Origin: Chthonomonadales bacterium
GTDB lineage: Bacteria > Armatimonadota > Chthonomonadetes > Chthonomonadales > CAJBBX01
Direction: 5' to 3'
Length of the DNA: 64,000 bases
NCBI GenBank assembly: GCA_027459625.1
Contig: DAIDHP010000017.1
Location: forward strand, 1 to 64,000
The notes under the pieces are model-generated. The model saw only the letters and a list, made by a program, of their open reading frames with translations. It did no database searches and was not told where the DNA came from. Both the position numbers and the translations under genes were made by a program. Positions 1 to 64,000 of this stretch are shown one piece after another; position 1 is the stretch's first letter; every line of letters begins with the position of its first letter.

Positions 1-77
1 GGTGTGAACCGCCCGGTGCGGACCCGCATGCCGGGTGGTGTGGGAGGCGGGATCAGTAATGACCCCGCCTACCCGAT
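1..77 (+). mobile_element. 3' end of a group II intron (domain V/VI-like), partial
   Basis: The first 77 bases look like the catalytic 3' end of a bacterial group II intron. A 9-bp stem (8-16 with 31-39, one G-U pair) encloses an inner TGCG/CGCA stem, as in domain V. A second hairpin follows (GGCGGG with CCCGCC near 46-69), as in domain VI, and then the typical terminal string CTACCCGAT. This kind of sequence normally follows an intron-encoded reverse transcriptase, which would lie outside the window to the left. The 3' boundary near base 77 is judged by resemblance to remembered introns, not by alignment. Confidence 0.55.
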
Positions 78-131
78 CCAAATTCATTTGACACTAGACC
101 CGAGCATATCGAGCCACCGCTCGATGGGTGA

Positions 132-2141
132 TCACAGAAACAACTTCTCAAGATACTCCGGAGCGTCCGAAAACGGCGGAATCTGTTTGTGAGCCACGCG
201 ATAGATTCTCTCGTGGCTCTTCCGCGCAGCTACCTGCAGAGGCTCGTAGGGAAGGTTGCACACGTCCACAAAACCGATATTCCAGTTCTCGCCGTCGAAC
301 CTCCCCAAAGCGGATTCATCGTAGAGCGTAAAGTAATGCACGCCGATGCATCCGGATTGAACCGCCGCATTTTCCACGTAGAATCGATAAGCGTCCCCGC
401 GCGACTTTTGATCTTTCACGCGACCGATTCCGCTTCCCGGCAATCCCACATCCAATGCGCCAAAATGCCATTCCCCAATCATCACGGGTTTCTTCAACAG
501 CTTGACAATCTCCTTAACCTTATCCTCGGGAACTCGTTCATTGTAGCAATTCATACTGAACACATCAAAACAACGCATTCCCGACAACGCCCATTCCGGA
601 GGTACGGTATAGTATCGCGCGCCGAGATTGAGATGGTTCGGATCGACCTCCCTGCAAGCTTCGGAGAGGGTTTTGAAGAGCTTCTCAACCATGAGGGAAC
701 TAAACGCCTCCAGATCGCTTTCAGCCTTATCGTTCAAAGGCTTGTTCCACTCTCCATGCGATATCTCGTCAATGCTCGCTGCGAGTCCCCATGCGTCGGA
801 GAAAGCGCCATCCGTGCGATATTTTTCCCTAAGCCATTGGCCTAACCGCTTGCGTGATGCGCAGTCAGGCGTATTGAATAGCATTCCTTTGGCGGGAGTC
901 AATTGAGTGAAACCCCATGTGGGTTCGTTCATCAGAAAGTATCCGATAAAAGCCTGGTCTTCCGCAGATTCAGACAATTGCTTCGCGTATTCCCTTGCGT
1001 CCTCTTCGAAACCGGGATCGAAGATATCCGGCATATCTCGAAAAACCATTCGAGCCCTTTTGGGAGTGAAATAAAGCGGGCGCACATATGGAAATCCCGC
1101 AGCCTTGGCGATTTTCCAGTCCGACCAGTTTCCCATCGTGTTGAAGCCCATATCCTTAAGGAGAGAGACGGAGATTTTCGCCCAGTTATCATAATAGTCC
1201 TTAGGACCGAATGCGCGAATCAGATTTGCGGCGAGGAAATTGATCTGATGAAGGTCGTCATATCCTCTGCCATAAGCTGCGGCGAATCCGGAATTCTTAT
1301 CAGGAAGCCACGTGAAGGCTTTCTTCAAATGCCCTATGGGGCAACCAATGTTTACTCCCACGCAATCCATTCCAGTCGACCAAAAGGCGAAGCCATCGGG
1401 ATCCACGAGCCACCATCGTTTCCCGTCGAAATGAGTGCGAAAGAAGCCTGTTGCGTCGAATCGTCTCGCGGTCCATCCCCCCCAGAAAGAAAACCCTTCG
1501 GGCCAGCGTTTCGTTTGGGAGGAATCCAACTGGGATTTGAGACGACTGGTCACCTCATCCGTCGAGAGGGATTTCTCCGCCCATGTGCGAAGAGTGTTTT
1601 GTCCCATTTCATCAATGAGCGGTCCCACTGGCAAGATGGGATCCATAAGTTTGGGAGGCTCACTCTCCCAGGCTTCCAAATCCGTCATGTGCCATTTCAC
1701 AGAATGCGGACCTTTTCTTAGCAGCGTAATTCGAAGCCTGTCCACTTTTTCCATATTGACCTTGTCTCCGCCGCACATGGGCTTTAGCCAAGCGTCCTCG
1801 CGCGGATACCGCCATTGATTTTGATGCACCGCCTCCAGAGGCGCGCGCATCCTCGCCTGGCATTGGTTCAATAACCCGAAAATCATGTGGAAGGCGGGTC
1901 CGGAGTCGCCTTCCTGCAGGGAAAGCTGATAAACCACCAACAGATCCCCCTCCAGGAGAAAATCCGATTTGAGGTATTTGGCATTGCCAAGTGCGCCTAC
2001 GGGGAACCGGTATTCCAACCCGTCACCGACTGAATTGGCCGTATAAATTGTCGCACTGGCAAGAGGCGATTCGCTCTTTTCACTTAGCAATCCCCCAATA
2101 TAGCCAGATAAGTTCAATATCCGCACCGTATCCTTGTTCAT
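132..2141 (-). CDS. Agarase-like glycoside hydrolase (TIM barrel)
   Basis: A 669-residue protein whose middle carries the signature WWLVDPDGFAFWSTG found in beta-agarase-like (GH50-related) hydrolases. Likely catalytic glutamates are in FLMNEPTW (acid/base) and VMIGEWHFG (nucleophile), as expected for a clan GH-A (beta/alpha)8 barrel. The N-terminal 200 residues are poorly conserved to my eye and may form a carbohydrate-binding sandwich. No signal peptide is evident from the chosen ATG, which has a GAGG about 10 bases upstream. It is divergent from the hydrolase genes at 2329-4301, so the region looks like a polysaccharide-use locus. The substrate cannot be told from sequence; agar itself is only one possibility. 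Confidence 0.75.
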   Translation of the reverse strand: MNKDTVRILNLSGYIGGLLSEKSESPLASATIYTANSVGDGLEYRFPVGALGNAKYLKSDFLLEGDLLVVYQLSLQEGDSGPAFHMIFGLLNQCQARMRAPLEAVHQNQWRYPREDAWLKPMCGGDKVNMEKVDRLRITLLRKGPHSVKWHMTDLEAWESEPPKLMDPILPVGPLIDEMGQNTLRTWAEKSLSTDEVTSRLKSQLDSSQTKRWPEGFSFWGGWTARRFDATGFFRTHFDGKRWWLVDPDGFAFWSTGMDCVGVNIGCPIGHLKKAFTWLPDKNSGFAAAYGRGYDDLHQINFLAANLIRAFGPKDYYDNWAKISVSLLKDMGFNTMGNWSDWKIAKAAGFPYVRPLYFTPKRARMVFRDMPDIFDPGFEEDAREYAKQLSESAEDQAFIGYFLMNEPTWGFTQLTPAKGMLFNTPDCASRKRLGQWLREKYRTDGAFSDAWGLAASIDEISHGEWNKPLNDKAESDLEAFSSLMVEKLFKTLSEACREVDPNHLNLGARYYTVPPEWALSGMRCFDVFSMNCYNERVPEDKVKEIVKLLKKPVMIGEWHFGALDVGLPGSGIGRVKDQKSRGDAYRFYVENAAVQSGCIGVHYFTLYDESALGRFDGENWNIGFVDVCNLPYEPLQVAARKSHERIYRVAHKQIPPFSDAPEYLEKLFL

Positions 2142-2328
2142 ACCATGGTGTCCTCTTCATGAGATCATATATGAAATAGATTGTGACACGGAATGTCGTG
2201 TATTACCATATCGAAATCGTTTGAGAGCATCCATATCATCCACATATCATTATTCCCTTCGTTACTCTTTTCTAATGGCGTCCCGCATCATTGGATGTTA
2301 AACTGTACTTAATAGAGGGCTACCGATT

Positions 2329-3150
2329 ATGAAAACCAAATTGACCAGAAGAGAGTTCATCGTTGCGGGAGCTGGATTGACGATTATAAAAGGAGCGGGA
2401 AGATCATCGCGTAAAAATCCGTCGCCTCCCGCCAAAAGAGCGTCCGTTTTGATTGGATACGGATTGGTCAACCTTTGGCACACCATAGATTGCCATGAAT
2501 TGGCTGATTTGCTCTATTCGGCTGGCTGCACCATGACCGAAATAGAGTATGTCGCATGGTTTAACGAAGCGGCAAGGAAGGGGCGGTCCATTGAAACCCA
2601 CGTGGAATTTACGAAAACCTTCGTGGATGCGATGCGGCGTAGAAACATCACCACGATGATTTCACTCGTCAATTGGAACGCCGAGGCGGTGCGTCAGCAA
2701 GATGACGCCTGGTTTCAGGAACGATTGAATGAGATTATTCATAGCATTGGCACCAAGAAAGTCATGTTGATGGGGGTGTCCGAACCAAATGCGGATGAAA
2801 ATGGCAAAGCGTATCGCTGGATGGAGTATACGGTGAAGGAGTGGAAAGGTCTCAAAATCGCCAACGGGGATAACGGCAGAGGAGACCCCACGGTGAAGGG
2901 GTTCGATCTTGTGGATTGGCATTGGTGCGGTGATTTTGATGCGAAATCGGTTCGATTGTTGACGGATGGAAAGCCGACCATCAACAACACCGATTGCTGG
3001 CCCGTCTTAAATCCGGGGCCAGATCGCACTCGCACAATGGCTCAAGCGGCTCTGAAGCGCAAGGCGAATTTCAATGTGTACGGCTTTAACGACACCAAGA
3101 TAGACGAGGATGTCATCCATGTTCTGGGCGAATGCATTAGAGACGCCTGA
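2329..3150 (+). CDS. Tat-exported glycosidase-like TIM-barrel protein, function unknown
   Basis: A 273-residue protein with a twin-arginine-like leader (TRREFIVAGAG) followed by a short hydrophobic stretch, so it is probably exported folded. The rest alternates strand- and helix-like segments and ends in a WHWCGDFD region, reminiscent of a glycoside hydrolase barrel, but I do not recognise the family. A conserved-looking MGVSEPNADENG segment could hold an acidic catalytic residue. It lies 23 bases upstream of a GH5-like gene on the same strand, which supports a shared role in glycan breakdown. Start: ATG with a GAGGG 9 bases upstream. Confidence 0.6.
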   Translation: MKTKLTRREFIVAGAGLTIIKGAGRSSRKNPSPPAKRASVLIGYGLVNLWHTIDCHELADLLYSAGCTMTEIEYVAWFNEAARKGRSIETHVEFTKTFVDAMRRRNITTMISLVNWNAEAVRQQDDAWFQERLNEIIHSIGTKKVMLMGVSEPNADENGKAYRWMEYTVKEWKGLKIANGDNGRGDPTVKGFDLVDWHWCGDFDAKSVRLLTDGKPTINNTDCWPVLNPGPDRTRTMAQAALKRKANFNVYGFNDTKIDEDVIHVLGECIRDA

Positions 3151-3173
3151 GTCAAATCCAAGGAGAATTTCAC

Positions 3174-4301
3174 ATGAGTTTTATCAACGGCGGTAGTTGC
3201 AAAATTCGGAAAATGAGGCGAAGTGCGCTCGTCTCTCGCTTGATTAGATATCTTAAAAACGAATTATGCAATTACCCGAACAAAGTATTTATCATATCTT
3301 CAATGACGGCTGTATTATTCAGCGCGCTTGGTTCCAATCCTTCTTTTGCGACGACGCTAGGCGTGGATGGAGCTAGGTTCACAATAAACGGCAAACCCCA
3401 GTTTATGCTTGGCATAAGCTATTTCTCCGCTTTGGGGATAGATGCAAAAGCCACCCATGGGGATATTGATCAGATGCATAAGTTAGGATTTAACTGGATG
3501 CGAGTCTGGGCGCTTTGGCCGGCTTTCGGCAAAAACATCACCGCGTTCAAACCTGATGGATCTCCAATGCAACCCTATATGAATCGCCTAAAGGAACTTC
3601 TGCAGTATTGTGACAAGCGCGGCATGGTTGTGGATATCACTATGGCGCATGGGGCGACATTCGACGGCCAACCCTGCCTGCCAACGTTTGAGGATTATCT
3701 AAGCTCAATCCGCACCCTCGCAACCGATTTGAAAAAGTATCGCAATTGGTATCTGGATATGGCGAATGAGCACGATATTCGCGACGCCCGTTATGTGAGC
3801 TACGAGGATTTGCGTAAACTTCGGGATGCGGTCAAGCAAATTGATCCGAAGAGGATCGTGACAGCTTCCGGAGGAGGAATGGATGAGGCTTCATTGCAAA
3901 ACGCGTTGGTAACGGCGGGTTTGGATTTCATAGCCCCTCACCTTCCGAGACAGGCGGGGTCCGCCGAGCAAACCGAATCCATTACCAGGAATTGCTTGTC
4001 TGTAATGAGTAAAATGGGACATGTCGTTCCGATCCTCTATCAGGAGCCCTTTCGCAGGGATTACGGTAATTGGCAACCTGGATTGAATGATTTTTTCACG
4101 GACGCAATAGGAGCGAAGAGCGTCGGCGCGGCGGGTTGGTGTTTCCATAACGGTTCCAATGAGCATGCGAAAGACGGGCGGCCGCGCAGATCCTTCGACT
4201 TGCGGGATGGTCCTTTGTTCAGCCAACTTGACAGCGTCGAGAAAAATCTTGTAAACCAATTAGCCGGGAAACTGGCTTCCACCACTTGGGGCTCACCATA
4301 G
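3174..4301 (+). CDS. Secreted GH5-like (cellulase-fold) glycoside hydrolase
   Basis: A 375-residue protein whose mature part begins with VDGARFTINGKPQFMLG, the usual opening of GH5-type barrels (a ligand-facing strand followed by 'GISYF'). Candidate catalytic residues are Glu in LDMANEHDI (acid/base) and Glu in ILYQEPF (nucleophile). The N-terminus is long: a basic stretch of about 38 residues precedes a hydrophobic signal-like segment ending SNPSFA. The start ATG has a clear AAGGAG 8 bases upstream, so the long leader seems genuine. It probably acts outside the cytoplasm on a beta-linked polysaccharide, together with the gene just upstream. Confidence 0.75.
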   Translation: MSFINGGSCKIRKMRRSALVSRLIRYLKNELCNYPNKVFIISSMTAVLFSALGSNPSFATTLGVDGARFTINGKPQFMLGISYFSALGIDAKATHGDIDQMHKLGFNWMRVWALWPAFGKNITAFKPDGSPMQPYMNRLKELLQYCDKRGMVVDITMAHGATFDGQPCLPTFEDYLSSIRTLATDLKKYRNWYLDMANEHDIRDARYVSYEDLRKLRDAVKQIDPKRIVTASGGGMDEASLQNALVTAGLDFIAPHLPRQAGSAEQTESITRNCLSVMSKMGHVVPILYQEPFRRDYGNWQPGLNDFFTDAIGAKSVGAAGWCFHNGSNEHAKDGRPRRSFDLRDGPLFSQLDSVEKNLVNQLAGKLASTTWGSP

Positions 4302-4368
4302 CTTTAATTCCCGAAGTTGTTGCCGGCGATACACCGGCTTCATATCAATATCCGGAGTGAAACCTTTC

Positions 4369-5883
4369 GTGTCCAAGGAAAACGATATCAATCTTTCCAT
4401 GTTCCGCGCCTATGATATCCGCACCCCCTCGTCATCTCTTGGGACTGAGTTGGCGAATAGGCTGGACCATGCCATGGCTATCTATTTCAAACTAGATTTG
4501 GGAGTGAATGGGGTTATCGTGGCGCATGACGCTCGTTCCAGCGGACCGCGTTATCTTCAGATTGGCGCTGAAATATTCTCAAACGCCGGGTTGGATGTGA
4601 TCGTCATTCCAGGCGTTTGTTCCACTTCCATGTTCTACTTTACAGCCATGCAGTATCCGGAAATGGCTGCGGTGTTGTTCGGTGCTTCGCACAATCCAGC
4701 CGGAGATACGGGATGCAAGATACTAGGGAAGGGAGTTATCCCCATTGCGGAGCATATCGGACCGGAGGGCGGCCTGGATAAAATCAAGGAGTATTATATA
4801 GCGGGAATCACCGCAAGCTCCAAATCGTGCGGATCCATCAAAGCTTATGATCCCACGGAAGATTATATCGCATACAGCATGGAGCTTGCTGGAGTGCGAA
4901 AAGGCGGGCTGAAGGGGCTCATGGTTTTGCAGGATTATCTTAATGGCGCTGCGGGACGCGAAATGATGCTCGCTTTCACTCGCGCGGACACGGATTTGTC
5001 GCCTCTGCATTTCACTGCGGATGGCTCATTTCCCCTAGGCGATCCCAACCCGGTGAAGGAGGAGGTGATCGCGGAGGGCATACGGACACTGAAAAAAGGC
5101 GGCTCGCTTCTCGGGGTTTTCTTTGACGGGGATGGGGACCGCATCGACTTTTACAGCGGGTCGGGGGAATACCTCTCCTCCAGTTTCGTGTTCGCAGGCA
5201 TTCTGCCGGAGATACGCAAACGCTTTCCGGGGGATGGGATCGGGGTCTACGCCGACTTGAAGTCCAATCCTCTCGCGATCATGGAGATGGCGAAGACGGG
5301 GGTGACGGTTAATGTTATCCGAAACGGTCACTCTCAGATAAAAAACGCCATGTACGAAAATCCCGCGATGGTCGCCACCGTGGAGGAATCGGCGCATTTC
5401 TACGAGGCGTTCACATATCAAGGCGCGAGATACTGTACGGAAAACACGCTCTATATCGCGCTCCTGACGGCTCGAACTTGGCTTGAGAATCCCAGGAAAT
5501 ATTCCGAACTGTTTGAAATTCAGTCCGAAACGAGCAGAGCGAGGGAATGGGGGTACAAATTCCCAGGCGATGATCATCGCGCGGAGGCTTTGAAGGATGT
5601 GGAGGAGTATTTCAAGTCGCTTGGTGCGAATGTGATGTCCCGCATGCCTAACGGGTACGATCTCGAAGCCACTATGATGCGCAAGGGCATTCCGTTCGAT
5701 ATCAATGAAAATACGATACTCTCATCGGACTGGCTGCAGGTATGCCAGAGAATATCTCAAAGCGAAAACGGATTGGCGCGCTGGGAGGTTGTGTCGGGCG
5801 ATCCGAAACTAACCGCCATGGCGAAGGAGGAGATCGCTCGCATTGTAAAAATACACGGCGCGGGGGATGAATACAAAGGATAG
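4369..5883 (+). CDS. Phosphomannomutase/phosphoglucomutase
   Basis: Alpha-D-phosphohexomutase family, interconverting hexose 6- and 1-phosphates for nucleotide-sugar or storage glycan synthesis. The domain order is visible: an N-terminal FRAYDIR motif, the phosphoserine loop GASHNPAGDTG (the Ser accepts phosphate), the metal loop DGDGDR, and the sugar-binding loop EESAHFYEA in domain 3. At about 505 residues it is slightly longer than the usual 450-470. A GTG at 4369 has GGAG 11 bases upstream; another GTG at 4357 overlaps that GGAG and is less likely. It sits in a run of plus-strand carbohydrate genes. Confidence 0.9.
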   Translation: MSKENDINLSMFRAYDIRTPSSSLGTELANRLDHAMAIYFKLDLGVNGVIVAHDARSSGPRYLQIGAEIFSNAGLDVIVIPGVCSTSMFYFTAMQYPEMAAVLFGASHNPAGDTGCKILGKGVIPIAEHIGPEGGLDKIKEYYIAGITASSKSCGSIKAYDPTEDYIAYSMELAGVRKGGLKGLMVLQDYLNGAAGREMMLAFTRADTDLSPLHFTADGSFPLGDPNPVKEEVIAEGIRTLKKGGSLLGVFFDGDGDRIDFYSGSGEYLSSSFVFAGILPEIRKRFPGDGIGVYADLKSNPLAIMEMAKTGVTVNVIRNGHSQIKNAMYENPAMVATVEESAHFYEAFTYQGARYCTENTLYIALLTARTWLENPRKYSELFEIQSETSRAREWGYKFPGDDHRAEALKDVEEYFKSLGANVMSRMPNGYDLEATMMRKGIPFDINENTILSSDWLQVCQRISQSENGLARWEVVSGDPKLTAMAKEEIARIVKIHGAGDEYKG

Positions 5884-6270
5884 AAAAAGTGGATACTATT
5901 TGCGTATGGTAATATAGGAGACGCGAATAATGGCGCACTCTTCAGGTTATTGCGATATTTTGAAAAAAAGGCTGAGATCGCTCGTGTGAGGCTCGGGCAA
6001 GATGATTACGAAACATGTATTGCTGATCACTTGCATGTCACATGAAGCGTTATGCAACCGTATTATATTCAGTAGTAGGGAATATGATTATGCGGGAAAT
6101 CAAACAATTATCAAAGAAATACTTGCCAAGTGTTGGTTACTACGGTAATCTGTAATTGGTAATCGCGTTTTCTTATTCGCCTCTGATACGAGTGGTGTTT
6201 TAGTGAATTGAAAAAGTCAAGCGCCGTGTGGAGTATGATCCCCGGTGGAAAGATTAAAGGAGATTTTTTA
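5884..6270. other. 387-base intergenic stretch with one possible small ORF
   Basis: No recognisable gene or RNA family. At 5930-5989 an ATG with AGGAG 9 bases upstream opens a 19-codon frame on the plus strand (starts MAHSSGYCD, ends at TGA). It has no known relatives in my memory and could be chance. Two GGTAATC copies occur near 6133-6155. The stretch probably carries the promoter for the discoidin-like gene at 6271. Confidence 0.4.
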
Positions 6271-6960
6271 ATGCGTTTTAATGGTAAAACGATCTTAGGG
6301 TCAGTTTTTCTCGCACTTGCCTTAGTGGCTTTCTCCGTTATGTCCACATCCTTTTGCCGTGCGGAGGATATGGAGAAATTGCCGTTGAAGTTGCCTCAAC
6401 CCACATTTGTCGGAACGCCGTTGGAGTTTCTCGCCGGACCAAAAGTTGAAAAACCCAAGCCCCAGCCCATGCCGATGGTCCCCGCCGGGACTATTAACTT
6501 GGCTCTGCACAAACCCGTTACAAGCAGCAAGCCGCCATTTGATCGATCTCTCTCATTGGTAACCGATGGCAACTGCGAAGCCAAGGTGGGTACGGCGGTT
6601 TTACTGAAGCCAGGGTTGCAGTGGATTCAGATTGATCTCGGAGCGGAGTGCCCGATTTACTATATTCAGGTATGGCACTATTTCAACGAGCCGTGCGTGT
6701 TCCATGATGTCATCGTGCAAGTATCCAACGATCCGAATTTCGTGAAGGGGGTTACAACCCTTTTCAACAACGACCAAACCAATAGCGCGGGATTGGGCAT
6801 TGGCAAGGATCGAGAGTATCTGGAGACCTATCTCGGCAAACTGATTGATGCCAAAGGGGTTAAGGCTCGGTATGTGCGCCTCTACAGCAAGGGCAGCAAC
6901 TACCGTGATCCGTTAAACCGATACATCGAAGTCGAGGTGTTTGGTTTACCCGCCAAATGA
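6271..6960 (+). CDS. Secreted discoidin (F5/8 type C)-like carbohydrate-binding protein
   Basis: A 229-residue protein with a clear signal peptide (MRFNGKTILG, hydrophobic core, cleavage near SFCRA-ED). After a proline-rich linker comes a domain starting NLALHKPVTSS and containing GLQWIQIDLGAECPIYYIQVW, ARYVRLYS and IEVEVFG, the strand pattern of F5/8 type C (discoidin) domains that bind sugars on surfaces. The start was moved to this ATG because AAAGGAGA lies 7 bases upstream and the signal peptide begins exactly here. Its stop overlaps the next gene by ATGA, so the two are translationally coupled. Confidence 0.75.
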   Translation: MRFNGKTILGSVFLALALVAFSVMSTSFCRAEDMEKLPLKLPQPTFVGTPLEFLAGPKVEKPKPQPMPMVPAGTINLALHKPVTSSKPPFDRSLSLVTDGNCEAKVGTAVLLKPGLQWIQIDLGAECPIYYIQVWHYFNEPCVFHDVIVQVSNDPNFVKGVTTLFNNDQTNSAGLGIGKDREYLETYLGKLIDAKGVKARYVRLYSKGSNYRDPLNRYIEVEVFGLPAK

Positions 6961-8537
6961 GTCGAAAGATACTTTTTGTAGCGGCGCTGCTAGTCCTTTG
7001 GGCTGCAGCGCTGCTGTTTCGTGTGGTCTCCATAAATAACCGGCCCGTGCACGCCGACGAATCCGTGCATGCGTTGAAATTCAGTCAGCTTTGGCTTAAA
7101 GGCGTTTACAAATACGATCCCAATCAGTTTCATGGTCCCACCATTTACTACGCCGCCCTCCCGATTGTATGGGCTGAGGGTCGGATCAATTTCGCCGACA
7201 CCCATATATCGGATTTCCGCCTCTCCATCGCTCTCTTCGGGGCGGGGATGATTCTGTTGCTCTTTTTCCTTTCCGATGCATTGGGAAAGCCCGCAACTTT
7301 GCTGACCGGCTTATTGCTTGCCATTTCGCCCGCGTTTGTCTTTTACAGCAGGTATTACATTCAGGAAATCGTGCTGGTCTTTTTCACTCTGGCTCTCTTG
7401 GCGTGCATATGGCGTTTTGTCGCTTCGCGCAAGCCCGTTTGGTTTTTGTGGGGGGGATTTTGTGTCGGCATGATGGCGGCGACAAAGGAGACGGTTGTTA
7501 TCAATCTCTTCGCGTTAGCCGTCGCAATATGCACGTTGTATCTGCACTCTCGATATGTCGAAAAAAAGCCTATCGATTGGCGCTCGGGAATAAAGTTATC
7601 TTATCTCATCGGGGCGGTTATCATCGCATTCTTCGTGATGGCGTTTTTCATCACGGGCAATTTCCGAAATCCCGTGGGATTTTGGGATTACTTTCTCGCC
7701 TATATTCCGTGGGTGCATAGGGCCCACGCTTCAGCGCTGCATCTGCATCCTTGGGGCTATTACCTTCATATCCTCGTTTGGTGGCATAATGGAAAGGGAC
7801 CCGTATGGACCGAGTTGCTGACGATCATACTCTCTCTGATTGGTCTGATTATCGCCTTCATCCCTCAATGGAGTGATCGGCTTGATATTCATCCTCGTTT
7901 CATTCGATTTGTGGGTCTCTACACGGTCATATTAACACTTGTCTATTCAACCATACCTTATAAGACTCCATGGTGCCTTCTGAATTTTTTGCTTGGGATG
8001 ATCATTATGGCGGGATATGGCGGCGTTGCGATGGTTCGACTTCTTCCCGGCGCCCCCTTGAAAGTCATTGCGACTCTGCTGATTTTTGGAGGATCGTTGC
8101 AACTTGCAATGCAGTCCTACGCCACCAGTTTTAAATATGAAGCCGACACACGCAACCCATATGTTTACGCGCAAACCGATCCCGATTTCCTGAGGTTTGT
8201 GAAACGGTTCCGCGCGATAACCGCAGCCTATCCGTACGGAAATCAGACCTTGGTGAAGGTTATATGGAAGGATAACTACTACTGGCCTATCCCATGGTAT
8301 TTGCGAGCCTATAAGAACGTGGGCTACTGGGGAGGCGTCATTCCGCCCGATCCTTCCGCGCCCATTGTTATCTCCTCGTATGATCTGGATGATGTCATGA
8401 CGGCGAAGATAAGCAACACCCATCTCATGACCGGACTGTACGCCATACGTCCCGGTGTCTATTTGGAGTTGTGGGTAAGGATGGATGTGTGGAAGGACTA
8501 TCTGAAAACCTTAAAACCCGGGGATGATGGGAATTGA
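6957..8537 (+). CDS. Agl23-type (TIGR03663-like) polytopic membrane glycosyltransferase-fold protein
   Basis: A 526-residue protein with about ten hydrophobic segments. Its first periplasmic loop reads RPVHADESVHALKF, followed by YKYDPNQFHGPTIYY, a pairing I associate with the TIGR03663 'flippase activity-associated protein Agl23' family, related to GT39/PMT mannosyltransferases. The Asp-Glu of HADES would be the lipid-sugar active site in that superfamily. The C-terminal soluble part contains WPIPWYLRAYKNVGYWGG. The ATG overlaps the previous stop (ATGA). A role in transferring or flipping lipid-linked sugars is inferred from the family, not shown here. Confidence 0.8.
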   Translation: MSRKILFVAALLVLWAAALLFRVVSINNRPVHADESVHALKFSQLWLKGVYKYDPNQFHGPTIYYAALPIVWAEGRINFADTHISDFRLSIALFGAGMILLLFFLSDALGKPATLLTGLLLAISPAFVFYSRYYIQEIVLVFFTLALLACIWRFVASRKPVWFLWGGFCVGMMAATKETVVINLFALAVAICTLYLHSRYVEKKPIDWRSGIKLSYLIGAVIIAFFVMAFFITGNFRNPVGFWDYFLAYIPWVHRAHASALHLHPWGYYLHILVWWHNGKGPVWTELLTIILSLIGLIIAFIPQWSDRLDIHPRFIRFVGLYTVILTLVYSTIPYKTPWCLLNFLLGMIIMAGYGGVAMVRLLPGAPLKVIATLLIFGGSLQLAMQSYATSFKYEADTRNPYVYAQTDPDFLRFVKRFRAITAAYPYGNQTLVKVIWKDNYYWPIPWYLRAYKNVGYWGGVIPPDPSAPIVISSYDLDDVMTAKISNTHLMTGLYAIRPGVYLELWVRMDVWKDYLKTLKPGDDGN

Positions 8538-8568
8538 GGAAGGAGAGCTTCAAGCGCTCTCCTTCCTC
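8536..8568. terminator. 13-bp hairpin terminator between convergent genes
   Basis: A perfect 13-bp inverted repeat (8536-8548 with 8556-8568, 7-base loop) starts inside the stop codon of the Agl23-like gene and ends just before the stop of the esterase gene. It lacks a long T tract in either direction, so it may be a Rho-assisted or structural terminator serving both strands. Confidence 0.6.
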
Positions 8569-8572
8569 TCGG

Positions 8573-10120
8573 CTATTTATTATGCCTGGTGATCTCCGGC
8601 CAATTGTCCGTGCGGAACGGGAAAGCGGGCAGATCATCTTTGTTGTATAGGGTTACAACAAGGTAGGAAGCCCATCCATATCTCACCGCGACGGGATTTG
8701 GGACCTCAGGGGAGGATACCTCCACAGTGTCATCGCTCGTGATCTTTGCGTTCGCCCACACCCATTGCTGATCGGCTCCGGCAATGGCGAAACCTTTGAC
8801 CACCCCTCCCTTCGCCATCAAACCGCCATCGGTATGGGTGAAGGTGATTATGGCTTTATCTCCCTGCACCTTCATGGATTGATACACGGGTCCGTAGCAT
8901 GTCACATCCTCGCCGTAGACGTGTTTCTCCGCAACCAGTGCGAGGCGTTTACCCACATCCTGCTTGTCCTTGGGGTGGATGTCCGTAGGGTTGCCGATAT
9001 CGAACGCGGTGGCGATCCAGGTGTCAGGAAGGTCTTGCGTGGTAAGCCATTGCGCCTCTCGTAACTCCGCCCATGCGTCATTCCCAGGCTTTTTGGGAGG
9101 TCCGATAAAGCCGGCAAGCTGTACGATGAGGAACGGGAAATCATATCCCCATCTGTCACGCCAGTCGGAAATCATCACCGGAAGAAGCGTGCGGTACTGA
9201 TACGCTCTGCCCGCGTTGTTCTCGCCTTGATACCAGATCACCCCTTTTATTCTGATCGGTATGAGAGGGTTGATCATGCCATTGTAGAGAACTGCGGGAT
9301 AATTCGAGTTCCTCTCAATGGATTGCAGAATCGGCTCATTGTGCAGTTTCATCGCCACGTCCAGTTGCGCCAATTGCGAATCGAAATCCGTCATTCGTGT
9401 TTTCAACTGCCGTTCGCTTGTCCAGGATTCCGCCGGAGTACCCCCCCATGAGGAGTGGATTAGCCCGATAGGCACATGGAGGTTCCTGTAAAGGTCCCTT
9501 CCGAAGAAGTACGCCACTGCGGAGAAACCTCCCCAATCGCCGTCCTTGCGAAGGTTATCCGGGGTGCAGACGTCCCATGCGCCTTTACAGGTGGATGCGG
9601 GTTTCAGAGTGAGTTGATTCGGAACGAAAAACAGACGAACTTTTGGGTAATTCGCTTTGGAGATCACCTTGTCAGGATCTAACAGATTTCCCACGCCGAA
9701 TTGCATGTTCGATTGCCCGGAGCATAGCCACACGTCTCCGATGAGGATATTGGAGAAATGAGCCTGTGCATTGTCCGGACCGGAGACGATCATGTCATAC
9801 GGTCCGCCCGCTTTCATTGAAGGCAGCTTAACCATCCATTTTCCATCCGAGGTGGCGGTCGCTTCATACCTCTTTCCTCTGAATGTTAGGGTTACGGTTG
9901 CGCCCGGGGTGGTCCATCCCCATATTGGATCGTGTTCATTCCTTTGCAGCACCATATTATCGCTGAAGAGGGATGAAACGAATGGGAGCTTGCCATCCTG
10001 CGCCAGCGCTCCAATGAAGGTGGAGCCAAAAAGAATACAGGCAAGGAGGATGGTGAAGGGTATCGTCCATGATTTTCCGAAACGATAGTCGGGCGGATCA
10101 ATACGCGCTTTCGATAGCAT
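8573..10120 (-). CDS. Sialate O-acetylesterase-like carbohydrate esterase
   Basis: A 515-residue exported esterase of the SGNH/SASA family, which removes O-acetyl groups from sialic acids or plant glycans. Visible features: signal anchor near residues 20-40 ending GALAQ, an N-terminal sandwich with FSDNMVLQR, the nucleophile block VWLCSGQSNMQFG, IWYQGENNA, and NPTDIHPKDKQ carrying the catalytic Asp/His. Start ATG has GAGGTG 5 bases upstream. With the sialidase at 51893 and the fucosidase at 25783 it suggests use of complex glycans. The length matches the family. Confidence 0.88.
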   Translation of the reverse strand: MLSKARIDPPDYRFGKSWTIPFTILLACILFGSTFIGALAQDGKLPFVSSLFSDNMVLQRNEHDPIWGWTTPGATVTLTFRGKRYEATATSDGKWMVKLPSMKAGGPYDMIVSGPDNAQAHFSNILIGDVWLCSGQSNMQFGVGNLLDPDKVISKANYPKVRLFFVPNQLTLKPASTCKGAWDVCTPDNLRKDGDWGGFSAVAYFFGRDLYRNLHVPIGLIHSSWGGTPAESWTSERQLKTRMTDFDSQLAQLDVAMKLHNEPILQSIERNSNYPAVLYNGMINPLIPIRIKGVIWYQGENNAGRAYQYRTLLPVMISDWRDRWGYDFPFLIVQLAGFIGPPKKPGNDAWAELREAQWLTTQDLPDTWIATAFDIGNPTDIHPKDKQDVGKRLALVAEKHVYGEDVTCYGPVYQSMKVQGDKAIITFTHTDGGLMAKGGVVKGFAIAGADQQWVWANAKITSDDTVEVSSPEVPNPVAVRYGWASYLVVTLYNKDDLPAFPFRTDNWPEITRHNK

Positions 10121-10355
10121 ATGTTCACCTCACATGTGGATTTCGGGATACATGCATGATCTCCTTTTACTTGAAAAAGGTGAGTATCTTTGCATATATC
10201 TTGAATTGCTAAATTTTACCCTAAAAGGTATTACGCTCATTCTATTCAATTGATTGTGGAGAATTCGGAACAGGGATCATCGTATTTTGTTCTTCGATAT
10301 AGGTGAAGGTAGAATATTGAAGAAATTCATCCGACATTTGCATCCGGCGCAATAT

Positions 10356-10367
10356 AACATTAATGTT
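10356..10367. promoter_or_regulatory. 12-bp palindrome upstream of marC-like gene
   Basis: AACATTAATGTT is a perfect 12-bp palindrome ending 24 bases before the chosen ATG of the MarC-family gene. It could be a repressor site, but a 12-bp AT-rich palindrome may also be chance. Confidence 0.25.
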
Positions 10368-10391
10368 TACGAGAGGGGGACACCGGAGGAA

Positions 10392-11018
10392 ATGGGTTCC
10401 GCAAGGCTTTTCGTGGAGGCGTTCATCTCCCTCATCGCCATACTCAATCCGATCAGCGCGGCGCCGATCTTTCTTGGATTGACGCAGGGTCAGACTGTTC
10501 GCGAACGAGCGCAGATCGCGCGCACCACCGCCATAGCGGCGACGGTGATACTGCTCATCGCCGCGATTGCAGGTAAATGGATACTGTTTTTCTTCGGGAT
10601 CAGCCTCCCAAGTTTCCGCGTGGCGGGAGGGATACTGATCGTCTTAATAGGGCTTGATATGTTGAACGCCCGGCCGAGCAGGAGCAGAGAAACGCCCGAG
10701 GAGACTGCGGAAGCTCAAAGTCGCAAGGAGATCGCCGTGGTTCCGATGGCGTGCCCGCAATTGGCTGGGCCCGGCTCCATCAGCTTCGTTATCATGTTCA
10801 CTGGGAAGGGGGGCGGGATGATGGATATGGTGGTATTGATAGGTATCATTCTTCTTGCCGGAGTTGCCTCCTATCTAACGCTCTTATTGGCTTCCCCTCT
10901 TGGAAACGCCTTGGGGCGAACCGGAATGAATATCATGACCCGTATTATGGGGCTGTTACTGGTGGCTGTGGCGGTGGAGTTTGTCATAACGGGCGTGAAG
11001 GCGATGTGGATAGGTTGA
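10392..11018 (+). CDS. MarC family integral membrane protein
   Basis: A 208-residue protein with six hydrophobic segments. The first helix carries the family's NPISAAPIFLGLTQG loop, and the second half has CPQLAGPGSISFVI, the related repeat expected for MarC/UPF0056 proteins, whose function is still unclear (the old link with antibiotic resistance is disputed). The frame is open back to a TTG at 10254, but the MarC homology starts at this ATG. GGAGG is only two bases away, so a slightly different start is possible. There is no obvious partner in the neighbourhood. Confidence 0.82.
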   Translation: MGSARLFVEAFISLIAILNPISAAPIFLGLTQGQTVRERAQIARTTAIAATVILLIAAIAGKWILFFFGISLPSFRVAGGILIVLIGLDMLNARPSRSRETPEETAEAQSRKEIAVVPMACPQLAGPGSISFVIMFTGKGGGMMDMVVLIGIILLAGVASYLTLLLASPLGNALGRTGMNIMTRIMGLLLVAVAVEFVITGVKAMWIG

Positions 11019-11034
11019 AATCTTGGCGTCTCAA

Positions 11035-11322
11035 TTATTTTTGGAAAAAAGCGTATGTCCCATGGTAGGCATCCTCAAGGCCGGGAATGCCGTTTTTTTT
11101 CGCCAATTCAACGTACTTTTGAGAACCCGGAATCAGCCCGTACCTCCATTCGCATATCCCACATAAAGTGTCGGATAAAACCAAATACCAACCCCTCTGA
11201 CGACTTTCAATGATAAATATCCCTATCCCATCCTTCCAATTAGGTTTTTTTGTTGGTGTTCGCCATTCAGTTTCAAATACGGCCATGGCATGAGTGGTGT
11301 GATCTCGCCTTTCCTTAACCAT
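11035..11322 (-). CDS. Small protein of unknown function, coupled to the gene upstream
   Basis: A 95-residue soluble protein, rich in Trp and Gly in its middle (GWYLVLSDTLCGICEWRYG). I do not recognise it. Its ATG lies inside the end of the gene at 11315-11704 (8-base overlap), so it is either translationally coupled or the second half of a single gene split by a frameshift. It contains two cysteines three apart (CGIC), not enough to argue metal binding. Confidence 0.5.
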   Translation of the reverse strand: MVKERRDHTTHAMAVFETEWRTPTKKPNWKDGIGIFIIESRQRGWYLVLSDTLCGICEWRYGLIPGSQKYVELAKKNGIPGLEDAYHGTYAFFQK

Positions 11323-11704
11323 TTTCGCCCATTGCTCGCTCCATAGAGTGTTTATTTAGCAAAGCGGTGACTTTGTACGGGGTGAGATGCAGCATGGATA
11401 TCTCTTTTGGATCGGCTAATCGACAGAGCTCGTTTGCATCCCTTCGCTCCAATGCGCTTATCGCCAAATTTTTTACGCCGTTCGGGGAGAGCGGACCAAA
11501 GAGTTGATAGCCAATCCAGTCTAATAAGAGGAGAATAATTGCAGTTAAAAAAGTGAACCTGACCCACTCTTTTTTTGTTTTAGGAAATCGGATATATATT
11601 GTCGTCCTTGTTCGTTTCCCGCTATCCGATAGTTCATGCGGAATTCTCATAACAATGGGTTTTCTTTTTCCGGAAAACAAAGCTCGCCATATGGTCCGGA
11701 TCAT
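11315..11704 (-). CDS. Single-pass membrane protein of unknown function
   Basis: A 129-residue protein with a basic N-terminus and one membrane helix (FTFLTAIILLLLDWIGYQLFG) around residues 55-75, then a short helical domain (AISALERRDANELCRLADPKE) resembling the start of a SnoaL/NTF2-like fold seen after membrane anchors. The start was placed at the ATG preceded by AGGAGAGGGGG. It precedes, overlaps and probably works with the gene at 11035-11322. A fused single protein of about 220 residues would result from a one-base frameshift near 11320. Confidence 0.5.
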   Translation of the reverse strand: MIRTIWRALFSGKRKPIVMRIPHELSDSGKRTRTTIYIRFPKTKKEWVRFTFLTAIILLLLDWIGYQLFGPLSPNGVKNLAISALERRDANELCRLADPKEISMLHLTPYKVTALLNKHSMERAMGENG

Positions 11705-11745
11705 TTTCCCCCTCTCCTGTAAAACCTCTTGGTGGAAATGCAATA

Positions 11746-12387
11746 TCACCAATCATCCGAAACTCTATCGGATACGGGCACCAGTTTTGAAACCACTTGG
11801 CCATTGAGACGCAAAAATATAACCCTTTTTAAATCCCATTTTGGCTCATTCCACATATCCCATTCATTATTGTGATTCACATCGGTGACAATTACAAAAT
11901 TGTCGCCCCTTTTAGCCACCACATTTCTTACTTGAGCGTAGGAAGGTATATTAGGGTCCATCTCATCGAAAAATCCCGGCCATCCATAATTACTCCCGGC
12001 TGTGGGATCCGGCGGCGCATTGGGACAAAAAAGGAGCCTTTTGTCCTTTACATATGAGTTTAGAAATACTGTAAATCCGCTAATATTCGCGGGCAGACCC
12101 AATTGAGCGTCTCCCATCGCGATCCCAACGGAGGGATCCATGCCGTTATAATCCTGACGATAGATTGATGCGGCCAATCCGATCTGGTGAAGATGCGAAA
12201 CGCATATCATCTGCCTCGCTCTCTCCCTCGCGGGGCCAAGCGCCGCCCAAATAATGCCCGCAAGAACAATGATAATCGCGATGACCACGAGGAGTTCCAC
12301 TAATGTGAAAGCACTTCTTGCTATTATATTATTCCCTTCAAGAGACGTAAGACTTAATCCTTTCAAGTCAAATAATTTGACTCGCAT
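11746..12387 (-). CDS. Prepilin-like (DUF1559-type) protein
   Basis: A 213-residue protein with a type IV prepilin/pseudopilin methylation motif, SA|FTLVELLVVIAIIIVLAG, about 28 residues in, and the following GPARERARQMICVSHLHQIG. That pattern is typical of the DUF1559/H-X9-DG family, abundant in Planctomycetota and Armatimonadota. The residue before the cut is Ala rather than Gly. The C-terminal part (VNHNNEWDMWNEP...LRLNGQVV) resembles the family's end but is degenerate. No clear ribosome-binding site precedes the ATG. It lies just downstream of the AT-rich block and is on the same strand, so it may share its transcript. Confidence 0.75.
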   Translation of the reverse strand: MRVKLFDLKGLSLTSLEGNNIIARSAFTLVELLVVIAIIIVLAGIIWAALGPARERARQMICVSHLHQIGLAASIYRQDYNGMDPSVGIAMGDAQLGLPANISGFTVFLNSYVKDKRLLFCPNAPPDPTAGSNYGWPGFFDEMDPNIPSYAQVRNVVAKRGDNFVIVTDVNHNNEWDMWNEPKWDLKRVIFLRLNGQVVSKLVPVSDRVSDDW

Positions 12388-12528
12388 AATTTGATAGATT
12401 ATGAATTTTTAGAGGTGTTTGATTTATGAAATATATATATTAAATCATTATGAATTATTCCTTTATAGATCGTTTTATCAAATTCTCGATGTAGTTGTAA
12501 ATAGTAATACACATAAAAGAGATTTAGT

Positions 12529-14147
12529 CTATTTGGTCATCATTCTATATAATGAGATTTTAATATTGAGCTCATTGATACGTTTCATTCCAGCGGATTT
12601 AATTAAAGATTGTAAGCCGAGCTTATGATTAGAATTACGTTTTAATAAAATGATATTGGGAGTAATTCTAACAATTCCATATAGTGGATTCTTCAAAATA
12701 TTATACACTATACAAAAGTATTTATTATTATCTCCCGTGGAGAACTCAGAATTCTTAGGAATTAATAAAATATAATCTACTTTTGAGAACATAATAGCAC
12801 TATCTAATTCCACGGAATTACAAGGGGGACTATATAATCCGGCTTCCTCCTTTAAGGCGATTATGGTTCCGCCCCAGCAAAAACTGTAGAAAGGATTAGG
12901 GAATGTATAAATTCGTAGACGATGGGCAATATGCGGAACAAACTCCCGTTGGGCGGATACGGAAGCGTATGGCGGGATAAGTTTTATTACAGAATTCGCA
13001 TCAGCAACCTGAATATTGTCAAAGGGCTGCACCAAATGTTTGGATGACATTAATGGACCAGTAGTGAAATAAATTGAAGCGGCAACGAGTAACTCTAATG
13101 CGAGAAAACATGCAGCAATATTATTGCTCCAATCTTTAATACGTCTGAAGGCAACTATTGCTGATATAAATACAAAAGGAGTTATAAAAACCGTGTAATG
13201 GAACATAATATCATGCATTTGGACTCTAGAACTTAAAAGACACTCTAGTATATTTGGAATAGTGATTAACAATATTTCAGGGGCGAGAAAGGATATAAAT
13301 AACACGGGGCTAAATAATTGAAAAATAAAAACGATATTATCAGAAGTTAATAAATCATGTAGGATTCGAAACGGATGAAACATAATATACCTGAAAATGA
13401 GTAAGGGCGATCCGCCATATTGAGAATATAAAAAATAATAAGGGGAAGGAATCCCATTATTATAATATTTCATGATGGATAATGCGACAGTAGTTATAAT
13501 AAGTCCAAAAGAGATTGTTATACAACCGGATTTATATTTGCGTATGATAAAAAGATAAATTCCTATGGAGATGATAACAATCCCCGCAGTTTCCTTAGTT
13601 AATGCGAAAATAGTAAGAGAGATGAAATACCAACGTGTGTTATTTTTTTTTATAAAGTAGTATGATAGTAGTATAAATAAAGTTCCGAGAGTTTCGGGAT
13701 GATAATCAAACGTATTTGTCCATTCCAAAGCAGGATAAAGAAGGTAACACACAGAAAACAAAACAGCAATCCATTGGGACTTAATCTCATTTTTCGCAAT
13801 GAGATACACTGGCAAGGCACCCATTCCAAGTACTATTGACTGGAAGACAAGAAGAGCTTTAGGATCATCCCATATCCAATATAATGGTGCAATCAGGTAA
13901 AGTATAGGACTGAAATGGTCAGCGAATATGTTTAAGCCTCTCACCGTATCAAAGGGAAGGTGTCCATGGCTAATGAGCCAAACTGATTGGTCAAAAATTC
14001 CAAGATCAAACGCGGTCAACGCGAAATGATTATAAAGAAAAAAAGAATGGTTTATAAATAAAATGATATACAATAATATCGATAAATATAATAAGAATAA
14101 AAAAAATATGTTTTTATAATATAATATGCAAATTTTATCTTATTCAT
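12529..14147 (-). CDS. DUF2079 polytopic membrane protein, apparent frameshift near its start
   Basis: The uninterrupted frame runs from about 14139 to 12529, with its first usual start a TTG at 14073. It holds the DUF2079 signature: ALTAFDLGIFDQSVW, ADHFSPILYLIAPLYW and VYLIAKNE, followed by about ten membrane helices. The family is GT-C-like, of unknown substrate. A better start is the ATG at 14147, which overlaps the stop of the DUF1573-like gene and reads MNKIKFAYYIIKTYFF. It is one frame off, and a single extra base in the 8-base A run at 14099-14106 (T run on the coding strand) would join the two. So this is either a sequencing or assembly indel, a phase-variable switch, or a decayed start. 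Confidence 0.7.
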
Positions 14148-15154
14148 TGATCCCGAATATGTTGAGGATTAAATGTTTTTCTGATTCACAATTGGTTGAA
14201 ATTGCGATCTTGGAATTTATTTCCCCAATTTTATTAAATATATTTATGTCCAGAATCAACAAATACTGCGAGGGATCGTTAGGCAATACTTTGTATTCAA
14301 TATTATTATCACATGCAATTTTATTTATTTTAAAATGATAATTATATGGGGAATATACAATAATATGTTTTGTAATAGAAGGCATATCGCATTTGATTAT
14401 TCCTAGTGAAATTGAATTTGGTTTTAATTCAACAGCTCGATATATATATCCATTAACCATCATATCCATTTCATGTTTGTATCGATCGTTAGATAATATC
14501 TTAATATAATCAGTGAACTCACCATGATTATATGAAGAATTTGGCCTTATATTTAGTTTGATATCGCCTCCATTTATCTTTTCAGAGGTGATATTGAGAA
14601 TATGCTTGTTATAAATTATTTTTTTTAATTAAAATATTCCGAAACTTTGGATTATGATATATGATTATATTCTCCTGTATAATATTACTACATAGCATCG
14701 CGGGAAAATATAGATATTTTGGACATTGGACTATGACATTTGCGAATAATAAAATGGTAATTGGTTTATTATAGCCTTCTATCCATAGTGATAATATAAT
14801 TTTCTGCCTTCCTTCTTTTCCTATGCTATTATAATGAATATTGATATTATGATAGGAATATGCCTTTAACAGGAATTGCTCCGTTGAGACAGTGGTACAT
14901 CCGCATGATGGTTTATACCGTATAATATGTAGAGGTTCAGAACCTGAATTATATATTATTGCAGAGTAATCGATACTTTTTGGACTTAAGATTGAACCCA
15001 TAAACGGTGAGGACACAAGATGGATAGGGGGATCAATATCTTTAAATTTATAATCAATAATATGTACCATGAAAAATACGTCAATAATAATAAACACAAT
15101 CAATAATGATGCAATAATATATTTTATAGATTTATGTTTCTTGCATACTTTCAT
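14140..15154 (-). CDS. DUF1573-like exported protein split by a frameshift
   Basis: Two frames join here. The first (15154 to about 14620) encodes a membrane anchor (YIIASLLIVFIIIDVFFMV) and a DUF1573-type Ig-like domain with NSGSEPLHIIRYKPSCGCTTV, including the diagnostic SCGCT. It ends at a TAA just after an 8-base A run (14619-14626, T on the plus strand). Removing one A continues without a stop into the second frame, which ends at 14140 and has a second Ig-like repeat (VELKPNSISLGIIKC). The joined product would be about 337 residues. The ATG at 15154 has AAGGA 11 bases upstream; a TTG at 15214 is the alternative. Function is unknown; DUF1573 proteins are periplasmic or surface-exposed. 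Confidence 0.65.
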
Positions 15155-15245
15155 TAAATATAAAATCCTTTTTTTAAAATTAATAAAATTATTCGATAAT
15201 AGCCTATTTCTCAATATTTCATATCAATTAAATTAAAGCACTTTA

Positions 15246-16103
15246 TCATGGCAAAAACAATTTCAAATCACTGCTATCGGTTCCAGATACTAATTCGAGG
15301 GGTAACCAATTCTTTTCTTTCTCGCTCCACCACATTCTCAGTATATATGGTCCACTCGTATTGTTTTCTCTACCTTGTAAGTATAGGTGAATTTCAGCAA
15401 CTGAAATCGATTTATCAATATTATAATTATCTAAAAAATTATCCTGATAAATAAATAACCCGTGTTCCACTCCAAGTTTGCTCACATTTGTTAGGTTATG
15501 TGGATTGTTTATAGGGAAATATGGTTTGCTTAATTTATTGTATTTTACATAAGTAACTGAACTGGCGGGAATGCATATTCCTTTCAACTCTGGTCCAGAC
15601 GCTAGTCGATGAATCACCGCTTTGACAACATTATATGAAGATGAATCTTGTGGAGATAATCCTAATTGGGCCGCATCTTGGTTCAATTCCGCAGTATCAA
15701 TCACGCATCTCACTGGCTTAAATGATTTTACAATTTCCAAATATTTATCAGGCATATCCTTGCTCGACCACATCTCAATAATGTTATATAATGAAAATTT
15801 AAGTTTGGCATCCTGGTCAGGTGTAATAATGGTACTGAAAACGGTTCGCATGTTAGCCATTCGAATCTTGAAACCGGGTGTATCCTTTATTGATTCATAG
15901 GGGAGTGATTTCCATAAAATTACCGCATCCGCATGTGGAATATTTTGCACCATCGAACTAACCGAATGACCCTCGTTGATTTGATTCAATAAATATATTG
16001 AGTACAAATAATGTTGATAAATCATTCGACTAATAAAGGCTACTGGAATCGCAATTAGAATAAAAAAAATAACCCACACGCGGATACGTTTCATTTTCGT
16101 CAC
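15246..16103 (-). CDS. Membrane-anchored protein of unknown function
   Basis: A 285-residue protein with one N-terminal membrane segment (VWVIFFILIAIPVAFISRMIY) and a large domain expected outside the membrane. Nothing is recognised. Features include an aromatic C-terminus (LRMWWSEKEKNWLPLEL) and a mid-region with FKPVRCVIDTAEL. The start is GTG at 16103 or ATG at 16094, neither with a strong ribosome-binding site. It lies between the Cys-rich peptide gene and the DUF1573-like gene on the same strand, with AT-rich codons like its neighbours, so it is likely part of that operon. Confidence 0.55.
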   Translation of the reverse strand: MTKMKRIRVWVIFFILIAIPVAFISRMIYQHYLYSIYLLNQINEGHSVSSMVQNIPHADAVILWKSLPYESIKDTPGFKIRMANMRTVFSTIITPDQDAKLKFSLYNIIEMWSSKDMPDKYLEIVKSFKPVRCVIDTAELNQDAAQLGLSPQDSSSYNVVKAVIHRLASGPELKGICIPASSVTYVKYNKLSKPYFPINNPHNLTNVSKLGVEHGLFIYQDNFLDNYNIDKSISVAEIHLYLQGRENNTSGPYILRMWWSEKEKNWLPLELVSGTDSSDLKLFLP

Positions 16104-16142
16104 TTTAATATATTTGCCGTATCTTAAGCAATATTAATCGCT

Positions 16143-16388
16143 TTACATCCAACCATTACAATTACATGACCCCCAACCTAAAAGATTATTGCATTTAGGT
16201 TGACTTCCTGGAGAACAGCATGTTACATCGCTTTGAATTGTACCACAGCATATACAGCATATGCCTGAAGGACATCCCACAAGCTCCCCACATCCACTGC
16301 ACGCTGCAAAAGCATTTTTGGGATTTGGTAGAAATATCACCGTCAAAAGAACCACGAAATACATGACGCTAAAGAATACGTTTTTCAT
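16143..16388 (-). CDS. Small secreted cysteine-rich protein
   Basis: An 81-residue protein: a signal peptide (MKNVFFSVMYFVVLLTVIFL, cleavage near NAFA-ACS) and a mature part of about 53 residues with 12 cysteines in C-x2-C, CC-x-CC, CC and C-x-C patterns. The ATG was chosen because AAAGGA lies 8 bases upstream and the signal peptide starts there; the frame stays open further upstream without a good site. Such density suggests disulfides or metal binding. It heads the AT-rich operon with the unknown protein, the DUF1573-like (SCGCT) and the DUF2079 genes. No family is recognised; a peptide toxin, a metal-binding protein or a surface-structure component are all open. Confidence 0.6.
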   Translation of the reverse strand: MKNVFFSVMYFVVLLTVIFLPNPKNAFAACSGCGELVGCPSGICCICCGTIQSDVTCCSPGSQPKCNNLLGWGSCNCNGWM

Positions 16389-16733
16389 CGAAAATATCCT
16401 TTCCACATAATAAAGATTGTTTGCGGCATATCCTTGTGCCAAAATTGCAAATGGGAGAACATACGAGAGGCACAGACATATTAAACCAATAGTCTCTGAC
16501 CACAAGATCGCTTACAACATTTGCCACCCTGAGCTTATGTAAATAAACCCCGGGTTATTCGTGACCTCTATTCGAATCACTACTTATCCTGTGAAGTTTC
16601 CGATTGCGCTTCGTCACACATGTGTCATCCTCCTTTGAAGACGGGTCGTGTCCCCCTAACTCGCCCGGTTTTCCGTTACCAATATTATATAGTCCCATCT
16701 CCGTCCAAAAACTCACGGGTGATTTTCAGGAGC

Positions 16734-17333
16734 TTAGTCTTCGTCGTCATTCGGCAGGAAAAAATCGGGTTCGGCATCCCGGGGAAGCAGTTCGCGGAGA
16801 GAGCTGTAATCGTCACCGCGACGCTCCAATATCCGCCGCATCTGATTCCGAACCCGCACCACCGCCATCTGGATGGCATGTGGGGTGCGGCCGGTCATCA
16901 GAGCGATTTCGGCTTCGGGGATATCCTCAAGGAATCGCAGGCGGAATACCTCTTGCTGCGAGGGCGTTAGCTCCTTCATCGCGCTCTCTATTTTGGAATG
17001 GAACGCCTTAAGGAAAACACGGTTCTCCGGAGAAAGGGAGGGATCGGGAAAATCACACGGAGAACGGTTTCCATCCTCGTCCAGGGTTTCCGGCGGGGCG
17101 CATTCAACCCTTCGCATGCGATTCAACTTCACAAGATACTTTAAGCCGATATGTTTCGCGCAGGCGTGCAATCGACTTCGTCGCCCTGAGAGCTTGCAGG
17201 CGGCGCAAACGCGTTCAATCGGGGGCGTATTTCCGTATCCGTCAAGGGGACAGAGCTTGCGTCCCTCTCGCAGCAATCCGTTCGCCATGATATGCGAAGC
17301 GCAATCCTCCCTCTCGGAGACGGGAACGTGCAA
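16734..17333 (-). CDS. Sigma-70 region 4-like DNA-binding protein with an N-terminal Cys motif
   Basis: The C-terminal part (about residues 112-172) matches sigma-70 family region 4: LTPSQQEVFRLRFLEDIPE, then a helix-turn-helix (AEIALMTGRTPHAIQMAVVRV). Region 2 is not visible. Instead residues 28-58 have C-P-L-D, C-A-A-C and H-A-C, a candidate metal site (Cys28, 43, 46, 58). The start is uncertain: TTG at 17333 and ATG at 17288 both lack ribosome-binding sites, and the frame is open for another 72 bases upstream, to a TGA ending near 17408, with a coding look but no ATG. It may be a regulator derived from an ECF sigma factor, or a truncated one. Confidence 0.55.
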   Translation of the reverse strand: MHVPVSEREDCASHIMANGLLREGRKLCPLDGYGNTPPIERVCAACKLSGRRSRLHACAKHIGLKYLVKLNRMRRVECAPPETLDEDGNRSPCDFPDPSLSPENRVFLKAFHSKIESAMKELTPSQQEVFRLRFLEDIPEAEIALMTGRTPHAIQMAVVRVRNQMRRILERRGDDYSSLRELLPRDAEPDFFLPNDDED

Positions 17334-17842
17334 TTGCGTCGCGCATCGAAGGGCGATTCCCCTTAAGCATTTTTCGAATATTTTTTCAGGGAGGTTCGGT
17401 GTTCACCTGAGTACGCATCCTTGGGATAGACGATGAAGGAAATGAATAGTTGCTTGTTAAAGCTGATATAATTATATTATAAGAAGTTTTTCACCATACG
17501 TCAATATGAATTCCATTTTTAATGCATTAAATGAGCAGATTGTGAAACTGATTGACAAATGCATAGCGGGTAAAATTAGTATCAGTTATGTTTCTTTTCC
17601 TATGAGGTATGAAGAAACTCATTCACATTTTCCACTAAGTCGCAGTTGTGCGCCGGTGTTGAAGAATCGCTTTGTATTATAGTGAAGCTCATTTGGAAAG
17701 GTGTTAGTAACGGAACGATTTTCGCCGAAAGCTCGTTTAGATTTTATGATAACTAAATATCGAGGTATTCCTCACAGCACTTAGGTTGAGCCGTCGAACA
17801 CCATAAGATCATATCGTATCGCAATGTAAAAGGAGAAGAACT
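17334..17842. other. 509-base intergenic region upstream of mscL
   Basis: The first 75 bases may encode the N-terminus of the minus-strand sigma-like gene. The rest is AT-rich and I recognise no gene or RNA in it. A TTGACA at 17552-17557 is followed by TAAAAT only 13 bases on, too close for a normal promoter. The mscL promoter must lie here but cannot be pinned down. Confidence 0.4.
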
Positions 17843-18268
17843 ATGTTAAAGGAATTCAAGGAATTTATCGCACGCGGCAATGTCCTGGATTTGGCTATCG
17901 CGGTGGTCATCGGCGCTGCATTCGGGAAGATAGTGACATCCTTCGTGCAGGATATTCTAATGCCGCCCATTGGGCTTCTTTTGGGGAAGGTCGATTTTTC
18001 CAACCTTTTTGTCAACCTATCCTCCGTGAAGTACGCCTCCATCGAGGAGGCGAAAAAGGCGGGCGCAGCCACGATCAATTACGGGGTGTTCATCAATAAC
18101 ATCATCAACTTTGTTATCATCGCCTTCGTTATCTTTTTGGTTGTTCGGATGGCTAACAAAATGAAAAAGGAACCTGAACCCGAGTCAACAACGAAGGAAT
18201 GCCCCTTATGCGCCAGCGTCATACCGATAAAAGCGAAAAAATGCCCTCAGTGTACATCCGATCTGTAG
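17843..18268 (+). CDS. mscL: Large-conductance mechanosensitive channel with C-terminal zinc ribbon
   Basis: A 141-residue MscL: the N-terminal helix and pore segment [21 protein letters not shown] with the glycine-rich TM1 (IGAAFGKIV) and [10 protein letters not shown], and a second TM ([14 protein letters not shown]). It opens under membrane tension to release solutes during osmotic downshock. The C-terminus adds a rubredoxin-like zinc ribbon (CPLCASVIP...KCPQC), an extension known from several phyla. The ATG has AAAGGAG upstream. The gene stands alone and ends at a strong hairpin. Confidence 0.95.
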
Positions 18269-18280
18269 GATCATGGGCTC

Positions 18281-18320
18281 TCGCTCACAGTGTACGCATA
18301 GGAACGTACACTGTGAGCGA
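18281..18320. terminator. 16-bp perfect hairpin between convergent genes
   Basis: Positions 18281-18296 and 18305-18320 are perfect inverted repeats of 16 bp with an 8-base loop, located 12 bases after the mscL stop and 7 bases from the stop of the convergent gene. A short AAAA follows on the plus side and no T tract on either. It most likely terminates both transcripts. Confidence 0.7.
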
Positions 18321-18327
18321 AGAAAAT

Positions 18328-19077
18328 CTACTTGGATTTCCGAGGAATTAACCAAACGTTTCGGAAGGAAACCGGATTGTGATCTCCTTGAAGAACTAAT
18401 GGTCCAACGGGAACCTCATTCTTGTACTCGCCATATTGGATCCCAGTCGGTTTTTCAAAATAGGCGTTATCCTGAATCAACGTGTTGTTTTGGTAAACTG
18501 TCACCCGGGCTTCCTGGATTACTTTGCCATCGGCGTCGAAGCGAGGAGCGTGGAAGAGGATATCATAGGTTTGCCACTCTCCCGCCTTTTTGCAGGCGTT
18601 CACCAATGCAGGCTTTTGATCGTAAAGCGCCCCGCAGCCATCCTTGTCCGGGGTTTTCTCTCCGTATGAGTTGAATATTTGCACTTCGTACCTACCCATC
18701 AAGCCTACGCCGCTATTGCCATCTGTGATTGGATTGCCGTTGGCGTCGGTTGGGCAGCGAAATTCGACATGAAGATAGATATCACCGAAATCTCGTTTGG
18801 AGGTGATATCCTTGCCATTCGGAGTGAACACGCCGACGGGGTTCATGACCCATGCGGCATCATCCTTGGTATAGCGTTGATACCAGCTGTTCGCAAACTG
18901 CTTCTGACTTTTACCGATGAGGATGATGGCACCCTTAGGCGGCTTGGTTGGGAATTTATGGGTCTTGGGGGCGGGCTCAGGTTGTGCGGATACAGTTGAT
19001 ATAATGCACATCGATGCGATTGCCATTAATCCCGCCAAAGTGATCGTCAATGAACGCTGGAAGATGCTGGTTTTCAT
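18328..19077 (-). CDS. Secreted 3-keto-disaccharide hydrolase (former DUF1080) domain protein
   Basis: A 249-residue exported protein (signal peptide ending STVSAQ) with the concanavalin-like fold of the 3-keto-disaccharide hydrolase family, formerly DUF1080: FGDIYLHVEFRCP, NSGVGLMGRYEVQIFNS, AGEWQTYDILFHAP, and the closing LVLQGDHNPVSFRNVWL. Family members are typical of Planctomycetota, Verrucomicrobiota and Armatimonadota and act on 3-keto sugars or bind glycans. GGGAG lies 5 bases before the ATG. The Gfo/Idh oxidoreductase at 21319 could make the 3-keto substrate, a pairing known elsewhere, but here a HEAT protein gene lies between them. Confidence 0.88.
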   Translation of the reverse strand: MKTSIFQRSLTITLAGLMAIASMCIISTVSAQPEPAPKTHKFPTKPPKGAIILIGKSQKQFANSWYQRYTKDDAAWVMNPVGVFTPNGKDITSKRDFGDIYLHVEFRCPTDANGNPITDGNSGVGLMGRYEVQIFNSYGEKTPDKDGCGALYDQKPALVNACKKAGEWQTYDILFHAPRFDADGKVIQEARVTVYQNNTLIQDNAYFEKPTGIQYGEYKNEVPVGPLVLQGDHNPVSFRNVWLIPRKSK

Positions 19078-19219
19078 ATATGCTCCCTTGATTTATTTTA
19101 TATCTCCGAGGCGTTGCAAAATTGACACGCTTTCAATAGGCGAATTTAACAACGCCGTCATTGAACTTACTTAAAAACAGTATGACACACTATGAACGCG
19201 AGCCGTTAAGCAGAATCCC

Positions 19220-21268
19220 TTATGATTTCAGCTTTTGCGCCGCCTCTTGGATGGCGGGGTCCTTGGATATCTGGAATATCTTCGTCAGAGCGGCGTCCGT
19301 CTCCGGTCCCATGACGGCAGGGTATTGCACTCCGTCTCGTTTTTGCGGTTTGGCGAGGTCCATGATGGTGTTCGCCGCTGTCGGGAAGAGGATCGGATCA
19401 TCGAGCATCGTCGCCGCCAGCGCCACCGAGGAAGGGGTGCGGCAATCCTTCAGGATACTCAACGCCAGCGTTTTCTCGTCGGGGCGTTTTGCCACCTGCA
19501 AAGCCTCCGCTATATTGCTAACCTTGTCCTGCGCGGACATGGCGCTATCCTGCCCGATAAGGCGCAAGTAACCGCGTTGCGCCTCTATTTGGTTGTCTTC
19601 GTTTGTGTCTGTCTTGGCGATGTTCAATAGTACCGGTAGCGCCTGAGATGTGGTCCAACTCTCCGATAGAGCGGTGACCGCCGCGGATCTTTCCACTTCG
19701 TCTTTTGACTCGGTGGCGGAGACTAGAGCTTTGAATGCGTTGTCGCCGCCTATCTCCGCCAGCACATCCATGAGAGCCGCTTTTCCTTGGGGGGTGGCGT
19801 TAGGCAGGGAAGCGAGTACGGGTTGTATTGCCTCATCACTGTTGTTCATCCTTTGCCCAATGGCGATAACGGCGTTCTTAGCGGCGTCTCTCACCTCGTT
19901 GTTCGTCGTGGATGCGACAAGGGCTACCAGAGACGGGTGATCATCCTGCCCCCCGATCTGATCAAGCGCGTTTAACGCAGCGACGGCGATTTGAGGGTCG
20001 GCGCCCTGCGCTGCGTTCATGAGCGTGATACGTGCACTCATGTTCGCCCTCATCGCCAAAACGGACATCATTGCCGATCGCATCTCCTTCGAACTATGAT
20101 TCGCCAGATAGATGATCGCGCTGTCAACCGCCTTTCCTTTCATGTCGGCGAGGGAGCGTCTGGCTTCTCCATCATTTTGAAACACCAAATTCGCCAGAGG
20201 CACCACGGCCGCAACACCGGAAAGCAAGCCTGCCGCGCGAATGCCGACTTGACGCAACGTCGGGTCGGGGCTTTGCAACGCCTTTAGAGCGATATTCGAT
20301 CCCTCCTTGGCGCGGCGATCCGTCATGGATGTGAGCATCGCCGCCTGCATGTAGGGCGGAAGGGAGCCCCATATGGCGAGGCATCTTTTTGTGGAAACGG
20401 AGTCCGGCAGCAAGCCGGCGATGCCGGAGGCGATGAGTTGCAGGTCGACATCCTGGACTTTCATGCATGATAGGCAGGCACCAAGCGCTTTCGAAGAGTG
20501 TAATGCTTCCAATCCACGCAACCCTTCCGCTCTAGCGCCCAAGGGCCATGGGGAGGAGGCGATTTGCGAAAAGAGGTATTCCGCCTGCCCCTTTTCGCCA
20601 TGAGTCGCCAAGGAGTAGGCGCAACTCACAATGGCTTGATATACGGGAATGGTTTTGACCGGCTGTGAGAGTAGGTACGCCAAGGCGGATGTGGTGCCGA
20701 TCTTGCCCAATGCCGCTATCGCCGCCTCCGAAACAAGCGGGTTGGAGTTTCGAACATATCTCTTGAGCGCATCGACCGAGAGCGAATCTCTTCTGTCCCC
20801 GAGGGAGTTGATGATCCCGATGAGCGTTGTTCCGGTCGTTTTACCCAACGCGTAACGGAGAGAACGGTTCACGAGTGGGGATTTATTTCTTTCAAGGGCG
20901 TACCGCGCACTATCCGAAAGCTGAGGATTTAAAAGCAGCTTGCTCAACACGGGAATCGATTTGTCCGTTCCGTACATCCACAGTATGCGGCAAATCTCTT
21001 GTTTTCCCGCGAAAAAGGTGTTCGGATTTACAAGTAGGTTGTCCAACACGCCTTCAATATGAAGGTATTTCGTCGTTTCCTTTTTCAAGGATGCATCCCG
21101 AAGCATGGCTTTAACCTCTTCAACGCCTGTTCGGTTTTGGTAGTCGTATGTTTTGATTAACTGAAACGGATCATCCTGGGCGTTGCCTGGGTGACCTGAT
21201 AACGGGATGAACGCCATGCTTGCCACAAGGATGAGAATGAATTTTATCTTTATCTGATTGGAGATCAT
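19220..21268 (-). CDS. Secreted HEAT-repeat protein
   Basis: A 682-residue protein: a signal peptide (FILILVASMAFIPLSG, cleavage near GNAQ) and then almost continuous HEAT/PBS-lyase-like repeats, for example SEAAIAALGKIGT, VAALNALDQIGGQDD and KAALMDVLAEIGGDNAFKAL. Such arrays form a curved alpha solenoid for protein contacts. The start at this ATG is favoured by AAAGGA 8 bases upstream and by the signal peptide. Enzymatic function is not expected. It lies between a glycan-processing enzyme and a Gfo/Idh oxidoreductase on the same strand, so it may scaffold that pathway outside the cytoplasm. Confidence 0.8.
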   Translation of the reverse strand: MISNQIKIKFILILVASMAFIPLSGHPGNAQDDPFQLIKTYDYQNRTGVEEVKAMLRDASLKKETTKYLHIEGVLDNLLVNPNTFFAGKQEICRILWMYGTDKSIPVLSKLLLNPQLSDSARYALERNKSPLVNRSLRYALGKTTGTTLIGIINSLGDRRDSLSVDALKRYVRNSNPLVSEAAIAALGKIGTTSALAYLLSQPVKTIPVYQAIVSCAYSLATHGEKGQAEYLFSQIASSPWPLGARAEGLRGLEALHSSKALGACLSCMKVQDVDLQLIASGIAGLLPDSVSTKRCLAIWGSLPPYMQAAMLTSMTDRRAKEGSNIALKALQSPDPTLRQVGIRAAGLLSGVAAVVPLANLVFQNDGEARRSLADMKGKAVDSAIIYLANHSSKEMRSAMMSVLAMRANMSARITLMNAAQGADPQIAVAALNALDQIGGQDDHPSLVALVASTTNNEVRDAAKNAVIAIGQRMNNSDEAIQPVLASLPNATPQGKAALMDVLAEIGGDNAFKALVSATESKDEVERSAAVTALSESWTTSQALPVLLNIAKTDTNEDNQIEAQRGYLRLIGQDSAMSAQDKVSNIAEALQVAKRPDEKTLALSILKDCRTPSSVALAATMLDDPILFPTAANTIMDLAKPQKRDGVQYPAVMGPETDAALTKIFQISKDPAIQEAAQKLKS

Positions 21269-21318
21269 GATTTGCATCCTTTCACAATGAGTGAAGCGTT
21301 GAGCGAAATCAACACCTG

Positions 21319-22623
21319 TCAAACATGCCATGGCGCCCTCATTGGGGTGGAAAGCATTCGGGAAGCCGAAGAATCGCCGATAATCTGCTCCGTGTCCGGG
21401 TTCCAGCGGATTTTACGTCCCAATATCATCGCTATCTGTCCTAACTCACCGATGGATGCGGCACGATGCGCCACTTCCGCCGGAGTTATGGTGGTTCGGC
21501 GGGACTTGACGCAATCAAGGAAGTTACGGTGGTGCTCGGAACTGTAGTAGAGATGCAATTCATCCGGCCCGATCACCTCCTGCAAGAGAGACTTGGGATA
21601 GGCGTCCAATCCGCCGCGATCGACCCACACCCATCTTCCATTTTCCCCGTACCATTTGCAACCGCTTCGAATGTTGTGGTTTCCCATGTTCGCCACGTGC
21701 ATTTCCAATCCGTTGCGATATGTGGCGACAAAGTAATAGTGCGTGGCGGCGTTCCATATTCCGGTGGGCGGATATGTTCCCATACCATCAACGGAGATGG
21801 GGCCGGTGTGATCGAGATTGAGCCCCCAATTGGCTATGTCGGCGTGATGTCCGATCCAGTCCATCAACTGCCCGCCGCCGTAATCCAATTGCCATCTCCA
21901 ACTCCAGTGAGTGCGTTGGTCGCAATAGGGCGCCCACCTTGAAGGACCAAGCCAGAAATCATAGTCCAGTTGCGGCGGCGGATTTTTGAATTTCACCGGC
22001 CCGATACCGACACCTGTGGGGAGGCCGACTTCGCAGCGCATCACCTTCCCAATTCGTCCATTACGAACCAATTCGCAAGCGAACCTAAAATTCTCCACCG
22101 ATCTTTGCCAACTGCCGGTTTGCCAAATCCTGCCGTTGCGCACTTGAGCATCGCACATCATTCGTCCTTCGCGCAGACAATGGGATATCGGTTTTTCTCC
22201 GTATACATCCAAGCCTGCGTTTAACGATTGTATGGCGGGGATGCAATGCCAATGATCGGGCGTTGCAAGCGATATGGCGTCAAGATCGTCTCGCGCCAGT
22301 AGCTCGCGGAAATCGACATATGCGGCGCAATCCTGGTTGCCGTAATGCTGATCCACGATTTTCTTGGCGTTAGCGAGATGATCCTTGTCCACGTCGCACA
22401 CCGCCACGATCCGTGTGTCCGGCTGGAACAAAAACGAATACATGTCGCTTGTTCCCTGTCCACCCACGCCAATGCAACCCATGACGATCTTGTTACCTGG
22501 CGAAGAGCGTATCGCCCTGCCCATGGCGGATGCGGGAATAATGCTGAATACCGAAGCGCCTAATCCAGCTCCTACCGCACCTTTTAAGAAAGTGCGTCGG
22601 CTTATTTGTTTGGAATCTTGCAT
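21319..22623 (-). CDS. Tat-exported Gfo/Idh/MocA family oxidoreductase
   Basis: A 434-residue NAD(P)-dependent sugar oxidoreductase. It begins with a twin-arginine leader (SRRTFLKGAVGAG), then the Rossmann motif IGVGGQGTSDMY, the EKPISH motif (Lys of the active site) and the C-terminal sheet with WLGPSRWAPY and GGGQLMDWIGHHADIANWG. Tat-exported members with bound cofactor are common in Planctomycetota and Armatimonadota and oxidise or isomerise sugars, for instance to 3-keto forms. GGAGG lies 6 bases before the ATG. The substrate is unknown. Confidence 0.88.
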   Translation of the reverse strand: MQDSKQISRRTFLKGAVGAGLGASVFSIIPASAMGRAIRSSPGNKIVMGCIGVGGQGTSDMYSFLFQPDTRIVAVCDVDKDHLANAKKIVDQHYGNQDCAAYVDFRELLARDDLDAISLATPDHWHCIPAIQSLNAGLDVYGEKPISHCLREGRMMCDAQVRNGRIWQTGSWQRSVENFRFACELVRNGRIGKVMRCEVGLPTGVGIGPVKFKNPPPQLDYDFWLGPSRWAPYCDQRTHWSWRWQLDYGGGQLMDWIGHHADIANWGLNLDHTGPISVDGMGTYPPTGIWNAATHYYFVATYRNGLEMHVANMGNHNIRSGCKWYGENGRWVWVDRGGLDAYPKSLLQEVIGPDELHLYYSSEHHRNFLDCVKSRRTTITPAEVAHRAASIGELGQIAMILGRKIRWNPDTEQIIGDSSASRMLSTPMRAPWHV

Positions 22624-22832
22624 GCCTAACCTCCGAAAATACCGTCCTGCATCTCATTTTGCGATGCAAAGACATGCGAGCATGAAATGAATTGAAGTTT
22701 ATAAAAACGATGCGGATTGGCATCCGCTTCGTGAAATCAAGAAATACCCCTAGTTACAAGACGAAGCCCCTCATGATTTTCATCAAATTTTCATCTTCAT
22801 GCCAGGATTTCGCTCTGACGGGTGAATGGTAT

Positions 22833-22844
22833 CGAACCGGTTCG
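22833..22844. promoter_or_regulatory. LacI-type operator-like palindrome CGAACCGGTTCG
   Basis: A perfect 12-bp palindrome with the central CCGG and flanking AA/TT that characterise operators of the LacI/GalR repressor family. It lies 20 bases upstream of the -35 box of the leuS promoter and 210 bases from the sugar oxidoreductase start on the other strand. Control of the sugar gene is more plausible than of leuS. No LacI regulator is encoded in the window. Confidence 0.4.
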
Positions 22845-22864
22845 GGTGCGCCTTGCTTCGTGGT

Positions 22865-22894
22865 TTGATTACACCCCCGCTATTCATCTATAAT
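22865..22894 (+). promoter_or_regulatory. Sigma-70-type promoter of leuS
   Basis: TTGATT at 22865-22870 and a perfect TATAAT at 22889-22894, 18 bases apart. It would start transcription near 22901 and give leuS a leader of about 225 bases. Confidence 0.65.
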
Positions 22895-22933
22895 AAAGGG
22901 CGTGGAAAGCGCCGTCGGGTGACTTGCATATTC

Positions 22934-23020
22934 AGGTAATTGAAAAATTCGCTTTTCAGGTATTTCGCCGAGCATGAAATGAGCGATATTAGCCTCATTT
23001 TCTGAATTTTGCAATTACCT
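22934..23020 (+). promoter_or_regulatory. Structured 5' leader of leuS
   Basis: Positions 22934-22950 pair with 23004-23020 over 17 bp with one mismatch, enclosing an inner hairpin (22977-22983 with 22994-23000). The structure sits between the promoter and the leuS start, where tRNA-synthetase leaders often carry attenuators. The T-box consensus is absent, there is no run of Leu codons and no T tract after the stem, so the mechanism is unknown. Confidence 0.45.
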
Positions 23021-23126
23021 CTATTGTGAATGAATACATTAATACATCGTACCACCTAAGGTTGCCGATTACGTAGAGTTCCGACGGGCAAGTTGAAATC
23101 TGATTTTAATCCGGATGGGAGAGTCA

Positions 23127-25766
23127 ATGGACGATCGTTACGACTTTTATGAGATAGAAAACAAATGGCGAAAAAAATGGGAGGATGACGGCACATTCGC
23201 CGTGAATGACGATTCAACCCAGCCTAAATTCTACGGATTGGAGTTCTTCCCTTACCCTTCGGGATCAGGATTGTCGGTGGGGCATTGTAAGAACTACGTC
23301 CCTACGGATGCTTATTGCCGCTATATGAGCATGAAGGGATACGATGTGCTGCATCCCATGGGCTGGGACGCTTTCGGACAACCGGCTGAAAACGAAGCCA
23401 TCAAAAGAGGTCGCAACCCAAGAGAGATGGTGCCGGAATACGCCGCGAATTACCGTTGCACCCTGAAACGAATTGGCTCAAGCTATGACTGGTCCCGCGA
23501 AATCAACTCCAGTCTGCCGGAATACTACCGTTGGACGCAATGGCTGTTTCTGTTGTTGTACAAGCGAGGGCTCGCTTATCGTGCGGAGACGCCTATCAAT
23601 TGGTGCCCATCCTGCAAAACCGGTCTTGCCAACGAGGAGGTTAAGGAGGGACGCTGCTGGCGTTGCGACACCGTTGTGGAAAAACGTCCGATGCCTCAGT
23701 GGTATTTCAAAATCACGGATTACGCGGAGCGATTGCTTAATGATCTGGATACGATTGATTGGCCGCAAGGCATTAAGCAGATGCAACGGGAGTGGATTGG
23801 CAGGAGCGAAGGAGCGGATGTGGATTTTCCCGTTAAGGATGGCGTTTCAATCAAGGTGTTCACCACGCGACCCGACACCCTGTGGGGGGCGACCTTCATG
23901 GTGCTGGCTCCGGAGCATCCCCTGGTTGAGAAGCTAACCGCTCCTGAACAACGGGAGGAAGTTCAGCGGTATGTGCAAAAGACTAAAACCGAGACCGAAA
24001 TTGATCGGATGAACGTCGAACGCACGAAGACCGGGATATTCACAGGGGCTTACGCTCTTAATCCGGTAAACGGGGCGAAGATACCGATTTGGGTGGCGGA
24101 CTACGTATTGATGGGATATGGTACCGGTGCGATAATGGCAGTTCCGGCACATGATCAAAGGGATTTCGAATTCGCACGCAAATATGGCATCCCCATTGAA
24201 TTGGTGTACTCCGAAGACAACGGCCCCGCCACGGGCGAAGATATGACGGAAGCGATACCGGACATGGGGCGCATGAGGGAATTTCACCCCGGTTCGGATG
24301 CGATATGCAAGGATTTTCCGTTTGCGGGCTCGCAGAACGATAAGTCGACGGTCCATCGCGTGATAACTTGGTTGGAGAAGTGGGGCGTGGGCCAAGGAAG
24401 GATCAACTATCGTCTGAGAGATTGGTTAATCAGTCGTCAAAGATATTGGGGCGCTCCGATTCCGATGATTCACTGTTCCAAATGCGGAACCGTCCCCGTA
24501 TCCGAAGACCAGCTTCCAGTGCGACTTCCCGACGTGGAGAACTATCAACCCTCCGGAACAGGGGAATCCCCCTTGGCGACCATTCCTGAGTTTGTGAATG
24601 TGCCGTGCCCCGTTTGCGGCTCCCCCGCCAGAAGGGAGACCGACACCATGGGTGGCTTCGCATGCTCCTCATGGTATTTTATTAGGTTTGCGGATCCACA
24701 TAACGACAAAGCGTTTGCGGATCGCAAGAAAATAGACTACTGGCTGCCAGTGGATTGCTATGTGGGGGGCGCAGAGCACGCGGTTATGCATTTGTTGTAT
24801 GCCAGGTTCTGGACAAAGGTGATGCATGACGCCGGCTTGATTGGATTTGACGAACCTTTCCAAAAGCTTCGCAACCAGGGAACCGTATTGGCGTTAACTC
24901 CAGGACGCAAACCACGCGTCGGGGAGAGCGTAAGCGGAGAAGAGGGAGAGAGCGTGGTGGATTGGATCGTTTTGAAACCCGAGGAGCGGGAGATGTATCC
25001 TCCGGAACAGATTGTAAACCGCTGGGTGAAGATGTCCAAATCCAAGGGGAACGTGGTAACTCCGGACGAAATCGCGGACAGATACGGGGCGGATAGCCTG
25101 CGTGTATATGAAATGTTCGTTGCGCCATTCGAGGATAACGTGCAATGGAGTGATGAGGGCATTCACGGGGCGTTTCGTTTTGTGAACCGTGTGTGGCGAT
25201 GGCTGAACTCGAATCACTCCTCCTATCGATCCGATTGGCAAAAAGAAATCGAGATGCGAACGGATGAGGAGCGCACCATTCGCCGGAAGCTGCACCAAAC
25301 AATCTCGAAGGTTGGATCCGATATCGAGAATTTCGGTTTTAACACGGCGATTGCTGCCACCATGGAACTGGTGAATAGTCTGTATATTTATCGCCCCTTG
25401 GATGACAGTCGCCCCGAGAACCAATGTTTATTATCCGAGGCGATGGAATCTCTTGTTCTACTCATGGCGCCTTTTACGCCGCATCTCTCCGAGGAGATGT
25501 GGGAGAGGCTGGGAAAACAGGGATCAACGTATCACGCCGATTGGCCAACTTTCGATCCGGAGATCGCTTCCGAAGAAGAGATTGAGTTGGCGGTTCAGAT
25601 CAATGGCAAGGTAAGAGATCACATAAAGGTGCCCGTCGACGCCAGCGAGGAGATGGTTAAGGAGCGCGCATTGAACTGCGAAAAAGTGGTGGAGGCTTCC
25701 CAGGGGAAGACAGTGAGAAGGATAATCGTCGCCCCTGGGAAGCTTGTGAATGTAGTGCTTGGATGA
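23127..25766 (+). CDS. leuS: Leucyl-tRNA synthetase
   Basis: Charges tRNA-Leu with leucine. It is a bacterial-type class I enzyme of 879 residues: the HIGH-equivalent PYPSGSGLSVGH near residue 37, a zinc cluster (CPSC...CWRC, about 160-180), the CP1 editing domain with VFTTRPDTLWGATF and GTGAIMAVPAHDQRDF, a second Cys cluster (CSKCG, CPVCG), KMSKSKGN near 634, and a C-terminal anticodon-binding and Leu-specific domain ending AVQINGKVRDHI. The ATG at 23127 was chosen because GGAG lies 5 bases ahead; an ATG four codons earlier is possible. Confidence 0.97.
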   Translation: MDDRYDFYEIENKWRKKWEDDGTFAVNDDSTQPKFYGLEFFPYPSGSGLSVGHCKNYVPTDAYCRYMSMKGYDVLHPMGWDAFGQPAENEAIKRGRNPREMVPEYAANYRCTLKRIGSSYDWSREINSSLPEYYRWTQWLFLLLYKRGLAYRAETPINWCPSCKTGLANEEVKEGRCWRCDTVVEKRPMPQWYFKITDYAERLLNDLDTIDWPQGIKQMQREWIGRSEGADVDFPVKDGVSIKVFTTRPDTLWGATFMVLAPEHPLVEKLTAPEQREEVQRYVQKTKTETEIDRMNVERTKTGIFTGAYALNPVNGAKIPIWVADYVLMGYGTGAIMAVPAHDQRDFEFARKYGIPIELVYSEDNGPATGEDMTEAIPDMGRMREFHPGSDAICKDFPFAGSQNDKSTVHRVITWLEKWGVGQGRINYRLRDWLISRQRYWGAPIPMIHCSKCGTVPVSEDQLPVRLPDVENYQPSGTGESPLATIPEFVNVPCPVCGSPARRETDTMGGFACSSWYFIRFADPHNDKAFADRKKIDYWLPVDCYVGGAEHAVMHLLYARFWTKVMHDAGLIGFDEPFQKLRNQGTVLALTPGRKPRVGESVSGEEGESVVDWIVLKPEEREMYPPEQIVNRWVKMSKSKGNVVTPDEIADRYGADSLRVYEMFVAPFEDNVQWSDEGIHGAFRFVNRVWRWLNSNHSSYRSDWQKEIEMRTDEERTIRRKLHQTISKVGSDIENFGFNTAIAATMELVNSLYIYRPLDDSRPENQCLLSEAMESLVLLMAPFTPHLSEEMWERLGKQGSTYHADWPTFDPEIASEEEIELAVQINGKVRDHIKVPVDASEEMVKERALNCEKVVEASQGKTVRRIIVAPGKLVNVVLG

Positions 25767-25782
25767 TACGCGCGAACTTAAG

Positions 25783-27219
25783 TCAGAACTCCACGGCATA
25801 ACAAGGGGCTATCGGCAATTCCGCTATCTCGGGTGCGTGAATAACCAATGCTCTCTCCTTTTGCTCGAACGTCACCTTTCCGGGATATCCGAGCAATGTG
25901 ACGTTCGTCACGGCGCCCGATAACTCCTTGCCGAGTTGACGAACCGCTGCGATCCCTTTATCCGGGTATCTCATTTGGAAAGCGTATACGGTGTTGTTTT
26001 TGGCGGTAAACCGAAAATCCTCCGGAGTCCAAGGCACGGCGTCCTCCTTGAAAGCGCCGGTGGCTGGATTCGTCGGTCCTTCCGCCGCCACCTTCCATGG
26101 GTGCGTTCCGTAAACCCCTTCTGCGTTGGCTTTGAACCATTTCTCCAAGACCTTCAGTAACCACAAACATTGCTCGTCTAATGTGCCATCTGGCATTTGG
26201 GGCAGGTTTAAAAGCAGGCTGCCGTTCTTGCTGATGATATCCACAAGCATTTCGATGACATGCTCCGGGGTTTTGTATATCTGCCTGCTGTCGAAGAACC
26301 ACCCCCCCACGCAAGTATCCGTTTGCCATGGATCCTCCGCGATGCCGGGTCTCTGCCCTCGTTCGATATCCAAAACGCCCACTTTATAGACTTGAGGATT
26401 GGTATCCTTCTGATTATAGACCGCATGATTTACTCCGCTATGAAGCCGTGCACTGGTGTTGTAGAGATGAGCGATCAGTTTTAACCCCACTTCGCCAAAG
26501 GGCACTCCTCCATCACTGTAAAAAAGGTCGGGATGATGTTGGTCCACCAAGTCTTTCATGCGCTCAAACCATTTCGCGTGCCACCATGGATTGGTTGTGT
26601 ACCAGTCATCCTTGTCCCCTTTGTTGGGTTGATACAGGTCCTCGTATTCCGGATTGTTCCCATCATAGGGCACTCCGGCGTAGGGACCATCGGGGTCACA
26701 GTTCTTATTGTATTTCATCCATGAGAAAGAGGCGCCTATATGTTCGGACACCCCGAACGGCAATCCTCTTTTCTCAGCCGCCTGATGCCAGAGCCCCACG
26801 ATATCCTTCATGGGACCGACCTTCGTGGCGTTCCATCGATGATGCATGGAGTTCCAGTTATCGAAATTATCGTGATGCACCGCCTGAGCCACGAAATACT
26901 TGGCGCCTGCGGCTTTGTACATATCCATCAACCCTTCGGGATCAAACTTCTCCGCTTTCCAGAGTTTGATGATATCCTTGTATCCGAACTTCGACGGATG
27001 ACCGTAGACTCTCCAATGGTGCTGGTAAAGCGGGTCGTGAGGTTGATAGATGCGCCTTGCATACCAGTCTCCGCACATGGGAGTGCATTGGGGGCCCCAA
27101 TGCGCCCAGATTCCGAATTTGGCGTCCTTGAACCACTGAGGGCATTCATAAGTGCGTAACGAGTCCCAAGTGGGGGCGAACGGACCGCCGGAGATTTCGA
27201 GTGAGGATGTATCGCTCAT
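25783..27219 (-). CDS. Alpha-L-fucosidase (GH29)
   Basis: A 478-residue GH29 hydrolase that releases alpha-linked L-fucose from glycans. The opening PQWFKDAKFGIWAHWG is the family hallmark; AAGAKYFVAQAVHHDNFD follows, and DLFYSDGGVPFGE carries the likely nucleophile Asp. SLLLNLPQMPDGTLDE is the usual segment before the C-terminal region. No signal peptide is seen from this start (ATG with GGAG 11 bases upstream), so it may be cytoplasmic. It converges on leuS with only 16 bases between stops. Confidence 0.92.
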   Translation of the reverse strand: MSDTSSLEISGGPFAPTWDSLRTYECPQWFKDAKFGIWAHWGPQCTPMCGDWYARRIYQPHDPLYQHHWRVYGHPSKFGYKDIIKLWKAEKFDPEGLMDMYKAAGAKYFVAQAVHHDNFDNWNSMHHRWNATKVGPMKDIVGLWHQAAEKRGLPFGVSEHIGASFSWMKYNKNCDPDGPYAGVPYDGNNPEYEDLYQPNKGDKDDWYTTNPWWHAKWFERMKDLVDQHHPDLFYSDGGVPFGEVGLKLIAHLYNTSARLHSGVNHAVYNQKDTNPQVYKVGVLDIERGQRPGIAEDPWQTDTCVGGWFFDSRQIYKTPEHVIEMLVDIISKNGSLLLNLPQMPDGTLDEQCLWLLKVLEKWFKANAEGVYGTHPWKVAAEGPTNPATGAFKEDAVPWTPEDFRFTAKNNTVYAFQMRYPDKGIAAVRQLGKELSGAVTNVTLLGYPGKVTFEQKERALVIHAPEIAELPIAPCYAVEF

Positions 27220-27345
27220 TGTGAAAATAACTCCTTTTTGTTTATTTGCTTTCGTCGTATTGAGTTGAGATATGGCAATGAACTGCAAACTTGGATATAT
27301 TCCGGATCAAACGTATGAGGCATCACCCATACAGCTTCTCGGCAT

Positions 27346-28434
27346 CTATCCGGAATAACCTTTCTTGAATCTGAGCCACGCTTTACGAGCGGCTCCATCC
27401 GCCTTGTGCAAGCCTAGCGTGGCGAGATATGCGCGGAAGCGTGGATCTGGCACGCGATAGTACTTTAACAGACTGTTCGTTATTGTGTCGCCAAAATCAT
27501 AAAGCAAGAAGAAATTGACGCCGATAAACTGACGGCTGTATTTTTTCGCGCAGGTGAATATCGAGTTAACAAATTCCGCTTGCTTCACTTCGGAGCTATT
27601 CAGAAGCGGAGATGCGGGATACCCCGCCTCCTGCAGGATAATCCGTTTCCTTCCCGCCAATCTTGCCATGTTTTGAAAATCAACCGGTATCACAGAGATG
27701 GGGCGCACGGTGAAATCGGGATTAAGGGGATAGTAGGTCAGGGATATGAAGTCGGAGTATTGGTTGATTTGATCAAACAATGATGGATCTTCGGATGCGC
27801 CCGAATAAGTGCACGTAACCCCCACTTGAAGTTTGGGTTTCAAACGATGCAAAGTGATCGTTGCGTGGCGCATGAGTTTCATGAATGGGCTGATTTCGTT
27901 CGGATGTTGACGAAGATAGACATCCACCTCGTTTCCAAGACTGACCCACTTCACATTGTCGGGAGCAATTTTCACCAACTCGTCAAGGAGCGTATCGAAC
28001 CGTGAGATCATCTCAGGGGAGTCGAAGGGAACGTTCATTAAATCCGCAGGCAGGGTCTTGTTATTGGTGTCAATGGTCTGTATCGTTATCAGAAATTTGA
28101 ATCCGTAAGGGGATAACGCCTCCAGAAACTTTCGGTAGTTATTCAGATTCGGTTTTGCGGCGGCGGTGGCATCCACTTCCGACCATTTCAAACTGAGATA
28201 AATGAAATTCACGCCGTATTTGCGGGTGTCGAGGATTTCATATCCCAGACGGTCGGGCTTCGCTCCCTGCGGCAGATTGGTGGAGATGCCGATTAGAGGA
28301 TAATGGGCTTCCTTGTTCCACTCATAGGACTTTGCTTCGGTGCATGAGGTAAGAATAATAACAGTGAGTATGACAATCGGAATCACTGAGCGATTTTTAC
28401 GTGCCACGGTTCTGAGAAAAGGTTTTGTAGACAT
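27346..28434 (-). CDS. Lipoprotein glycoside hydrolase (clan GH-A-like)
   Basis: A 362-residue protein with a lipoprotein signal ending LTSC (lipobox, Cys near residue 31), so probably a lipid-anchored enzyme. The barrel has KFLITIQTIDT, the acid/base motif WVSLGNEVDVYL and the nucleophile-like RIILQEAGYP, matching GH53/GH5-type retaining glycosidases in layout. A precise family could not be fixed. It lies 126 bases upstream of the fucosidase gene on the same strand, so the two may be co-transcribed. The ATG has AAGG 9-10 bases ahead. Confidence 0.7.
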   Translation of the reverse strand: MSTKPFLRTVARKNRSVIPIVILTVIILTSCTEAKSYEWNKEAHYPLIGISTNLPQGAKPDRLGYEILDTRKYGVNFIYLSLKWSEVDATAAAKPNLNNYRKFLEALSPYGFKFLITIQTIDTNNKTLPADLMNVPFDSPEMISRFDTLLDELVKIAPDNVKWVSLGNEVDVYLRQHPNEISPFMKLMRHATITLHRLKPKLQVGVTCTYSGASEDPSLFDQINQYSDFISLTYYPLNPDFTVRPISVIPVDFQNMARLAGRKRIILQEAGYPASPLLNSSEVKQAEFVNSIFTCAKKYSRQFIGVNFFLLYDFGDTITNSLLKYYRVPDPRFRAYLATLGLHKADGAARKAWLRFKKGYSG

Positions 28435-28555
28435 GATATGATAACCTTACCATATTATGTTGTTGCGATCCGTTTATGTCAATCTCTTCACGGTCGTTTT
28501 TTTGAAACGCTGTCAGGCGTGCCCTATTGAATACCTCCGATCGATCATCGATAAG

Positions 28556-28585
28556 TTGACACCCCGCCGGGCAAGATAGTATCAT
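28556..28585 (+). promoter_or_regulatory. Promoter of the his operon
   Basis: A perfect TTGACA at 28556-28561 and TATCAT at 28580-28585 with an 18-base spacer, 64 bases upstream of the hisD start. It would drive hisD-hisB and perhaps the rest of the operon. Confidence 0.7.
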
Positions 28586-28632
28586 AAAACTTATCCTGAG
28601 GAAGTAATTTCTTAAGGAGAATCAAGGTAAAA

Positions 28633-28653
28633 ATGCGGGAAAAGAATAATTGA
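28633..28653 (+). CDS. Six-codon mini-ORF overlapping the hisD start
   Basis: ATG CGG GAA AAG AAT AAT TGA encodes MREKNN. It is preceded by AAGG 5-6 bases upstream, and its stop codon overlaps the TTG start of hisD as TTGA. It has no His codons, so it is not a classical his attenuator peptide. More likely it delivers ribosomes to the TTG by termination-reinitiation. It may also be chance. Confidence 0.35.
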   Translation: MREKNN

Positions 28654-29945
28654 AAAAAATACACGTTCACATAGACGGTTATGAGACCGCTGCGCGGGCT
28701 TTGGGAAGATCCCTGCTGCAGGATAATCCCACCGCCGAGGACACGGTTAAAAGTATCATTCAAAAGGTGCGCACCGAAGGTGATGATGCATTACTGGAAC
28801 TGGGGCGAAGATTTGATTGTTCGCAATTGTCAGAGTTGGAGGTTACTCGGGACGAGTGGGAGGAGGCTTGCACGCTGGTTTCGGATAAGATGAAGGAAGC
28901 CATTAGGGCGGTGAAGGCGAGCATTAAGGCGTTCCATGTGAAACAAAAACGCACCAGTTGGGTAAACGCAGAGCCGGGAATGACGGTGGGGCAACTGATA
29001 CGTCCTCTGGCCCGCGTTGGAATTTACGTGCCTGGAGGGACTGCGGTATATCCAAGCAGCGTTTTGATGTCCGGGATTCCAGCGAAGGTTGCCGGGGTTA
29101 AGGAGTTGGTCATATGCACGCCATGTGGTAAGGATGGACGAATCAGCCCGCTCGTGCTTTACGCCGCGAGGGAGACCGGTGTCGACAGGGTTTTCAAATG
29201 CGGAGGCGCCCAGGCGATCGCCGCAATGGCTATGGGGACGAAGACCATTCCCTCGGTCGATAAGATTGTGGGACCGGGTAACGTCTATGTAAATATTGCG
29301 AAAAAGATGCTGTGGGGTTTGGCTGACATGGATATGCTAGCCGGTCCAAGCGAAGTCTGCATTGTGGCGGACGATGGCGCCAACCCTGCATACGCAGCTT
29401 CGGACATGCTGGCGCAATCAGAACATGACACCGAATGCGCCGCTTTTCTCATAACGCCTAGCGAGCGCATTGCGGCGGAGACGGAAAAGGAGTTGAACCT
29501 ACAATTGGAGGCGCTGCCCCGCAAGGAGATATTGCGAAAGGCGTTGGAAACACACGGTGCGATTGTGATAACGGAATCCTTGGAGCAGACATTTGATTTG
29601 GCGAACATTTGCGCACCCGAGCATCTTGCATTGATGGTGAGAGACCCGTTAAGCGCACTTGGGCAGATACGAAATGCGGGAGCGATCCTAATGGGCGATA
29701 ATTCCCCGCAAACCCTTGGGGATTACTACGCCGGACCTAGCCACACACTTCCCACGAGCGGCACGGCGCGTTTCTCCTCCCCGTTAAATGTGGATACCTT
29801 TCTGAAGAAAACTAGCTACATCTCTTACGACAAAGCCTCTCTCTCACGGGTGGCGCCGATATTGGTGGCTTTCGCTGAGGAAGAGGGTTTCGAAGCCCAC
29901 GCTTCAGCGGTTAAGGTGAGGTTGAATGACAAGCTGAAAGATTAA
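28650..29945 (+). CDS. hisD: Histidinol dehydrogenase
   Basis: Catalyses the last two steps of histidine synthesis, histidinol to histidine with two NAD. The 431 residues match the family throughout: RVGIYVPGGTAVYPSSVLM, KIVGPGNVYVNIAK, AGPSEVCIVAD, the zinc and base-bearing SEHDTECAAFL (about 257) and CAPEHLALMV (about 320). The start is TTG directly after an in-frame TAA, so no longer version exists. The first his gene after the promoter at 28556. Confidence 0.95.
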   Translation: MKKIHVHIDGYETAARALGRSLLQDNPTAEDTVKSIIQKVRTEGDDALLELGRRFDCSQLSELEVTRDEWEEACTLVSDKMKEAIRAVKASIKAFHVKQKRTSWVNAEPGMTVGQLIRPLARVGIYVPGGTAVYPSSVLMSGIPAKVAGVKELVICTPCGKDGRISPLVLYAARETGVDRVFKCGGAQAIAAMAMGTKTIPSVDKIVGPGNVYVNIAKKMLWGLADMDMLAGPSEVCIVADDGANPAYAASDMLAQSEHDTECAAFLITPSERIAAETEKELNLQLEALPRKEILRKALETHGAIVITESLEQTFDLANICAPEHLALMVRDPLSALGQIRNAGAILMGDNSPQTLGDYYAGPSHTLPTSGTARFSSPLNVDTFLKKTSYISYDKASLSRVAPILVAFAEEEGFEAHASAVKVRLNDKLKD

Positions 29946-30076
29946 AGCGAATGACGGAAATCTCCCAAGTAAGTTTCATATATGCATACCCGGTTAATTG
30001 CAGCAGGATGAACGGTTGAATTGTCAGGTGGCGCTTACCATACAAATGAGTGAAGGCAAGCAAGAAAGGCATGGAT

Positions 30077-30667
30077 ATGACTAACAGACAAGCGAATGTT
30101 CAGCGTAAAACCACTGAAACGGTGATCACCATCGCCTTAAATCTTGACGGGGAGGGGGATGGGCGGATATCGACAGGGATAGGTTTTTTCGATCATATGC
30201 TGCATCACGTGGCGAGACATGGTTTGATGGATATGACAGTGTCCGCCAAAGGAGACACATTCATTGACGATCATCACACCATTGAGGACGTCGGCATCGC
30301 TTTTGGTCAAGCCATACGCCAAGCCTTGGGGGATTGCGAGGGGATAACACGATATGGCGACGCGATCATTCCCATGGACGAAGCCCTTGTGTTGTGCGCT
30401 TTGGATATCAGCGGAAGGGGCTTGTGTTACTATGAATTAAGCCCGTCCGCTGAGAAGGTGGGGGAGATGACTAGCGAGATGGCACCGGAATTCTTTAGAG
30501 CCGTGGCATATAACGCCGGCGTCACCCTGCATCTACGGCAATTATCCGGGGTGAACTCCCATCATATCCTTGAAGCTGCATTCAAGGCGTTCGGACGCGC
30601 CTTGGCGATGGCAGTGGAAAGATCTGAAAGAGTCAAAGGAGTGCCATCAACCAAAGGAGTGATTTAA
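30077..30667 (+). CDS. hisB: Imidazoleglycerol-phosphate dehydratase
   Basis: Sixth step of histidine synthesis. The 196-residue monofunctional form has the metal-binding motifs GFFDHMLHHVARHG and DDHHTIEDVG, and near the end SGVNSHHILEAAFKAFGRAL, so the two manganese sites are complete. The ATG at 30077 has AAAGG 7 bases ahead; the in-frame ATG at 30071 is too close to it. The stop overlaps the next ATG by one base (TAATG). No phosphatase domain is fused, unlike in enterobacteria. Confidence 0.96.
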   Translation: MTNRQANVQRKTTETVITIALNLDGEGDGRISTGIGFFDHMLHHVARHGLMDMTVSAKGDTFIDDHHTIEDVGIAFGQAIRQALGDCEGITRYGDAIIPMDEALVLCALDISGRGLCYYELSPSAEKVGEMTSEMAPEFFRAVAYNAGVTLHLRQLSGVNSHHILEAAFKAFGRALAMAVERSERVKGVPSTKGVI

Positions 30668-31158
30668 TGGGAGCATCGGAAACAAGGGGCGTTTCCATTG
30701 TATTCACCCCGACACGAGCAACTCGCATACTTTTTTGGCTTATTTTGGCGCTCTGCGTCCCGGCGATGCTTGGAGAGATGTTTATCATTCCCATCGTATC
30801 CTACAAACGTCTAGGGTTGCTGTTGGCATTGCAATTCATCGCCTGCCTGTTAGCTCTGCGAGCCATTCGCACCCGTTATGAAATTACCGAAACCGGGGTT
30901 TTGGTGAATTTGCTCTTTGGAAGACGGTGCATCGAATGGAATTCCCTTTTGTACCTGGATCAAATGCGCCACTCCTTTGTGGTGATAGGAAAAACAGGCA
31001 AATTGGCTCCCGATTTGATACGCCCGAATGACGCCGATCGAATGATGCGTTTAATATTGCAGCATGGACGTTTGAGGGTGGCGTCCGAAAGGGTGCCGTG
31101 GTATGTGATCGCTCGTTTCCGACCCATTGAAACCGAATCGCGTTCCGAATCGTTATAG
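30667..31158 (+). CDS. Small membrane protein with PH-like domain, inside the his operon
   Basis: A 163-residue protein with two membrane helices near residues 20-65 (ILFWLILALCVPAMLGEMF and LLLALQFIACLLALRA) followed by a short domain (RTRYEITETGVLVNLLFGRR...WNSLLYLDQMRH) that resembles bacterial PH domains (bPH family). It is coupled to hisB by a one-base overlap, but nothing ties it to histidine. I know no named family; a role in envelope homeostasis is only a guess. Confidence 0.6.
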   Translation: MGASETRGVSIVFTPTRATRILFWLILALCVPAMLGEMFIIPIVSYKRLGLLLALQFIACLLALRAIRTRYEITETGVLVNLLFGRRCIEWNSLLYLDQMRHSFVVIGKTGKLAPDLIRPNDADRMMRLILQHGRLRVASERVPWYVIARFRPIETESRSESL

Positions 31159-31320
31159 AATACATCCAATCTTTATATCCATTTGAATTCGTTTCGTTGT
31201 GACGCTATTCATCAGCGTTGGATGCGTTAATGCTTAGGGACTTAATATGTAGTCCTTATATTGGCTGCAATGGGCTAAAGGCGAAGTCAGTGATTATCTT
31301 GTTTGAGAAAGCATTTACAT

Positions 31321-31962
31321 ATGATAGCGATAGTGGATTACGGCGCCGGAAATCTCGGCAGTGTGGACAAAGCGTTCCGATATATCGGCGCTGATGTGAA
31401 AGTGACATCCGACCCCGATGTGGTGTCGAAAGCGGATGCACTTGTATTGCCTGGCGTCGGAGCTTTTTCCCATTGCATGGATGGCTTAGAGAGTATCGGG
31501 CTGACGCGGGTGGTAAAAGACTATATTCAATCCGGCAAGCCTTTTCTTGGGATATGCATTGGATTGCAGATGCTATTTGATTATAGCGAGGAGAAAGGTG
31601 TGCACAACGGGCTGGGGGTTCTTCCCGGCAAGGTGGTGAAATTCAGCTTCGATTCAATACATAATCCACAGAATGTCCCCGAGAGACCGTTGAAAATACC
31701 TCATATCGGCTGGAATGCGCTGGAATTTGAAAAGAATTCGTCCCTGTTTGAGGGGGTGAGGGAGGGGGAGAGGGTCTATTTCGTACACTCCTTCCATGCC
31801 GTCCCCGCCCAGGTAACGGATGTAATCGCTTCCACGGAGTACGGATATCGTTTTAGTTGCGCCGTTCAACGTGAGAATGTATATGCGACTCAGTTTCATC
31901 CGGAAAAGAGCGGAGCGGTTGGTTTGCGAATCCTTGCGAATTTCACCCGTCTAATAAGTTGA
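31321..31962 (+). CDS. hisH: Imidazole glycerol phosphate synthase, glutaminase subunit
   Basis: Supplies ammonia from glutamine to HisF for ring closure. The 213-residue class I amidotransferase starts IAIVDYGAGNLGSV, has the nucleophile Cys in FLGICIGLQML (about 79) and the His-Glu pair in TQFHPEKSG (about 192), so the triad is complete. ATG at 31321 matches the family start, though the ribosome-binding site is weak. HisF, its obligate partner, is not in this window. Confidence 0.95.
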   Translation: MIAIVDYGAGNLGSVDKAFRYIGADVKVTSDPDVVSKADALVLPGVGAFSHCMDGLESIGLTRVVKDYIQSGKPFLGICIGLQMLFDYSEEKGVHNGLGVLPGKVVKFSFDSIHNPQNVPERPLKIPHIGWNALEFEKNSSLFEGVREGERVYFVHSFHAVPAQVTDVIASTEYGYRFSCAVQRENVYATQFHPEKSGAVGLRILANFTRLIS

Positions 31963-32072
31963 GGTTATTGCGCAATTCAGGTGAATAGCATGCATGAAAT
32001 CAGTTCGCGCGGATTGAAGCCACAAGCACCAGTTTTGCGGTTGCCTAAGTTCATTCATGGATGGAGATAAAA

Positions 32073-32807
32073 ATGGATATTATTCCCGCAATAGACCTGA
32101 AAAACGGGCGTTGTGTGCGGCTTTCCCAGGGAGTGTTCAGTCAGGTGGAAACCTACTCCGAAGATCCGGTGAAATTCGCTTTGAGATGGGAAAGTGAAGG
32201 TGCGAAACGGCTGCATATCGTGGATCTGGACGGGGCGAGAGTGGGGGTTCCTCAACTAGATAACATTGATGTCGTTCGTCAAATAATACGTAAAGTGAGT
32301 ATTCCCGTTCAGTTTGGCGGGGGGGTGCGAAACACGGAGATCGCGGAGAGAATGTTTCGCATAGGCGTGGAGAGGGTGATAGTGGGCACAAGTGTCGCAC
32401 AGAACGATGAAATCGCAAAAAGTCTTTTCATGCTCTACGGTCATAAAATCGTGGTAGGCATTGATGCCAAGGAAGGAAATATCGCCGTATCCGGCTGGGT
32501 GGAGCGATTGGATGAAAGCGCTGTCTCCTTCGCCCGACGTATGGCGAACATGGGAGCGGGGCGGATCATCTTTACGGACATTGGCAGAGACGGAATGCTG
32601 AACGGACCTAATATTCTGGCTTTAAAGGAGATTCTTGCGGCTGTATCGGTTCCAGTGATCGCATCGGGAGGCGTCGGCAAGCTGGAGGATGTAAGAGTGC
32701 TTTCTGAGATGACCGCCCCAAATCTTGAAGGGGTGATTGTCGGAAAAGCGCTTTACGCCAACAAGTTTTCGCTAAAGGATGCCATTGAACTGACTGCGGT
32801 TGGATAA
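32073..32807 (+). CDS. hisA: ProFAR isomerase (phosphoribosylformimino-AICAR-P isomerase)
   Basis: Fourth step of histidine synthesis, an Amadori rearrangement on a (beta/alpha)8 barrel. The 244 residues show the duplicated half-barrel: MDIIPAIDLKNGRCVRL with catalytic Asp8, VQFGGGVRN (first phosphate site), RIIFTDIGRDGM with the second Asp, and VIASGGVG (second phosphate site). The ATG at 32073 was chosen because GGAG lies 6 bases ahead. It could in principle be the dual-function PriA, but a trpF was not searched for. Confidence 0.94.
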   Translation: MDIIPAIDLKNGRCVRLSQGVFSQVETYSEDPVKFALRWESEGAKRLHIVDLDGARVGVPQLDNIDVVRQIIRKVSIPVQFGGGVRNTEIAERMFRIGVERVIVGTSVAQNDEIAKSLFMLYGHKIVVGIDAKEGNIAVSGWVERLDESAVSFARRMANMGAGRIIFTDIGRDGMLNGPNILALKEILAAVSVPVIASGGVGKLEDVRVLSEMTAPNLEGVIVGKALYANKFSLKDAIELTAVG

Positions 32808-32818
32808 GAAGGTGAAAT

Positions 32819-33133
32819 ATGGGCGACTTGATACCAATCGTGGCTATAATTGCACCATTCTCAATTCCAATTATTGCGATCTGGCTCAACCACCAGCTTA
32901 AAATCGCCGAGATCCAATCAAGAAATATGAAAACCATGAATATCGCCACCAGGACGGAACTTGACACCCTGAAGCGAGATTTTGAAAATTTGCGCGATGT
33001 CGTCACCCAACACAGCATGAGTTTGGATAACACAATGCGGCGGCTGGATGACACCATATTGAGAATGGAGGAGCGTATAAATCGCTTGGAGAAGGCTGAA
33101 AATCAGGTGAATGCGCCAAATCGATTGGGATGA
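32819..33133 (+). CDS. Small membrane-anchored coiled-coil protein (paralogue A)
   Basis: A 104-residue protein: one N-terminal membrane helix (VAIIAPFSIPIIAIWLN), then a long helical, coiled-coil-like tail. It shares the segment MSLDNTMRRLDDTILRMEERI with the next gene, so the pair arose by duplication. It follows hisA by 11 bases and has AAGGTG ahead of the ATG, so it may be transcribed with the his genes. Function unknown. Confidence 0.6.
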   Translation: MGDLIPIVAIIAPFSIPIIAIWLNHQLKIAEIQSRNMKTMNIATRTELDTLKRDFENLRDVVTQHSMSLDNTMRRLDDTILRMEERINRLEKAENQVNAPNRLG

Positions 33134-33192
33134 TGATTATAGTCAATTAAAACGAGGATGCATGTCTTTTTTTCCGGGAAAGGTTATGATGA

Positions 33193-33534
33193 ATGGATGT
33201 GGTGCAAACAATATTCTTATTTCTAATCGCCTTGGTCACCATTATTGCTTGTTCCATATCCGTTCCTATCGTATACGCCTCAAGATTAAACCATAAACGA
33301 AAAATGATGGAACTGGACATCCAAGCGAAAAACCGTATCGCCTTTGACACTCAAAGGGCGTTGGATGAGATCAGGCGAGAGATGAAAATGTTGCGTGATT
33401 CCTCCACCCAGTATAACCTCAGCCTTGATAACTCTTTACAGCGATTGGATGACACCATCATCCGTTTGGAGGCGCGTATCACCAAGCTGGAGCAGGACTA
33501 TCGTGTCATGAATGGCAGGAACAGGCAAAACTAA
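33193..33534 (+). CDS. Small membrane-anchored coiled-coil protein (paralogue B)
   Basis: A 113-residue protein with the same layout as its neighbour: a membrane helix (IFLFLIALVTIIACSISVPIV), a short basic patch (NHKRKM) and a helical tail with LSLDNSLQRLDDTIIRLEARI, ending in NGRNRQN. The shared SLDN-x3-RLDDTI core implies tandem duplication and suggests that the two could hetero-oligomerise through their coiled coils. AAAGG lies 9 bases before the ATG. No family recognised. Confidence 0.6.
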   Translation: MDVVQTIFLFLIALVTIIACSISVPIVYASRLNHKRKMMELDIQAKNRIAFDTQRALDEIRREMKMLRDSSTQYNLSLDNSLQRLDDTIIRLEARITKLEQDYRVMNGRNRQN

Positions 33535-33552
33535 CTCAAATCTTCCCAAGGT

Positions 33553-34806
33553 TCACACTCCGAGAGCGTTGATAGCCTCCTCCACCGATTCTCCGAAGAC
33601 GTTTATGATTTTTTCCGTCTGCTCCGTCGTGAGAATGAGAGGCGGCTCAAAACGGATCACCTTGGGATTATTCAGCGTGTAAGCGGCGATGATTCCTCTG
33701 CGTGACATACCGTTGATGGATAATTCCGCCACGTCCTCAATTTCGAACTCCACGCCGATCATCAATCCCAACCCTCTCGCCTCTTTCAACGCTTTGGGGA
33801 ATCGAGTTCGCACCTGGCGCAGCCCTTCCAGCAATTTCTCCCCTTGTATCTTAGCGTTATGGAGCAGACCTTCCTCCTCAATCGTTCGGATAGCCGCCAA
33901 TGCGGCGCTGCAAGCGAGTTGATTGCCTCCGAATGTGCTCGTGTGAACGAGTGGATTTTCACCGAAAGCCTTGTCCCATATCTCCTTTGTGGCAATGGTC
34001 GCTCCAATAGGCATCACACCGCCGCCGAGAGCCTTCGCGAGCGTCATGATATCCGGCGTTACCTTCCATTGTTCGCAGGCGAAGAGAGTGCCGGTTCTGC
34101 CCATGCCCGTCTGCACCTCGTCAAGGATGAGATACACTCCCGTATCCTCGCAAATCCGTTTCAATTCAGGAAGGTAATTGTCGGATGGAAGATTTATGCC
34201 GCCCTCTCCCTGTATGGGTTCGACAAGAACGGCTGCTGTGTTTTCATCAATCGCCTCTTTCACCGCCGCAGCGTCGTTGAACGGCACATGCACGAATCCG
34301 GGCACCAAAGGGTTGAAGGGTTTGCGAAAAACCTCGCGCCCGGTAGCGGATAAAGATCCCATGCTCTTGCCATGAAACCCTCCAGTCGTGCATATGAAAT
34401 TAGGTTTGCCCGATGCCGCTCTGGCGATTTTGATGGCGGCTTCCACCGCCTCGGTGCCGCTATTGCTAAAGAAGGAGTATTGCAGATTGCCTGGGGTTAT
34501 CCGCGCGAGTGATTCCGCGAGGTTTGCCAAAGGGGCGTTAAAAAATGTGCGAGAGGAAAGGGGAATCTCATCCAATTGGCGATGAACCGCCTCCACCACC
34601 TTGGGGTGACGATGTCCCAGGGCGAAAACACCGTATCCTCCGAGGCAATCCAAATACTCCTCGCCGCTTGAAGTTTTCAAGATGCATCCTTCGGCGTATA
34701 CTTCCACGTCGGAAAAACCGGCGAAACGCATTAGCGCCGTCAAACCCGGGTTGACGTATTCCTGATATTTTGCAATGATCTCGTCGATCAGAAGTGTTTC
34801 CGACAT
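33553..34806 (-). CDS. Class III aminotransferase, putrescine/ornithine type
   Basis: A 417-residue PLP enzyme. The N-terminus (YVNPGLTALMRFAGF, then LDCLGGYGVFALGHRHP) is much closer to putrescine:2-oxoglutarate aminotransferases (PatA/YgjG) than to ArgD. Conserved blocks include FFSNSGTEAVEAAIK, GGFHGKSMG, LILDEVQTGMGRTG and TLAKALGGG with the PLP lysine. GGAGG lies 5 bases before the ATG at 34806. It is divergent from the TetR gene, with about 180 bases between. It likely works in polyamine or ornithine catabolism; the precise substrate is inferred. Confidence 0.85.
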   Translation of the reverse strand: MSETLLIDEIIAKYQEYVNPGLTALMRFAGFSDVEVYAEGCILKTSSGEEYLDCLGGYGVFALGHRHPKVVEAVHRQLDEIPLSSRTFFNAPLANLAESLARITPGNLQYSFFSNSGTEAVEAAIKIARAASGKPNFICTTGGFHGKSMGSLSATGREVFRKPFNPLVPGFVHVPFNDAAAVKEAIDENTAAVLVEPIQGEGGINLPSDNYLPELKRICEDTGVYLILDEVQTGMGRTGTLFACEQWKVTPDIMTLAKALGGGVMPIGATIATKEIWDKAFGENPLVHTSTFGGNQLACSAALAAIRTIEEEGLLHNAKIQGEKLLEGLRQVRTRFPKALKEARGLGLMIGVEFEIEDVAELSINGMSRRGIIAAYTLNNPKVIRFEPPLILTTEQTEKIINVFGESVEEAINALGV

Positions 34807-34986
34807 GAAAGCCTCCGATAGGTTGAAATGATAACTGTCCCTAGGTTTTACCCTCTGAAGGGGAGTTCCGGCAAGTTGATAAGACGGACGCATCGGAAAA
34901 AAATCGAATCGAAACTATTTTTTTGAATGGGATAATATGGTATTATTGAATGAACGTTTAATTAATCAGATTGCGAAGGCGTATTC

Positions 34987-35589
34987 ATGCCATCCAGACG
35001 ACAACAAGCTGAGATAAGGCGCGTACAGATCATAGACGCTGCGCTAAAGGTATTTTCCGAAAAAGGCTATGATGGCGCCTCCATTCGGGATATAGCCGAG
35101 GAGGTGGGCGTGTCCGAAGGTTTGATGTATCATTACTTCTCCAGTAAGGAGGAGCTTTTACAGACCTGTTGGCGAGAGCGCACATGGGGAGCCCAACTGG
35201 AGATGATACTCTCCGACACTCAGGGTAAAAGTGTTCCCGAAGTGCTGCAAACCTTGGTAAAGGGCTTTCTTAATTCGTTGTATTCGTGCGCCTCTTCCGT
35301 TCGAATGTGTCTTGCGGAAATGCAGAGAAACAACGAGGTTGCCACCGTTCAGATAGAACATATAGACGAAAACCAGGAGATACTAATAAATTTCCTGAAA
35401 TCGCGCCAAAATATAGGAGAGATATCCTACAAGGCGGACGTGCAAATGGCGGCGGGGATGCTTATGGGATGTGCGTTCAGTTTGTTTATTTTATGGAATA
35501 GACTATCCGAACCCGAGTGGATCGAAAAGGTGGACGCATTTGCCACTGCGGGAGTGAATTTCATACTCCATGGCTTGTATATGCCATAA
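34987..35589 (+). CDS. TetR family transcriptional regulator
   Basis: A 200-residue repressor: the N-terminal helix-turn-helix domain (IIDAALKVFSEKGYDGASIRDIAEEVGVSEGLMYHYFSSKEEL, given here only for its start IIDAALKVFSE and end GLMYHYFSSKEEL) is canonical, followed by an all-helical ligand domain. It lies directly upstream of the TolC-HlyD-RND operon on the same strand, the usual arrangement for efflux control, and is divergent from the aminotransferase gene. AACGTT in the preceding AT-rich stretch (near 34952) could be part of an operator, but the symmetry is weak. Confidence 0.88.
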   Translation: MPSRRQQAEIRRVQIIDAALKVFSEKGYDGASIRDIAEEVGVSEGLMYHYFSSKEELLQTCWRERTWGAQLEMILSDTQGKSVPEVLQTLVKGFLNSLYSCASSVRMCLAEMQRNNEVATVQIEHIDENQEILINFLKSRQNIGEISYKADVQMAAGMLMGCAFSLFILWNRLSEPEWIEKVDAFATAGVNFILHGLYMP

Positions 35590-35654
35590 TTAAGCGCGTC
35601 TGTGACGGCTTGATTTGCCAGGTTTTTCATTAAGAGATTTTGGAGGATGAATGT

Positions 35655-37106
35655 ATGTCATCTTTTGTGAAAAAATTTACGATGTTTTCCATGATTATAA
35701 TGATGGTTTGGTTTGGGCGAACCTCGAACGCTAAAAAGATTCCTTTGAATTTGGAAATCACAACCAAACCTGGATCGACTCCCAAACCGCTGGCTCTGGA
35801 CATCAATCAAGCGGTTCAAATAGCTCTGCAAAACAGCAAGACCATGAAGTTGGCTGCGGAGGCCGTTCAGAAAGCTCACGGAGCCGTAATTGAGCAAAAA
35901 GATGGCTTCCTCCCTTCGCTCAATTTCTCCGGCACATACACCCATCTGAACTCCGGGGCAAGCGTCTCGCTTCCGTTAGGTCCGAACGGACAAAATGTGT
36001 CAGTGCCGATTGTGATCCAGGATCAAGCGAGTTTTTCCTTGACCGCCATGTTGCCCGTGGATATCATGGGGTTGATTAAAACATCCGTGGACGCCGCCCA
36101 GTTCCAGGAGATCGCCACCCGCTTGAATTACAATGCGACGCGAAATCAACTGATTTTAAACGTTAAAAACGCCTATTACAATGTATTGAGATCACAGGCA
36201 TACGTGGTGGTGGCGCAGCAATCCCTTCAAAACGCGCAGGATCAGGAAAGAACCTCACAGAGTTATCTGAACGAAGGAACAGGAACGCGATTTGACGTGC
36301 TGCGTTCTCAGACGGCTGTAGCCAACGCGCAACAAAGCCTGTTATCTGCGCAGAATCAGGTGAACTTGGCGATAGCCTCGCTAAACAATGTGTTGAATAT
36401 CGATCAAAACACTCCTTTAACGCTAAAGGATGCTACGAATGATTCTCCTATCGATATCACCTTTGATCAGGCTTTAGCCAAGGCGTATGCGAACCGTCCG
36501 GAAGTTCTTCAGGCTGACGCCTCAATTCAAGCGGCGAAAAAGGGAGTGAGATTGGCTGATCGTTCGATGCTGCCCTCCTTGGGATTGTCATGGACCGGTT
36601 CCGCCAATCCCAATGCATCCGCCTTCAACCCTCTATCCACCAGTTGGGCTGTCACCGCTCAAGTTAGCGTGCCTATCTTCGATCAAGGTGTCAGCAACGC
36701 TAGAATTGAACAGGCTCACGCGGATGTCAATTCAGCCAGCATTGACAAGCAGATGACCCTTGATGGAATAGCTTTGCAGGTGAGGCAGGCATATCTTTCA
36801 CTCAAGGATGCGGAGGATCGGCTGAAAGTAACAAGCGCGGCCATGACGGAGGCTCAGGAGCAATATCGCTTGGCAGAGGTGCGTTTCAAGGAAGGCGTCA
36901 CCCAGACTCCGGGCGGATCCCCGTTATTGGAGATTAGCGACGCTCAGACCGCTCTTTCTCAGGCTCAGACAAACCAAGTGAACGCTGAATATGACGTCGC
37001 CAATGACAAAGCGATCCTTGACGAGGCTATGGGACTATACGCCTTCGACACTAATTCGAAACCAGGGTATTCCACCCCCACGCAGGTAAAGGGAATTGTT
37101 AAGTGA
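35655..37106 (+). CDS. TolC-like outer membrane efflux protein
   Basis: A 483-residue outer membrane factor. After a signal peptide (FTMFSMIIMMVWFG) come the two internal repeats typical of TolC: ALDINQAVQIALQNSKTMK, and later ITFDQALAKAYANRPEVLQAD, with coiled-coil stretches (QSLLSAQNQVNLAIASLN, SDAQTALSQAQTNQVNAE). It forms the trimeric channel completing a tripartite pump with the two genes downstream. ATG at 35655 has GGAGG 8 bases ahead. Its stop overlaps the start of the adaptor gene by GTGA. Confidence 0.9.
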   Translation: MSSFVKKFTMFSMIIMMVWFGRTSNAKKIPLNLEITTKPGSTPKPLALDINQAVQIALQNSKTMKLAAEAVQKAHGAVIEQKDGFLPSLNFSGTYTHLNSGASVSLPLGPNGQNVSVPIVIQDQASFSLTAMLPVDIMGLIKTSVDAAQFQEIATRLNYNATRNQLILNVKNAYYNVLRSQAYVVVAQQSLQNAQDQERTSQSYLNEGTGTRFDVLRSQTAVANAQQSLLSAQNQVNLAIASLNNVLNIDQNTPLTLKDATNDSPIDITFDQALAKAYANRPEVLQADASIQAAKKGVRLADRSMLPSLGLSWTGSANPNASAFNPLSTSWAVTAQVSVPIFDQGVSNARIEQAHADVNSASIDKQMTLDGIALQVRQAYLSLKDAEDRLKVTSAAMTEAQEQYRLAEVRFKEGVTQTPGGSPLLEISDAQTALSQAQTNQVNAEYDVANDKAILDEAMGLYAFDTNSKPGYSTPTQVKGIVK

Positions 37107-38686
37107 TAACAGATGGCTTGTTTTCCAGTCGCGGAATTCCAAGAGATGTCTTTAACCGAAAGTATGTTCGTGCATTTACAACACTCCTTCTATGCTCCAT
37201 TGTTTTTACGATGGGCATGTTCGGATGCGGAAGGAAAACCTCCAGCACCTCCGCCTCAGGCTCGAGTAAAAAATCCGCCGGCGTAGCGGTAACGGTAAAA
37301 CCCGCGCGCATTGGAGATATCACGAAATATCTTGAATTGGACGGCAGCATGATAGCCTTTCAGGATGTCACGGTTGGCACTAAGACGGCGGGAAGGCTTA
37401 TCTCCGTCTTTCCCAAGGAGGGGGATCATGTCATCGCCGGCCAAGTTGTTGCGGTGATGGACACTTCGGATTTTACCGCCCAGCTTCAAACCGCACAGGG
37501 GAATTTGGAAACGGCGATCAGCCACGAGCTTCAAGCCCGTTCCCAGCTCCGACAATCGAAGGCGATGCTCCAGCAAGCGTTGACAAATCAATCGCTCACG
37601 GAGAAAACGATCGCCACTGGCATCTCTCTCGCAAAAGCCGCGCTTCAAACCGCAATCGAGCAACTGGCTGTCGTGAAAAAAGGGGCGCGTGAGCAGCAAC
37701 GTCAAACGGCTCAACAGCAAGTGATTGCGGCTAAATCCACCCTGGACAATGCGAAAACAACTTTGACGAGGGATCAAAAGCTGTTTGCGCAGCAAGTCAT
37801 TCCCCGCAGTCAGTTGGATGACGCCCAGAACAGCTATGAGAATGCGTTATCCGCTTACAATCAGGCGAAATTAAATCTCTCGCTTATTCAAGAAGGTCCA
37901 CGTCCGGAAGAGGTTCGTGAGTCTGAGTTAGCGGTTCAACAGGCGCAGAACAATCTCAGTCAGGCTGTCTCCAACAAGGCCAACATCAAACTGAGAGAGG
38001 AGGATGTGACTAACGCTCAGGAAAACGTGTCGTCGGCGACGGCGGGGCTGACAGCCGCCATTGCAGGCGTCGATGTCGCAAAAGCCTCCCTCAAAATCGC
38101 TCAGGACGCCCTGAATAACTGTTATATTCATACGCCCATATCCGGAATCGTCGCCGCACGGCGAAACGAGCCGGGCGCACAATTGGGAAACGGCAATCCG
38201 GTGTTGCGGATAGTCAATCCTAAATCGATCTATTTTCAGGCCATCCTAAGCGAGAGCCAATACGCCGAAGTGCATTTGGGGCAGTCAGTCACCGTGAAAG
38301 TGGACGCCTTGCCCGGTCAAAGCTTTTCGGGAAGGGTTGCGCGCATATTTCCCGTGGCAAGCTCCGCTCGTAATTTTCTTGTGCGAATCAATTGCCAGTT
38401 GTCTCCCTTAATGCGTCCCGAGATGTTCGCTCGCGGTAATATCCTCATTGATACCCATCGACATACCGTGCTCGTGGATAAGGACGGTGTCATTTTTGAT
38501 CCTGTGAATGGATCGGCAAAAGTGTTTGTTGATGATCACGGGATTGCACGCCAACATCCCATTCGCGTTGGGTATAGCAATCCGTTTGTTGTTGAGGCTC
38601 TTTCAGGTGTCAAAGCCGGTGATGAGATCATCACCAACGGACAAAACGCTCTCCAAAACGGGGATAAGGTCTTCATCAGCCGCTGA
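37103..38686 (+). CDS. HlyD/AcrA-type periplasmic adaptor lipoprotein
   Basis: A 527-residue membrane fusion protein. A GTG start overlaps the previous stop (GTGA). A signal with lipobox-like GMFGC precedes a Ser/Ala-rich linker; then the first lipoyl half (GRLISVFPKEGDHVIAGQVVAVMD), an unusually long coiled-coil hairpin rich in Gln and Ala (about residues 130-330), the second lipoyl half (YIHTPISGIVAARRNEPG) and the beta barrel (ILSESQYAEVHLGQSV). It links the RND pump with the TolC-like channel. The hairpin is longer than that of AcrA. Confidence 0.9.
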   Translation: MITDGLFSSRGIPRDVFNRKYVRAFTTLLLCSIVFTMGMFGCGRKTSSTSASGSSKKSAGVAVTVKPARIGDITKYLELDGSMIAFQDVTVGTKTAGRLISVFPKEGDHVIAGQVVAVMDTSDFTAQLQTAQGNLETAISHELQARSQLRQSKAMLQQALTNQSLTEKTIATGISLAKAALQTAIEQLAVVKKGAREQQRQTAQQQVIAAKSTLDNAKTTLTRDQKLFAQQVIPRSQLDDAQNSYENALSAYNQAKLNLSLIQEGPRPEEVRESELAVQQAQNNLSQAVSNKANIKLREEDVTNAQENVSSATAGLTAAIAGVDVAKASLKIAQDALNNCYIHTPISGIVAARRNEPGAQLGNGNPVLRIVNPKSIYFQAILSESQYAEVHLGQSVTVKVDALPGQSFSGRVARIFPVASSARNFLVRINCQLSPLMRPEMFARGNILIDTHRHTVLVDKDGVIFDPVNGSAKVFVDDHGIARQHPIRVGYSNPFVVEALSGVKAGDEIITNGQNALQNGDKVFISR

Positions 38687-38784
38687 AATAATTGCATCCT
38701 TCGGATTAGGGTGAGAGAACTTTTTTCATGTGTATCCTCGTTTGCCTATCATTGTGTTAAGTCATCCCATTTAGGAGCAATTCG

Positions 38785-41700
38785 ATGTGGCTCACGCAAG
38801 TTTCCATTCGCAGACCCGTCTTCATTTTAATGGTGGTTTCAGCGTTGATCGTGCTTGGATTGAACTCTTGCATGAAAATGCAAGTTGAGTTGAATCCCAA
38901 CGTCAATTTCCCCTATATTAATGTCATCACCAGCTATCCCGGAGCGGGTCCAGAGGAAGTGGAAACTCAGGTGACCAAGAAGATCGAAGACGCGGTGGCT
39001 AGTGCGAACGGGATCAAGCAAATCACTTCGAGCTCTCAAGAGGGGCAATCCGCCGTAAGCATCGAATTCAACCTCGGAGTGAACAGCGACGTCGCCGCTG
39101 CGGATGTTCGTGACAAGGTGAGCGCCGTTCGAGGGCAATTGCCTACCGGATGCAAAGACCCAGTCGTCTCTAAGCTTGATTTGAATTCCATGCCCATTCT
39201 CTACTATGGTTTATCCGGCAAGCGGAACAGCAGATATCTCCGAGACCTGGCGGATAACTACATTCAACCAAGACTAAGCCAAATTGAAGGCGTAGCCGCA
39301 GTTTCCATAACCGGTGGCAATGTTCGTGAGATTCAGGTGGAAGTGAATAAGGATCAACTGGACGCTTACGGCATCAGTATTCTCCAACTCGTGCAACTTA
39401 TAGAGGCGAACAACGTGAACTTCCCTGTTGGACATGAGATAGAAGGGAACAGGGAATACAATGTGCGTATCGTAGGCGAATTTCCCAATATCCAAACAAT
39501 CGCGAATACCCGATTGCACATGCCGAACGGTCAAATGGTGCGGTTAGGCGATATCGCCACAGTGCGGGATACCGTGGAAGAGCAACGTGATATCAGCCGT
39601 ATAAACGGTAAGAACTCCGTGGTGATCGTGATTCAGAAAACAGCCGACGGCAACACAATCCAAGTTGCTGAGGCTGTTCGCAAGGAGGTGAAAACACTAG
39701 AAACCGAGTTGCCGCCAGATATCAAGTTCGTTTTAAACCAGGATTATTCCGTCAACGTGCAGGATTCCGTTAATGACGTTGAGACAAGCTTGATATTAGG
39801 CGCTTTGCTCGCGGTTATCGTTGTATTCCTCTTTCTTCACAACATCCGCGGAACGGCGATCGTCGCACTCGCTATTCCCACCTCGATAATGGCTACATTC
39901 CTTCCCATGTACGCTTTTGGATTTTCTCTGAACACAATGACCATGCTCGCTCTGTCGCTAGCCGTCGGGATATTGGTGGACGATTCTATTGTGGTGTTGG
40001 AGAATATCTACCGACATCTCTCTCGCGGGGAGGAACCGGTGGAGGCGGCGTTCAACGGCAGAAGTGAAATCGGCTTGGCAGCGATTGCGATTACGTTCGT
40101 GGATGTGGTTGTGTTTGTCCCAATCGCTTTTATGGGTGGAATCACCGGACAGTTTTTCAGGGGGTTTGGTTTGACGGTCGCTTCCGCCACTCTGTTCTCT
40201 CTTTTCATGTCCTTCACACTCACTCCGATGCTGGCATCCAGATGGTATCGCTCCGGCGAGGCTGTGGAGGCGAAGCACGGCGTTTTCGGAATGGTGAATA
40301 GGTTCTACAAGGCTCTCGATAGGATTTACCGCAGAGCGTTGGACTGGTCCTTAAGGTTTCGTGGAGTGATTATATACACCGGGGGCGGGGTGCTTGTTCT
40401 TGTATTTGTGGCGGTGGCGGCATCCTTCAGTCATAGTTATGCGGGTGTTATCCAGGTGGGGATATTTTTCCTGTTATCCGGCATTTTGCTGCTGTGGAGA
40501 TATCGTTTTTTCGGTCTGATTGTTATCGGGTTTGGCATTGCCGCAACGATTTTGGCGTTTACCATCGGCGTCACTGCTAATCATCCTCTCCTGCTGTTCC
40601 GTTTTGCACCGGATCAGGATCAGGGTCAAGTATCCATACAGGTGGAGTTACCGGCGGGAACCTCCATCGGAAAATCCTTGAAGGTGGAAAAGCAGATAGA
40701 GCAGGATATCTCATCGGTGAATGATGTTCAGAACTCCTTCGTGGAGATCGGCGCATCACAGGCGGGCATGCTCGGCATAGCAAGCATCGGACCGCAGTAT
40801 ATCACGATGAGCCTCAAGCTTCGAGATAAAATGAGTCTTCTCGACAGCATTAATCCATTCGTAAACAAGTCCAACTTGCGTACCATTCCCGATACACAAG
40901 TGGCGGATATCATTCGTTCGAAAATCGGGCAGATTCCCGGCGCGATCACGAAGGTGGCTGCCGTCAGCGGTTTCGGAGGGGGTTCCGCTCCTCTGGAAAT
41001 CGACATACTTGGAGATAACCTCAACCATTTGAATGCGTTGGGTATGCAAGCGCTTGCAATTTTCAAAGCCGAACCGGGTGTTATTAATGCGGATACATCC
41101 AGCAGATTAGGCAAGCCTGAGCAAAGAATCATCATTGATCGAACCAAGGCGGCGTCCTTTGGACTCACGATATCAGATATCGCGAACGTGATGCGCACTG
41201 CGATCGAGGGGAATGATGATGTGGTATATCGTGAAAACGGGAATGAGTACAAAATTCGCGTGCAGTATGCGGACAAATATCGCCACAACGTGGGGAATAT
41301 CGGGAATATCGTTGTTGGAAATGCTTTGACTTCAAACGGATCCGTTCAACCCATACGCTTAAGCGATGTGGCGGATATCTATCTTAGCACCGGTCCAACG
41401 AAGATAGATCGCATGGATCGACAAAAGGTGGTTAAGATCACCGCGAACATCAAACCCGGATACGCTCCTGGTAATATGCAATTGGACCTTGATAAGAAAC
41501 TTGCCGCTCTCAAATGGGGGCATAATCGTTATAAATGGGGCGGTGAGAACCAAATGCAATCGGATGAACAGGGATATATGTTTTCCGCTCTCGCCTTGGC
41601 GATCGTTCTGGTCTATATGTTAATGGCTGCGTTATTCGATAATCTTTTGTACCCCTTCATCATCATGCTTGCACTACCTCAAGCTTTAATCGGAGCGTTG

Positions 41701-42102
41701 ATAGCGTTAATGATTACCGGATACGCTTTAACCATTGTATCGATGATTGGCATCATCATGCTGGTGGGGTTGGTGACCAAAAACGCCATATTGCTGGTGG
41801 ATTATATCAACACGCTACGCTCTCGAGGAATAAAGCGAAATGACGCGATACTCGAGGCTGGCCCAACGCGTTTGCGTCCGATTCTGATGACCACCATTGC
41901 GATGATATTCGGTATGCTGCCGGTTGCAATCGGAATCGGTCACGGCGGTGAATTCCGTGCTCCGCTAGCGGTAGCGGTTATTGGGGGAATGCTATTATCC
42001 ACGATGCTGACTTTGCTTGTTATCCCGTGCGTATACACATATTTCGACGACTTTAATCTATTCCTTTCCGCCAAGGTGTTTCGCCGGAAGAGATCAGAGT
42101 AA
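38785..42102 (+). CDS. RND (HAE1/AcrB-like) efflux transporter with two extra membrane helices
   Basis: The inner-membrane pump of the operon, driven by protons. The 1105 residues have the full RND plan: N-terminal helix (RRPVFILMVVSALIVLG), porter motif YPGAGPEEVE, TM4 region LALSLAVGILVDDSIVVLENI with the proton-relay Asp pair, the second half PAGTSIGKSL, and the C-terminal TM block GLVTKNAILLVDYIN. It is about 70 residues longer than AcrB: after TM7 there are two additional hydrophobic helices (about residues 550-600, AGVIQVGIFFLLSGILLLW and LIVIGFGIAATILAFTI) before DQDQGQVS. AGGAG lies 7 bases before the ATG. Confidence 0.93.
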   Translation: MWLTQVSIRRPVFILMVVSALIVLGLNSCMKMQVELNPNVNFPYINVITSYPGAGPEEVETQVTKKIEDAVASANGIKQITSSSQEGQSAVSIEFNLGVNSDVAAADVRDKVSAVRGQLPTGCKDPVVSKLDLNSMPILYYGLSGKRNSRYLRDLADNYIQPRLSQIEGVAAVSITGGNVREIQVEVNKDQLDAYGISILQLVQLIEANNVNFPVGHEIEGNREYNVRIVGEFPNIQTIANTRLHMPNGQMVRLGDIATVRDTVEEQRDISRINGKNSVVIVIQKTADGNTIQVAEAVRKEVKTLETELPPDIKFVLNQDYSVNVQDSVNDVETSLILGALLAVIVVFLFLHNIRGTAIVALAIPTSIMATFLPMYAFGFSLNTMTMLALSLAVGILVDDSIVVLENIYRHLSRGEEPVEAAFNGRSEIGLAAIAITFVDVVVFVPIAFMGGITGQFFRGFGLTVASATLFSLFMSFTLTPMLASRWYRSGEAVEAKHGVFGMVNRFYKALDRIYRRALDWSLRFRGVIIYTGGGVLVLVFVAVAASFSHSYAGVIQVGIFFLLSGILLLWRYRFFGLIVIGFGIAATILAFTIGVTANHPLLLFRFAPDQDQGQVSIQVELPAGTSIGKSLKVEKQIEQDISSVNDVQNSFVEIGASQAGMLGIASIGPQYITMSLKLRDKMSLLDSINPFVNKSNLRTIPDTQVADIIRSKIGQIPGAITKVAAVSGFGGGSAPLEIDILGDNLNHLNALGMQALAIFKAEPGVINADTSSRLGKPEQRIIIDRTKAASFGLTISDIANVMRTAIEGNDDVVYRENGNEYKIRVQYADKYRHNVGNIGNIVVGNALTSNGSVQPIRLSDVADIYLSTGPTKIDRMDRQKVVKITANIKPGYAPGNMQLDLDKKLAALKWGHNRYKWGGENQMQSDEQGYMFSALALAIVLVYMLMAALFDNLLYPFIIMLALPQALIGALIALMITGYALTIVSMIGIIMLVGLVTKNAILLVDYINTLRSRGIKRNDAILEAGPTRLRPILMTTIAMIFGMLPVAIGIGHGGEFRAPLAVAVIGGMLLSTMLTLLVIPCVYTYFDDFNLFLSAKVFRRKRSE

Positions 42103-42156
42103 TCCAACCTTATATTCATACCATCTAAGAAGGTAATATAATGGAAATACGGGAGT

Positions 42157-42179
42157 GGGTTATCTTCTCGCCATAACCC
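42157..42179 (+). terminator. Weak hairpin after the efflux operon
   Basis: A 7-bp perfect stem (GGGTTAT with ATAACCC, 9-base loop) 55 bases after the RND stop, followed by TTCCTCTTATC. A plausible but weak terminator. Confidence 0.35.
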
Positions 42180-42313
42180 TTCCTCTTATCATTCTCTCCA
42201 AGCTATTCCAGAAATACGCCAATCGATATGGTGTGCATTCGTGCGCACCGGACATCTATTTTTCATTTCATTACTAATAGGGGCCTCTCCGGGGGTTGAA
42301 AAAAGGGATGCAT

Positions 42314-43231
42314 ATGCTCAAACGTCTTAATTTGAACAGTTTGATTCTCGATTCCTCGCGAAGATTGATACATTGCAGCCATATATCGCTATTGTCCACT
42401 TATTATCCTGATGTCAATTTATGGGATGTCATAACGGACATTCATATGTTGGAGAATGCGATTCAGGAGCTTGTAAACCTGTCATGTTCCAGAATGTGCA
42501 ACGGGTCCAAGTGTTTTATCGAAACGCAAAATATCACGCTTAACCATAACTATTGCAGCACACATGCGGACGTGGCGCCGGGAGATTACGTGACGCTTCT
42601 TTTGTCCGATAATGGCAGGGGATATACGGAAAACGAGTTGCAGTTATTGCTTTCGAAGCCTTTGAAAGACGGAGATGTGTCGATGGATCAGTCATTCTTG
42701 GAAAAATGTCAAGTCTTCGCCACGATGAATCGGGGCGCATTGCATGTTTATAGTGAGGTCAATAACGGAACCACGTACAAAATGTATATACCTCGTGCGA
42801 TGGAAGGAAGGCGGAAGGATGATGCGGAATGGATGGAAAGTTTGCCGAAGGGGAATGAGACGGTTTTAATTGCCGAAGATGACACCCCACTTTCTGAAAT
42901 ATGCTTGACCGTGTTGAGACAGTATGGATACAGAGTATTGAGCGCCTCCAATGGAGCGGAAGCTCTTCAAGTCGCAAAAGAATATCCCGACCCTATTCAT
43001 TTGTTGATCACCGATCTTATCATGCCCAACATGGCCGGGGATGAGCTATATAAAACGATTCATAATATACATCCAGAAACGAATGTCCTCTTCACCTCAG
43101 GATATACGCGCCATGCACTCGTTCAACAAGGGGTGATGACCGAAAAAGGGTATTTCCTTCAGAAACCCTTCTCAAAAGCCGGGCTCTTGTGGATGGTGCG
43201 ATCCACATTGGAAAACCCTCAAACAACGTAA
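42314..43231 (+). CDS. Degenerate histidine-kinase ATPase domain fused to a receiver domain
   Basis: A 305-residue protein. Residues 45-161 match the ATPase domain of PAS-type hybrid kinases (N-box-like HMLENAIQELVNLS, GDYVTLLLSDNGRGY and the end YSEVNNGTTYKMYIPR), but the G2 lid motif (GxGLGL) is missing and the N-box is altered. The phospho-His dimerisation domain is absent. Residues 183-300 are a good receiver (IAEDD, Asp234 in LLITDLIMPNM, Lys284 in FLQKPFS). So it probably no longer autophosphorylates and acts as a receiver controlled by another kinase. Start at 42314 because AAGGG is 6 bases ahead. Confidence 0.75.
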   Translation: MLKRLNLNSLILDSSRRLIHCSHISLLSTYYPDVNLWDVITDIHMLENAIQELVNLSCSRMCNGSKCFIETQNITLNHNYCSTHADVAPGDYVTLLLSDNGRGYTENELQLLLSKPLKDGDVSMDQSFLEKCQVFATMNRGALHVYSEVNNGTTYKMYIPRAMEGRRKDDAEWMESLPKGNETVLIAEDDTPLSEICLTVLRQYGYRVLSASNGAEALQVAKEYPDPIHLLITDLIMPNMAGDELYKTIHNIHPETNVLFTSGYTRHALVQQGVMTEKGYFLQKPFSKAGLLWMVRSTLENPQTT

Positions 43232-43239
43232 GAGTGGTG

Positions 43240-44034
43240 TCAGGAAATAGGCAGCGTATCTCCGATTTCCCGCTTTATGTCATCAGCCGTGAGCAATCGA
43301 AACTTACTCTCCCGATTTGTATGTCTATCCAATAACCCTATTTCCAATTGCATGGTTTTCAGCGCGGTGTCAAGAAATACGTTTTCCTCAGATTCATGGA
43401 CTTCGGTGGAAACTTGCTTCTCGTCCGCAACAAGTGATTTACGCTTGGAGGAACTCTCCAACGCCCCAGCGGCCCAAGTGGTTAATGCGGTTCTAATGGC
43501 ATGGTTCAATGTGCATTCGGTTGAATAATCGGAAAGGGTTTCCAGCATTTTATCTTCAGCCTCCCATGTTCCCGCAACAACGGCGTAGCCGGAGCGCTGA
43601 GAAAACTCCCCGTCGTAATTCAATATAAGAAAGAGATCGCGATTCGGAGTTTCCCCCATCTCGCCGAAAATGGCGCGGATCACTGCCGGTGCGTTCAACG
43701 TATCGCCAAACAGTTTTTTCAAAGGCGGACTGAGAGAGAAACCCACGAGTCTATGGGCGGTGATATCGTCCGGGCTGCGTTCGTATCCCTCACGATGCGC
43801 CACGTCAATGGCGCCAATTCTTATGGATTCAATATCCGATTGATTCCCAATGGCTGAGTAGATAAGACGATCATATATTTCAAATATTTTACGTTGAGAT
43901 TTTCGAAGTGTGAGCAAAAGAAGACCATCGTTAAAGCTCAGACCCACCACCGGGCTGCCTTCGTTGAGTTTATCTTCCACGTAATCTTTTCTATGACTGA
44001 CCGCTTCGTTAAAATCAAACGGACTATATACCAT
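43240..44034 (-). CDS. prcA: 20S proteasome alpha subunit
   Basis: A 264-residue alpha-type subunit: the N-terminal gate and H0 region YSPFDFNEAVSHRKDYVEDKL, then SPVVGLSFNDGLLLLTL and IFEIYDRLIYSAIGNQSDI, as in bacterial PrcA (YDRIAFAAVGKYNEF-like). The N-terminal Thr is absent, as expected for the non-catalytic outer ring. The C-terminus is charged and helical (TADDIKREIG). It lies 38 bases downstream of prcB. In the chamber the alpha ring gates substrate entry and docks the ATPase, whose gene is not in this window. Confidence 0.85.
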   Translation of the reverse strand: MVYSPFDFNEAVSHRKDYVEDKLNEGSPVVGLSFNDGLLLLTLRKSQRKIFEIYDRLIYSAIGNQSDIESIRIGAIDVAHREGYERSPDDITAHRLVGFSLSPPLKKLFGDTLNAPAVIRAIFGEMGETPNRDLFLILNYDGEFSQRSGYAVVAGTWEAEDKMLETLSDYSTECTLNHAIRTALTTWAAGALESSSKRKSLVADEKQVSTEVHESEENVFLDTALKTMQLEIGLLDRHTNRESKFRLLTADDIKREIGDTLPIS

Positions 44035-44072
44035 ACTTGCACCTAATGAAAGCTAAGAATGTGATGCGAGAT

Positions 44073-44861
44073 TTACGCATCAAGGGAGTTGATATCTTGT
44101 GTGATGTTTCGGAGGATTTCCTCTGGAATATCGGCAATGCCATCCGCATCGATTTTTTTCGCCAAGGGCAATCTTTTCGCCCATCCACCAGTGGCGGCGT
44201 CCAAGTCCGCGGCGATATCCAGCATAATCAGCGCCTCGCGCAGCGCCTCCTCCAAACTCATCTCATGAAACGGCTTTTTTGTCTTCACTATATAATCGAA
44301 AACACCTCGTATTTGAACCGACCCGCTTCCAGCCGCACCGAATTCCGTGCTTTCGAACCTTGCGCCCATACCGTCGTAAAAGAATATCCTGCCGGTATGC
44401 ATAGCCACGTCATATGAACTCAGAATAGGGATGAACCCCCCGATTCCCTGAAGCGCGGAGGGCAATCCTGCTGCAATAACCCGGGAGAGTTCCGAGAGTT
44501 TGCCTTCAAGGCTCATGGGTTGCAATTGAGAGCGCTCGAAGTATTTAAAGGAGTGACGAAGGTATTTCACCACATCCATCGCTCGCCCGTATGATCCGGA
44601 TATCGCAAGGAGGGTGTAATCATCTATTGGGAGCGATTTTTCCGCCCTGTCGTACATGACAGCGAAATTGGCGGTAGCCCGTCGATCGCCCACGTTTATC
44701 ACCCCTTCGCGGTACTTAACTGCAATTACAGTGGTGCCGTGAATGTCGGTAATGGGGGATGCTCCCGAGGGAATTGCGTATTCCTTGCCTAGCCATTCAG
44801 GGGGAGTGATAACAACTTCGCTTAACGGGCGTATCATCTCCAACAGGTTCGAATTGCCCAT
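44073..44861 (-). CDS. prcB: 20S proteasome beta subunit (catalytic)
   Basis: A 262-residue N-terminal nucleophile protease precursor. A 42-residue propeptide ends HG and is followed by TTVIAVKYREGV, so processing would expose Thr1. From there Asp17 (in VGDRR), Lys33 (AEK) and the GSGS motif near 136-139 are at the expected places, and AADLDAATGG matches the Asp/Thr-rich end of bacterial PrcB. The ATG at 44861 has GGGGAG 5 bases ahead. A GTG at 44867 overlapping the UBact stop (GTGA) would add two residues. All catalytic residues are present, so it should be active. Confidence 0.93.
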   Translation of the reverse strand: MGNSNLLEMIRPLSEVVITPPEWLGKEYAIPSGASPITDIHGTTVIAVKYREGVINVGDRRATANFAVMYDRAEKSLPIDDYTLLAISGSYGRAMDVVKYLRHSFKYFERSQLQPMSLEGKLSELSRVIAAGLPSALQGIGGFIPILSSYDVAMHTGRIFFYDGMGARFESTEFGAAGSGSVQIRGVFDYIVKTKKPFHEMSLEEALREALIMLDIAADLDAATGGWAKRLPLAKKIDADGIADIPEEILRNITQDINSLDA

Positions 44862-44863
44862 TA

Positions 44864-45049
44864 TCACTCCCCACTTCTTTGGCGATATCTTCGAGCGGTG
44901 TCCGGATCAATACGCTTCATACGTTTCAACAGGTCACCAACATCCGGACGCTTGACGTCTGGCTTGGTTGGACCGCCGTCGTCCCCTTCCTTCCTCATCG
45001 GTTCGGCGGGCATGGGGCGACGCACTCTCTCTTCAAATTGAAATTCCAT
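44864..45049 (-). CDS. ubact: UBact, Pup-like ubiquitin-type protein tag
   Basis: A 61-residue polar, probably disordered protein, immediately upstream of and overlapping prcB. Its second half (TKPDVKRPDVGDLLKRMK, then DPDTARRYRQRSGE) matches what I recall of UBact, the Pup-like tag described from genomes of Nitrospirota, Armatimonadota and others. It ends in Gly-Glu, the form that PafA-type ligases can join to a substrate lysine through the terminal Glu side chain, so no Dop-like deamidation is needed. The start ATG has GAAGGAGGG 5-6 bases ahead, but that site lies in a hairpin (45055-45092). Ligase (PafA-like), depupylase and the ATPase are not encoded nearby. Confidence 0.88.
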   Translation of the reverse strand: MEFQFEERVRRPMPAEPMRKEGDDGGPTKPDVKRPDVGDLLKRMKRIDPDTARRYRQRSGE

Positions 45050-45054
45050 TTTAT

Positions 45055-45092
45055 TCCCTCCTTCCTCTCTATAGTATACGAGGAAGGAGGGA
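45055..45092 (-). promoter_or_regulatory. Hairpin that buries the UBact ribosome-binding site
   Basis: Positions 45055-45067 and 45080-45092 form a perfect 13-bp inverted repeat with a 12-base loop. On the minus-strand transcript the downstream arm reads GAGGAAGGAGGGA and is the Shine-Dalgarno sequence of UBact, 5 bases from its ATG. It could repress translation until opened, act as a partial terminator after the isomerase gene, or mark an RNA-processing site. No T tract follows. Confidence 0.55.
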
Positions 45093-45118
45093 TTCTGATT
45101 TCCTTAGAGTGAAAATCC

Positions 45119-46216
45119 TTAGGCTTTTAACTTTTTCATTTCGGATTTTAACTTGGAGATGCTGTCTATGTTGGTGGGATCTATGTCGTTAAGAAATGCC
45201 GCGTAGATGCTCACATAGTCGCCGAGGTAGAATAGGCTGAACATTTTCGCCAAAAGCGAGTCTCCCTTCGCCCACGCCTCGTACGATGGGGTGTGTCCCG
45301 CAAGCTTTTTCATTACTTCCACGCGTCGTGCAATCCTCGGCTGGGTGGCGGTTTCCGAAGGGTCGCGGAGGTAGATCAGTATCCATCTGGGAGCCTGTTT
45401 GCGACATTTCTTCCAAGCCAGAATTTCATTGTGATTCTGTTCGGGAAATACATTTGCAAAGGCATGTTCCTTGGCGTTTTCGTTAAACTGGCACTTCCAA
45501 CGAACAGCCACCACACCTCTATATCCCTGACTGCCGTATATCACGGGTATGCGTCCGTCAAGCTGAATCGCCAACTGTTTCGCAGTATTGTTTTCAATCG
45601 GAACATCCGTGGAGTACTCCTTGTTCAGATCGGCGAGCAATTGCATGGTTTCTTCAATGTCCTTGCTGATGGGGCGGGAAAACAACCCGAGGTGAGACAG
45701 CAATGAAAGCATGGGGAAGAACATATATCCCGTAGCAGTACGAGGGGGTTGTCCGCCGGGAATGGTACAGACCGGAAACCCATCCCTGTTCGCTCGTTCC
45801 GCCAACTCCCCTCCGCTGGTCACGCAGACGATTTGGGCGTTGCGTGCGCGCGCCTGGTTGTAGGCTGAGAGCGTCTCTTCCGTGCCCCCTGAATAGGAAG
45901 CGCAAATTACCAGGGTGTCCTTGCCTGCGAACCCAGGAAGAGTGTAGTCACGATTGACAATCATCGGGATGTCGCCATATTCCTCCATCAAGATTCGAAG
46001 CATATCCCCGCCAATCGCCGAACCTCCCAAGCCGGAGAGCACGATGTTGTTGATGGGGCGTTTTCTCGAAAGTCCTTGGATGGCGAATTTTTCACCGATC
46101 TCATAAGCTGTGCGGCATTGTATGGGGAAATCAGCGGTAAGTTGAAGGATATTGGACGGGTCTAGTTGACGCATTGCGGCAATATCATCCAAAACCGATT
46201 TTGATTGCAGCATCAT
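45119..46216 (-). CDS. Bifunctional phosphoglucose/phosphomannose isomerase-like protein
   Basis: A 365-residue two-SIS-domain isomerase of the PGI/PMI family first known from Crenarchaeota, interconverting glucose 6-, fructose 6- and mannose 6-phosphates. Motifs: IVLSGLGGSAIGGDMLR in the first SIS domain, CASYSGGTEETLSAYNQA with the SGGTEET loop that binds phosphate, and QNHNEILAWKK with the base Glu. ATG at 46216 is preceded by AAAAGGAG; an adjacent ATG at 46213 has slightly better spacing. It lies between rpsR and UBact on the same strand. Confidence 0.9.
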   Translation of the reverse strand: MMLQSKSVLDDIAAMRQLDPSNILQLTADFPIQCRTAYEIGEKFAIQGLSRKRPINNIVLSGLGGSAIGGDMLRILMEEYGDIPMIVNRDYTLPGFAGKDTLVICASYSGGTEETLSAYNQARARNAQIVCVTSGGELAERANRDGFPVCTIPGGQPPRTATGYMFFPMLSLLSHLGLFSRPISKDIEETMQLLADLNKEYSTDVPIENNTAKQLAIQLDGRIPVIYGSQGYRGVVAVRWKCQFNENAKEHAFANVFPEQNHNEILAWKKCRKQAPRWILIYLRDPSETATQPRIARRVEVMKKLAGHTPSYEAWAKGDSLLAKMFSLFYLGDYVSIYAAFLNDIDPTNIDSISKLKSEMKKLKA

Positions 46217-46315
46217 AAATCTCCTTTTAGGATGTTGGATTCGCAATAACGGCCCAATGGCTAAGCGTTGAAGGCAACTAGCATCGGGCCGGGTTTTGCA
46301 GCGGATAATTTGTTA

Positions 46316-46567
46316 TTATTTAGCCACGAAATTCAAAAATGCAATGTGGCGCGCACGTTTGATCGCTTCGCTCAACAGACGTTGATGTTTTGCGCATGTT
46401 CCCGATGAGCGTCTCGGATACATTTTGCCCCGTTCGCTCACGAATTTACGAAGCTTTGCATATGACTTGTAATCTATGCTCGTGACTTTATCCACGCAAA
46501 ACTCACAAACCTTTCGGCGCGGTTTGCGAAATTTGTTTGGAGCGCGTTTGCGCACGACGTTATTCAT
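46316..46567 (-). CDS. rpsR: 30S ribosomal protein S18
   Basis: An 83-residue S18 that pairs with S6 on the small-subunit platform. [21 protein letters not shown] and [17 protein letters not shown] are conserved, and the Cys residues (CEFC, then TCAKH) make this a zinc-binding (C+) form. It closes the rpsF-ssb-rpsR cluster; rplI, often next, is absent. AAAGGG lies 5 bases before the ATG. Confidence 0.97.
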
Positions 46568-46631
46568 CTATACCCTTTCTCATAGGGCCCCCATAGGGAA
46601 GACCCCTTAAAATTGACAAGTTGGAAAAGGA

Positions 46632-47069
46632 CTATTCCTCTGCGAAGGGATCATAATCCTCGGGTTCCGAAGTTTTAGAAGATTGCGGAATGTTTTCCCG
46701 GACAGGGGCGACGTGGTCCATTTCAGCAGCATCCGTTCCCTGGGATTTCGGTCGATCCAATCCTTGAACGTTATCGGCTATGATTTCCGAGGTTTTACGC
46801 TTGGAACCGTCTTGCGCGTCCCATGTGCGAACTTGCAAACGCCCTTCCACGAGAATCAACCGTCCTTTGGTGATGTAACTGTTTATGAATTCCGCAGTTT
46901 GTCTCCATGCCACCACATCAAGGAAATCCGTCTCCCGCTCGCCCGTATCCTGATTTTTTCGCGGGCGATCAACCGCAACCGAAAAACGGACAAAGGGGAT
47001 TCCACTTGAGGTGTATTTTATTTCCGGGTCACGGGTAATTCTCCCGATGATAATAATGTGGTTTAACAT
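46632..47069 (-). CDS. ssb: Single-stranded DNA-binding protein
   Basis: A 145-residue SSB: OB-fold with NHIIIIGRITRDPEIKYTSSG, FVRFSVAVDRP and LILVEGRLQVRTW, then a short acidic tail ending EDYDPFAEE. The usual C-terminal tip ends in Phe (DDDIPF); here FAEE follows the last Phe, so the protein-interaction tip differs slightly. It sits between rpsF and rpsR, the common bacterial order. GAAGGAG lies 7 bases before the ATG. Confidence 0.95.
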   Translation of the reverse strand: MLNHIIIIGRITRDPEIKYTSSGIPFVRFSVAVDRPRKNQDTGERETDFLDVVAWRQTAEFINSYITKGRLILVEGRLQVRTWDAQDGSKRKTSEIIADNVQGLDRPKSQGTDAAEMDHVAPVRENIPQSSKTSEPEDYDPFAEE

Positions 47070-47129
47070 TTCTCCGCTCCTTCGTCTTCTTGGACATTCA
47101 TGGATGGGTGTGTCAGTAATCAGAGGGTG

Positions 47130-47432
47130 TTACTCTTCGTCTTCGTTTTGGCGCACGATAATATGTCTGAAGACATCGTCGCTGATTCGAAATACGCGAT
47201 CAAGCTCCTTGGGTACGTTGGTGTCTGCAACGAAATTCATCAGGATGTAAATGCCTTCACGATGACCGTCAATTTCGTAAGCAAGTCGCTTTTTGCCCAT
47301 TTCCCATTTACCGGCATCCGTTACGGAGCCGTTCATGTCAGTAACGATCTTGGAATACTTGTCAATGATGGGCTGGAGTTGTTCGTCCGTTAGTTCCGAA
47401 TCCACAATGTACATCGCCTCGTAGTGGCGCAT
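47130..47432 (-). CDS. rpsF: 30S ribosomal protein S6
   Basis: A 100-residue S6: MRHYEAMYIVDSELTDEQL, WEMGKKRLAYEIDGHREGIY and a C-terminus FRHIIVRQNEDEE. It binds S18 and the central domain of 16S rRNA. GGAGGTG lies 8 bases before the ATG. The first gene of rpsF-ssb-rpsR, expressed from the extended -10 promoter upstream through a hairpin-rich leader. Confidence 0.97.
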   Translation of the reverse strand: MRHYEAMYIVDSELTDEQLQPIIDKYSKIVTDMNGSVTDAGKWEMGKKRLAYEIDGHREGIYILMNFVADTNVPKELDRVFRISDDVFRHIIVRQNEDEE

Positions 47433-47460
47433 GGTTCTTTCACCTCCCCTCGGTCTATGG

Positions 47461-47530
47461 CTCCGGCGCTATCCGGAGCAGGAAGGAGTATGCCCGATGT
47501 ATAATTCGGGGGACGGCTTTACACGCCGTC
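47461..47530 (-). promoter_or_regulatory. rpsF leader with three hairpins (possible S6:S18 site)
   Basis: Three stems lie in tandem in the untranslated leader: 47512-47517 with 47525-47530, 47493-47497 with 47506-47510, and 47461-47466 with 47473-47478. An autoregulatory S6:S18-binding mRNA motif is known in this position in many phyla. CCG occurs several times, but I cannot confirm the motif by eye. Confidence 0.4.
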
Positions 47531-47553
47531 AAATACTCTTTTCAATTGCGTTC

Positions 47554-47559
47554 ATTATA
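47554..47559 (-). promoter_or_regulatory. Extended -10 promoter of the rpsF operon
   Basis: On the minus strand TGG-TATAAT forms an extended -10 box about 120 bases before rpsF. No good -35 box is visible, as is usual for this promoter type. Confidence 0.5.
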
Positions 47560-47604
47560 CCAGACGTTCGCGTGAAAATGTAATTCGACATCCCGCTAAA
47601 TTTA

Positions 47605-48357
47605 TCATAAGCCGGTCGGGTGATCTATGAAAAACGTCTCCAAGTGAAATTTATGGCGTAAGATGTCCCCTAAAGCCTTTATTCCAACTGTTTCCGTTGC
47701 GTAATGTCCTGCGAATATGAGGTTGATTCCATGTTCCTCCGCGAGGAAGAAATTGGAATGACTGCCCTCCCCGGTTAACAATGTGTCGCATCCGGCGGCT
47801 TTCGCCTCGGGCGCCATTTGACCTGCGCCTCCGGAAATGATGCCTATCCTCCGTAGTCTGCGTGGCCCCGTCGCCATGACATAAGGGGTTATCTGCAGAG
47901 CTTGCTCGATTTTGTCCGATAGCTCCTCAATTGTGGTGTCCGTATCGCAATAGACGCCGATGGGCGCACCGTTTATCATACCATATCGGCCTGCAATTGG
48001 AAGATCGATCAAACGAGCCAACTGCGTATTGTTGCCAACTTCTGGATGCATATCCAATGGCAAGTGGCATGAGTACAAGGATAGGCAATTTGATATGATA
48101 GCTGAAAGTTTTCTGTAATACGCATGCGTCACCGGCGCGGTTTGTTCCCAAAAAACGCCATGATGGACCATGAGCATGTCGGCGCCTTTTGAAACAGCTT
48201 CATTTATCGAATAGAGACATGCATCCACCGCTAACGCGATACGAAAAACCTCTTCCTTGCCTTGAACTTGAAGACCGTTCCAGGCCTTGGGATAGTCTTC
48301 GATGTGAGCGACATCCAAGTAATCATTCAACCAATTTACAAGCTCCTCCGTATGCAT
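47605..48357 (-). CDS. Nif3-like dinuclear metal centre protein (GTP cyclohydrolase I type 2 homologue)
   Basis: A 250-residue member of the Nif3/YbgI/YqfO family: DMLMVHHGVFW with the metal-binding His pair, SLYSCHLPLDMHPEVGNN with further ligands, GIISGGAGQMAPEA, and near the end DTLLTGEGSHSNFFLAEEHGINLIFAGHYATE completing the two-metal site (described here by its ends only). Members form hexameric toroids; their reaction is unsettled despite the database name. The ATG at 48357 has AGGAGG 9 bases ahead. Confidence 0.9.
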   Translation of the reverse strand: MHTEELVNWLNDYLDVAHIEDYPKAWNGLQVQGKEEVFRIALAVDACLYSINEAVSKGADMLMVHHGVFWEQTAPVTHAYYRKLSAIISNCLSLYSCHLPLDMHPEVGNNTQLARLIDLPIAGRYGMINGAPIGVYCDTDTTIEELSDKIEQALQITPYVMATGPRRLRRIGIISGGAGQMAPEAKAAGCDTLLTGEGSHSNFFLAEEHGINLIFAGHYATETVGIKALGDILRHKFHLETFFIDHPTGL

Positions 48358-48745
48358 GGAGTGTGTCCTCCTTTTTTTCATCCATTCGCCACCCGTTGGC
48401 AAAGTCCTGCACTTGGTTAATATCTATTCCTTGAGATCATGATTAGAGCACGTTCCCTTTGAGATTACCCCTAAATGTGTATTGTCGAGGAAGCATCGCC
48501 GCCCATGATCGAAACGCAAATTTGAAAGTGAATATCGCTTTTCAGAATAATGCAGTCATAGTGATTGTTACCGCTTTCGGCGTGCAGCACTTGCGGCTAC
48601 CTTAGGGGGGATGCGCCGCGAAAAAAAATCTTTGTTACGAAATAAATGAGCAAAAATATCTTTGCGGCATCTTGTATCGTTTTATCCTATATGATATACT
48701 TTGCTATCTTGCAGACAATGAGTTGATATTCCAAGGAGCATGCAC
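48358..48745. other. 388-base divergent intergenic region
   Basis: Holds the promoter of the DUF1844 gene (listed separately). A short GCGGC/GCCGC stem near 48591-48620 is followed by eight A residues and has no clear role. No RNA gene recognised. Confidence 0.45.
48672..48700 (+). promoter_or_regulatory. Promoter of the DUF1844 gene
   Basis: TTGTAT at 48672-48677 and TATACT at 48695-48700 with a 17-base spacer, 46 bases ahead of the coding start. Confidence 0.55.
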
Positions 48746-49174
48746 ATGATTGCTGATCACGAAGAATCCAGCTTCACCTTTGTGGATAAACGTCACACCG
48801 TTCAAGAGGAAAGTGCGAACGTGGATGAGTCCTCAATTACCAATTCCGAAACCCCGCAGGAACAGACACAGGATAGCCCCAAGGAGGGGACCGATTCCGT
48901 CGAAAGTGAAATCGGCACAAGCCCTTCCATCACGGATCATCTTGTCACCTGTATTGAATTACTGCATCAAGGGGCGTGGATTTGCATGGGTCTTGTCGCG
49001 GATCCAGTAACAGGAGTCATCAATCGTGACTTGGAAGGCGCTCGCATAGCGATTGACACAATTGAATATATTGCCTCAAAATTGGAAACGAAGCTTGATC
49101 CAGTCATGCAGAGAGAGTTGAAAAACCTATTGACGGATCTGCGATTGAATTATGTACAGCAAATGAACCGATAG
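48746..49174 (+). CDS. DUF1844 family protein
   Basis: A 142-residue protein. The first 65 residues are polar and probably disordered (many Glu, Ser and Thr). The rest fits DUF1844: LHQGAWICMGLVADPVTG, then RDLEGARIAIDTIEYIASK and LLTDLRLNYVQQM at the end. The family is small, helical, widespread and of unknown function. ATG at 48746 has AAGGAG 7 bases ahead. First of three plus-strand genes leading to rdgB. Confidence 0.75.
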   Translation: MIADHEESSFTFVDKRHTVQEESANVDESSITNSETPQEQTQDSPKEGTDSVESEIGTSPSITDHLVTCIELLHQGAWICMGLVADPVTGVINRDLEGARIAIDTIEYIASKLETKLDPVMQRELKNLLTDLRLNYVQQMNR

Positions 49175-49199
49175 AGTTCACCATTACGGAGGAAGCAGT

Positions 49200-49739
49200 A
49201 TGATCCGAATCGGGTTGCCATCCCCTCTGTTTTTTAAGCTGCGACTGAGGGCGCAGATAGCCTCGAATCATATCATCCATCAATCCAATGAATTAAGACG
49301 TTGTTATGCCGAACACTTCAGCCTGGGCGAAAAAACAAAAATACTAAAATCGGGCGCTATTTCATCCGTTTTTTCATCTCGAAAGAAATTATCATATCAA
49401 ATGCGAATATTGTCGGAATTGAGCGCCAATCATCAGGATTTAGTGGATTTGCTATGCAGCGCCGCAAAAAACGGTTTGCGCAAGGAGGATTTTCCTCGAT
49501 ATGCGCATTTAAGAGAGTGGTTCCTGAAGAACTATTTCTCCCAATGCCGTCCCATACTCAACAAGTCAATGGCGGATAATGGTTCCGCCAATGTGTTGAA
49601 CGGTGAAAATGACCCCTTCGCCCTATTGTTTACCAATCCGACCATTCTAGAGGCGATTCATTCCTACGAGGTTCTCGGAGCGATTGTGCAGTCTCGCGAT
49701 ATTCTGGATTCCATCAATACGGTAAACAAGATCAATTGA
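49200..49739 (+). CDS. Protein of unknown function
   Basis: A 179-residue, mainly helical, basic protein without membrane segments. Several Ser/Asn/Leu-rich helices (SYQMRILSELSANHQDLVDLL, shown to 20 residues as SYQMRILSELSANHQDLVDL) but no recognised motif. It has an excellent ribosome-binding site (GGAGG, 7 bases) and its stop overlaps the TTG start of rdgB, so it is surely translated and coupled to it. A link to nucleotide hygiene is only by position. Confidence 0.6.
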   Translation: MIRIGLPSPLFFKLRLRAQIASNHIIHQSNELRRCYAEHFSLGEKTKILKSGAISSVFSSRKKLSYQMRILSELSANHQDLVDLLCSAAKNGLRKEDFPRYAHLREWFLKNYFSQCRPILNKSMADNGSANVLNGENDPFALLFTNPTILEAIHSYEVLGAIVQSRDILDSINTVNKIN

Positions 49740-50368
49740 CAGCAATAAAAAGCTCCTACGCTCCTAAAATTGTGGTGGCGACCGGTAATCGTAAGAAGGG
49801 TGTCGAAATGCAAACGATACTTGCCAATTCCGGTCTTGAAGTTTGCACTATCGCTGATTTCCCGCATGTCGATTTTGAAGTTGAGGAAACTGGCTGCACC
49901 TATGCGGAGAACAGTGAATTCAAGGCCGTGGCCGCCGTTTCTCTCACGGGCATGGTGTCGGTTGCGGATGACGCCGGATTGGAGATAGACGCATTGGGCG
50001 GCCAGCCTGGCGTATACTCGAAAAGATTCCTCGGAGAGCACACTCCTTTTCCGGAAAAGATGCATCGTATTCTCCACCTGCTCAAGGATACTCCTATCGA
50101 GGAGAGAAAATGCAGGTTCATTTGCGCCGTCGTGATAGCCACTCCGGATGGGAAAAAAATCCTCTGCGATGGCGTTTGCGAGGGAATAGTGGGCTGGGAG
50201 ATGAAGGGGGAGTATGGTTTTGGATATGACCCCATATTCTATTTGCCGGATCTGGGCAAATATATGGCTGAATTGCCCCCCGAGAAGAAGCATCTCATTA
50301 GCCACAGAGGCAAGGCTCTGGCGAAGGTCAAAGTGGCTCTTGCCGAGCTTTTCGGTCTCATGAGTTAA
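49736..50368 (+). CDS. rdgB: XTP/dITP diphosphatase (RdgB/HAM1)
   Basis: Hydrolyses deaminated purine triphosphates (dITP, XTP) so that they are not built into DNA. The 210 residues carry IVVATGNRKKGVEM (phosphate-binding), SVADDAGLEIDALGGQPGVY (metal Asp and specificity), YGFGYDPIFYLPD and the closing SHRGKAL. The start is TTG, overlapping the preceding stop as TTGA; the N-terminal extension of about 9 residues before the first strand is slightly longer than usual. Confidence 0.93.
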   Translation: MTAIKSSYAPKIVVATGNRKKGVEMQTILANSGLEVCTIADFPHVDFEVEETGCTYAENSEFKAVAAVSLTGMVSVADDAGLEIDALGGQPGVYSKRFLGEHTPFPEKMHRILHLLKDTPIEERKCRFICAVVIATPDGKKILCDGVCEGIVGWEMKGEYGFGYDPIFYLPDLGKYMAELPPEKKHLISHRGKALAKVKVALAELFGLMS

Positions 50369-50606
50369 CGCTTCCCCTGTTCCCATCGTCCATGTTCCTC
50401 TATAATCTCCTTCATCGGAAGATCAGAAGGTCTCGCATTCTATATAATCCAACGCTTAGCGAACTGTCAGGTATAATCTATTTGCATACTGGGTAATTGC
50501 ATGAATCGTGGATAGGTGTTTCGTTGTCATCAGAAATGCCATACACGTTGGTCATCGGGGAAATCGCAATTATCACATCCATTATGATCATTTGGAACGG
50601 TGAAAA

Positions 50607-51896
50607 ATGAGTTCAGTTGACGCTTTCATTCATACATTGAGAAGTCTCGGAGATCCTCGGGAAATGGCATCATGCGTAAATGCAGACGACGCGTTCGCCT
50701 TTCATCGGGATACAAACACTCATGTTCATCTGCCTCCGAATTTCAGCGCCTTTCAAAGCCTCGGTCAGGCATTGGAAATGGCGACAAATGAGGGCGTGAA
50801 TGCGCTCGGAGCCAGCAACTATTACGACTATTCTGTTTATGGACAGTTCGCAACCCTGTCCGTGCAAAAGGGGATATTCCCGCTTTTCGGTATTGAGATT
50901 ATCGCACTCATGGATGATCTGGTTGAAAGCAGAACGCTTATTAACGATCCCGGTAATTTTGGTAAAATCTACATTTGTGGCAAGGGTATCACCAATTTCT
51001 CGCCGATGAGTGAGAACTCCTCCCGTTTGCTTCAAACCATTCGAGTGAACGATAGCTTGCGCATGAATGAAATGACACGGAAGCTTTCCACGATATTTGT
51101 TAACGCCGGAATCGATATTCCTCTCACCCCGGATATCATTAAAGAACGGATCGCCACTCGAACCGGCGTATGCCTGAATACGGTCTATCTGCAGGAGCGT
51201 CATTTGGCGCAGGCTTTTCAAGAGGCGTTTTATGAATCGACGCCTGTCGCGGATCGCTCCGAGAAGCTTCGGGCCATTTTTGGAGCTTCGCCCAAGAATG
51301 CGATGGATCCGGTTCTTGTGCAAAATGATATTCGAACCCATCTTATGAAAGCGGGCAGACCGGCGTTCGAGCCTGATACGTTTGTGGATTTCGAACACGC
51401 TTATAATCTGATTCTCGCGTTGGGAGGCGTTCCATGTTATCCGACTTTAGCGGATGGTGCGAAGCCGATTTGCGCTTATGAAGAGCCTGTTGAGGAGTTG
51501 ATTGCAAAATTACGGCGACTTAACGTTCACACGGCGGAATTCATCCCCAATCGAAACACCCCCGAGGTTTTATCCCGGTATGTGCACGCCATGCGGGATA
51601 CTGGCTTTGTGGTGACAGCGGGCACGGAGCATAATACGCAAGAGCTTTTGCCGATAAAGCCTGCGTGCTTAGGGGGAACGCCGATTCCGGAGGATGTACA
51701 GGCTATTTTCAGAGAAGGGGCTTGCGTGCTGGTGGCGCACCAGTATCTGGGTTTGATGGGGTTGACCGGCTTTGTGGAATCCGATGGGGCTTTAAATTCC
51801 CATTACGGTTCCGATAACGAACGCATTTCCTTTTTCCGCACTCTCGGAGAATGGATATTGATGAAATATCAGGATGCCACATCTCAAGCAAATTGA
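50607..51896 (+). CDS. PHP-superfamily metal-dependent hydrolase-like protein
   Basis: A 429-residue protein opening with a PHP-like motif (RDTNTHVHLPPNFSAF, first metal His pair) and a later FGIEIIALMDD, with TAGTEHNTQE near residue 335 as another ligand site. The spacing is larger than in histidinol phosphatases, so the exact reaction is open (phosphoesterase or a related hydrolase). It overlaps the next gene by TTGA. Start ATG with a GGAACGGTG stretch just upstream. Confidence 0.65.
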   Translation: MSSVDAFIHTLRSLGDPREMASCVNADDAFAFHRDTNTHVHLPPNFSAFQSLGQALEMATNEGVNALGASNYYDYSVYGQFATLSVQKGIFPLFGIEIIALMDDLVESRTLINDPGNFGKIYICGKGITNFSPMSENSSRLLQTIRVNDSLRMNEMTRKLSTIFVNAGIDIPLTPDIIKERIATRTGVCLNTVYLQERHLAQAFQEAFYESTPVADRSEKLRAIFGASPKNAMDPVLVQNDIRTHLMKAGRPAFEPDTFVDFEHAYNLILALGGVPCYPTLADGAKPICAYEEPVEELIAKLRRLNVHTAEFIPNRNTPEVLSRYVHAMRDTGFVVTAGTEHNTQELLPIKPACLGGTPIPEDVQAIFREGACVLVAHQYLGLMGLTGFVESDGALNSHYGSDNERISFFRTLGEWILMKYQDATSQAN

Positions 51897-53002
51897 AACT
51901 CCTATCCTCTTGTGTTTTAACATCATTCTTATTGATGCTCTTCATCACACCGATGTTTGAGAGCCAAGCGTTCGGACGACAAATACATTGGAAGGCAAAG
52001 AGCCTTGTTTTGATCCAAAAAGGCGCGACTTACGCTCGAATGATACGCTTGGAGGACGGTGCCATACTATGCGCCTTTGAGATGGATGGGAAATCCTGGG
52101 TCAAGCGAAGCGTTGACGAAGGCGTGCAGTGGGGGAATAGTGTGTTGGTGGCGTCATCCCCCCTCGGTTCCGATTCCAACCCATCTCTTCTGCAGCTTCA
52201 AAACGGTTCTATTCTCTTATGGTATAATTTTCGTCCCACCGATAGCGTTCATCCCTATGAGATAGGTTATAATGTCAGCGATGACGCAGGAGTAACCTGG
52301 AAAACAGGGAAAACCGTTTGGGCGGGGGGGATCACGGCAAACAAAGGTTGTTGGGAACCTGCCGCAGTTCAATTACCTTCTGGCGAGATTGAGCTTTTTT
52401 TCTCCATGGAAGCTCCTTTCGGCACGGTGGGAGAACAGGGAATAGCGTTGGCTCGATCCTACGATGACGGGAAACACTGGTCCCATCCTGAAATAATCTC
52501 CTGCAATCCCGGTAAAAGAGATGGTATGCCCGTACCGATGATATCAACTTCCTCTGATCGAATTTATGTATCGATTGAGGCGAATCGGGCAACCACCAAC
52601 CAACTGCAACCATCCGTGATATGGACGACGTTGAATGATGATTGGCATATGGGTTGCATCGGGGAAAAAAGCCCATATCGACTTTCTCGAATCGTGCATC
52701 CTCGCTTGCCCGCCAACGTGTACGCCGGAGCCCCTTATCTTTGCGAACTCAGTCAGAACACCCTCATTCTTTCATGTCAACTTACCAAAAAGCACGCTGA
52801 TGCGCCTCGGATGATGGTGTATTCAGGCGACTTAAAGGATATGCAATTTACGAATCCCACGCAACCTTTTGGCGATGGGGAGGCTGCCGGGTGTTGGTGG
52901 AATTCCCTGTTCGACAAAAATCAGAGCACAATTACCGCGATTTCAAACACCAGTGTTAACGGGGTGCGTGGAATTTGGGCGATTGACGGAACTTTGTCGT
53001 AG
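51893..53002 (+). CDS. Exported sialidase-like BNR-repeat protein
   Basis: A 369-residue six-bladed propeller of the sialidase/neuraminidase superfamily. Three Asp-box-like repeats are visible: SVDEGVQW, SDDAGVTW and SYDDGKHW. RMIRLEDGAIL could hold one arginine of the sialic-acid triad. A signal peptide (KLLSSCVLTSFLLMLFITP) begins exactly at the TTG at 51893, which overlaps the previous stop as TTGA; an ATG at 51851 in the same frame would add 14 polar residues. The true substrate may be another glycan, since many BNR proteins are not sialidases. Confidence 0.75.
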   Translation: MKLLSSCVLTSFLLMLFITPMFESQAFGRQIHWKAKSLVLIQKGATYARMIRLEDGAILCAFEMDGKSWVKRSVDEGVQWGNSVLVASSPLGSDSNPSLLQLQNGSILLWYNFRPTDSVHPYEIGYNVSDDAGVTWKTGKTVWAGGITANKGCWEPAAVQLPSGEIELFFSMEAPFGTVGEQGIALARSYDDGKHWSHPEIISCNPGKRDGMPVPMISTSSDRIYVSIEANRATTNQLQPSVIWTTLNDDWHMGCIGEKSPYRLSRIVHPRLPANVYAGAPYLCELSQNTLILSCQLTKKHADAPRMMVYSGDLKDMQFTNPTQPFGDGEAAGCWWNSLFDKNQSTITAISNTSVNGVRGIWAIDGTLS

Positions 53003-53010
53003 AAGAGTTT

Positions 53011-53802
53011 TTATGAATCAGCCGGTATGTTATAACGATGTACACTCTTCTGGGATGTGGCGTTTTGTGTTGCAAGTATCGAACCGTCTTCCATTCTCAG
53101 GATCAGTTCTCCCTCCGAAGTGATACCCACCGCCGTTCCTGGTCTCTCCCCGGAATCCGTTGTTACGCGGTAATGCTCGCCCGTATACCCGTCATGCTCA
53201 CGAAGCATTTCCGTAATGGGATCGAGACCATGCCAAAGCAAAATATCCGCCCACCATAAAAGTTTATGATAGAGCGTTTTGGCAAGCGCTTGAGGCGTGG
53301 GGGCTTGTCCGCCTTCCATCGCGATGGAGGTGGCGATGGATTCAATATCCGGGGGGAATTCAAGCTGCGTCAGATTGACCCCCACACCGATGATCGCCTG
53401 GCTAAGTGATTGCTTGAAGGCGGGGGTTTCAATTAATACTCCGCATACCTTGCGATTGGAAATCAGTATGTCATTAGGCCATTTATATTGAGGGGTGAGG
53501 TTGGTGGATTCCGATATTGCGGTGATGGCGGCGGCTGCCGTTACCAAGGAGATGAGCTTTACATGGCGCTTGGAAAATCCACTTAAATCAAAGATGTAGC
53601 TGACTAACAATGAGGAATTGGGAACGGCGTCCCATTGCGATTTAAGGCGTCCTCTCCCAGAGCTTTGATAATCCGCTCGAACTCCAACGATATCCCTGGC
53701 GCAGGTTGAGATGATTTTCTTTGCGTAATCCTGCGTTGAGGTAAGATGCGGAAACGATAGAATGTACTTTCCTTCCGCAACCTCCTCTTTTAGTCCGTTC
53801 AT
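53011..53802 (-). CDS. birA: Biotin--[acetyl-CoA carboxylase] ligase
   Basis: Attaches biotin to the carboxyl carrier protein of acetyl-CoA carboxylase. The 263 residues contain the biotinyl-AMP loop SSGRGRLKSQW, YKWPNDILI and KVCGVLIET, and a C-terminal SH3-like domain (TAVGITSEGELIL). No N-terminal DNA-binding domain, so it is a class I ligase without the repressor function of E. coli BirA. It lies 6 bases downstream of nadC. The carboxylase genes accD-accA are 6 kb away. Confidence 0.93.
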   Translation of the reverse strand: MNGLKEEVAEGKYILSFPHLTSTQDYAKKIISTCARDIVGVRADYQSSGRGRLKSQWDAVPNSSLLVSYIFDLSGFSKRHVKLISLVTAAAAITAISESTNLTPQYKWPNDILISNRKVCGVLIETPAFKQSLSQAIIGVGVNLTQLEFPPDIESIATSIAMEGGQAPTPQALAKTLYHKLLWWADILLWHGLDPITEMLREHDGYTGEHYRVTTDSGERPGTAVGITSEGELILRMEDGSILATQNATSQKSVHRYNIPADS

Positions 53803-53808
53803 TCTCGT

Positions 53809-54657
53809 TTAATAGGTTTCTATTATGTCCAAGGCGATATCCAAGGCGGGTGCGGAATGGGTTAGAGCGCCTACGGAGAGCACATCCACGCCTGTCGCAG
53901 CGATCTCTTTGACTGTCTCCTCCGTGATGCCACCGGACGCTTCGGTGAGCGCCACTCCCTCGCACATTTTAACGGCAACCGCTCTTGTGGGGTTATCCAT
54001 ATTGTCCAGCAAAAGAACATCCGCACCGGCTTCAAGAGCCTCCTTCACATGATCAAGGTTTTCACATTCCACGGTTATAGTCATCGTATGGGGTACCGCT
54101 GAGCGCGCACGCTTTACAGCGGCGGTGATCCCTCCAGCGGTGATGATATGGTTGTCTTTTATCATAACCGCGTCATCAAGACCCATACGGTGATTTTTTC
54201 CGCCGCCCACGGTTACGGCGTATTTTTCCAGAAGACGTAACCCAGGCGTGGTTTTACGCGTATCGACAATGCGCACCCCGGTGCCGCTTACCAATTCCAC
54301 AAATCGCGCCGTGCGCGTGGCAATTCCGGAGAGATGTTGGAGAAAATTAAGGGATACGCGCTCGCCCGATAGAATCGCTCTGGCGCCGCCTTCAATACGC
54401 GCCAATATCTCCCCTGTGGAGACATGTGCGCCATCCTCGCGGATCATGGTGAAGGATATATCCGGTGAGACTTGGTTAAACACCTCTTCGGCGACGGGCA
54501 ATCCCGCAATGACCCCCGTCTCTCTCGCAACGATATTGGCTCTTGCCTGTACGTCCGGGGGAACTGTCGCTAACGTTGTCACATCACCCGTACCGACATC
54601 CTCCCGCAACGCTCTGCGAACGATATCCTCAATCAGTAAGCTATAGATGAGTTGTAT
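53809..54657 (-). CDS. nadC: Nicotinate-nucleotide pyrophosphorylase (quinolinate PRTase), probable ATA start
   Basis: Makes nicotinate mononucleotide from quinolinate and PRPP in de novo NAD synthesis. Motifs: EDVGTGDVTT, RETGVIAGLP, SGERVSLNFLQHLSGIAT, VDTRKTTPGLRLLEKYAV, KDNHI and EASGGI. The frame has no ATG or GTG where the family starts; the first TTG (54609) cuts off the usual N-terminal helix. A strong site GGGAGG lies 6 bases before an ATA at 54657, and reading from there gives QLIYSLLIEDIVRRALRED, a normal NadC N-terminus. So the gene seems to start at ATA, or a base is wrong. Confidence 0.9.
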   Translation of the reverse strand: MQLIYSLLIEDIVRRALREDVGTGDVTTLATVPPDVQARANIVARETGVIAGLPVAEEVFNQVSPDISFTMIREDGAHVSTGEILARIEGGARAILSGERVSLNFLQHLSGIATRTARFVELVSGTGVRIVDTRKTTPGLRLLEKYAVTVGGGKNHRMGLDDAVMIKDNHIITAGGITAAVKRARSAVPHTMTITVECENLDHVKEALEAGADVLLLDNMDNPTRAVAVKMCEGVALTEASGGITEETVKEIAATGVDVLSVGALTHSAPALDIALDIIETY

Positions 54658-54845
54658 GGTTCACCTCCCGCCGCGGATAAATAGATTAATAACGAATACA
54701 TTCCGTCGGCAATTACAGTATGTGGGTTCCTTCGAAGTAATAACAGTATACATTCACTGGCAAATCAATGAGTTCATAATTCATGCGGAAGTCGATGATG
54801 AGATTACGGGATATTGAGTGAATTTTTAAAACCCGATGCGATGAT

Positions 54846-55478
54846 CTATTTTGACGGGGGAGTTGTCTCCCTGTTCTGCGGTTCATCGGTGTAGTGATCC
54901 ACAAATCCAGTTACGAAATCAGACATTACCTTGGCGGCGTCCTCAACTGTCACGGGTGTATTCTGAGGTGATAGCAGAGGCGACTTGGGTGAGAGCATTC
55001 GAAAGGATTCCAAATCCTTAAGAGCCTGAATTATCTTGGGATCATCTTTAAGCTTTTGCAAATCCGGTTGAGGTTTGATAGCAAGCGAATGACCATAAAC
55101 CTTCAATGGATTATAATGAAACCCGTTAGAAATCCAACCACCAAAACGATTTAGTGTAACTGCTAAATCGTAACGGGTTACATTTAATGTTTTGGGTGCA
55201 ATTTGGTCGGAGTTTTTCAAGCCTGGCTGAGACTTAACATCCTTCCATTTGCCGTGGATGAGCGAAAGGCGGAAGGCGTCGAGTATCACAGCCAACTCTC
55301 CGATGGTTACTTTTTCACCACCTATAAATCGTCCATCGATGGTCTGCATAACCCCGCGTTGCAGGACGCTATCAACCGAGGGCGCCGCCCAACTATTGGA
55401 AGTGACATCGGCGGGTAGGGCGGCTCCGGCGCTGCTTGACAAAACCATCCAAATGCAAAGGATTATCGCTGTTTTCAT
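54846..55478 (-). CDS. Exported SLH-like domain protein
   Basis: A 210-residue protein with a signal peptide (IILCIWMVLSSSAGA) and two segments like S-layer homology repeats: WAAPSVDSVLQRGVMQTI with GEKVTIGELAVILDAF, and NVTRYDLAVTLNRFGGW. SLH domains bind secondary cell-wall or outer-membrane-linked glycans, so it may sit at the peptidoglycan. The tail is polar (EPQNRETTPPSK). It follows mreB on the same strand by 22 bases, which fits a cell-envelope role. A weak but reasonable family match. Confidence 0.6.
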   Translation of the reverse strand: MKTAIILCIWMVLSSSAGAALPADVTSNSWAAPSVDSVLQRGVMQTIDGRFIGGEKVTIGELAVILDAFRLSLIHGKWKDVKSQPGLKNSDQIAPKTLNVTRYDLAVTLNRFGGWISNGFHYNPLKVYGHSLAIKPQPDLQKLKDDPKIIQALKDLESFRMLSPKSPLLSPQNTPVTVEDAAKVMSDFVTGFVDHYTDEPQNRETTPPSK

Positions 55479-55500
55479 AGGCGCTCCTTCGGACTAATCG

Positions 55501-56529
55501 CTAATGGCGGGAGGAGACAATTTGCCGTGATTCCACCTGACTAATAGCGTGTAACTCTTCCAGCGCTCTGCCGGTTCCAATGGCGACACATGACAAAGGG
55601 TCATCCGCGACGTAGACGGGAATGTCGGTGGCCACGGACAGAAGCTTATCCAATCCTCTGAGGGATGCGCCTCCCCCTGTGAGCCAGATGCCTCTCTGGA
55701 TGATATCCGCCGAAAGTTCGGGCGGAGTGCGCTCCAATACGTGTTTGACTCTGTCTATGATTTGAGTGACAGGCTCCGAAAGCGCCTCTCTTATCTCTTC
55801 AGAGGTTACCTTGATGGTGCGGGGCAGTCCAACCACCTGATCTCTCCCTCGCACGTCGTACACTAACTCCTGCTCCAAAGTGTATGCTGCGCCGATCTGT
55901 ATCTTGATTTCCTCTGCGGTTCGATCTCCGATCATCAAGTTGTAGGTGTTCTTGATGTGGCGCATGATTACCTCATCCATCTTGTTCCCGCCGACGCGCA
56001 AACTCTCGGAAAGAACGATTCCGCCTAATGAAATAACAGCAATATCCGTCGTGCCGCCGCCGATATCCACAACCATATTCCCGCCAGGATTGGAAATGGG
56101 GAGTCCCGCCCCAATCGCAGCCGCCATAGGCTCCTCGATGGTGTATGCGTCTCCGGCTCCCGCCTCTTTCGCCGCCTGCAGGACGGCGCGGCGTTCCACG
56201 CTGGTTACTCCGGAAGGGACGCACACCAAAACACGCGGTTTGAAAATCTTTTTACGCCCTACAACTTTGCGTATGAGATGTTCCATCATTTTGGCGGTGG
56301 TGGTGTAATCCGCTATGACTCCGTCGGAAATGGGGCGGATAGCGGTGATATTGCCGGGAGTCCTCCCTAGCATAAGTCGAGCCTCCTCCCCCACGGCAAG
56401 CACTCTGCCCGTATTCGCCGCGATGGCAACCACCGATGGCTCTCTTAGAACAATTCCCTTGCCGCGAAGATAAACCAAAATGTTCGCGGTGCCAAGATCG
56501 ATTCCGATTTCAGGCGTTAAAGAGAACAA
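55501..56529 (-). CDS. mreB: Rod shape-determining protein MreB
   Basis: Bacterial actin that directs side-wall synthesis. The 342 residues have the actin-fold blocks: [19 protein letters not shown] (phosphate 1), [15 protein letters not shown] (phosphate 2) and [14 protein letters not shown] (adenosine), plus [13 protein letters not shown]. The start is TTG, lying 13 bases inside the end of murA, so translation is coupled. mreC and mreD are not downstream; an SLH-like gene is instead. The cell is likely rod-shaped. Confidence 0.96.
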
Positions 56530-57806
56530 ACCTTCAAACCTTCCCAGCTATCCTCGGAGCCTTTGCAAATGCTCGCTCCAAGTTCAGCTAATTTACCCAC
56601 ATAGTTTTCATAGCCTCGATCGATATGTTCGATTCCGGCGATTTCCGTTTCACCTTCGGCCGCTAGCGCCGCGCATATTAATGAAGCGCCCGCCCGCAAA
56701 TCCGTCGCAGTGACCGGAGCTCCTGTCAATCGTTCCACGCCGGTGATAACCGCGGTTCTACCCTCCACCTTGATATTGGCTCCCATGCGGTTCAATTCGT
56801 TAACGTATCTGAAGCGGCTTTCATATACGTTTTCCGTGATGACCGATGTTCCGCTTGCGATGCTGAGCAGCGCTGCTATGGGCTGATGCATGTCGGTTGG
56901 AAATCCCGGATGGGGCATCGTTTTAATGTTAATGCCGTTAAGCCGCCCATTACATCTGACTCTCAGCCCGTTGAAATCCTCGGTCACTTCCGCGCCTGCC
57001 TCAACAATCTTGCTGATCATAGGTTTCATATGGGAGTATACCGCGTTTTGCAGCTTAAGGTCGCTACAGGTTATTGCGGCGATTATGGTGAATGTTCCCG
57101 CTTCCATACGGTCCGGAATAATACTGTATTCACCACCATGCAAGCGCTTTTTTCCGCTAATTCTAATAGTGGTTGTGCCAGCGCCTTGGATATCAGCACC
57201 CAGGCTGTTCAAAAAATTGGCTAAATCAACCACCTCCGGCTCCGTAGCGCAGTTATCGATTGTGGTTACTCCGTCAGCAAGCGCTGCGGCGGTCATAAGG
57301 TGTTGAGTCGCTCCTGCACTCTGAAAATCGAAATATATGGAGTTTCCGTGCAAAGAGTTGCATTCGGCTGTGTAGATGCCATGTTCGGTATGGAGGGATG
57401 CGCCAAGTCGTTTTAATCCCTCGATATGAAAATTGACCGGTCTGGCGCCGATATCGCAACCCCCGGGGACAGGTACGCGCGCAAAACCGAATCTGGCGAG
57501 TAAGGGACCTAACACGCAAAACGAGGCTCGCATCTTGCTAACCAATTCGTACGGAGCTTCAAGACAATGGATATTTCGAGGATCAATCGTGACGGTGTTC
57601 ATATCAACGAATTGCGTGGAAGCCCCCAAGCCGTTCAAAAGCTCCACCATAATCTGGGTGTCCAAAATGCGGGGCACGTTGTACAGGGTTACCACGTCTT
57701 CGGCGAGTATCGCCCCCGCCATAATCGCCAAAGCGGCGTTTTTACTTCCGCTTATCCGCACAACCCCGGAAAGTTCGCTGCCTCCGTTGATGTATAACTT
57801 TTCCAA
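56517..57806 (-). CDS. murA: UDP-N-acetylglucosamine 1-carboxyvinyltransferase
   Basis: First committed step of peptidoglycan synthesis, adding enolpyruvate to UDP-GlcNAc. The 429 residues include [30 protein letters not shown] and [12 protein letters not shown]. The catalytic loop Cys (fosfomycin target) appears as [10 protein letters not shown], so fosfomycin sensitivity is expected at this position. [17 protein letters not shown] lies near the C-terminus. The start is TTG with GGGAGG 10 bases ahead. It overlaps mreB by 13 bases. Confidence 0.96.
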
Positions 57807-58156
57807 TGATAGCCAGCCTCCCTTGAAACTTGAGCATCGAAATCCGATATAAAAGGAACAAAAACAAGAGTAACCGTGTTAAATTGATTTCATGATGATT
57901 TATCGCTTTTCACATTACAGTATACTGGATAGTTCAATTCCATGTCAAATTCATGAAATAAGGCGAATGTTGCATATGGCAAGCGATAGGTCATTTTACG
58001 GGGTGATTTTGCAACAGCCTGAGAAGCTTGCAACTCACTTCGGTGGGGAATCCGTGGGTAAGGAAATGTGAAAAATGAATGATTTGCCTGTAACTTCTAC
58101 GGTGAAAAACTCGTATATACGGTAAATAAACCGCAGAATATTTTTCATATTTTGTC

Positions 58157-58185
58157 TTGACAAACCGTTTATGCGGGCGTATTAT
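58157..58185 (+). promoter_or_regulatory. Near-consensus sigma-70 promoter
   Basis: A perfect TTGACA at 58157-58162 and TATTAT at 58180-58185 with the optimal 17-base spacer. The best promoter match in the window. It points at the small gene at 58431 and implies a leader of about 240 bases. Confidence 0.75.
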
Positions 58186-58262
58186 TAGATAGTGGCGATA
58201 CGATACGAGGACAGATGGAAGCGCATAAATCAACCCGATTGAAATTCCATTGACCAGCTAGC

Positions 58263-58278
58263 CGAAAGATATCTTTCG
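58263..58278. promoter_or_regulatory. 16-bp perfect palindrome in the leader
   Basis: CGAAAGATATCTTTCG is a perfect 16-bp palindrome about 70 bases downstream of the expected transcription start. It may be a repressor operator or an RNA hairpin with an almost closed loop. Confidence 0.45.
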
Positions 58279-58430
58279 ACATCACTTAACGAAAGAACGA
58301 CTGTTTGAATGACATGAAGATGTCGTTCACCGTTTAACTAACGTTTTGTTTAGATGTGGTTGATCCACTTTTTCAAACTGCAATCATGTTAAAAAGATCA
58401 ACGCAATTAATTGTCGAAGGAGCGAAGACA

Positions 58431-58640
58431 ATGTGGAATTCACCGGAAAATGATCAGTTTGCGGATGAACTGTACTTGGCGGGAGAGAAGGTGCCATCAG
58501 GTGTTTACAGGCAGATAGGAGGCAACCGTGAAGTTCGACTCGAAAAAGAGGATTTTCTACCCGCCAGCTTGGATGGCCGTGTTGCCTGTTACATGAGAGT
58601 GAATATGACTTGGGAGCAATTGAGGCAACACGCTGCTTGA
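58431..58640 (+). CDS. Small protein of unknown function
   Basis: A 69-residue soluble protein. The core AGEKVPSGVYRQIGG followed by NREVRLEKEDFLPASLDG and VACYMRV suggests a compact beta domain, loosely recalling YjzC-type small proteins, but this is uncertain. The ATG has AAGGAG 8 bases ahead. It is expressed from the strongest promoter in the window through a long leader and followed by a classic terminator, so it is a single-gene unit and perhaps abundant. Confidence 0.65.
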   Translation: MWNSPENDQFADELYLAGEKVPSGVYRQIGGNREVRLEKEDFLPASLDGRVACYMRVNMTWEQLRQHAA

Positions 58641-58672
58641 GGATGCATATACTTATGGTGAACGGATGCAAT

Positions 58673-58708
58673 AAAGAGTTCCTGATCTTGATTTCAGGAA
58701 CTCTTTTT
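58673..58708. terminator. Rho-independent bidirectional terminator
   Basis: A perfect 13-bp stem (58673-58685 with 58694-58706, 8-base loop) starting with AAA and ending in TTT plus TT. It serves the small plus-strand gene and also the minus-strand accD-accA operon that ends here. Confidence 0.85.
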
Positions 58709-59048
58709 ATATGCTGTCCGGTATTCCGATGATTTTCAATTCCTCGCGGGCTCTATCTATCTGAGGGACTAAAATGTTCCGCACCTCCTCCACGGTCAAA
58801 CCGCTTCGAGCCAACGCCTCGTTTAAAAATTTCGGTCGATCCTCCGCCAGCAAAAGATCGATGGTGGATATGTTGAGTGTTTCGGAAACAAGTCCCAAGG
58901 ATGGAGCGATTCGATGGATATCCTCCTCGGTTTTGGCGCGTAACATTTTACGGGCGATATCCAAATCCTGCTCTGCTCTTTCCAAGGGGGCGAGGAGCAG
59001 AAGGTATTCATTCAACTTCTCCTGTATGAGTTCTCCTTCATCCATCAT
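58707..59048 (-). CDS. Protein of unknown function at the end of the acc operon
   Basis: A 113-residue, helical, charged protein (DEGELIQEKLNEYLLLLAPL, then EQDLDIARKMLRAKTEEDI), with no recognised motif. It overlaps the end of accA by 11 bases and has GAGGAGG 6 bases before the ATG, so it is well translated and tied to the acetyl-CoA carboxylase genes. Its repeating leucines could mediate an interaction, but a role in the carboxylase is only suggested by position. Confidence 0.6.
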   Translation of the reverse strand: MMDEGELIQEKLNEYLLLLAPLERAEQDLDIARKMLRAKTEEDIHRIAPSLGLVSETLNISTIDLLLAEDRPKFLNEALARSGLTVEEVRNILVPQIDRAREELKIIGIPDSI

Positions 59049-60045
59049 TGCTTTCCTCCTCGCTGGGTGTTTGTTCCACATACTCACCCATGCGCCTGAG
59101 CCGCTGGTACCGTGTTTCAATCAAAATGTCAACGCTTGGGAATGAATCCAATTTATTCAACGAAGTCAAAAGCGATGTTTTGATCGTCTCCGCCATGGTG
59201 ACCGGGTCTCTGTGAGCTCCTCCCAAAGGCTCGGGCAGTATGTCGTCAATCACTCCGAGAGAGTGAGCGTTTGACGCTGTAAGACAGAGCGATTTTGCAG
59301 CGTCACTTGCACGGGATTTGTCGTGCCAGAGAATGGCGGCGCATCCTTCGGGGGAAATCACCGAGTAAATCGAATGTTCCAACATGGACACATGATCTCC
59401 AATTGCGAGACCGAGAGCGCCCCCGCTTCCTCCTTCGCCAATGATTGTGACTATGATGGGTGTTTTCAACAATGAAAACTCACGGAGATTGTGCGCGATT
59501 GCTTCGCTCACACCGAATTCCTCAGCATGCAGATCTGCCGCTGCGCCTGCGGTATCCACCAGGGTGATCAAGGGCATATGAAATCGTTCCGCCAACCGCG
59601 CCAAGCGTAACGCCTTACGGAAGCCTTCCGCATGTGCGCTGCCGAAATTACGTCGCTGTCGCTCTTTGATGTCACGTCCCTTTTGCTGTCCGATCACCAT
59701 CACCGGTCTGTTTTCCAATATCGCTGGGCCTCCAACGATGGCTTCATCATTCGCCGCCAGCCTGTCTCCGTTTAACTCAAAAAAATCATCGAAAATCAAA
59801 CGAATGTAATCCAGGGAATAGGGTCGGTCCTTATGACGCGCTAATTGCGTTTTTTCCCACGGCGAGAGATTTTTATAAACCCTCACCATCACTCGGTGCA
59901 ATTCCTCTTCCAATTCAGCGATTTTCGCCGAAAGATCGATGCCCTCGTGAAGCGCCTCTTCACGTCTTTGAGGGGATTTTAACTCCTGGATAAGATTTTC
60001 CACCTCTGTAATGGGCTTTTCGAAATCGAAAACGTCACCTATCAT
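59038..60045 (-). CDS. accA: Acetyl-CoA carboxylase carboxyltransferase, alpha subunit
   Basis: With AccD it transfers the carboxyl group from biotin to acetyl-CoA to make malonyl-CoA. The 335 residues have an N-terminal helix (DFEKPITEVENLIQELKSP), the crotonase-like core with GDRLAANDEAIVGGPA and TLVDTAGAAADLHAEE, and the oxyanion loops GEGGSGGALGLAIGD and SPEGCAAILW. The ATG at 60045 lies 11 bases inside the end of accD. Standard length and arrangement. Confidence 0.95.
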   Translation of the reverse strand: MIGDVFDFEKPITEVENLIQELKSPQRREEALHEGIDLSAKIAELEEELHRVMVRVYKNLSPWEKTQLARHKDRPYSLDYIRLIFDDFFELNGDRLAANDEAIVGGPAILENRPVMVIGQQKGRDIKERQRRNFGSAHAEGFRKALRLARLAERFHMPLITLVDTAGAAADLHAEEFGVSEAIAHNLREFSLLKTPIIVTIIGEGGSGGALGLAIGDHVSMLEHSIYSVISPEGCAAILWHDKSRASDAAKSLCLTASNAHSLGVIDDILPEPLGGAHRDPVTMAETIKTSLLTSLNKLDSFPSVDILIETRYQRLRRMGEYVEQTPSEEESNDG

Positions 60046-60886
60046 TGTGCCGCCCCCCGTCAAATAGTTTTAGCAGCAACGCTAGCGCGGTTCTCATCTC
60101 TTTGCGTGGAAGGATGCGATCCACCATGCCATGTTCCGCCTGAAATTCGGAGGTTTGAAAGTCATCGGGCAAGTTAACACCGGTATCCTGATTACCCACT
60201 CTTCTTCCTGCAAAACCCACGATAGCTCCCGGCTCTGCGAGAATAACATCTCCCAAACAGGCGTAACTGGCATATACGCCACCCGTGGTTGGATCGGTGA
60301 GAACGCAAACAAAGAGGATTCCCGCCTCCCGTAATTTCCCGGCTGACGACGAAGTTTTAGCCATCTGCATCAGAGAGAGAAGACCCTCCTGCATTCTGGC
60401 CCCGCCCGATGCGGTGAAGAGAATAACAGGCAGACGATGAGCGAGCCCGTACTCCATCGCTCGTGAAATGCGCTCACCCACAACGGATCCCATGGAACCG
60501 CCCATGTAACCGAAATCGGACACTCCGATTACAACCGGTTTATTATCGATAAAGGCCGTGCCTGTAACAATGGCTTCGCTAAGTTTGGTATTTGTCCGGG
60601 CTTTCTCAAGCTTGGCGGGGTACTCTATGAAATTCAAAGGATCCCTTGAAATGATGTCTTCGTTCAAAGGTTGAAAGGAACCTTCATCGACAGTTATTTC
60701 AATTCTTTCATATGCGGATAGTTTATGGTGAAAACCGCATTTCGTGCAGACCTTCGAGTTTCTTTCAAAATCCCTCACAAAAAGGATTTCATTGCATCGT
60801 TGACATTTGGTGACAATTCCTGCGGGGATATCCGTCGAGCTTTTATTGCCGGTCGGTTTCCGACTGAACCATCCGCTTCTCACCAT
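60035..60886 (-). CDS. accD: Acetyl-CoA carboxylase carboxyltransferase, beta subunit
   Basis: Partner of AccA. The 283 residues start with the zinc ribbon (CQRCNEILFVRD and KVCTKCGFHHKLS), followed by the carboxyltransferase core with GYMGGSMGSVVGERISRAME, FTASGGARMQEGLLSLMQM and GFAGRRV. The ATG has AAGGAG 8 bases ahead. Operon order accD-accA-unknown. The biotin carboxylase and carrier genes are not in the window. Confidence 0.96.
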   Translation of the reverse strand: MVRSGWFSRKPTGNKSSTDIPAGIVTKCQRCNEILFVRDFERNSKVCTKCGFHHKLSAYERIEITVDEGSFQPLNEDIISRDPLNFIEYPAKLEKARTNTKLSEAIVTGTAFIDNKPVVIGVSDFGYMGGSMGSVVGERISRAMEYGLAHRLPVILFTASGGARMQEGLLSLMQMAKTSSSAGKLREAGILFVCVLTDPTTGGVYASYACLGDVILAEPGAIVGFAGRRVGNQDTGVNLPDDFQTSEFQAEHGMVDRILPRKEMRTALALLLKLFDGGRHNDR

Positions 60887-61058
60887 ATTTCCCTCTCCTT
60901 AGACAAATAAAGAGTGCAATTTCCAAGTATAATAAAACCATTGAATCCGTGCTGTGTCATATCCCATAATATTCCTGCATCCTGCTTGGCAGATGACTTC
61001 CAATCAGATACGCATGCATGAAATGATGCAAATCAATCTTATTTTCTTAGGGGCATCC

Positions 61059-62123
61059 ATGAACCTGACCGACATACGAAAACAGATAGATGAAATTGAT
61101 GAGCAGTTAATCGAATTACTCAATCAACGCGCACGTTTCGCTCAGGAGGTAGGGATGCACAAAGAGCGCACGCGTGCACACTATTTTACCCCTGAACGGG
61201 AGGAAATCGTATATAAGCGTGTTCAAAGCCTGAATAATGGCCCATTATCGAACGAGGCGGTGCGCAATATCTATCGTGAAATCATCTCCGCCTCTCGCGC
61301 ACTCGAAAAGCCTTTGAAAATTGCCTATTTAGGGCCGGAAGGCACCTATTCGCATTATGCGTCCCTTCTCAAGTTCGGTGGTTGCGCGGAATATGTTCCG
61401 GTTGATTCCATAACCGAGATATTCGCATATGTGGAACGAGGTTATGCGGATTACGGAGTGGTTCCCGTGGAAAACTCCCAGGCGGGTGTGATCCCGGAGA
61501 CATTGGATACTTTTATGGAATCCAACATGCATATCGTATCGGAATTATACATACCGGTGATTGTTAACCTCGCTTCGCATTACACCAATCTCAATGATAT
61601 TAAAGTGGTGTTTTCGCATCCGCAACCAAAAGCGCAATGCAAACTATGGCTGAGAAGCAATCTTCCCAATGCGGAGGTTATTGAAACTCCAAGTACATCC
61701 CGTGCGGCGGAGATGGCCGCACAAACCCCTGATAGCGCAGCTTTGTGTCCTCGCATCGCAGCGGAAAGATCCAACCTCCCGATATTGGTGGAGCACACGG
61801 AGGACAATCCAGGAAATCGCACCCGATTCATCGTATTGGGGTACAACGAACCCGATAAGACAGGCCAGGATAAGACATCTATCATGTTTTCCTTGCATCA
61901 TCAGTCCGGGGAGCTCTACAAAGCCATTGGCGCATTCGAGAAATATGATGTGAATATGACGATGATTGAATCGCGACCGGCTCGTTTGGGGGGGTGGGAG
62001 TATATGTTCTACGTGGATATACAAGGGCATATAAAGGATGCACAGGTTGCCAAGGCGATAGACATGCTTTCCTCTCATGCTCGTTTTTTGCGCCTGCTTG
62101 GATCCTATCCAGCCGCGGAATAA
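61059..62123 (+). CDS. pheA: Chorismate mutase/prephenate dehydratase (P-protein)
   Basis: Converts chorismate via prephenate to phenylpyruvate for phenylalanine. The 354 residues have three domains: AroQ-type chorismate mutase (MNLTDIRKQIDEIDEQLIEL, residues 1-85), prephenate dehydratase (KIAYLGPEGTYSHYASL from about 87; TRFIVLG near 262) and a C-terminal ACT domain (from about 273) with ESRP, the phenylalanine-binding feedback site. ATG at 61059 has AGGGG 5 bases ahead; the frame is open upstream without a better start. Confidence 0.95.
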   Translation: MNLTDIRKQIDEIDEQLIELLNQRARFAQEVGMHKERTRAHYFTPEREEIVYKRVQSLNNGPLSNEAVRNIYREIISASRALEKPLKIAYLGPEGTYSHYASLLKFGGCAEYVPVDSITEIFAYVERGYADYGVVPVENSQAGVIPETLDTFMESNMHIVSELYIPVIVNLASHYTNLNDIKVVFSHPQPKAQCKLWLRSNLPNAEVIETPSTSRAAEMAAQTPDSAALCPRIAAERSNLPILVEHTEDNPGNRTRFIVLGYNEPDKTGQDKTSIMFSLHHQSGELYKAIGAFEKYDVNMTMIESRPARLGGWEYMFYVDIQGHIKDAQVAKAIDMLSSHARFLRLLGSYPAAE

Positions 62124-62128
62124 CTTGA

Positions 62129-62153
62129 AGCCATTCATTCCGCAGGAATGGCT
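62129..62153. terminator. Hairpin between convergent pheA and HAD genes
   Basis: An 8-bp stem (62129-62136 with 62146-62153, 9-base loop) directly after pheA and overlapping the end of the convergent gene. No T tract. A modest bidirectional terminator. Confidence 0.4.
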
Positions 62154-62919
62154 AATGATTCGTCATTTTCCTGATGATATCAGGTAGTTCATTCAACGTT
62201 CGGATCGCGCACACACCCTCGGGCGCGGAATTCGATGTATCATTGCGCAGCCAAATCAGATTTTCAATCCCCGCCTCTTTCGCCCAATGCAGGCAGCGCA
62301 ACTGATCGTCCAAAACGATGGAATCCCTAGGGTTTGCACCGATTACGGATGTTATTCGACGATAAAATTCCGGGCCTTCCTTGGCGCAATCCACTATGTC
62401 GGGCCCGAATTTGCTTTCCGTAAAGCTTTCAATTCCGGCTCCGATAAGAGCGGCCAAGAGATATTCCGATTCCTGACTTGAAGCCATTTGAATGCGGACG
62501 CCCATTTCAAAAAGTTCCTGGAGAGTGGCGTGCGCTTCCGGAAACGCCGCATTGCAGGATGTCAAAGCTTCGAATTGTAATCTGGATGCGAGTTCGGACG
62601 GGGTTTCGGAGGTTTTTAAAGAGATATTCATAACTTGGCAAGCGTCCAAAAGAGCACGAGCCCGCTCCTCTTTTATCCAAGTCTCATAACCAGACAGACT
62701 GGTGTTTTCATTGAATCTTTCCTTGTACCTGTTCAACGAATTGCTCAACGCTATCCGCACCGCCCGCTCCCAATCCCCTTCTCCGCCTGCAATTTCACGG
62801 GGTAGCAATTGACACAGCTCCCCAATGTACTCCTCCGTCAGATCAGGCTGACATGAAAGCGTGTCATCGAAATCCGTGAAAAGGAATACATCTTTGCTAA
62901 TAATTGAATTATCCACCAT
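62152..62919 (-). CDS. HAD superfamily hydrolase
   Basis: A 255-residue haloacid dehalogenase-type phosphatase. Motif I is FTDFDDTLSC (nucleophile Asp), motif II Ser in MASSQES, motif III Lys in AKEGPEF and motif IV Asp pair in SIVLDDQLRCLHWAKEAG. The C1 cap domain between I and II is helical. The substrate is unknown, as in most of the family. ATG at 62919 has AAGGA 7 bases ahead; a longer frame to 62988 lacks a good site. Confidence 0.85.
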   Translation of the reverse strand: MVDNSIISKDVFLFTDFDDTLSCQPDLTEEYIGELCQLLPREIAGGEGDWERAVRIALSNSLNRYKERFNENTSLSGYETWIKEERARALLDACQVMNISLKTSETPSELASRLQFEALTSCNAAFPEAHATLQELFEMGVRIQMASSQESEYLLAALIGAGIESFTESKFGPDIVDCAKEGPEFYRRITSVIGANPRDSIVLDDQLRCLHWAKEAGIENLIWLRNDTSNSAPEGVCAIRTLNELPDIIRKMTNH

Positions 62920-63149
62920 TTGCGGTTCCTTACCTCTCGCCCGCTTCGTCCGTATATTGTCTGGACGTTTCAGGCTATAATCCGTCACGGACTTCGCACC
63001 ATTCGCCTGAAAGGCGATCCATTAAGATTCCCACGCGTGTTATCCGGCTCTTATTCAATAATCCAAGATAACTGCAAAAGGCGCATTGCGGGTCTTCACC
63101 AAGAATGGAAGGTGGCATGTAATCCTTTTTTCCGCATTTTGCAATTAGA

Positions 63150-63914
63150 TCAACTGATAAGATTATGCCGTATACACTTGTCTTTGAACAGATTTATCGC
63201 TTTCCGTTTTATTTCCGACATATCGTACTGCATGATATCGCAAAGATATTCGCGTGTTTGAGAAAGCGGCAAACTCATTTTGCACGACGACTCCTTGGCA
63301 AGTTGCTCCAAGTTCCTGAGACCCCATTCCTTCGCGGATAAAAGTATTTCATGCAAATCCTGTTTGGGAGGCAAGGATTCCAGCCATGCCGCGTAAACGA
63401 ATGGTAACCCGGTCAGTTCCTTCCATGCTTTTCCAAGGTCAAGCATATGTGTGGCTGGGGAATCAAACAGCTTGAGATCACCGATGATGAGGCAGGCATC
63501 GCAGTCTTTCAACATATCTTCGGGATTGGGGGGCAAAGAGCAATATTTCGGGTTAATGTCAATTAATTCGGCAAGAACGATGCGTGTCAAAGCAGCAGAT
63601 GTGAGGGAACTAGTGTCAAGCGCCACAGTGCGAATATCCTTGTATGGTTTTTTTGAAAAAAGCCTGACGCTTTTCACAGGACCGTCGGCGGAGACGGAGA
63701 TATCCGGCACAATGGCTATGTTAGGGTTTTGAAAGGATTCGAATATGGAGACCATTGCGACATCCAAGTTACCTTCGCGTAGATTTATTGCTAACTGAGA
63801 AGGAACTTGATAGTTGATGGACAGATCAAGGAAACAGTCAGAGGATTCAAACCATGCGCTTAACGGCACTCCGTTCAAATAGGGCACACAACCAATGCGA
63901 TAAGATGATGTCAC
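63150..63914 (-). CDS. mqnA: Chorismate dehydratase (futalosine pathway)
   Basis: First enzyme of the futalosine route to menaquinone: dehydrates chorismate to 3-enolpyruvyl benzoate. The 254 residues have the family opening YRIGCVPYLNGVPLSAWF, the periplasmic-binding fold strand VAMVSIFESFQNP, ALDTSSLTSAALTRIVL, ACLIIGDLKLF and LPFVYAAWL. The start is GTG with GGAG 7 bases ahead. Other mqn genes are not in the window. Presence of this gene implies menaquinone-based respiration without the classical men pathway. Confidence 0.92.
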   Translation of the reverse strand: MTSSYRIGCVPYLNGVPLSAWFESSDCFLDLSINYQVPSQLAINLREGNLDVAMVSIFESFQNPNIAIVPDISVSADGPVKSVRLFSKKPYKDIRTVALDTSSLTSAALTRIVLAELIDINPKYCSLPPNPEDMLKDCDACLIIGDLKLFDSPATHMLDLGKAWKELTGLPFVYAAWLESLPPKQDLHEILLSAKEWGLRNLEQLAKESSCKMSLPLSQTREYLCDIMQYDMSEIKRKAINLFKDKCIRHNLIS

Positions 63915-64000
63915 CTAATATCTCCGAAGGATTGTTGGCGATGATATTGGCTTTTCACTACATCAACTTCGATTAAACCATCAGTCCGATATCAACGATG

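Follow-up and report, generated by a model that had tools for sequence, protein, structure and literature searches.

Fold-back hairpins that sequester a ribosome-binding site (RBS) are the closest described counterparts of the element reported here. For example, longer transcripts of phage T4 gene e fold shut, resulting in an approximately 100-fold silencing, while the shorter late transcripts are translated (PMC3014915). Fold-back hairpins also occur in T4 soc, 49 and I-TevI, and a further hairpin is present in mobE of phage Aeh1 (PMC3014915). In another group of mRNAs, including E. coli adhE and lambda cIII, the RBS is occluded and the message is activated by RNase III (PMC5371410). Finally, RNA thermometers such as the ROSE-like and fourU elements depend on mismatches and marginal stability, with values of -4.1 to -7.6 kcal/mol for the ROSE-like hairpins of Pseudomonas (PMC3669281). 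No paper on the control of UBact expression was found among the open-licence papers searched. Here, we describe a perfect hairpin in the genome of a Chthonomonadales bacterium whose 3' arm contains the Shine-Dalgarno (SD) sequence of UBact, a chromosomal gene for a proteasome tag, and we weigh its possible roles.

Gene context of UBact

In the 64-kb window (the whole stretch of DNA that was analyzed), rpsF, ssb, rpsR, pgi, UBact, prcB and prcA lie in this order and in one direction on the minus strand, so that a longer transcript could reach UBact from the genes upstream of it. The operon head consists of rpsF (47130-47432), ssb (46632-47069) and rpsR (46316-46567), assigned by TIGR00166, TIGR00621 and TIGR00165, respectively, and is followed by a gene for a bifunctional phosphoglucose/phosphomannose isomerase (pgi/pmi, here pgi; 45119..46216; NF006426, PF10432). 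The pgi stop (45119) is 69 nt upstream of the UBact ATG (45049). The rpsR-pgi spacer (window 46217-46315, minus strand) holds a strong hairpin of its own (CGGCCCGATGC...CCATTGGGCCG), which is followed by TTATT and is kept in the sister species.

UBact itself (61 aa; 44864..45049) matches PF20513 with 78.5 bits relative to a cut-off of 27.8, also exceeds the cut-off of NF033388, and is the only intact copy found in its genome. Its start assignment is sound, since the start codons of relatives align with ATG 45049. Next comes a gene for a prcB-like proteasome subunit beta (44073..44867; PF00227, with TIGR03690 below its cut-off), for which the candidate starts are GTG 44867 and ATG 44861. The coupling of prcB to UBact proposed in the initial annotation is plausible, because the UBact stop overlaps this possible GTG start. 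The last gene, for a prcA-like subunit alpha (43240..44034), matches TIGR03691 below its cut-off (E 7.6e-22). Two Pup-ligase-family genes (Dop/PafA-like, PF03136) are found in the same genome, both on other contigs. Together, the UBact profiles, the prcB and prcA matches and the two PF03136 genes indicate that a UBact system is present.

An inverted repeat containing the UBact SD sequence

The initial annotation had described a perfect 13-bp inverted repeat between the isomerase gene and UBact, with the SD of UBact as its downstream arm, and both points were confirmed. On the minus strand, the 69-nt pgi-UBact spacer presents, in order, TCCCTCCTTCCTC (5' arm or anti-SD, 45080..45092), GTATACTATAGA (12-nt loop, 45068..45079), GAGGAAGGAGGGA (3' arm, 45055..45067), ATAAA and the ATG at 45049, with the two arms complementary at 13/13 positions. 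The SD, AAGGAGG (45063-45057), falls entirely within the 3' arm and 7 nt 5' of the ATG; as an SD, this arm is optimal in both sequence and spacing. The loop holds a -10-like hexamer, TATACT (45078-45073). Upstream of the main stem and after the pgi stop, a small hairpin, GATTTTC/GGAAATC (45097..45117), is predicted by folding only, and because it is identical in the sister species, it carries no covariation information.

Predicted stability and rarity

Opening the UBact SD is predicted to cost 19.8 kcal/mol, the highest value in the own-genome sample (473 kb, taken in stretches, which served as the null for both opening costs and repeats). For the 231 other genes of this genome that have an SD of at least five matches, the median is 2.6 and the maximum 10.0 kcal/mol. 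The leaders of other UBact genes reach at most 7.9 kcal/mol, in a comparison that leaves out the minus-strand loci of some relatives. When longer context is added (as much as 250 nt on the 5' side and 140 nt on the 3' side), the cost for UBact stays at 15-19.5 kcal/mol. The earlier claim that the stem hides the UBact SD is thus upheld by the folding predictions, which give near-complete sequestration. Selected or not, such a stable stem on an SD would block translation of any transcript containing it.

Hairpins as such are not rare in this genome; it is the SD as an arm that is exceptional. Five perfect repeats of at least 12 bp are present in the real window, relative to none in a first-order Markov null of 3 x 64 kb, which produced a single perfect 11-bp repeat. 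The 473 kb contained 25 perfect repeats of at least 11 bp, mainly intergenic and mainly at gene ends. The pattern CCTCCTT-N3..33-AAGGAGG-N3..10-ATG has one match in the 4.55-Mb genome and one in the sister species, at the same locus; among 10 other relatives, three have one unrelated match each and the rest have none.

Perfect gene-end hairpins of 13-16 bp were also seen at window positions 8536-8568, 18281-18320 and 58673-58706, and at 12836-12865 of a further stretch of the same contig (L091). They lie mainly between convergent genes, several have poor T-tracts on either side, and a perfect hairpin appears to be the usual gene-end signal in this genome. Also beyond the window, a perfect 13-bp hairpin (L091, 13430-13463) occurs immediately 5' of an hslV-like protease gene, the likely SD of which (GGGGG) is just outside the stem.

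Operon order among relatives

The order rpsF-ssb-rpsR-pgi is common to eight relatives, in one of which rpsF is outside the locus, and is an old operon in the order Chthonomonadales. In the relatives checked, no UBact stands behind it and other genes follow. UBact was present in 59 of the 101 genomes searched, and in most relatives it is found behind a dop-like gene, usually close. Named UBact matches, including one in a Fimbriimonadia MAG, point to Armatimonadota, and a further contig search returned the same sister locus plus distant loci. Only this genus, among those sampled, has UBact-prcB-prcA behind rpsF-ssb-rpsR-pgi, and the hairpin is located at the exact junction between this growth-linked operon and UBact-prcBA.

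UBact apparently has no dop before it in G002, G003 and G006, which are three further genera of the family, and no such stem is present in them. Because these genera lack the stem as well as dop, the hairpin seems to go together with the new neighbour and not with the loss of dop, in a sample of one genus. At the UBact locus of G002 (L057), which is likewise not behind dop, a 9-bp perfect hairpin, GGCGAAATA-TGAGTGTAG-TATTTCGCC, ends a short way 5' of the UBact SD and does not include it.

Conservation in the sister species

The conservation comparison covers one other species of the genus (G001; contig JAJZOL010000038.1). Its UBact protein is 97% identical, and differences affect 22% of four-fold sites and about 19% of third codon positions; the spacer differs at 4 of 69 nt. 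The spacer is conserved above the level of synonymous sites (P ~3e-4), but its conservation is ordinary relative to the other spacers of the genome (mean divergence 10%, P = 0.16). All four changes are in or beside the stem, while the loop is the same at 12/12 positions and the 24 nt upstream carry no change. A C to T change in the 5' arm turns a C-G pair into U-G, and the 3' arm loses one pair, at its loop end, through a G to A change. Outside the stem, A to T and A to C changes create a U-A and a G-C pair, and the sister stem, with 12 perfect pairs plus 3 more, reaches three pairs further out than that of the window. The sister SD is still sequestered, with a predicted opening cost of 14.7 kcal/mol.

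The initial annotation had named conservation of the repeat, and compensatory base changes within it, as the checks on a functional hairpin. The first gave a divided answer, in that the sister species retains the hairpin and every other relative examined lacks a comparable SD stem; as to the second, there is no two-sided compensatory change between the window and the sister species. When four random changes were simulated outside the SD, a cost of at least 14.7 kcal/mol was retained in 52% of cases, as compared to 12% when changes were introduced at the third-position rate. Given these figures, persistence of the hairpin in the sister species is weak evidence for selection, and may be taken as consistent with function, not as proof.

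Relative to the sister species, dN/dS is approximately 0.06 for UBact (dN 0.018, dS 0.29), 0.06 for prcB and 0.16 for prcA, values indicating that all three are under purifying selection and, therefore, that they are used despite the hairpin. Since this is the only intact UBact found in the genome, a translatable form of its mRNA must exist.

Elsewhere in the window, a 1.3-kb stretch with a pilin-like gene and its neighbour (11000-12290) is only about 1% divergent from the sister species, with flanks at about 10% or more, and adjoins a 4.3-kb block (12300-16690) that is missing from the sister contig. This arrangement suggests recent recombination or transfer.

Searches for promoters, terminators and RNA families

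No sigma70-type site passed the scan of the minus strand from rpsF to prcA. The best score in the UBact spacer, 3.8 bits, is exceeded in 83% of 252 upstream regions and in 77% of shuffled regions, and the TATACT of the loop has no recognisable -35 and no extended -10. A candidate operon promoter (ATTACA-19-TATAAT, with its -10-like TATAAT at 47554..47559, minus strand) lies upstream of rpsF; it is a consensus match only, and its score of 10.1 is near the 95th percentile of upstream regions. Textbook TTGACA-17-TATAAT sites are found elsewhere in relatives. Searches with the loop motif and with the ECF-like pattern GGAAAT-N16..18-CGTATA returned few matches, mainly intragenic or unrelated, and revealed no regulon. 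Likewise, the conserved block upstream of the hairpin has no second copy in the genome.

The initial annotation had allowed that the repeat might be simply a terminator. The RNA 3' of the stem is AAUAAAAUGG, without a U-tract, and the terminator scan of the window did not detect the pgi-UBact hairpin, which is thus no canonical intrinsic terminator. Near the locus, no Rfam family, thermometers and riboswitches included, reached its gathering score, and sub-threshold matches were of the chance kind only. Taken as a whole, the sequence searches at the locus and in the genome identified neither an alternative promoter nor a cleavage site nor an antisense RNA. Two further results of these searches concern other sequences: an Rfam group II intron match (45 bits; gathering score 40) is present at the window edge (7-77, plus strand), and a match to GGATCACCTCCTT in the genome, considered as the 16S end, was rejected as not being one.

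A candidate translational insulator and its alternatives

Our preferred reading, to which we give an even chance, is that the hairpin is an RBS-sequestering translational insulator between the pgi operon and UBact; read-through transcription, low translation and an insulating purpose are what we infer. Because the cluster sits behind rpsF-ssb-rpsR-pgi, polymerases from that operon would probably continue into UBact-prcB-prcA. On the resulting mRNA, the 5' arm would be made first and would capture the UBact SD upon its emergence, so that no 30S subunit could bind and prcB, if coupled to UBact, would also be kept low. Ribosomes terminating at the pgi stop would remain about 26 nt from the stem and should not melt it. 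The full-length mRNA is thus probably silent for UBact, and the translatable form would be one that is made without the 5' arm, has lost it or has it occupied. Possible routes to such RNA include an mRNA that starts in the loop or 3' arm, an RNase cut in the stem or loop, and a bound antisense RNA. Insulation from read-through would be a more economical purpose than the stress switch suggested by the initial annotation, given that, in this genus, UBact-prcBA follows an rpsF-ssb-rpsR-pgi operon that is otherwise conserved. Several points speak against the insulator. Perfect 12-16 bp hairpins are frequent at the gene ends of this genome, so the element may have originated as one of them, at the 3' end of pgi. 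It was seen in two species only. In addition, the hairpin of the rpsR-pgi spacer could already reduce read-through into pgi and UBact.

One specific completion of the insulator reading is a system of two transcripts like that of T4 gene e, in which UBact-prcBA would be locked on transcripts of the ribosomal-protein operon and a start or processing event inside the hairpin would give the only translatable form; we consider it rather doubtful. In its promoter version, the TATACT of the loop would serve as a -10 with a start at approximately 45066, about 7 nt further on and on the first bases of the 3' arm. The mRNA made from it would have a short leader and no 5' arm, and longer transcripts would be the silenced ones. 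The sister species has the same loop and upstream block, and T4 gene e provides a solid precedent (PMC3014915). This version is also held to be doubtful, because a -35 is missing and the alternative-sigma motif searches showed no regulon; moreover, the loop has no extended -10, its score is below those of most upstream and even shuffled regions, and relatives have textbook sites elsewhere. A different and unlikely possibility is a regulated switch on the full-length transcript, with the stem opened when tagging is needed, be it by a trans-acting RNA or protein, as the initial annotation had proposed, or by a metabolite, and with participation of either the conserved loop or a purine stretch in the UBact reading frame (GAGGAAGGAAGG; 44985..44996, minus strand). 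The purine stretch is 92% complementary to the 5' arm and appears as its partner in the forced-open fold, in possible competition with the SD; the confinement of all four sister changes to the stem and its edges would suit a switch, as would the constraint on the genes, by which the stem must be bypassed somehow. The local hairpin, however, is favoured over the competing pairing by 15-19.5 kcal/mol (at least 11 in the sister species), no Rfam family reached its gathering score, the upstream block has no relative elsewhere in the genome, and a candidate ligand, protein or antisense RNA is not known.

The remaining readings are less probable still. It is improbable that the element is a gene-end hairpin of pgi, either a Rho-independent-like terminator or a 3'-end stabiliser, whose 3' arm happens to overlap the downstream SD. 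Such a role would agree with the position of the stem, some 26 nt downstream of the pgi stop, and with the perfect 11-16 bp hairpins of the 473 kb, which are mostly at gene ends and in several cases have poor T-tracts; it agrees poorly with the lack of a U-tract in AAUAAAAUGG, the negative terminator scan, the optimal SD at optimal spacing, and the lack of any visible housekeeping promoter downstream to serve UBact. Similarly improbable is a fortuitous hairpin or a DNA palindrome (e.g., a protein-binding site) with no translational role. Its occurrence in two species only, the lack of two-sided compensatory change, and a persistence expected in about half of the four-change simulations would all fit chance, but the element is extreme among the 231 genes and unique in its genome. 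By far the least probable is an RNA thermometer melting upon heat shock, even though an SD sequestered before a proteolysis gene recalls heat-shock thermometers. The predicted open fraction of the stem is approximately 1e-14 at 37 C and 3e-6 at 80 C (5e-11 and 5e-5 in the sister species), so heat alone would not open it. Switching by melting, as the initial annotation had envisaged, is thus disfavoured, since in neither species does the predicted open fraction reach 1e-4, even at 80 C, and a thermometer was rejected on this predicted stability, which is far from the marginal stability of the known ones.

If the hairpin works as read here, a mutable element separates production of a degradation tag from the growth-linked operon that carries UBact, and a gene cluster with changed neighbours would carry an RNA insulator at the junction. 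Under the insulator reading, one would expect either a shorter form of the UBact mRNA or a site at which it is processed. Were the double-transcript version true, one 38-nt element, acquired with the new gene order, would uncouple proteasomal tagging from growth-linked transcription. UBact tagging has been little studied, and the hairpin gives it a control point that lends itself to sharp tests.

Comparison with known systems

The likeness to T4 gene e lies in an SD that is predicted to be locked in a hairpin on transcripts entering from upstream and in a translation that would need RNA without the 5' arm. The differences are that UBact is a chromosomal proteasome-tag gene, that neither a late-type nor a housekeeping promoter was identified within the element, and that the stem is of very high stability. 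RNase III-activated mRNAs share with UBact an RBS occluded by structure until the partner strand is removed, which is a candidate route here, although classical RNase III substrates have stems longer than 13 bp. Like RNA thermometers, the element is a hairpin that sequesters the SD of a gene for protein quality control; unlike them, its stem is perfect, is predicted to stay closed to 80 C, and belongs to no described thermometer family in Rfam. With Rho-independent terminators, it has in common a G+C-rich perfect hairpin shortly after the upstream gene, but it has no U-tract and one of its arms is an SD. By the features tested, then, the element would resemble the RBS-sequestering fold-back hairpins, and neither an RNA thermometer nor an intrinsic terminator.
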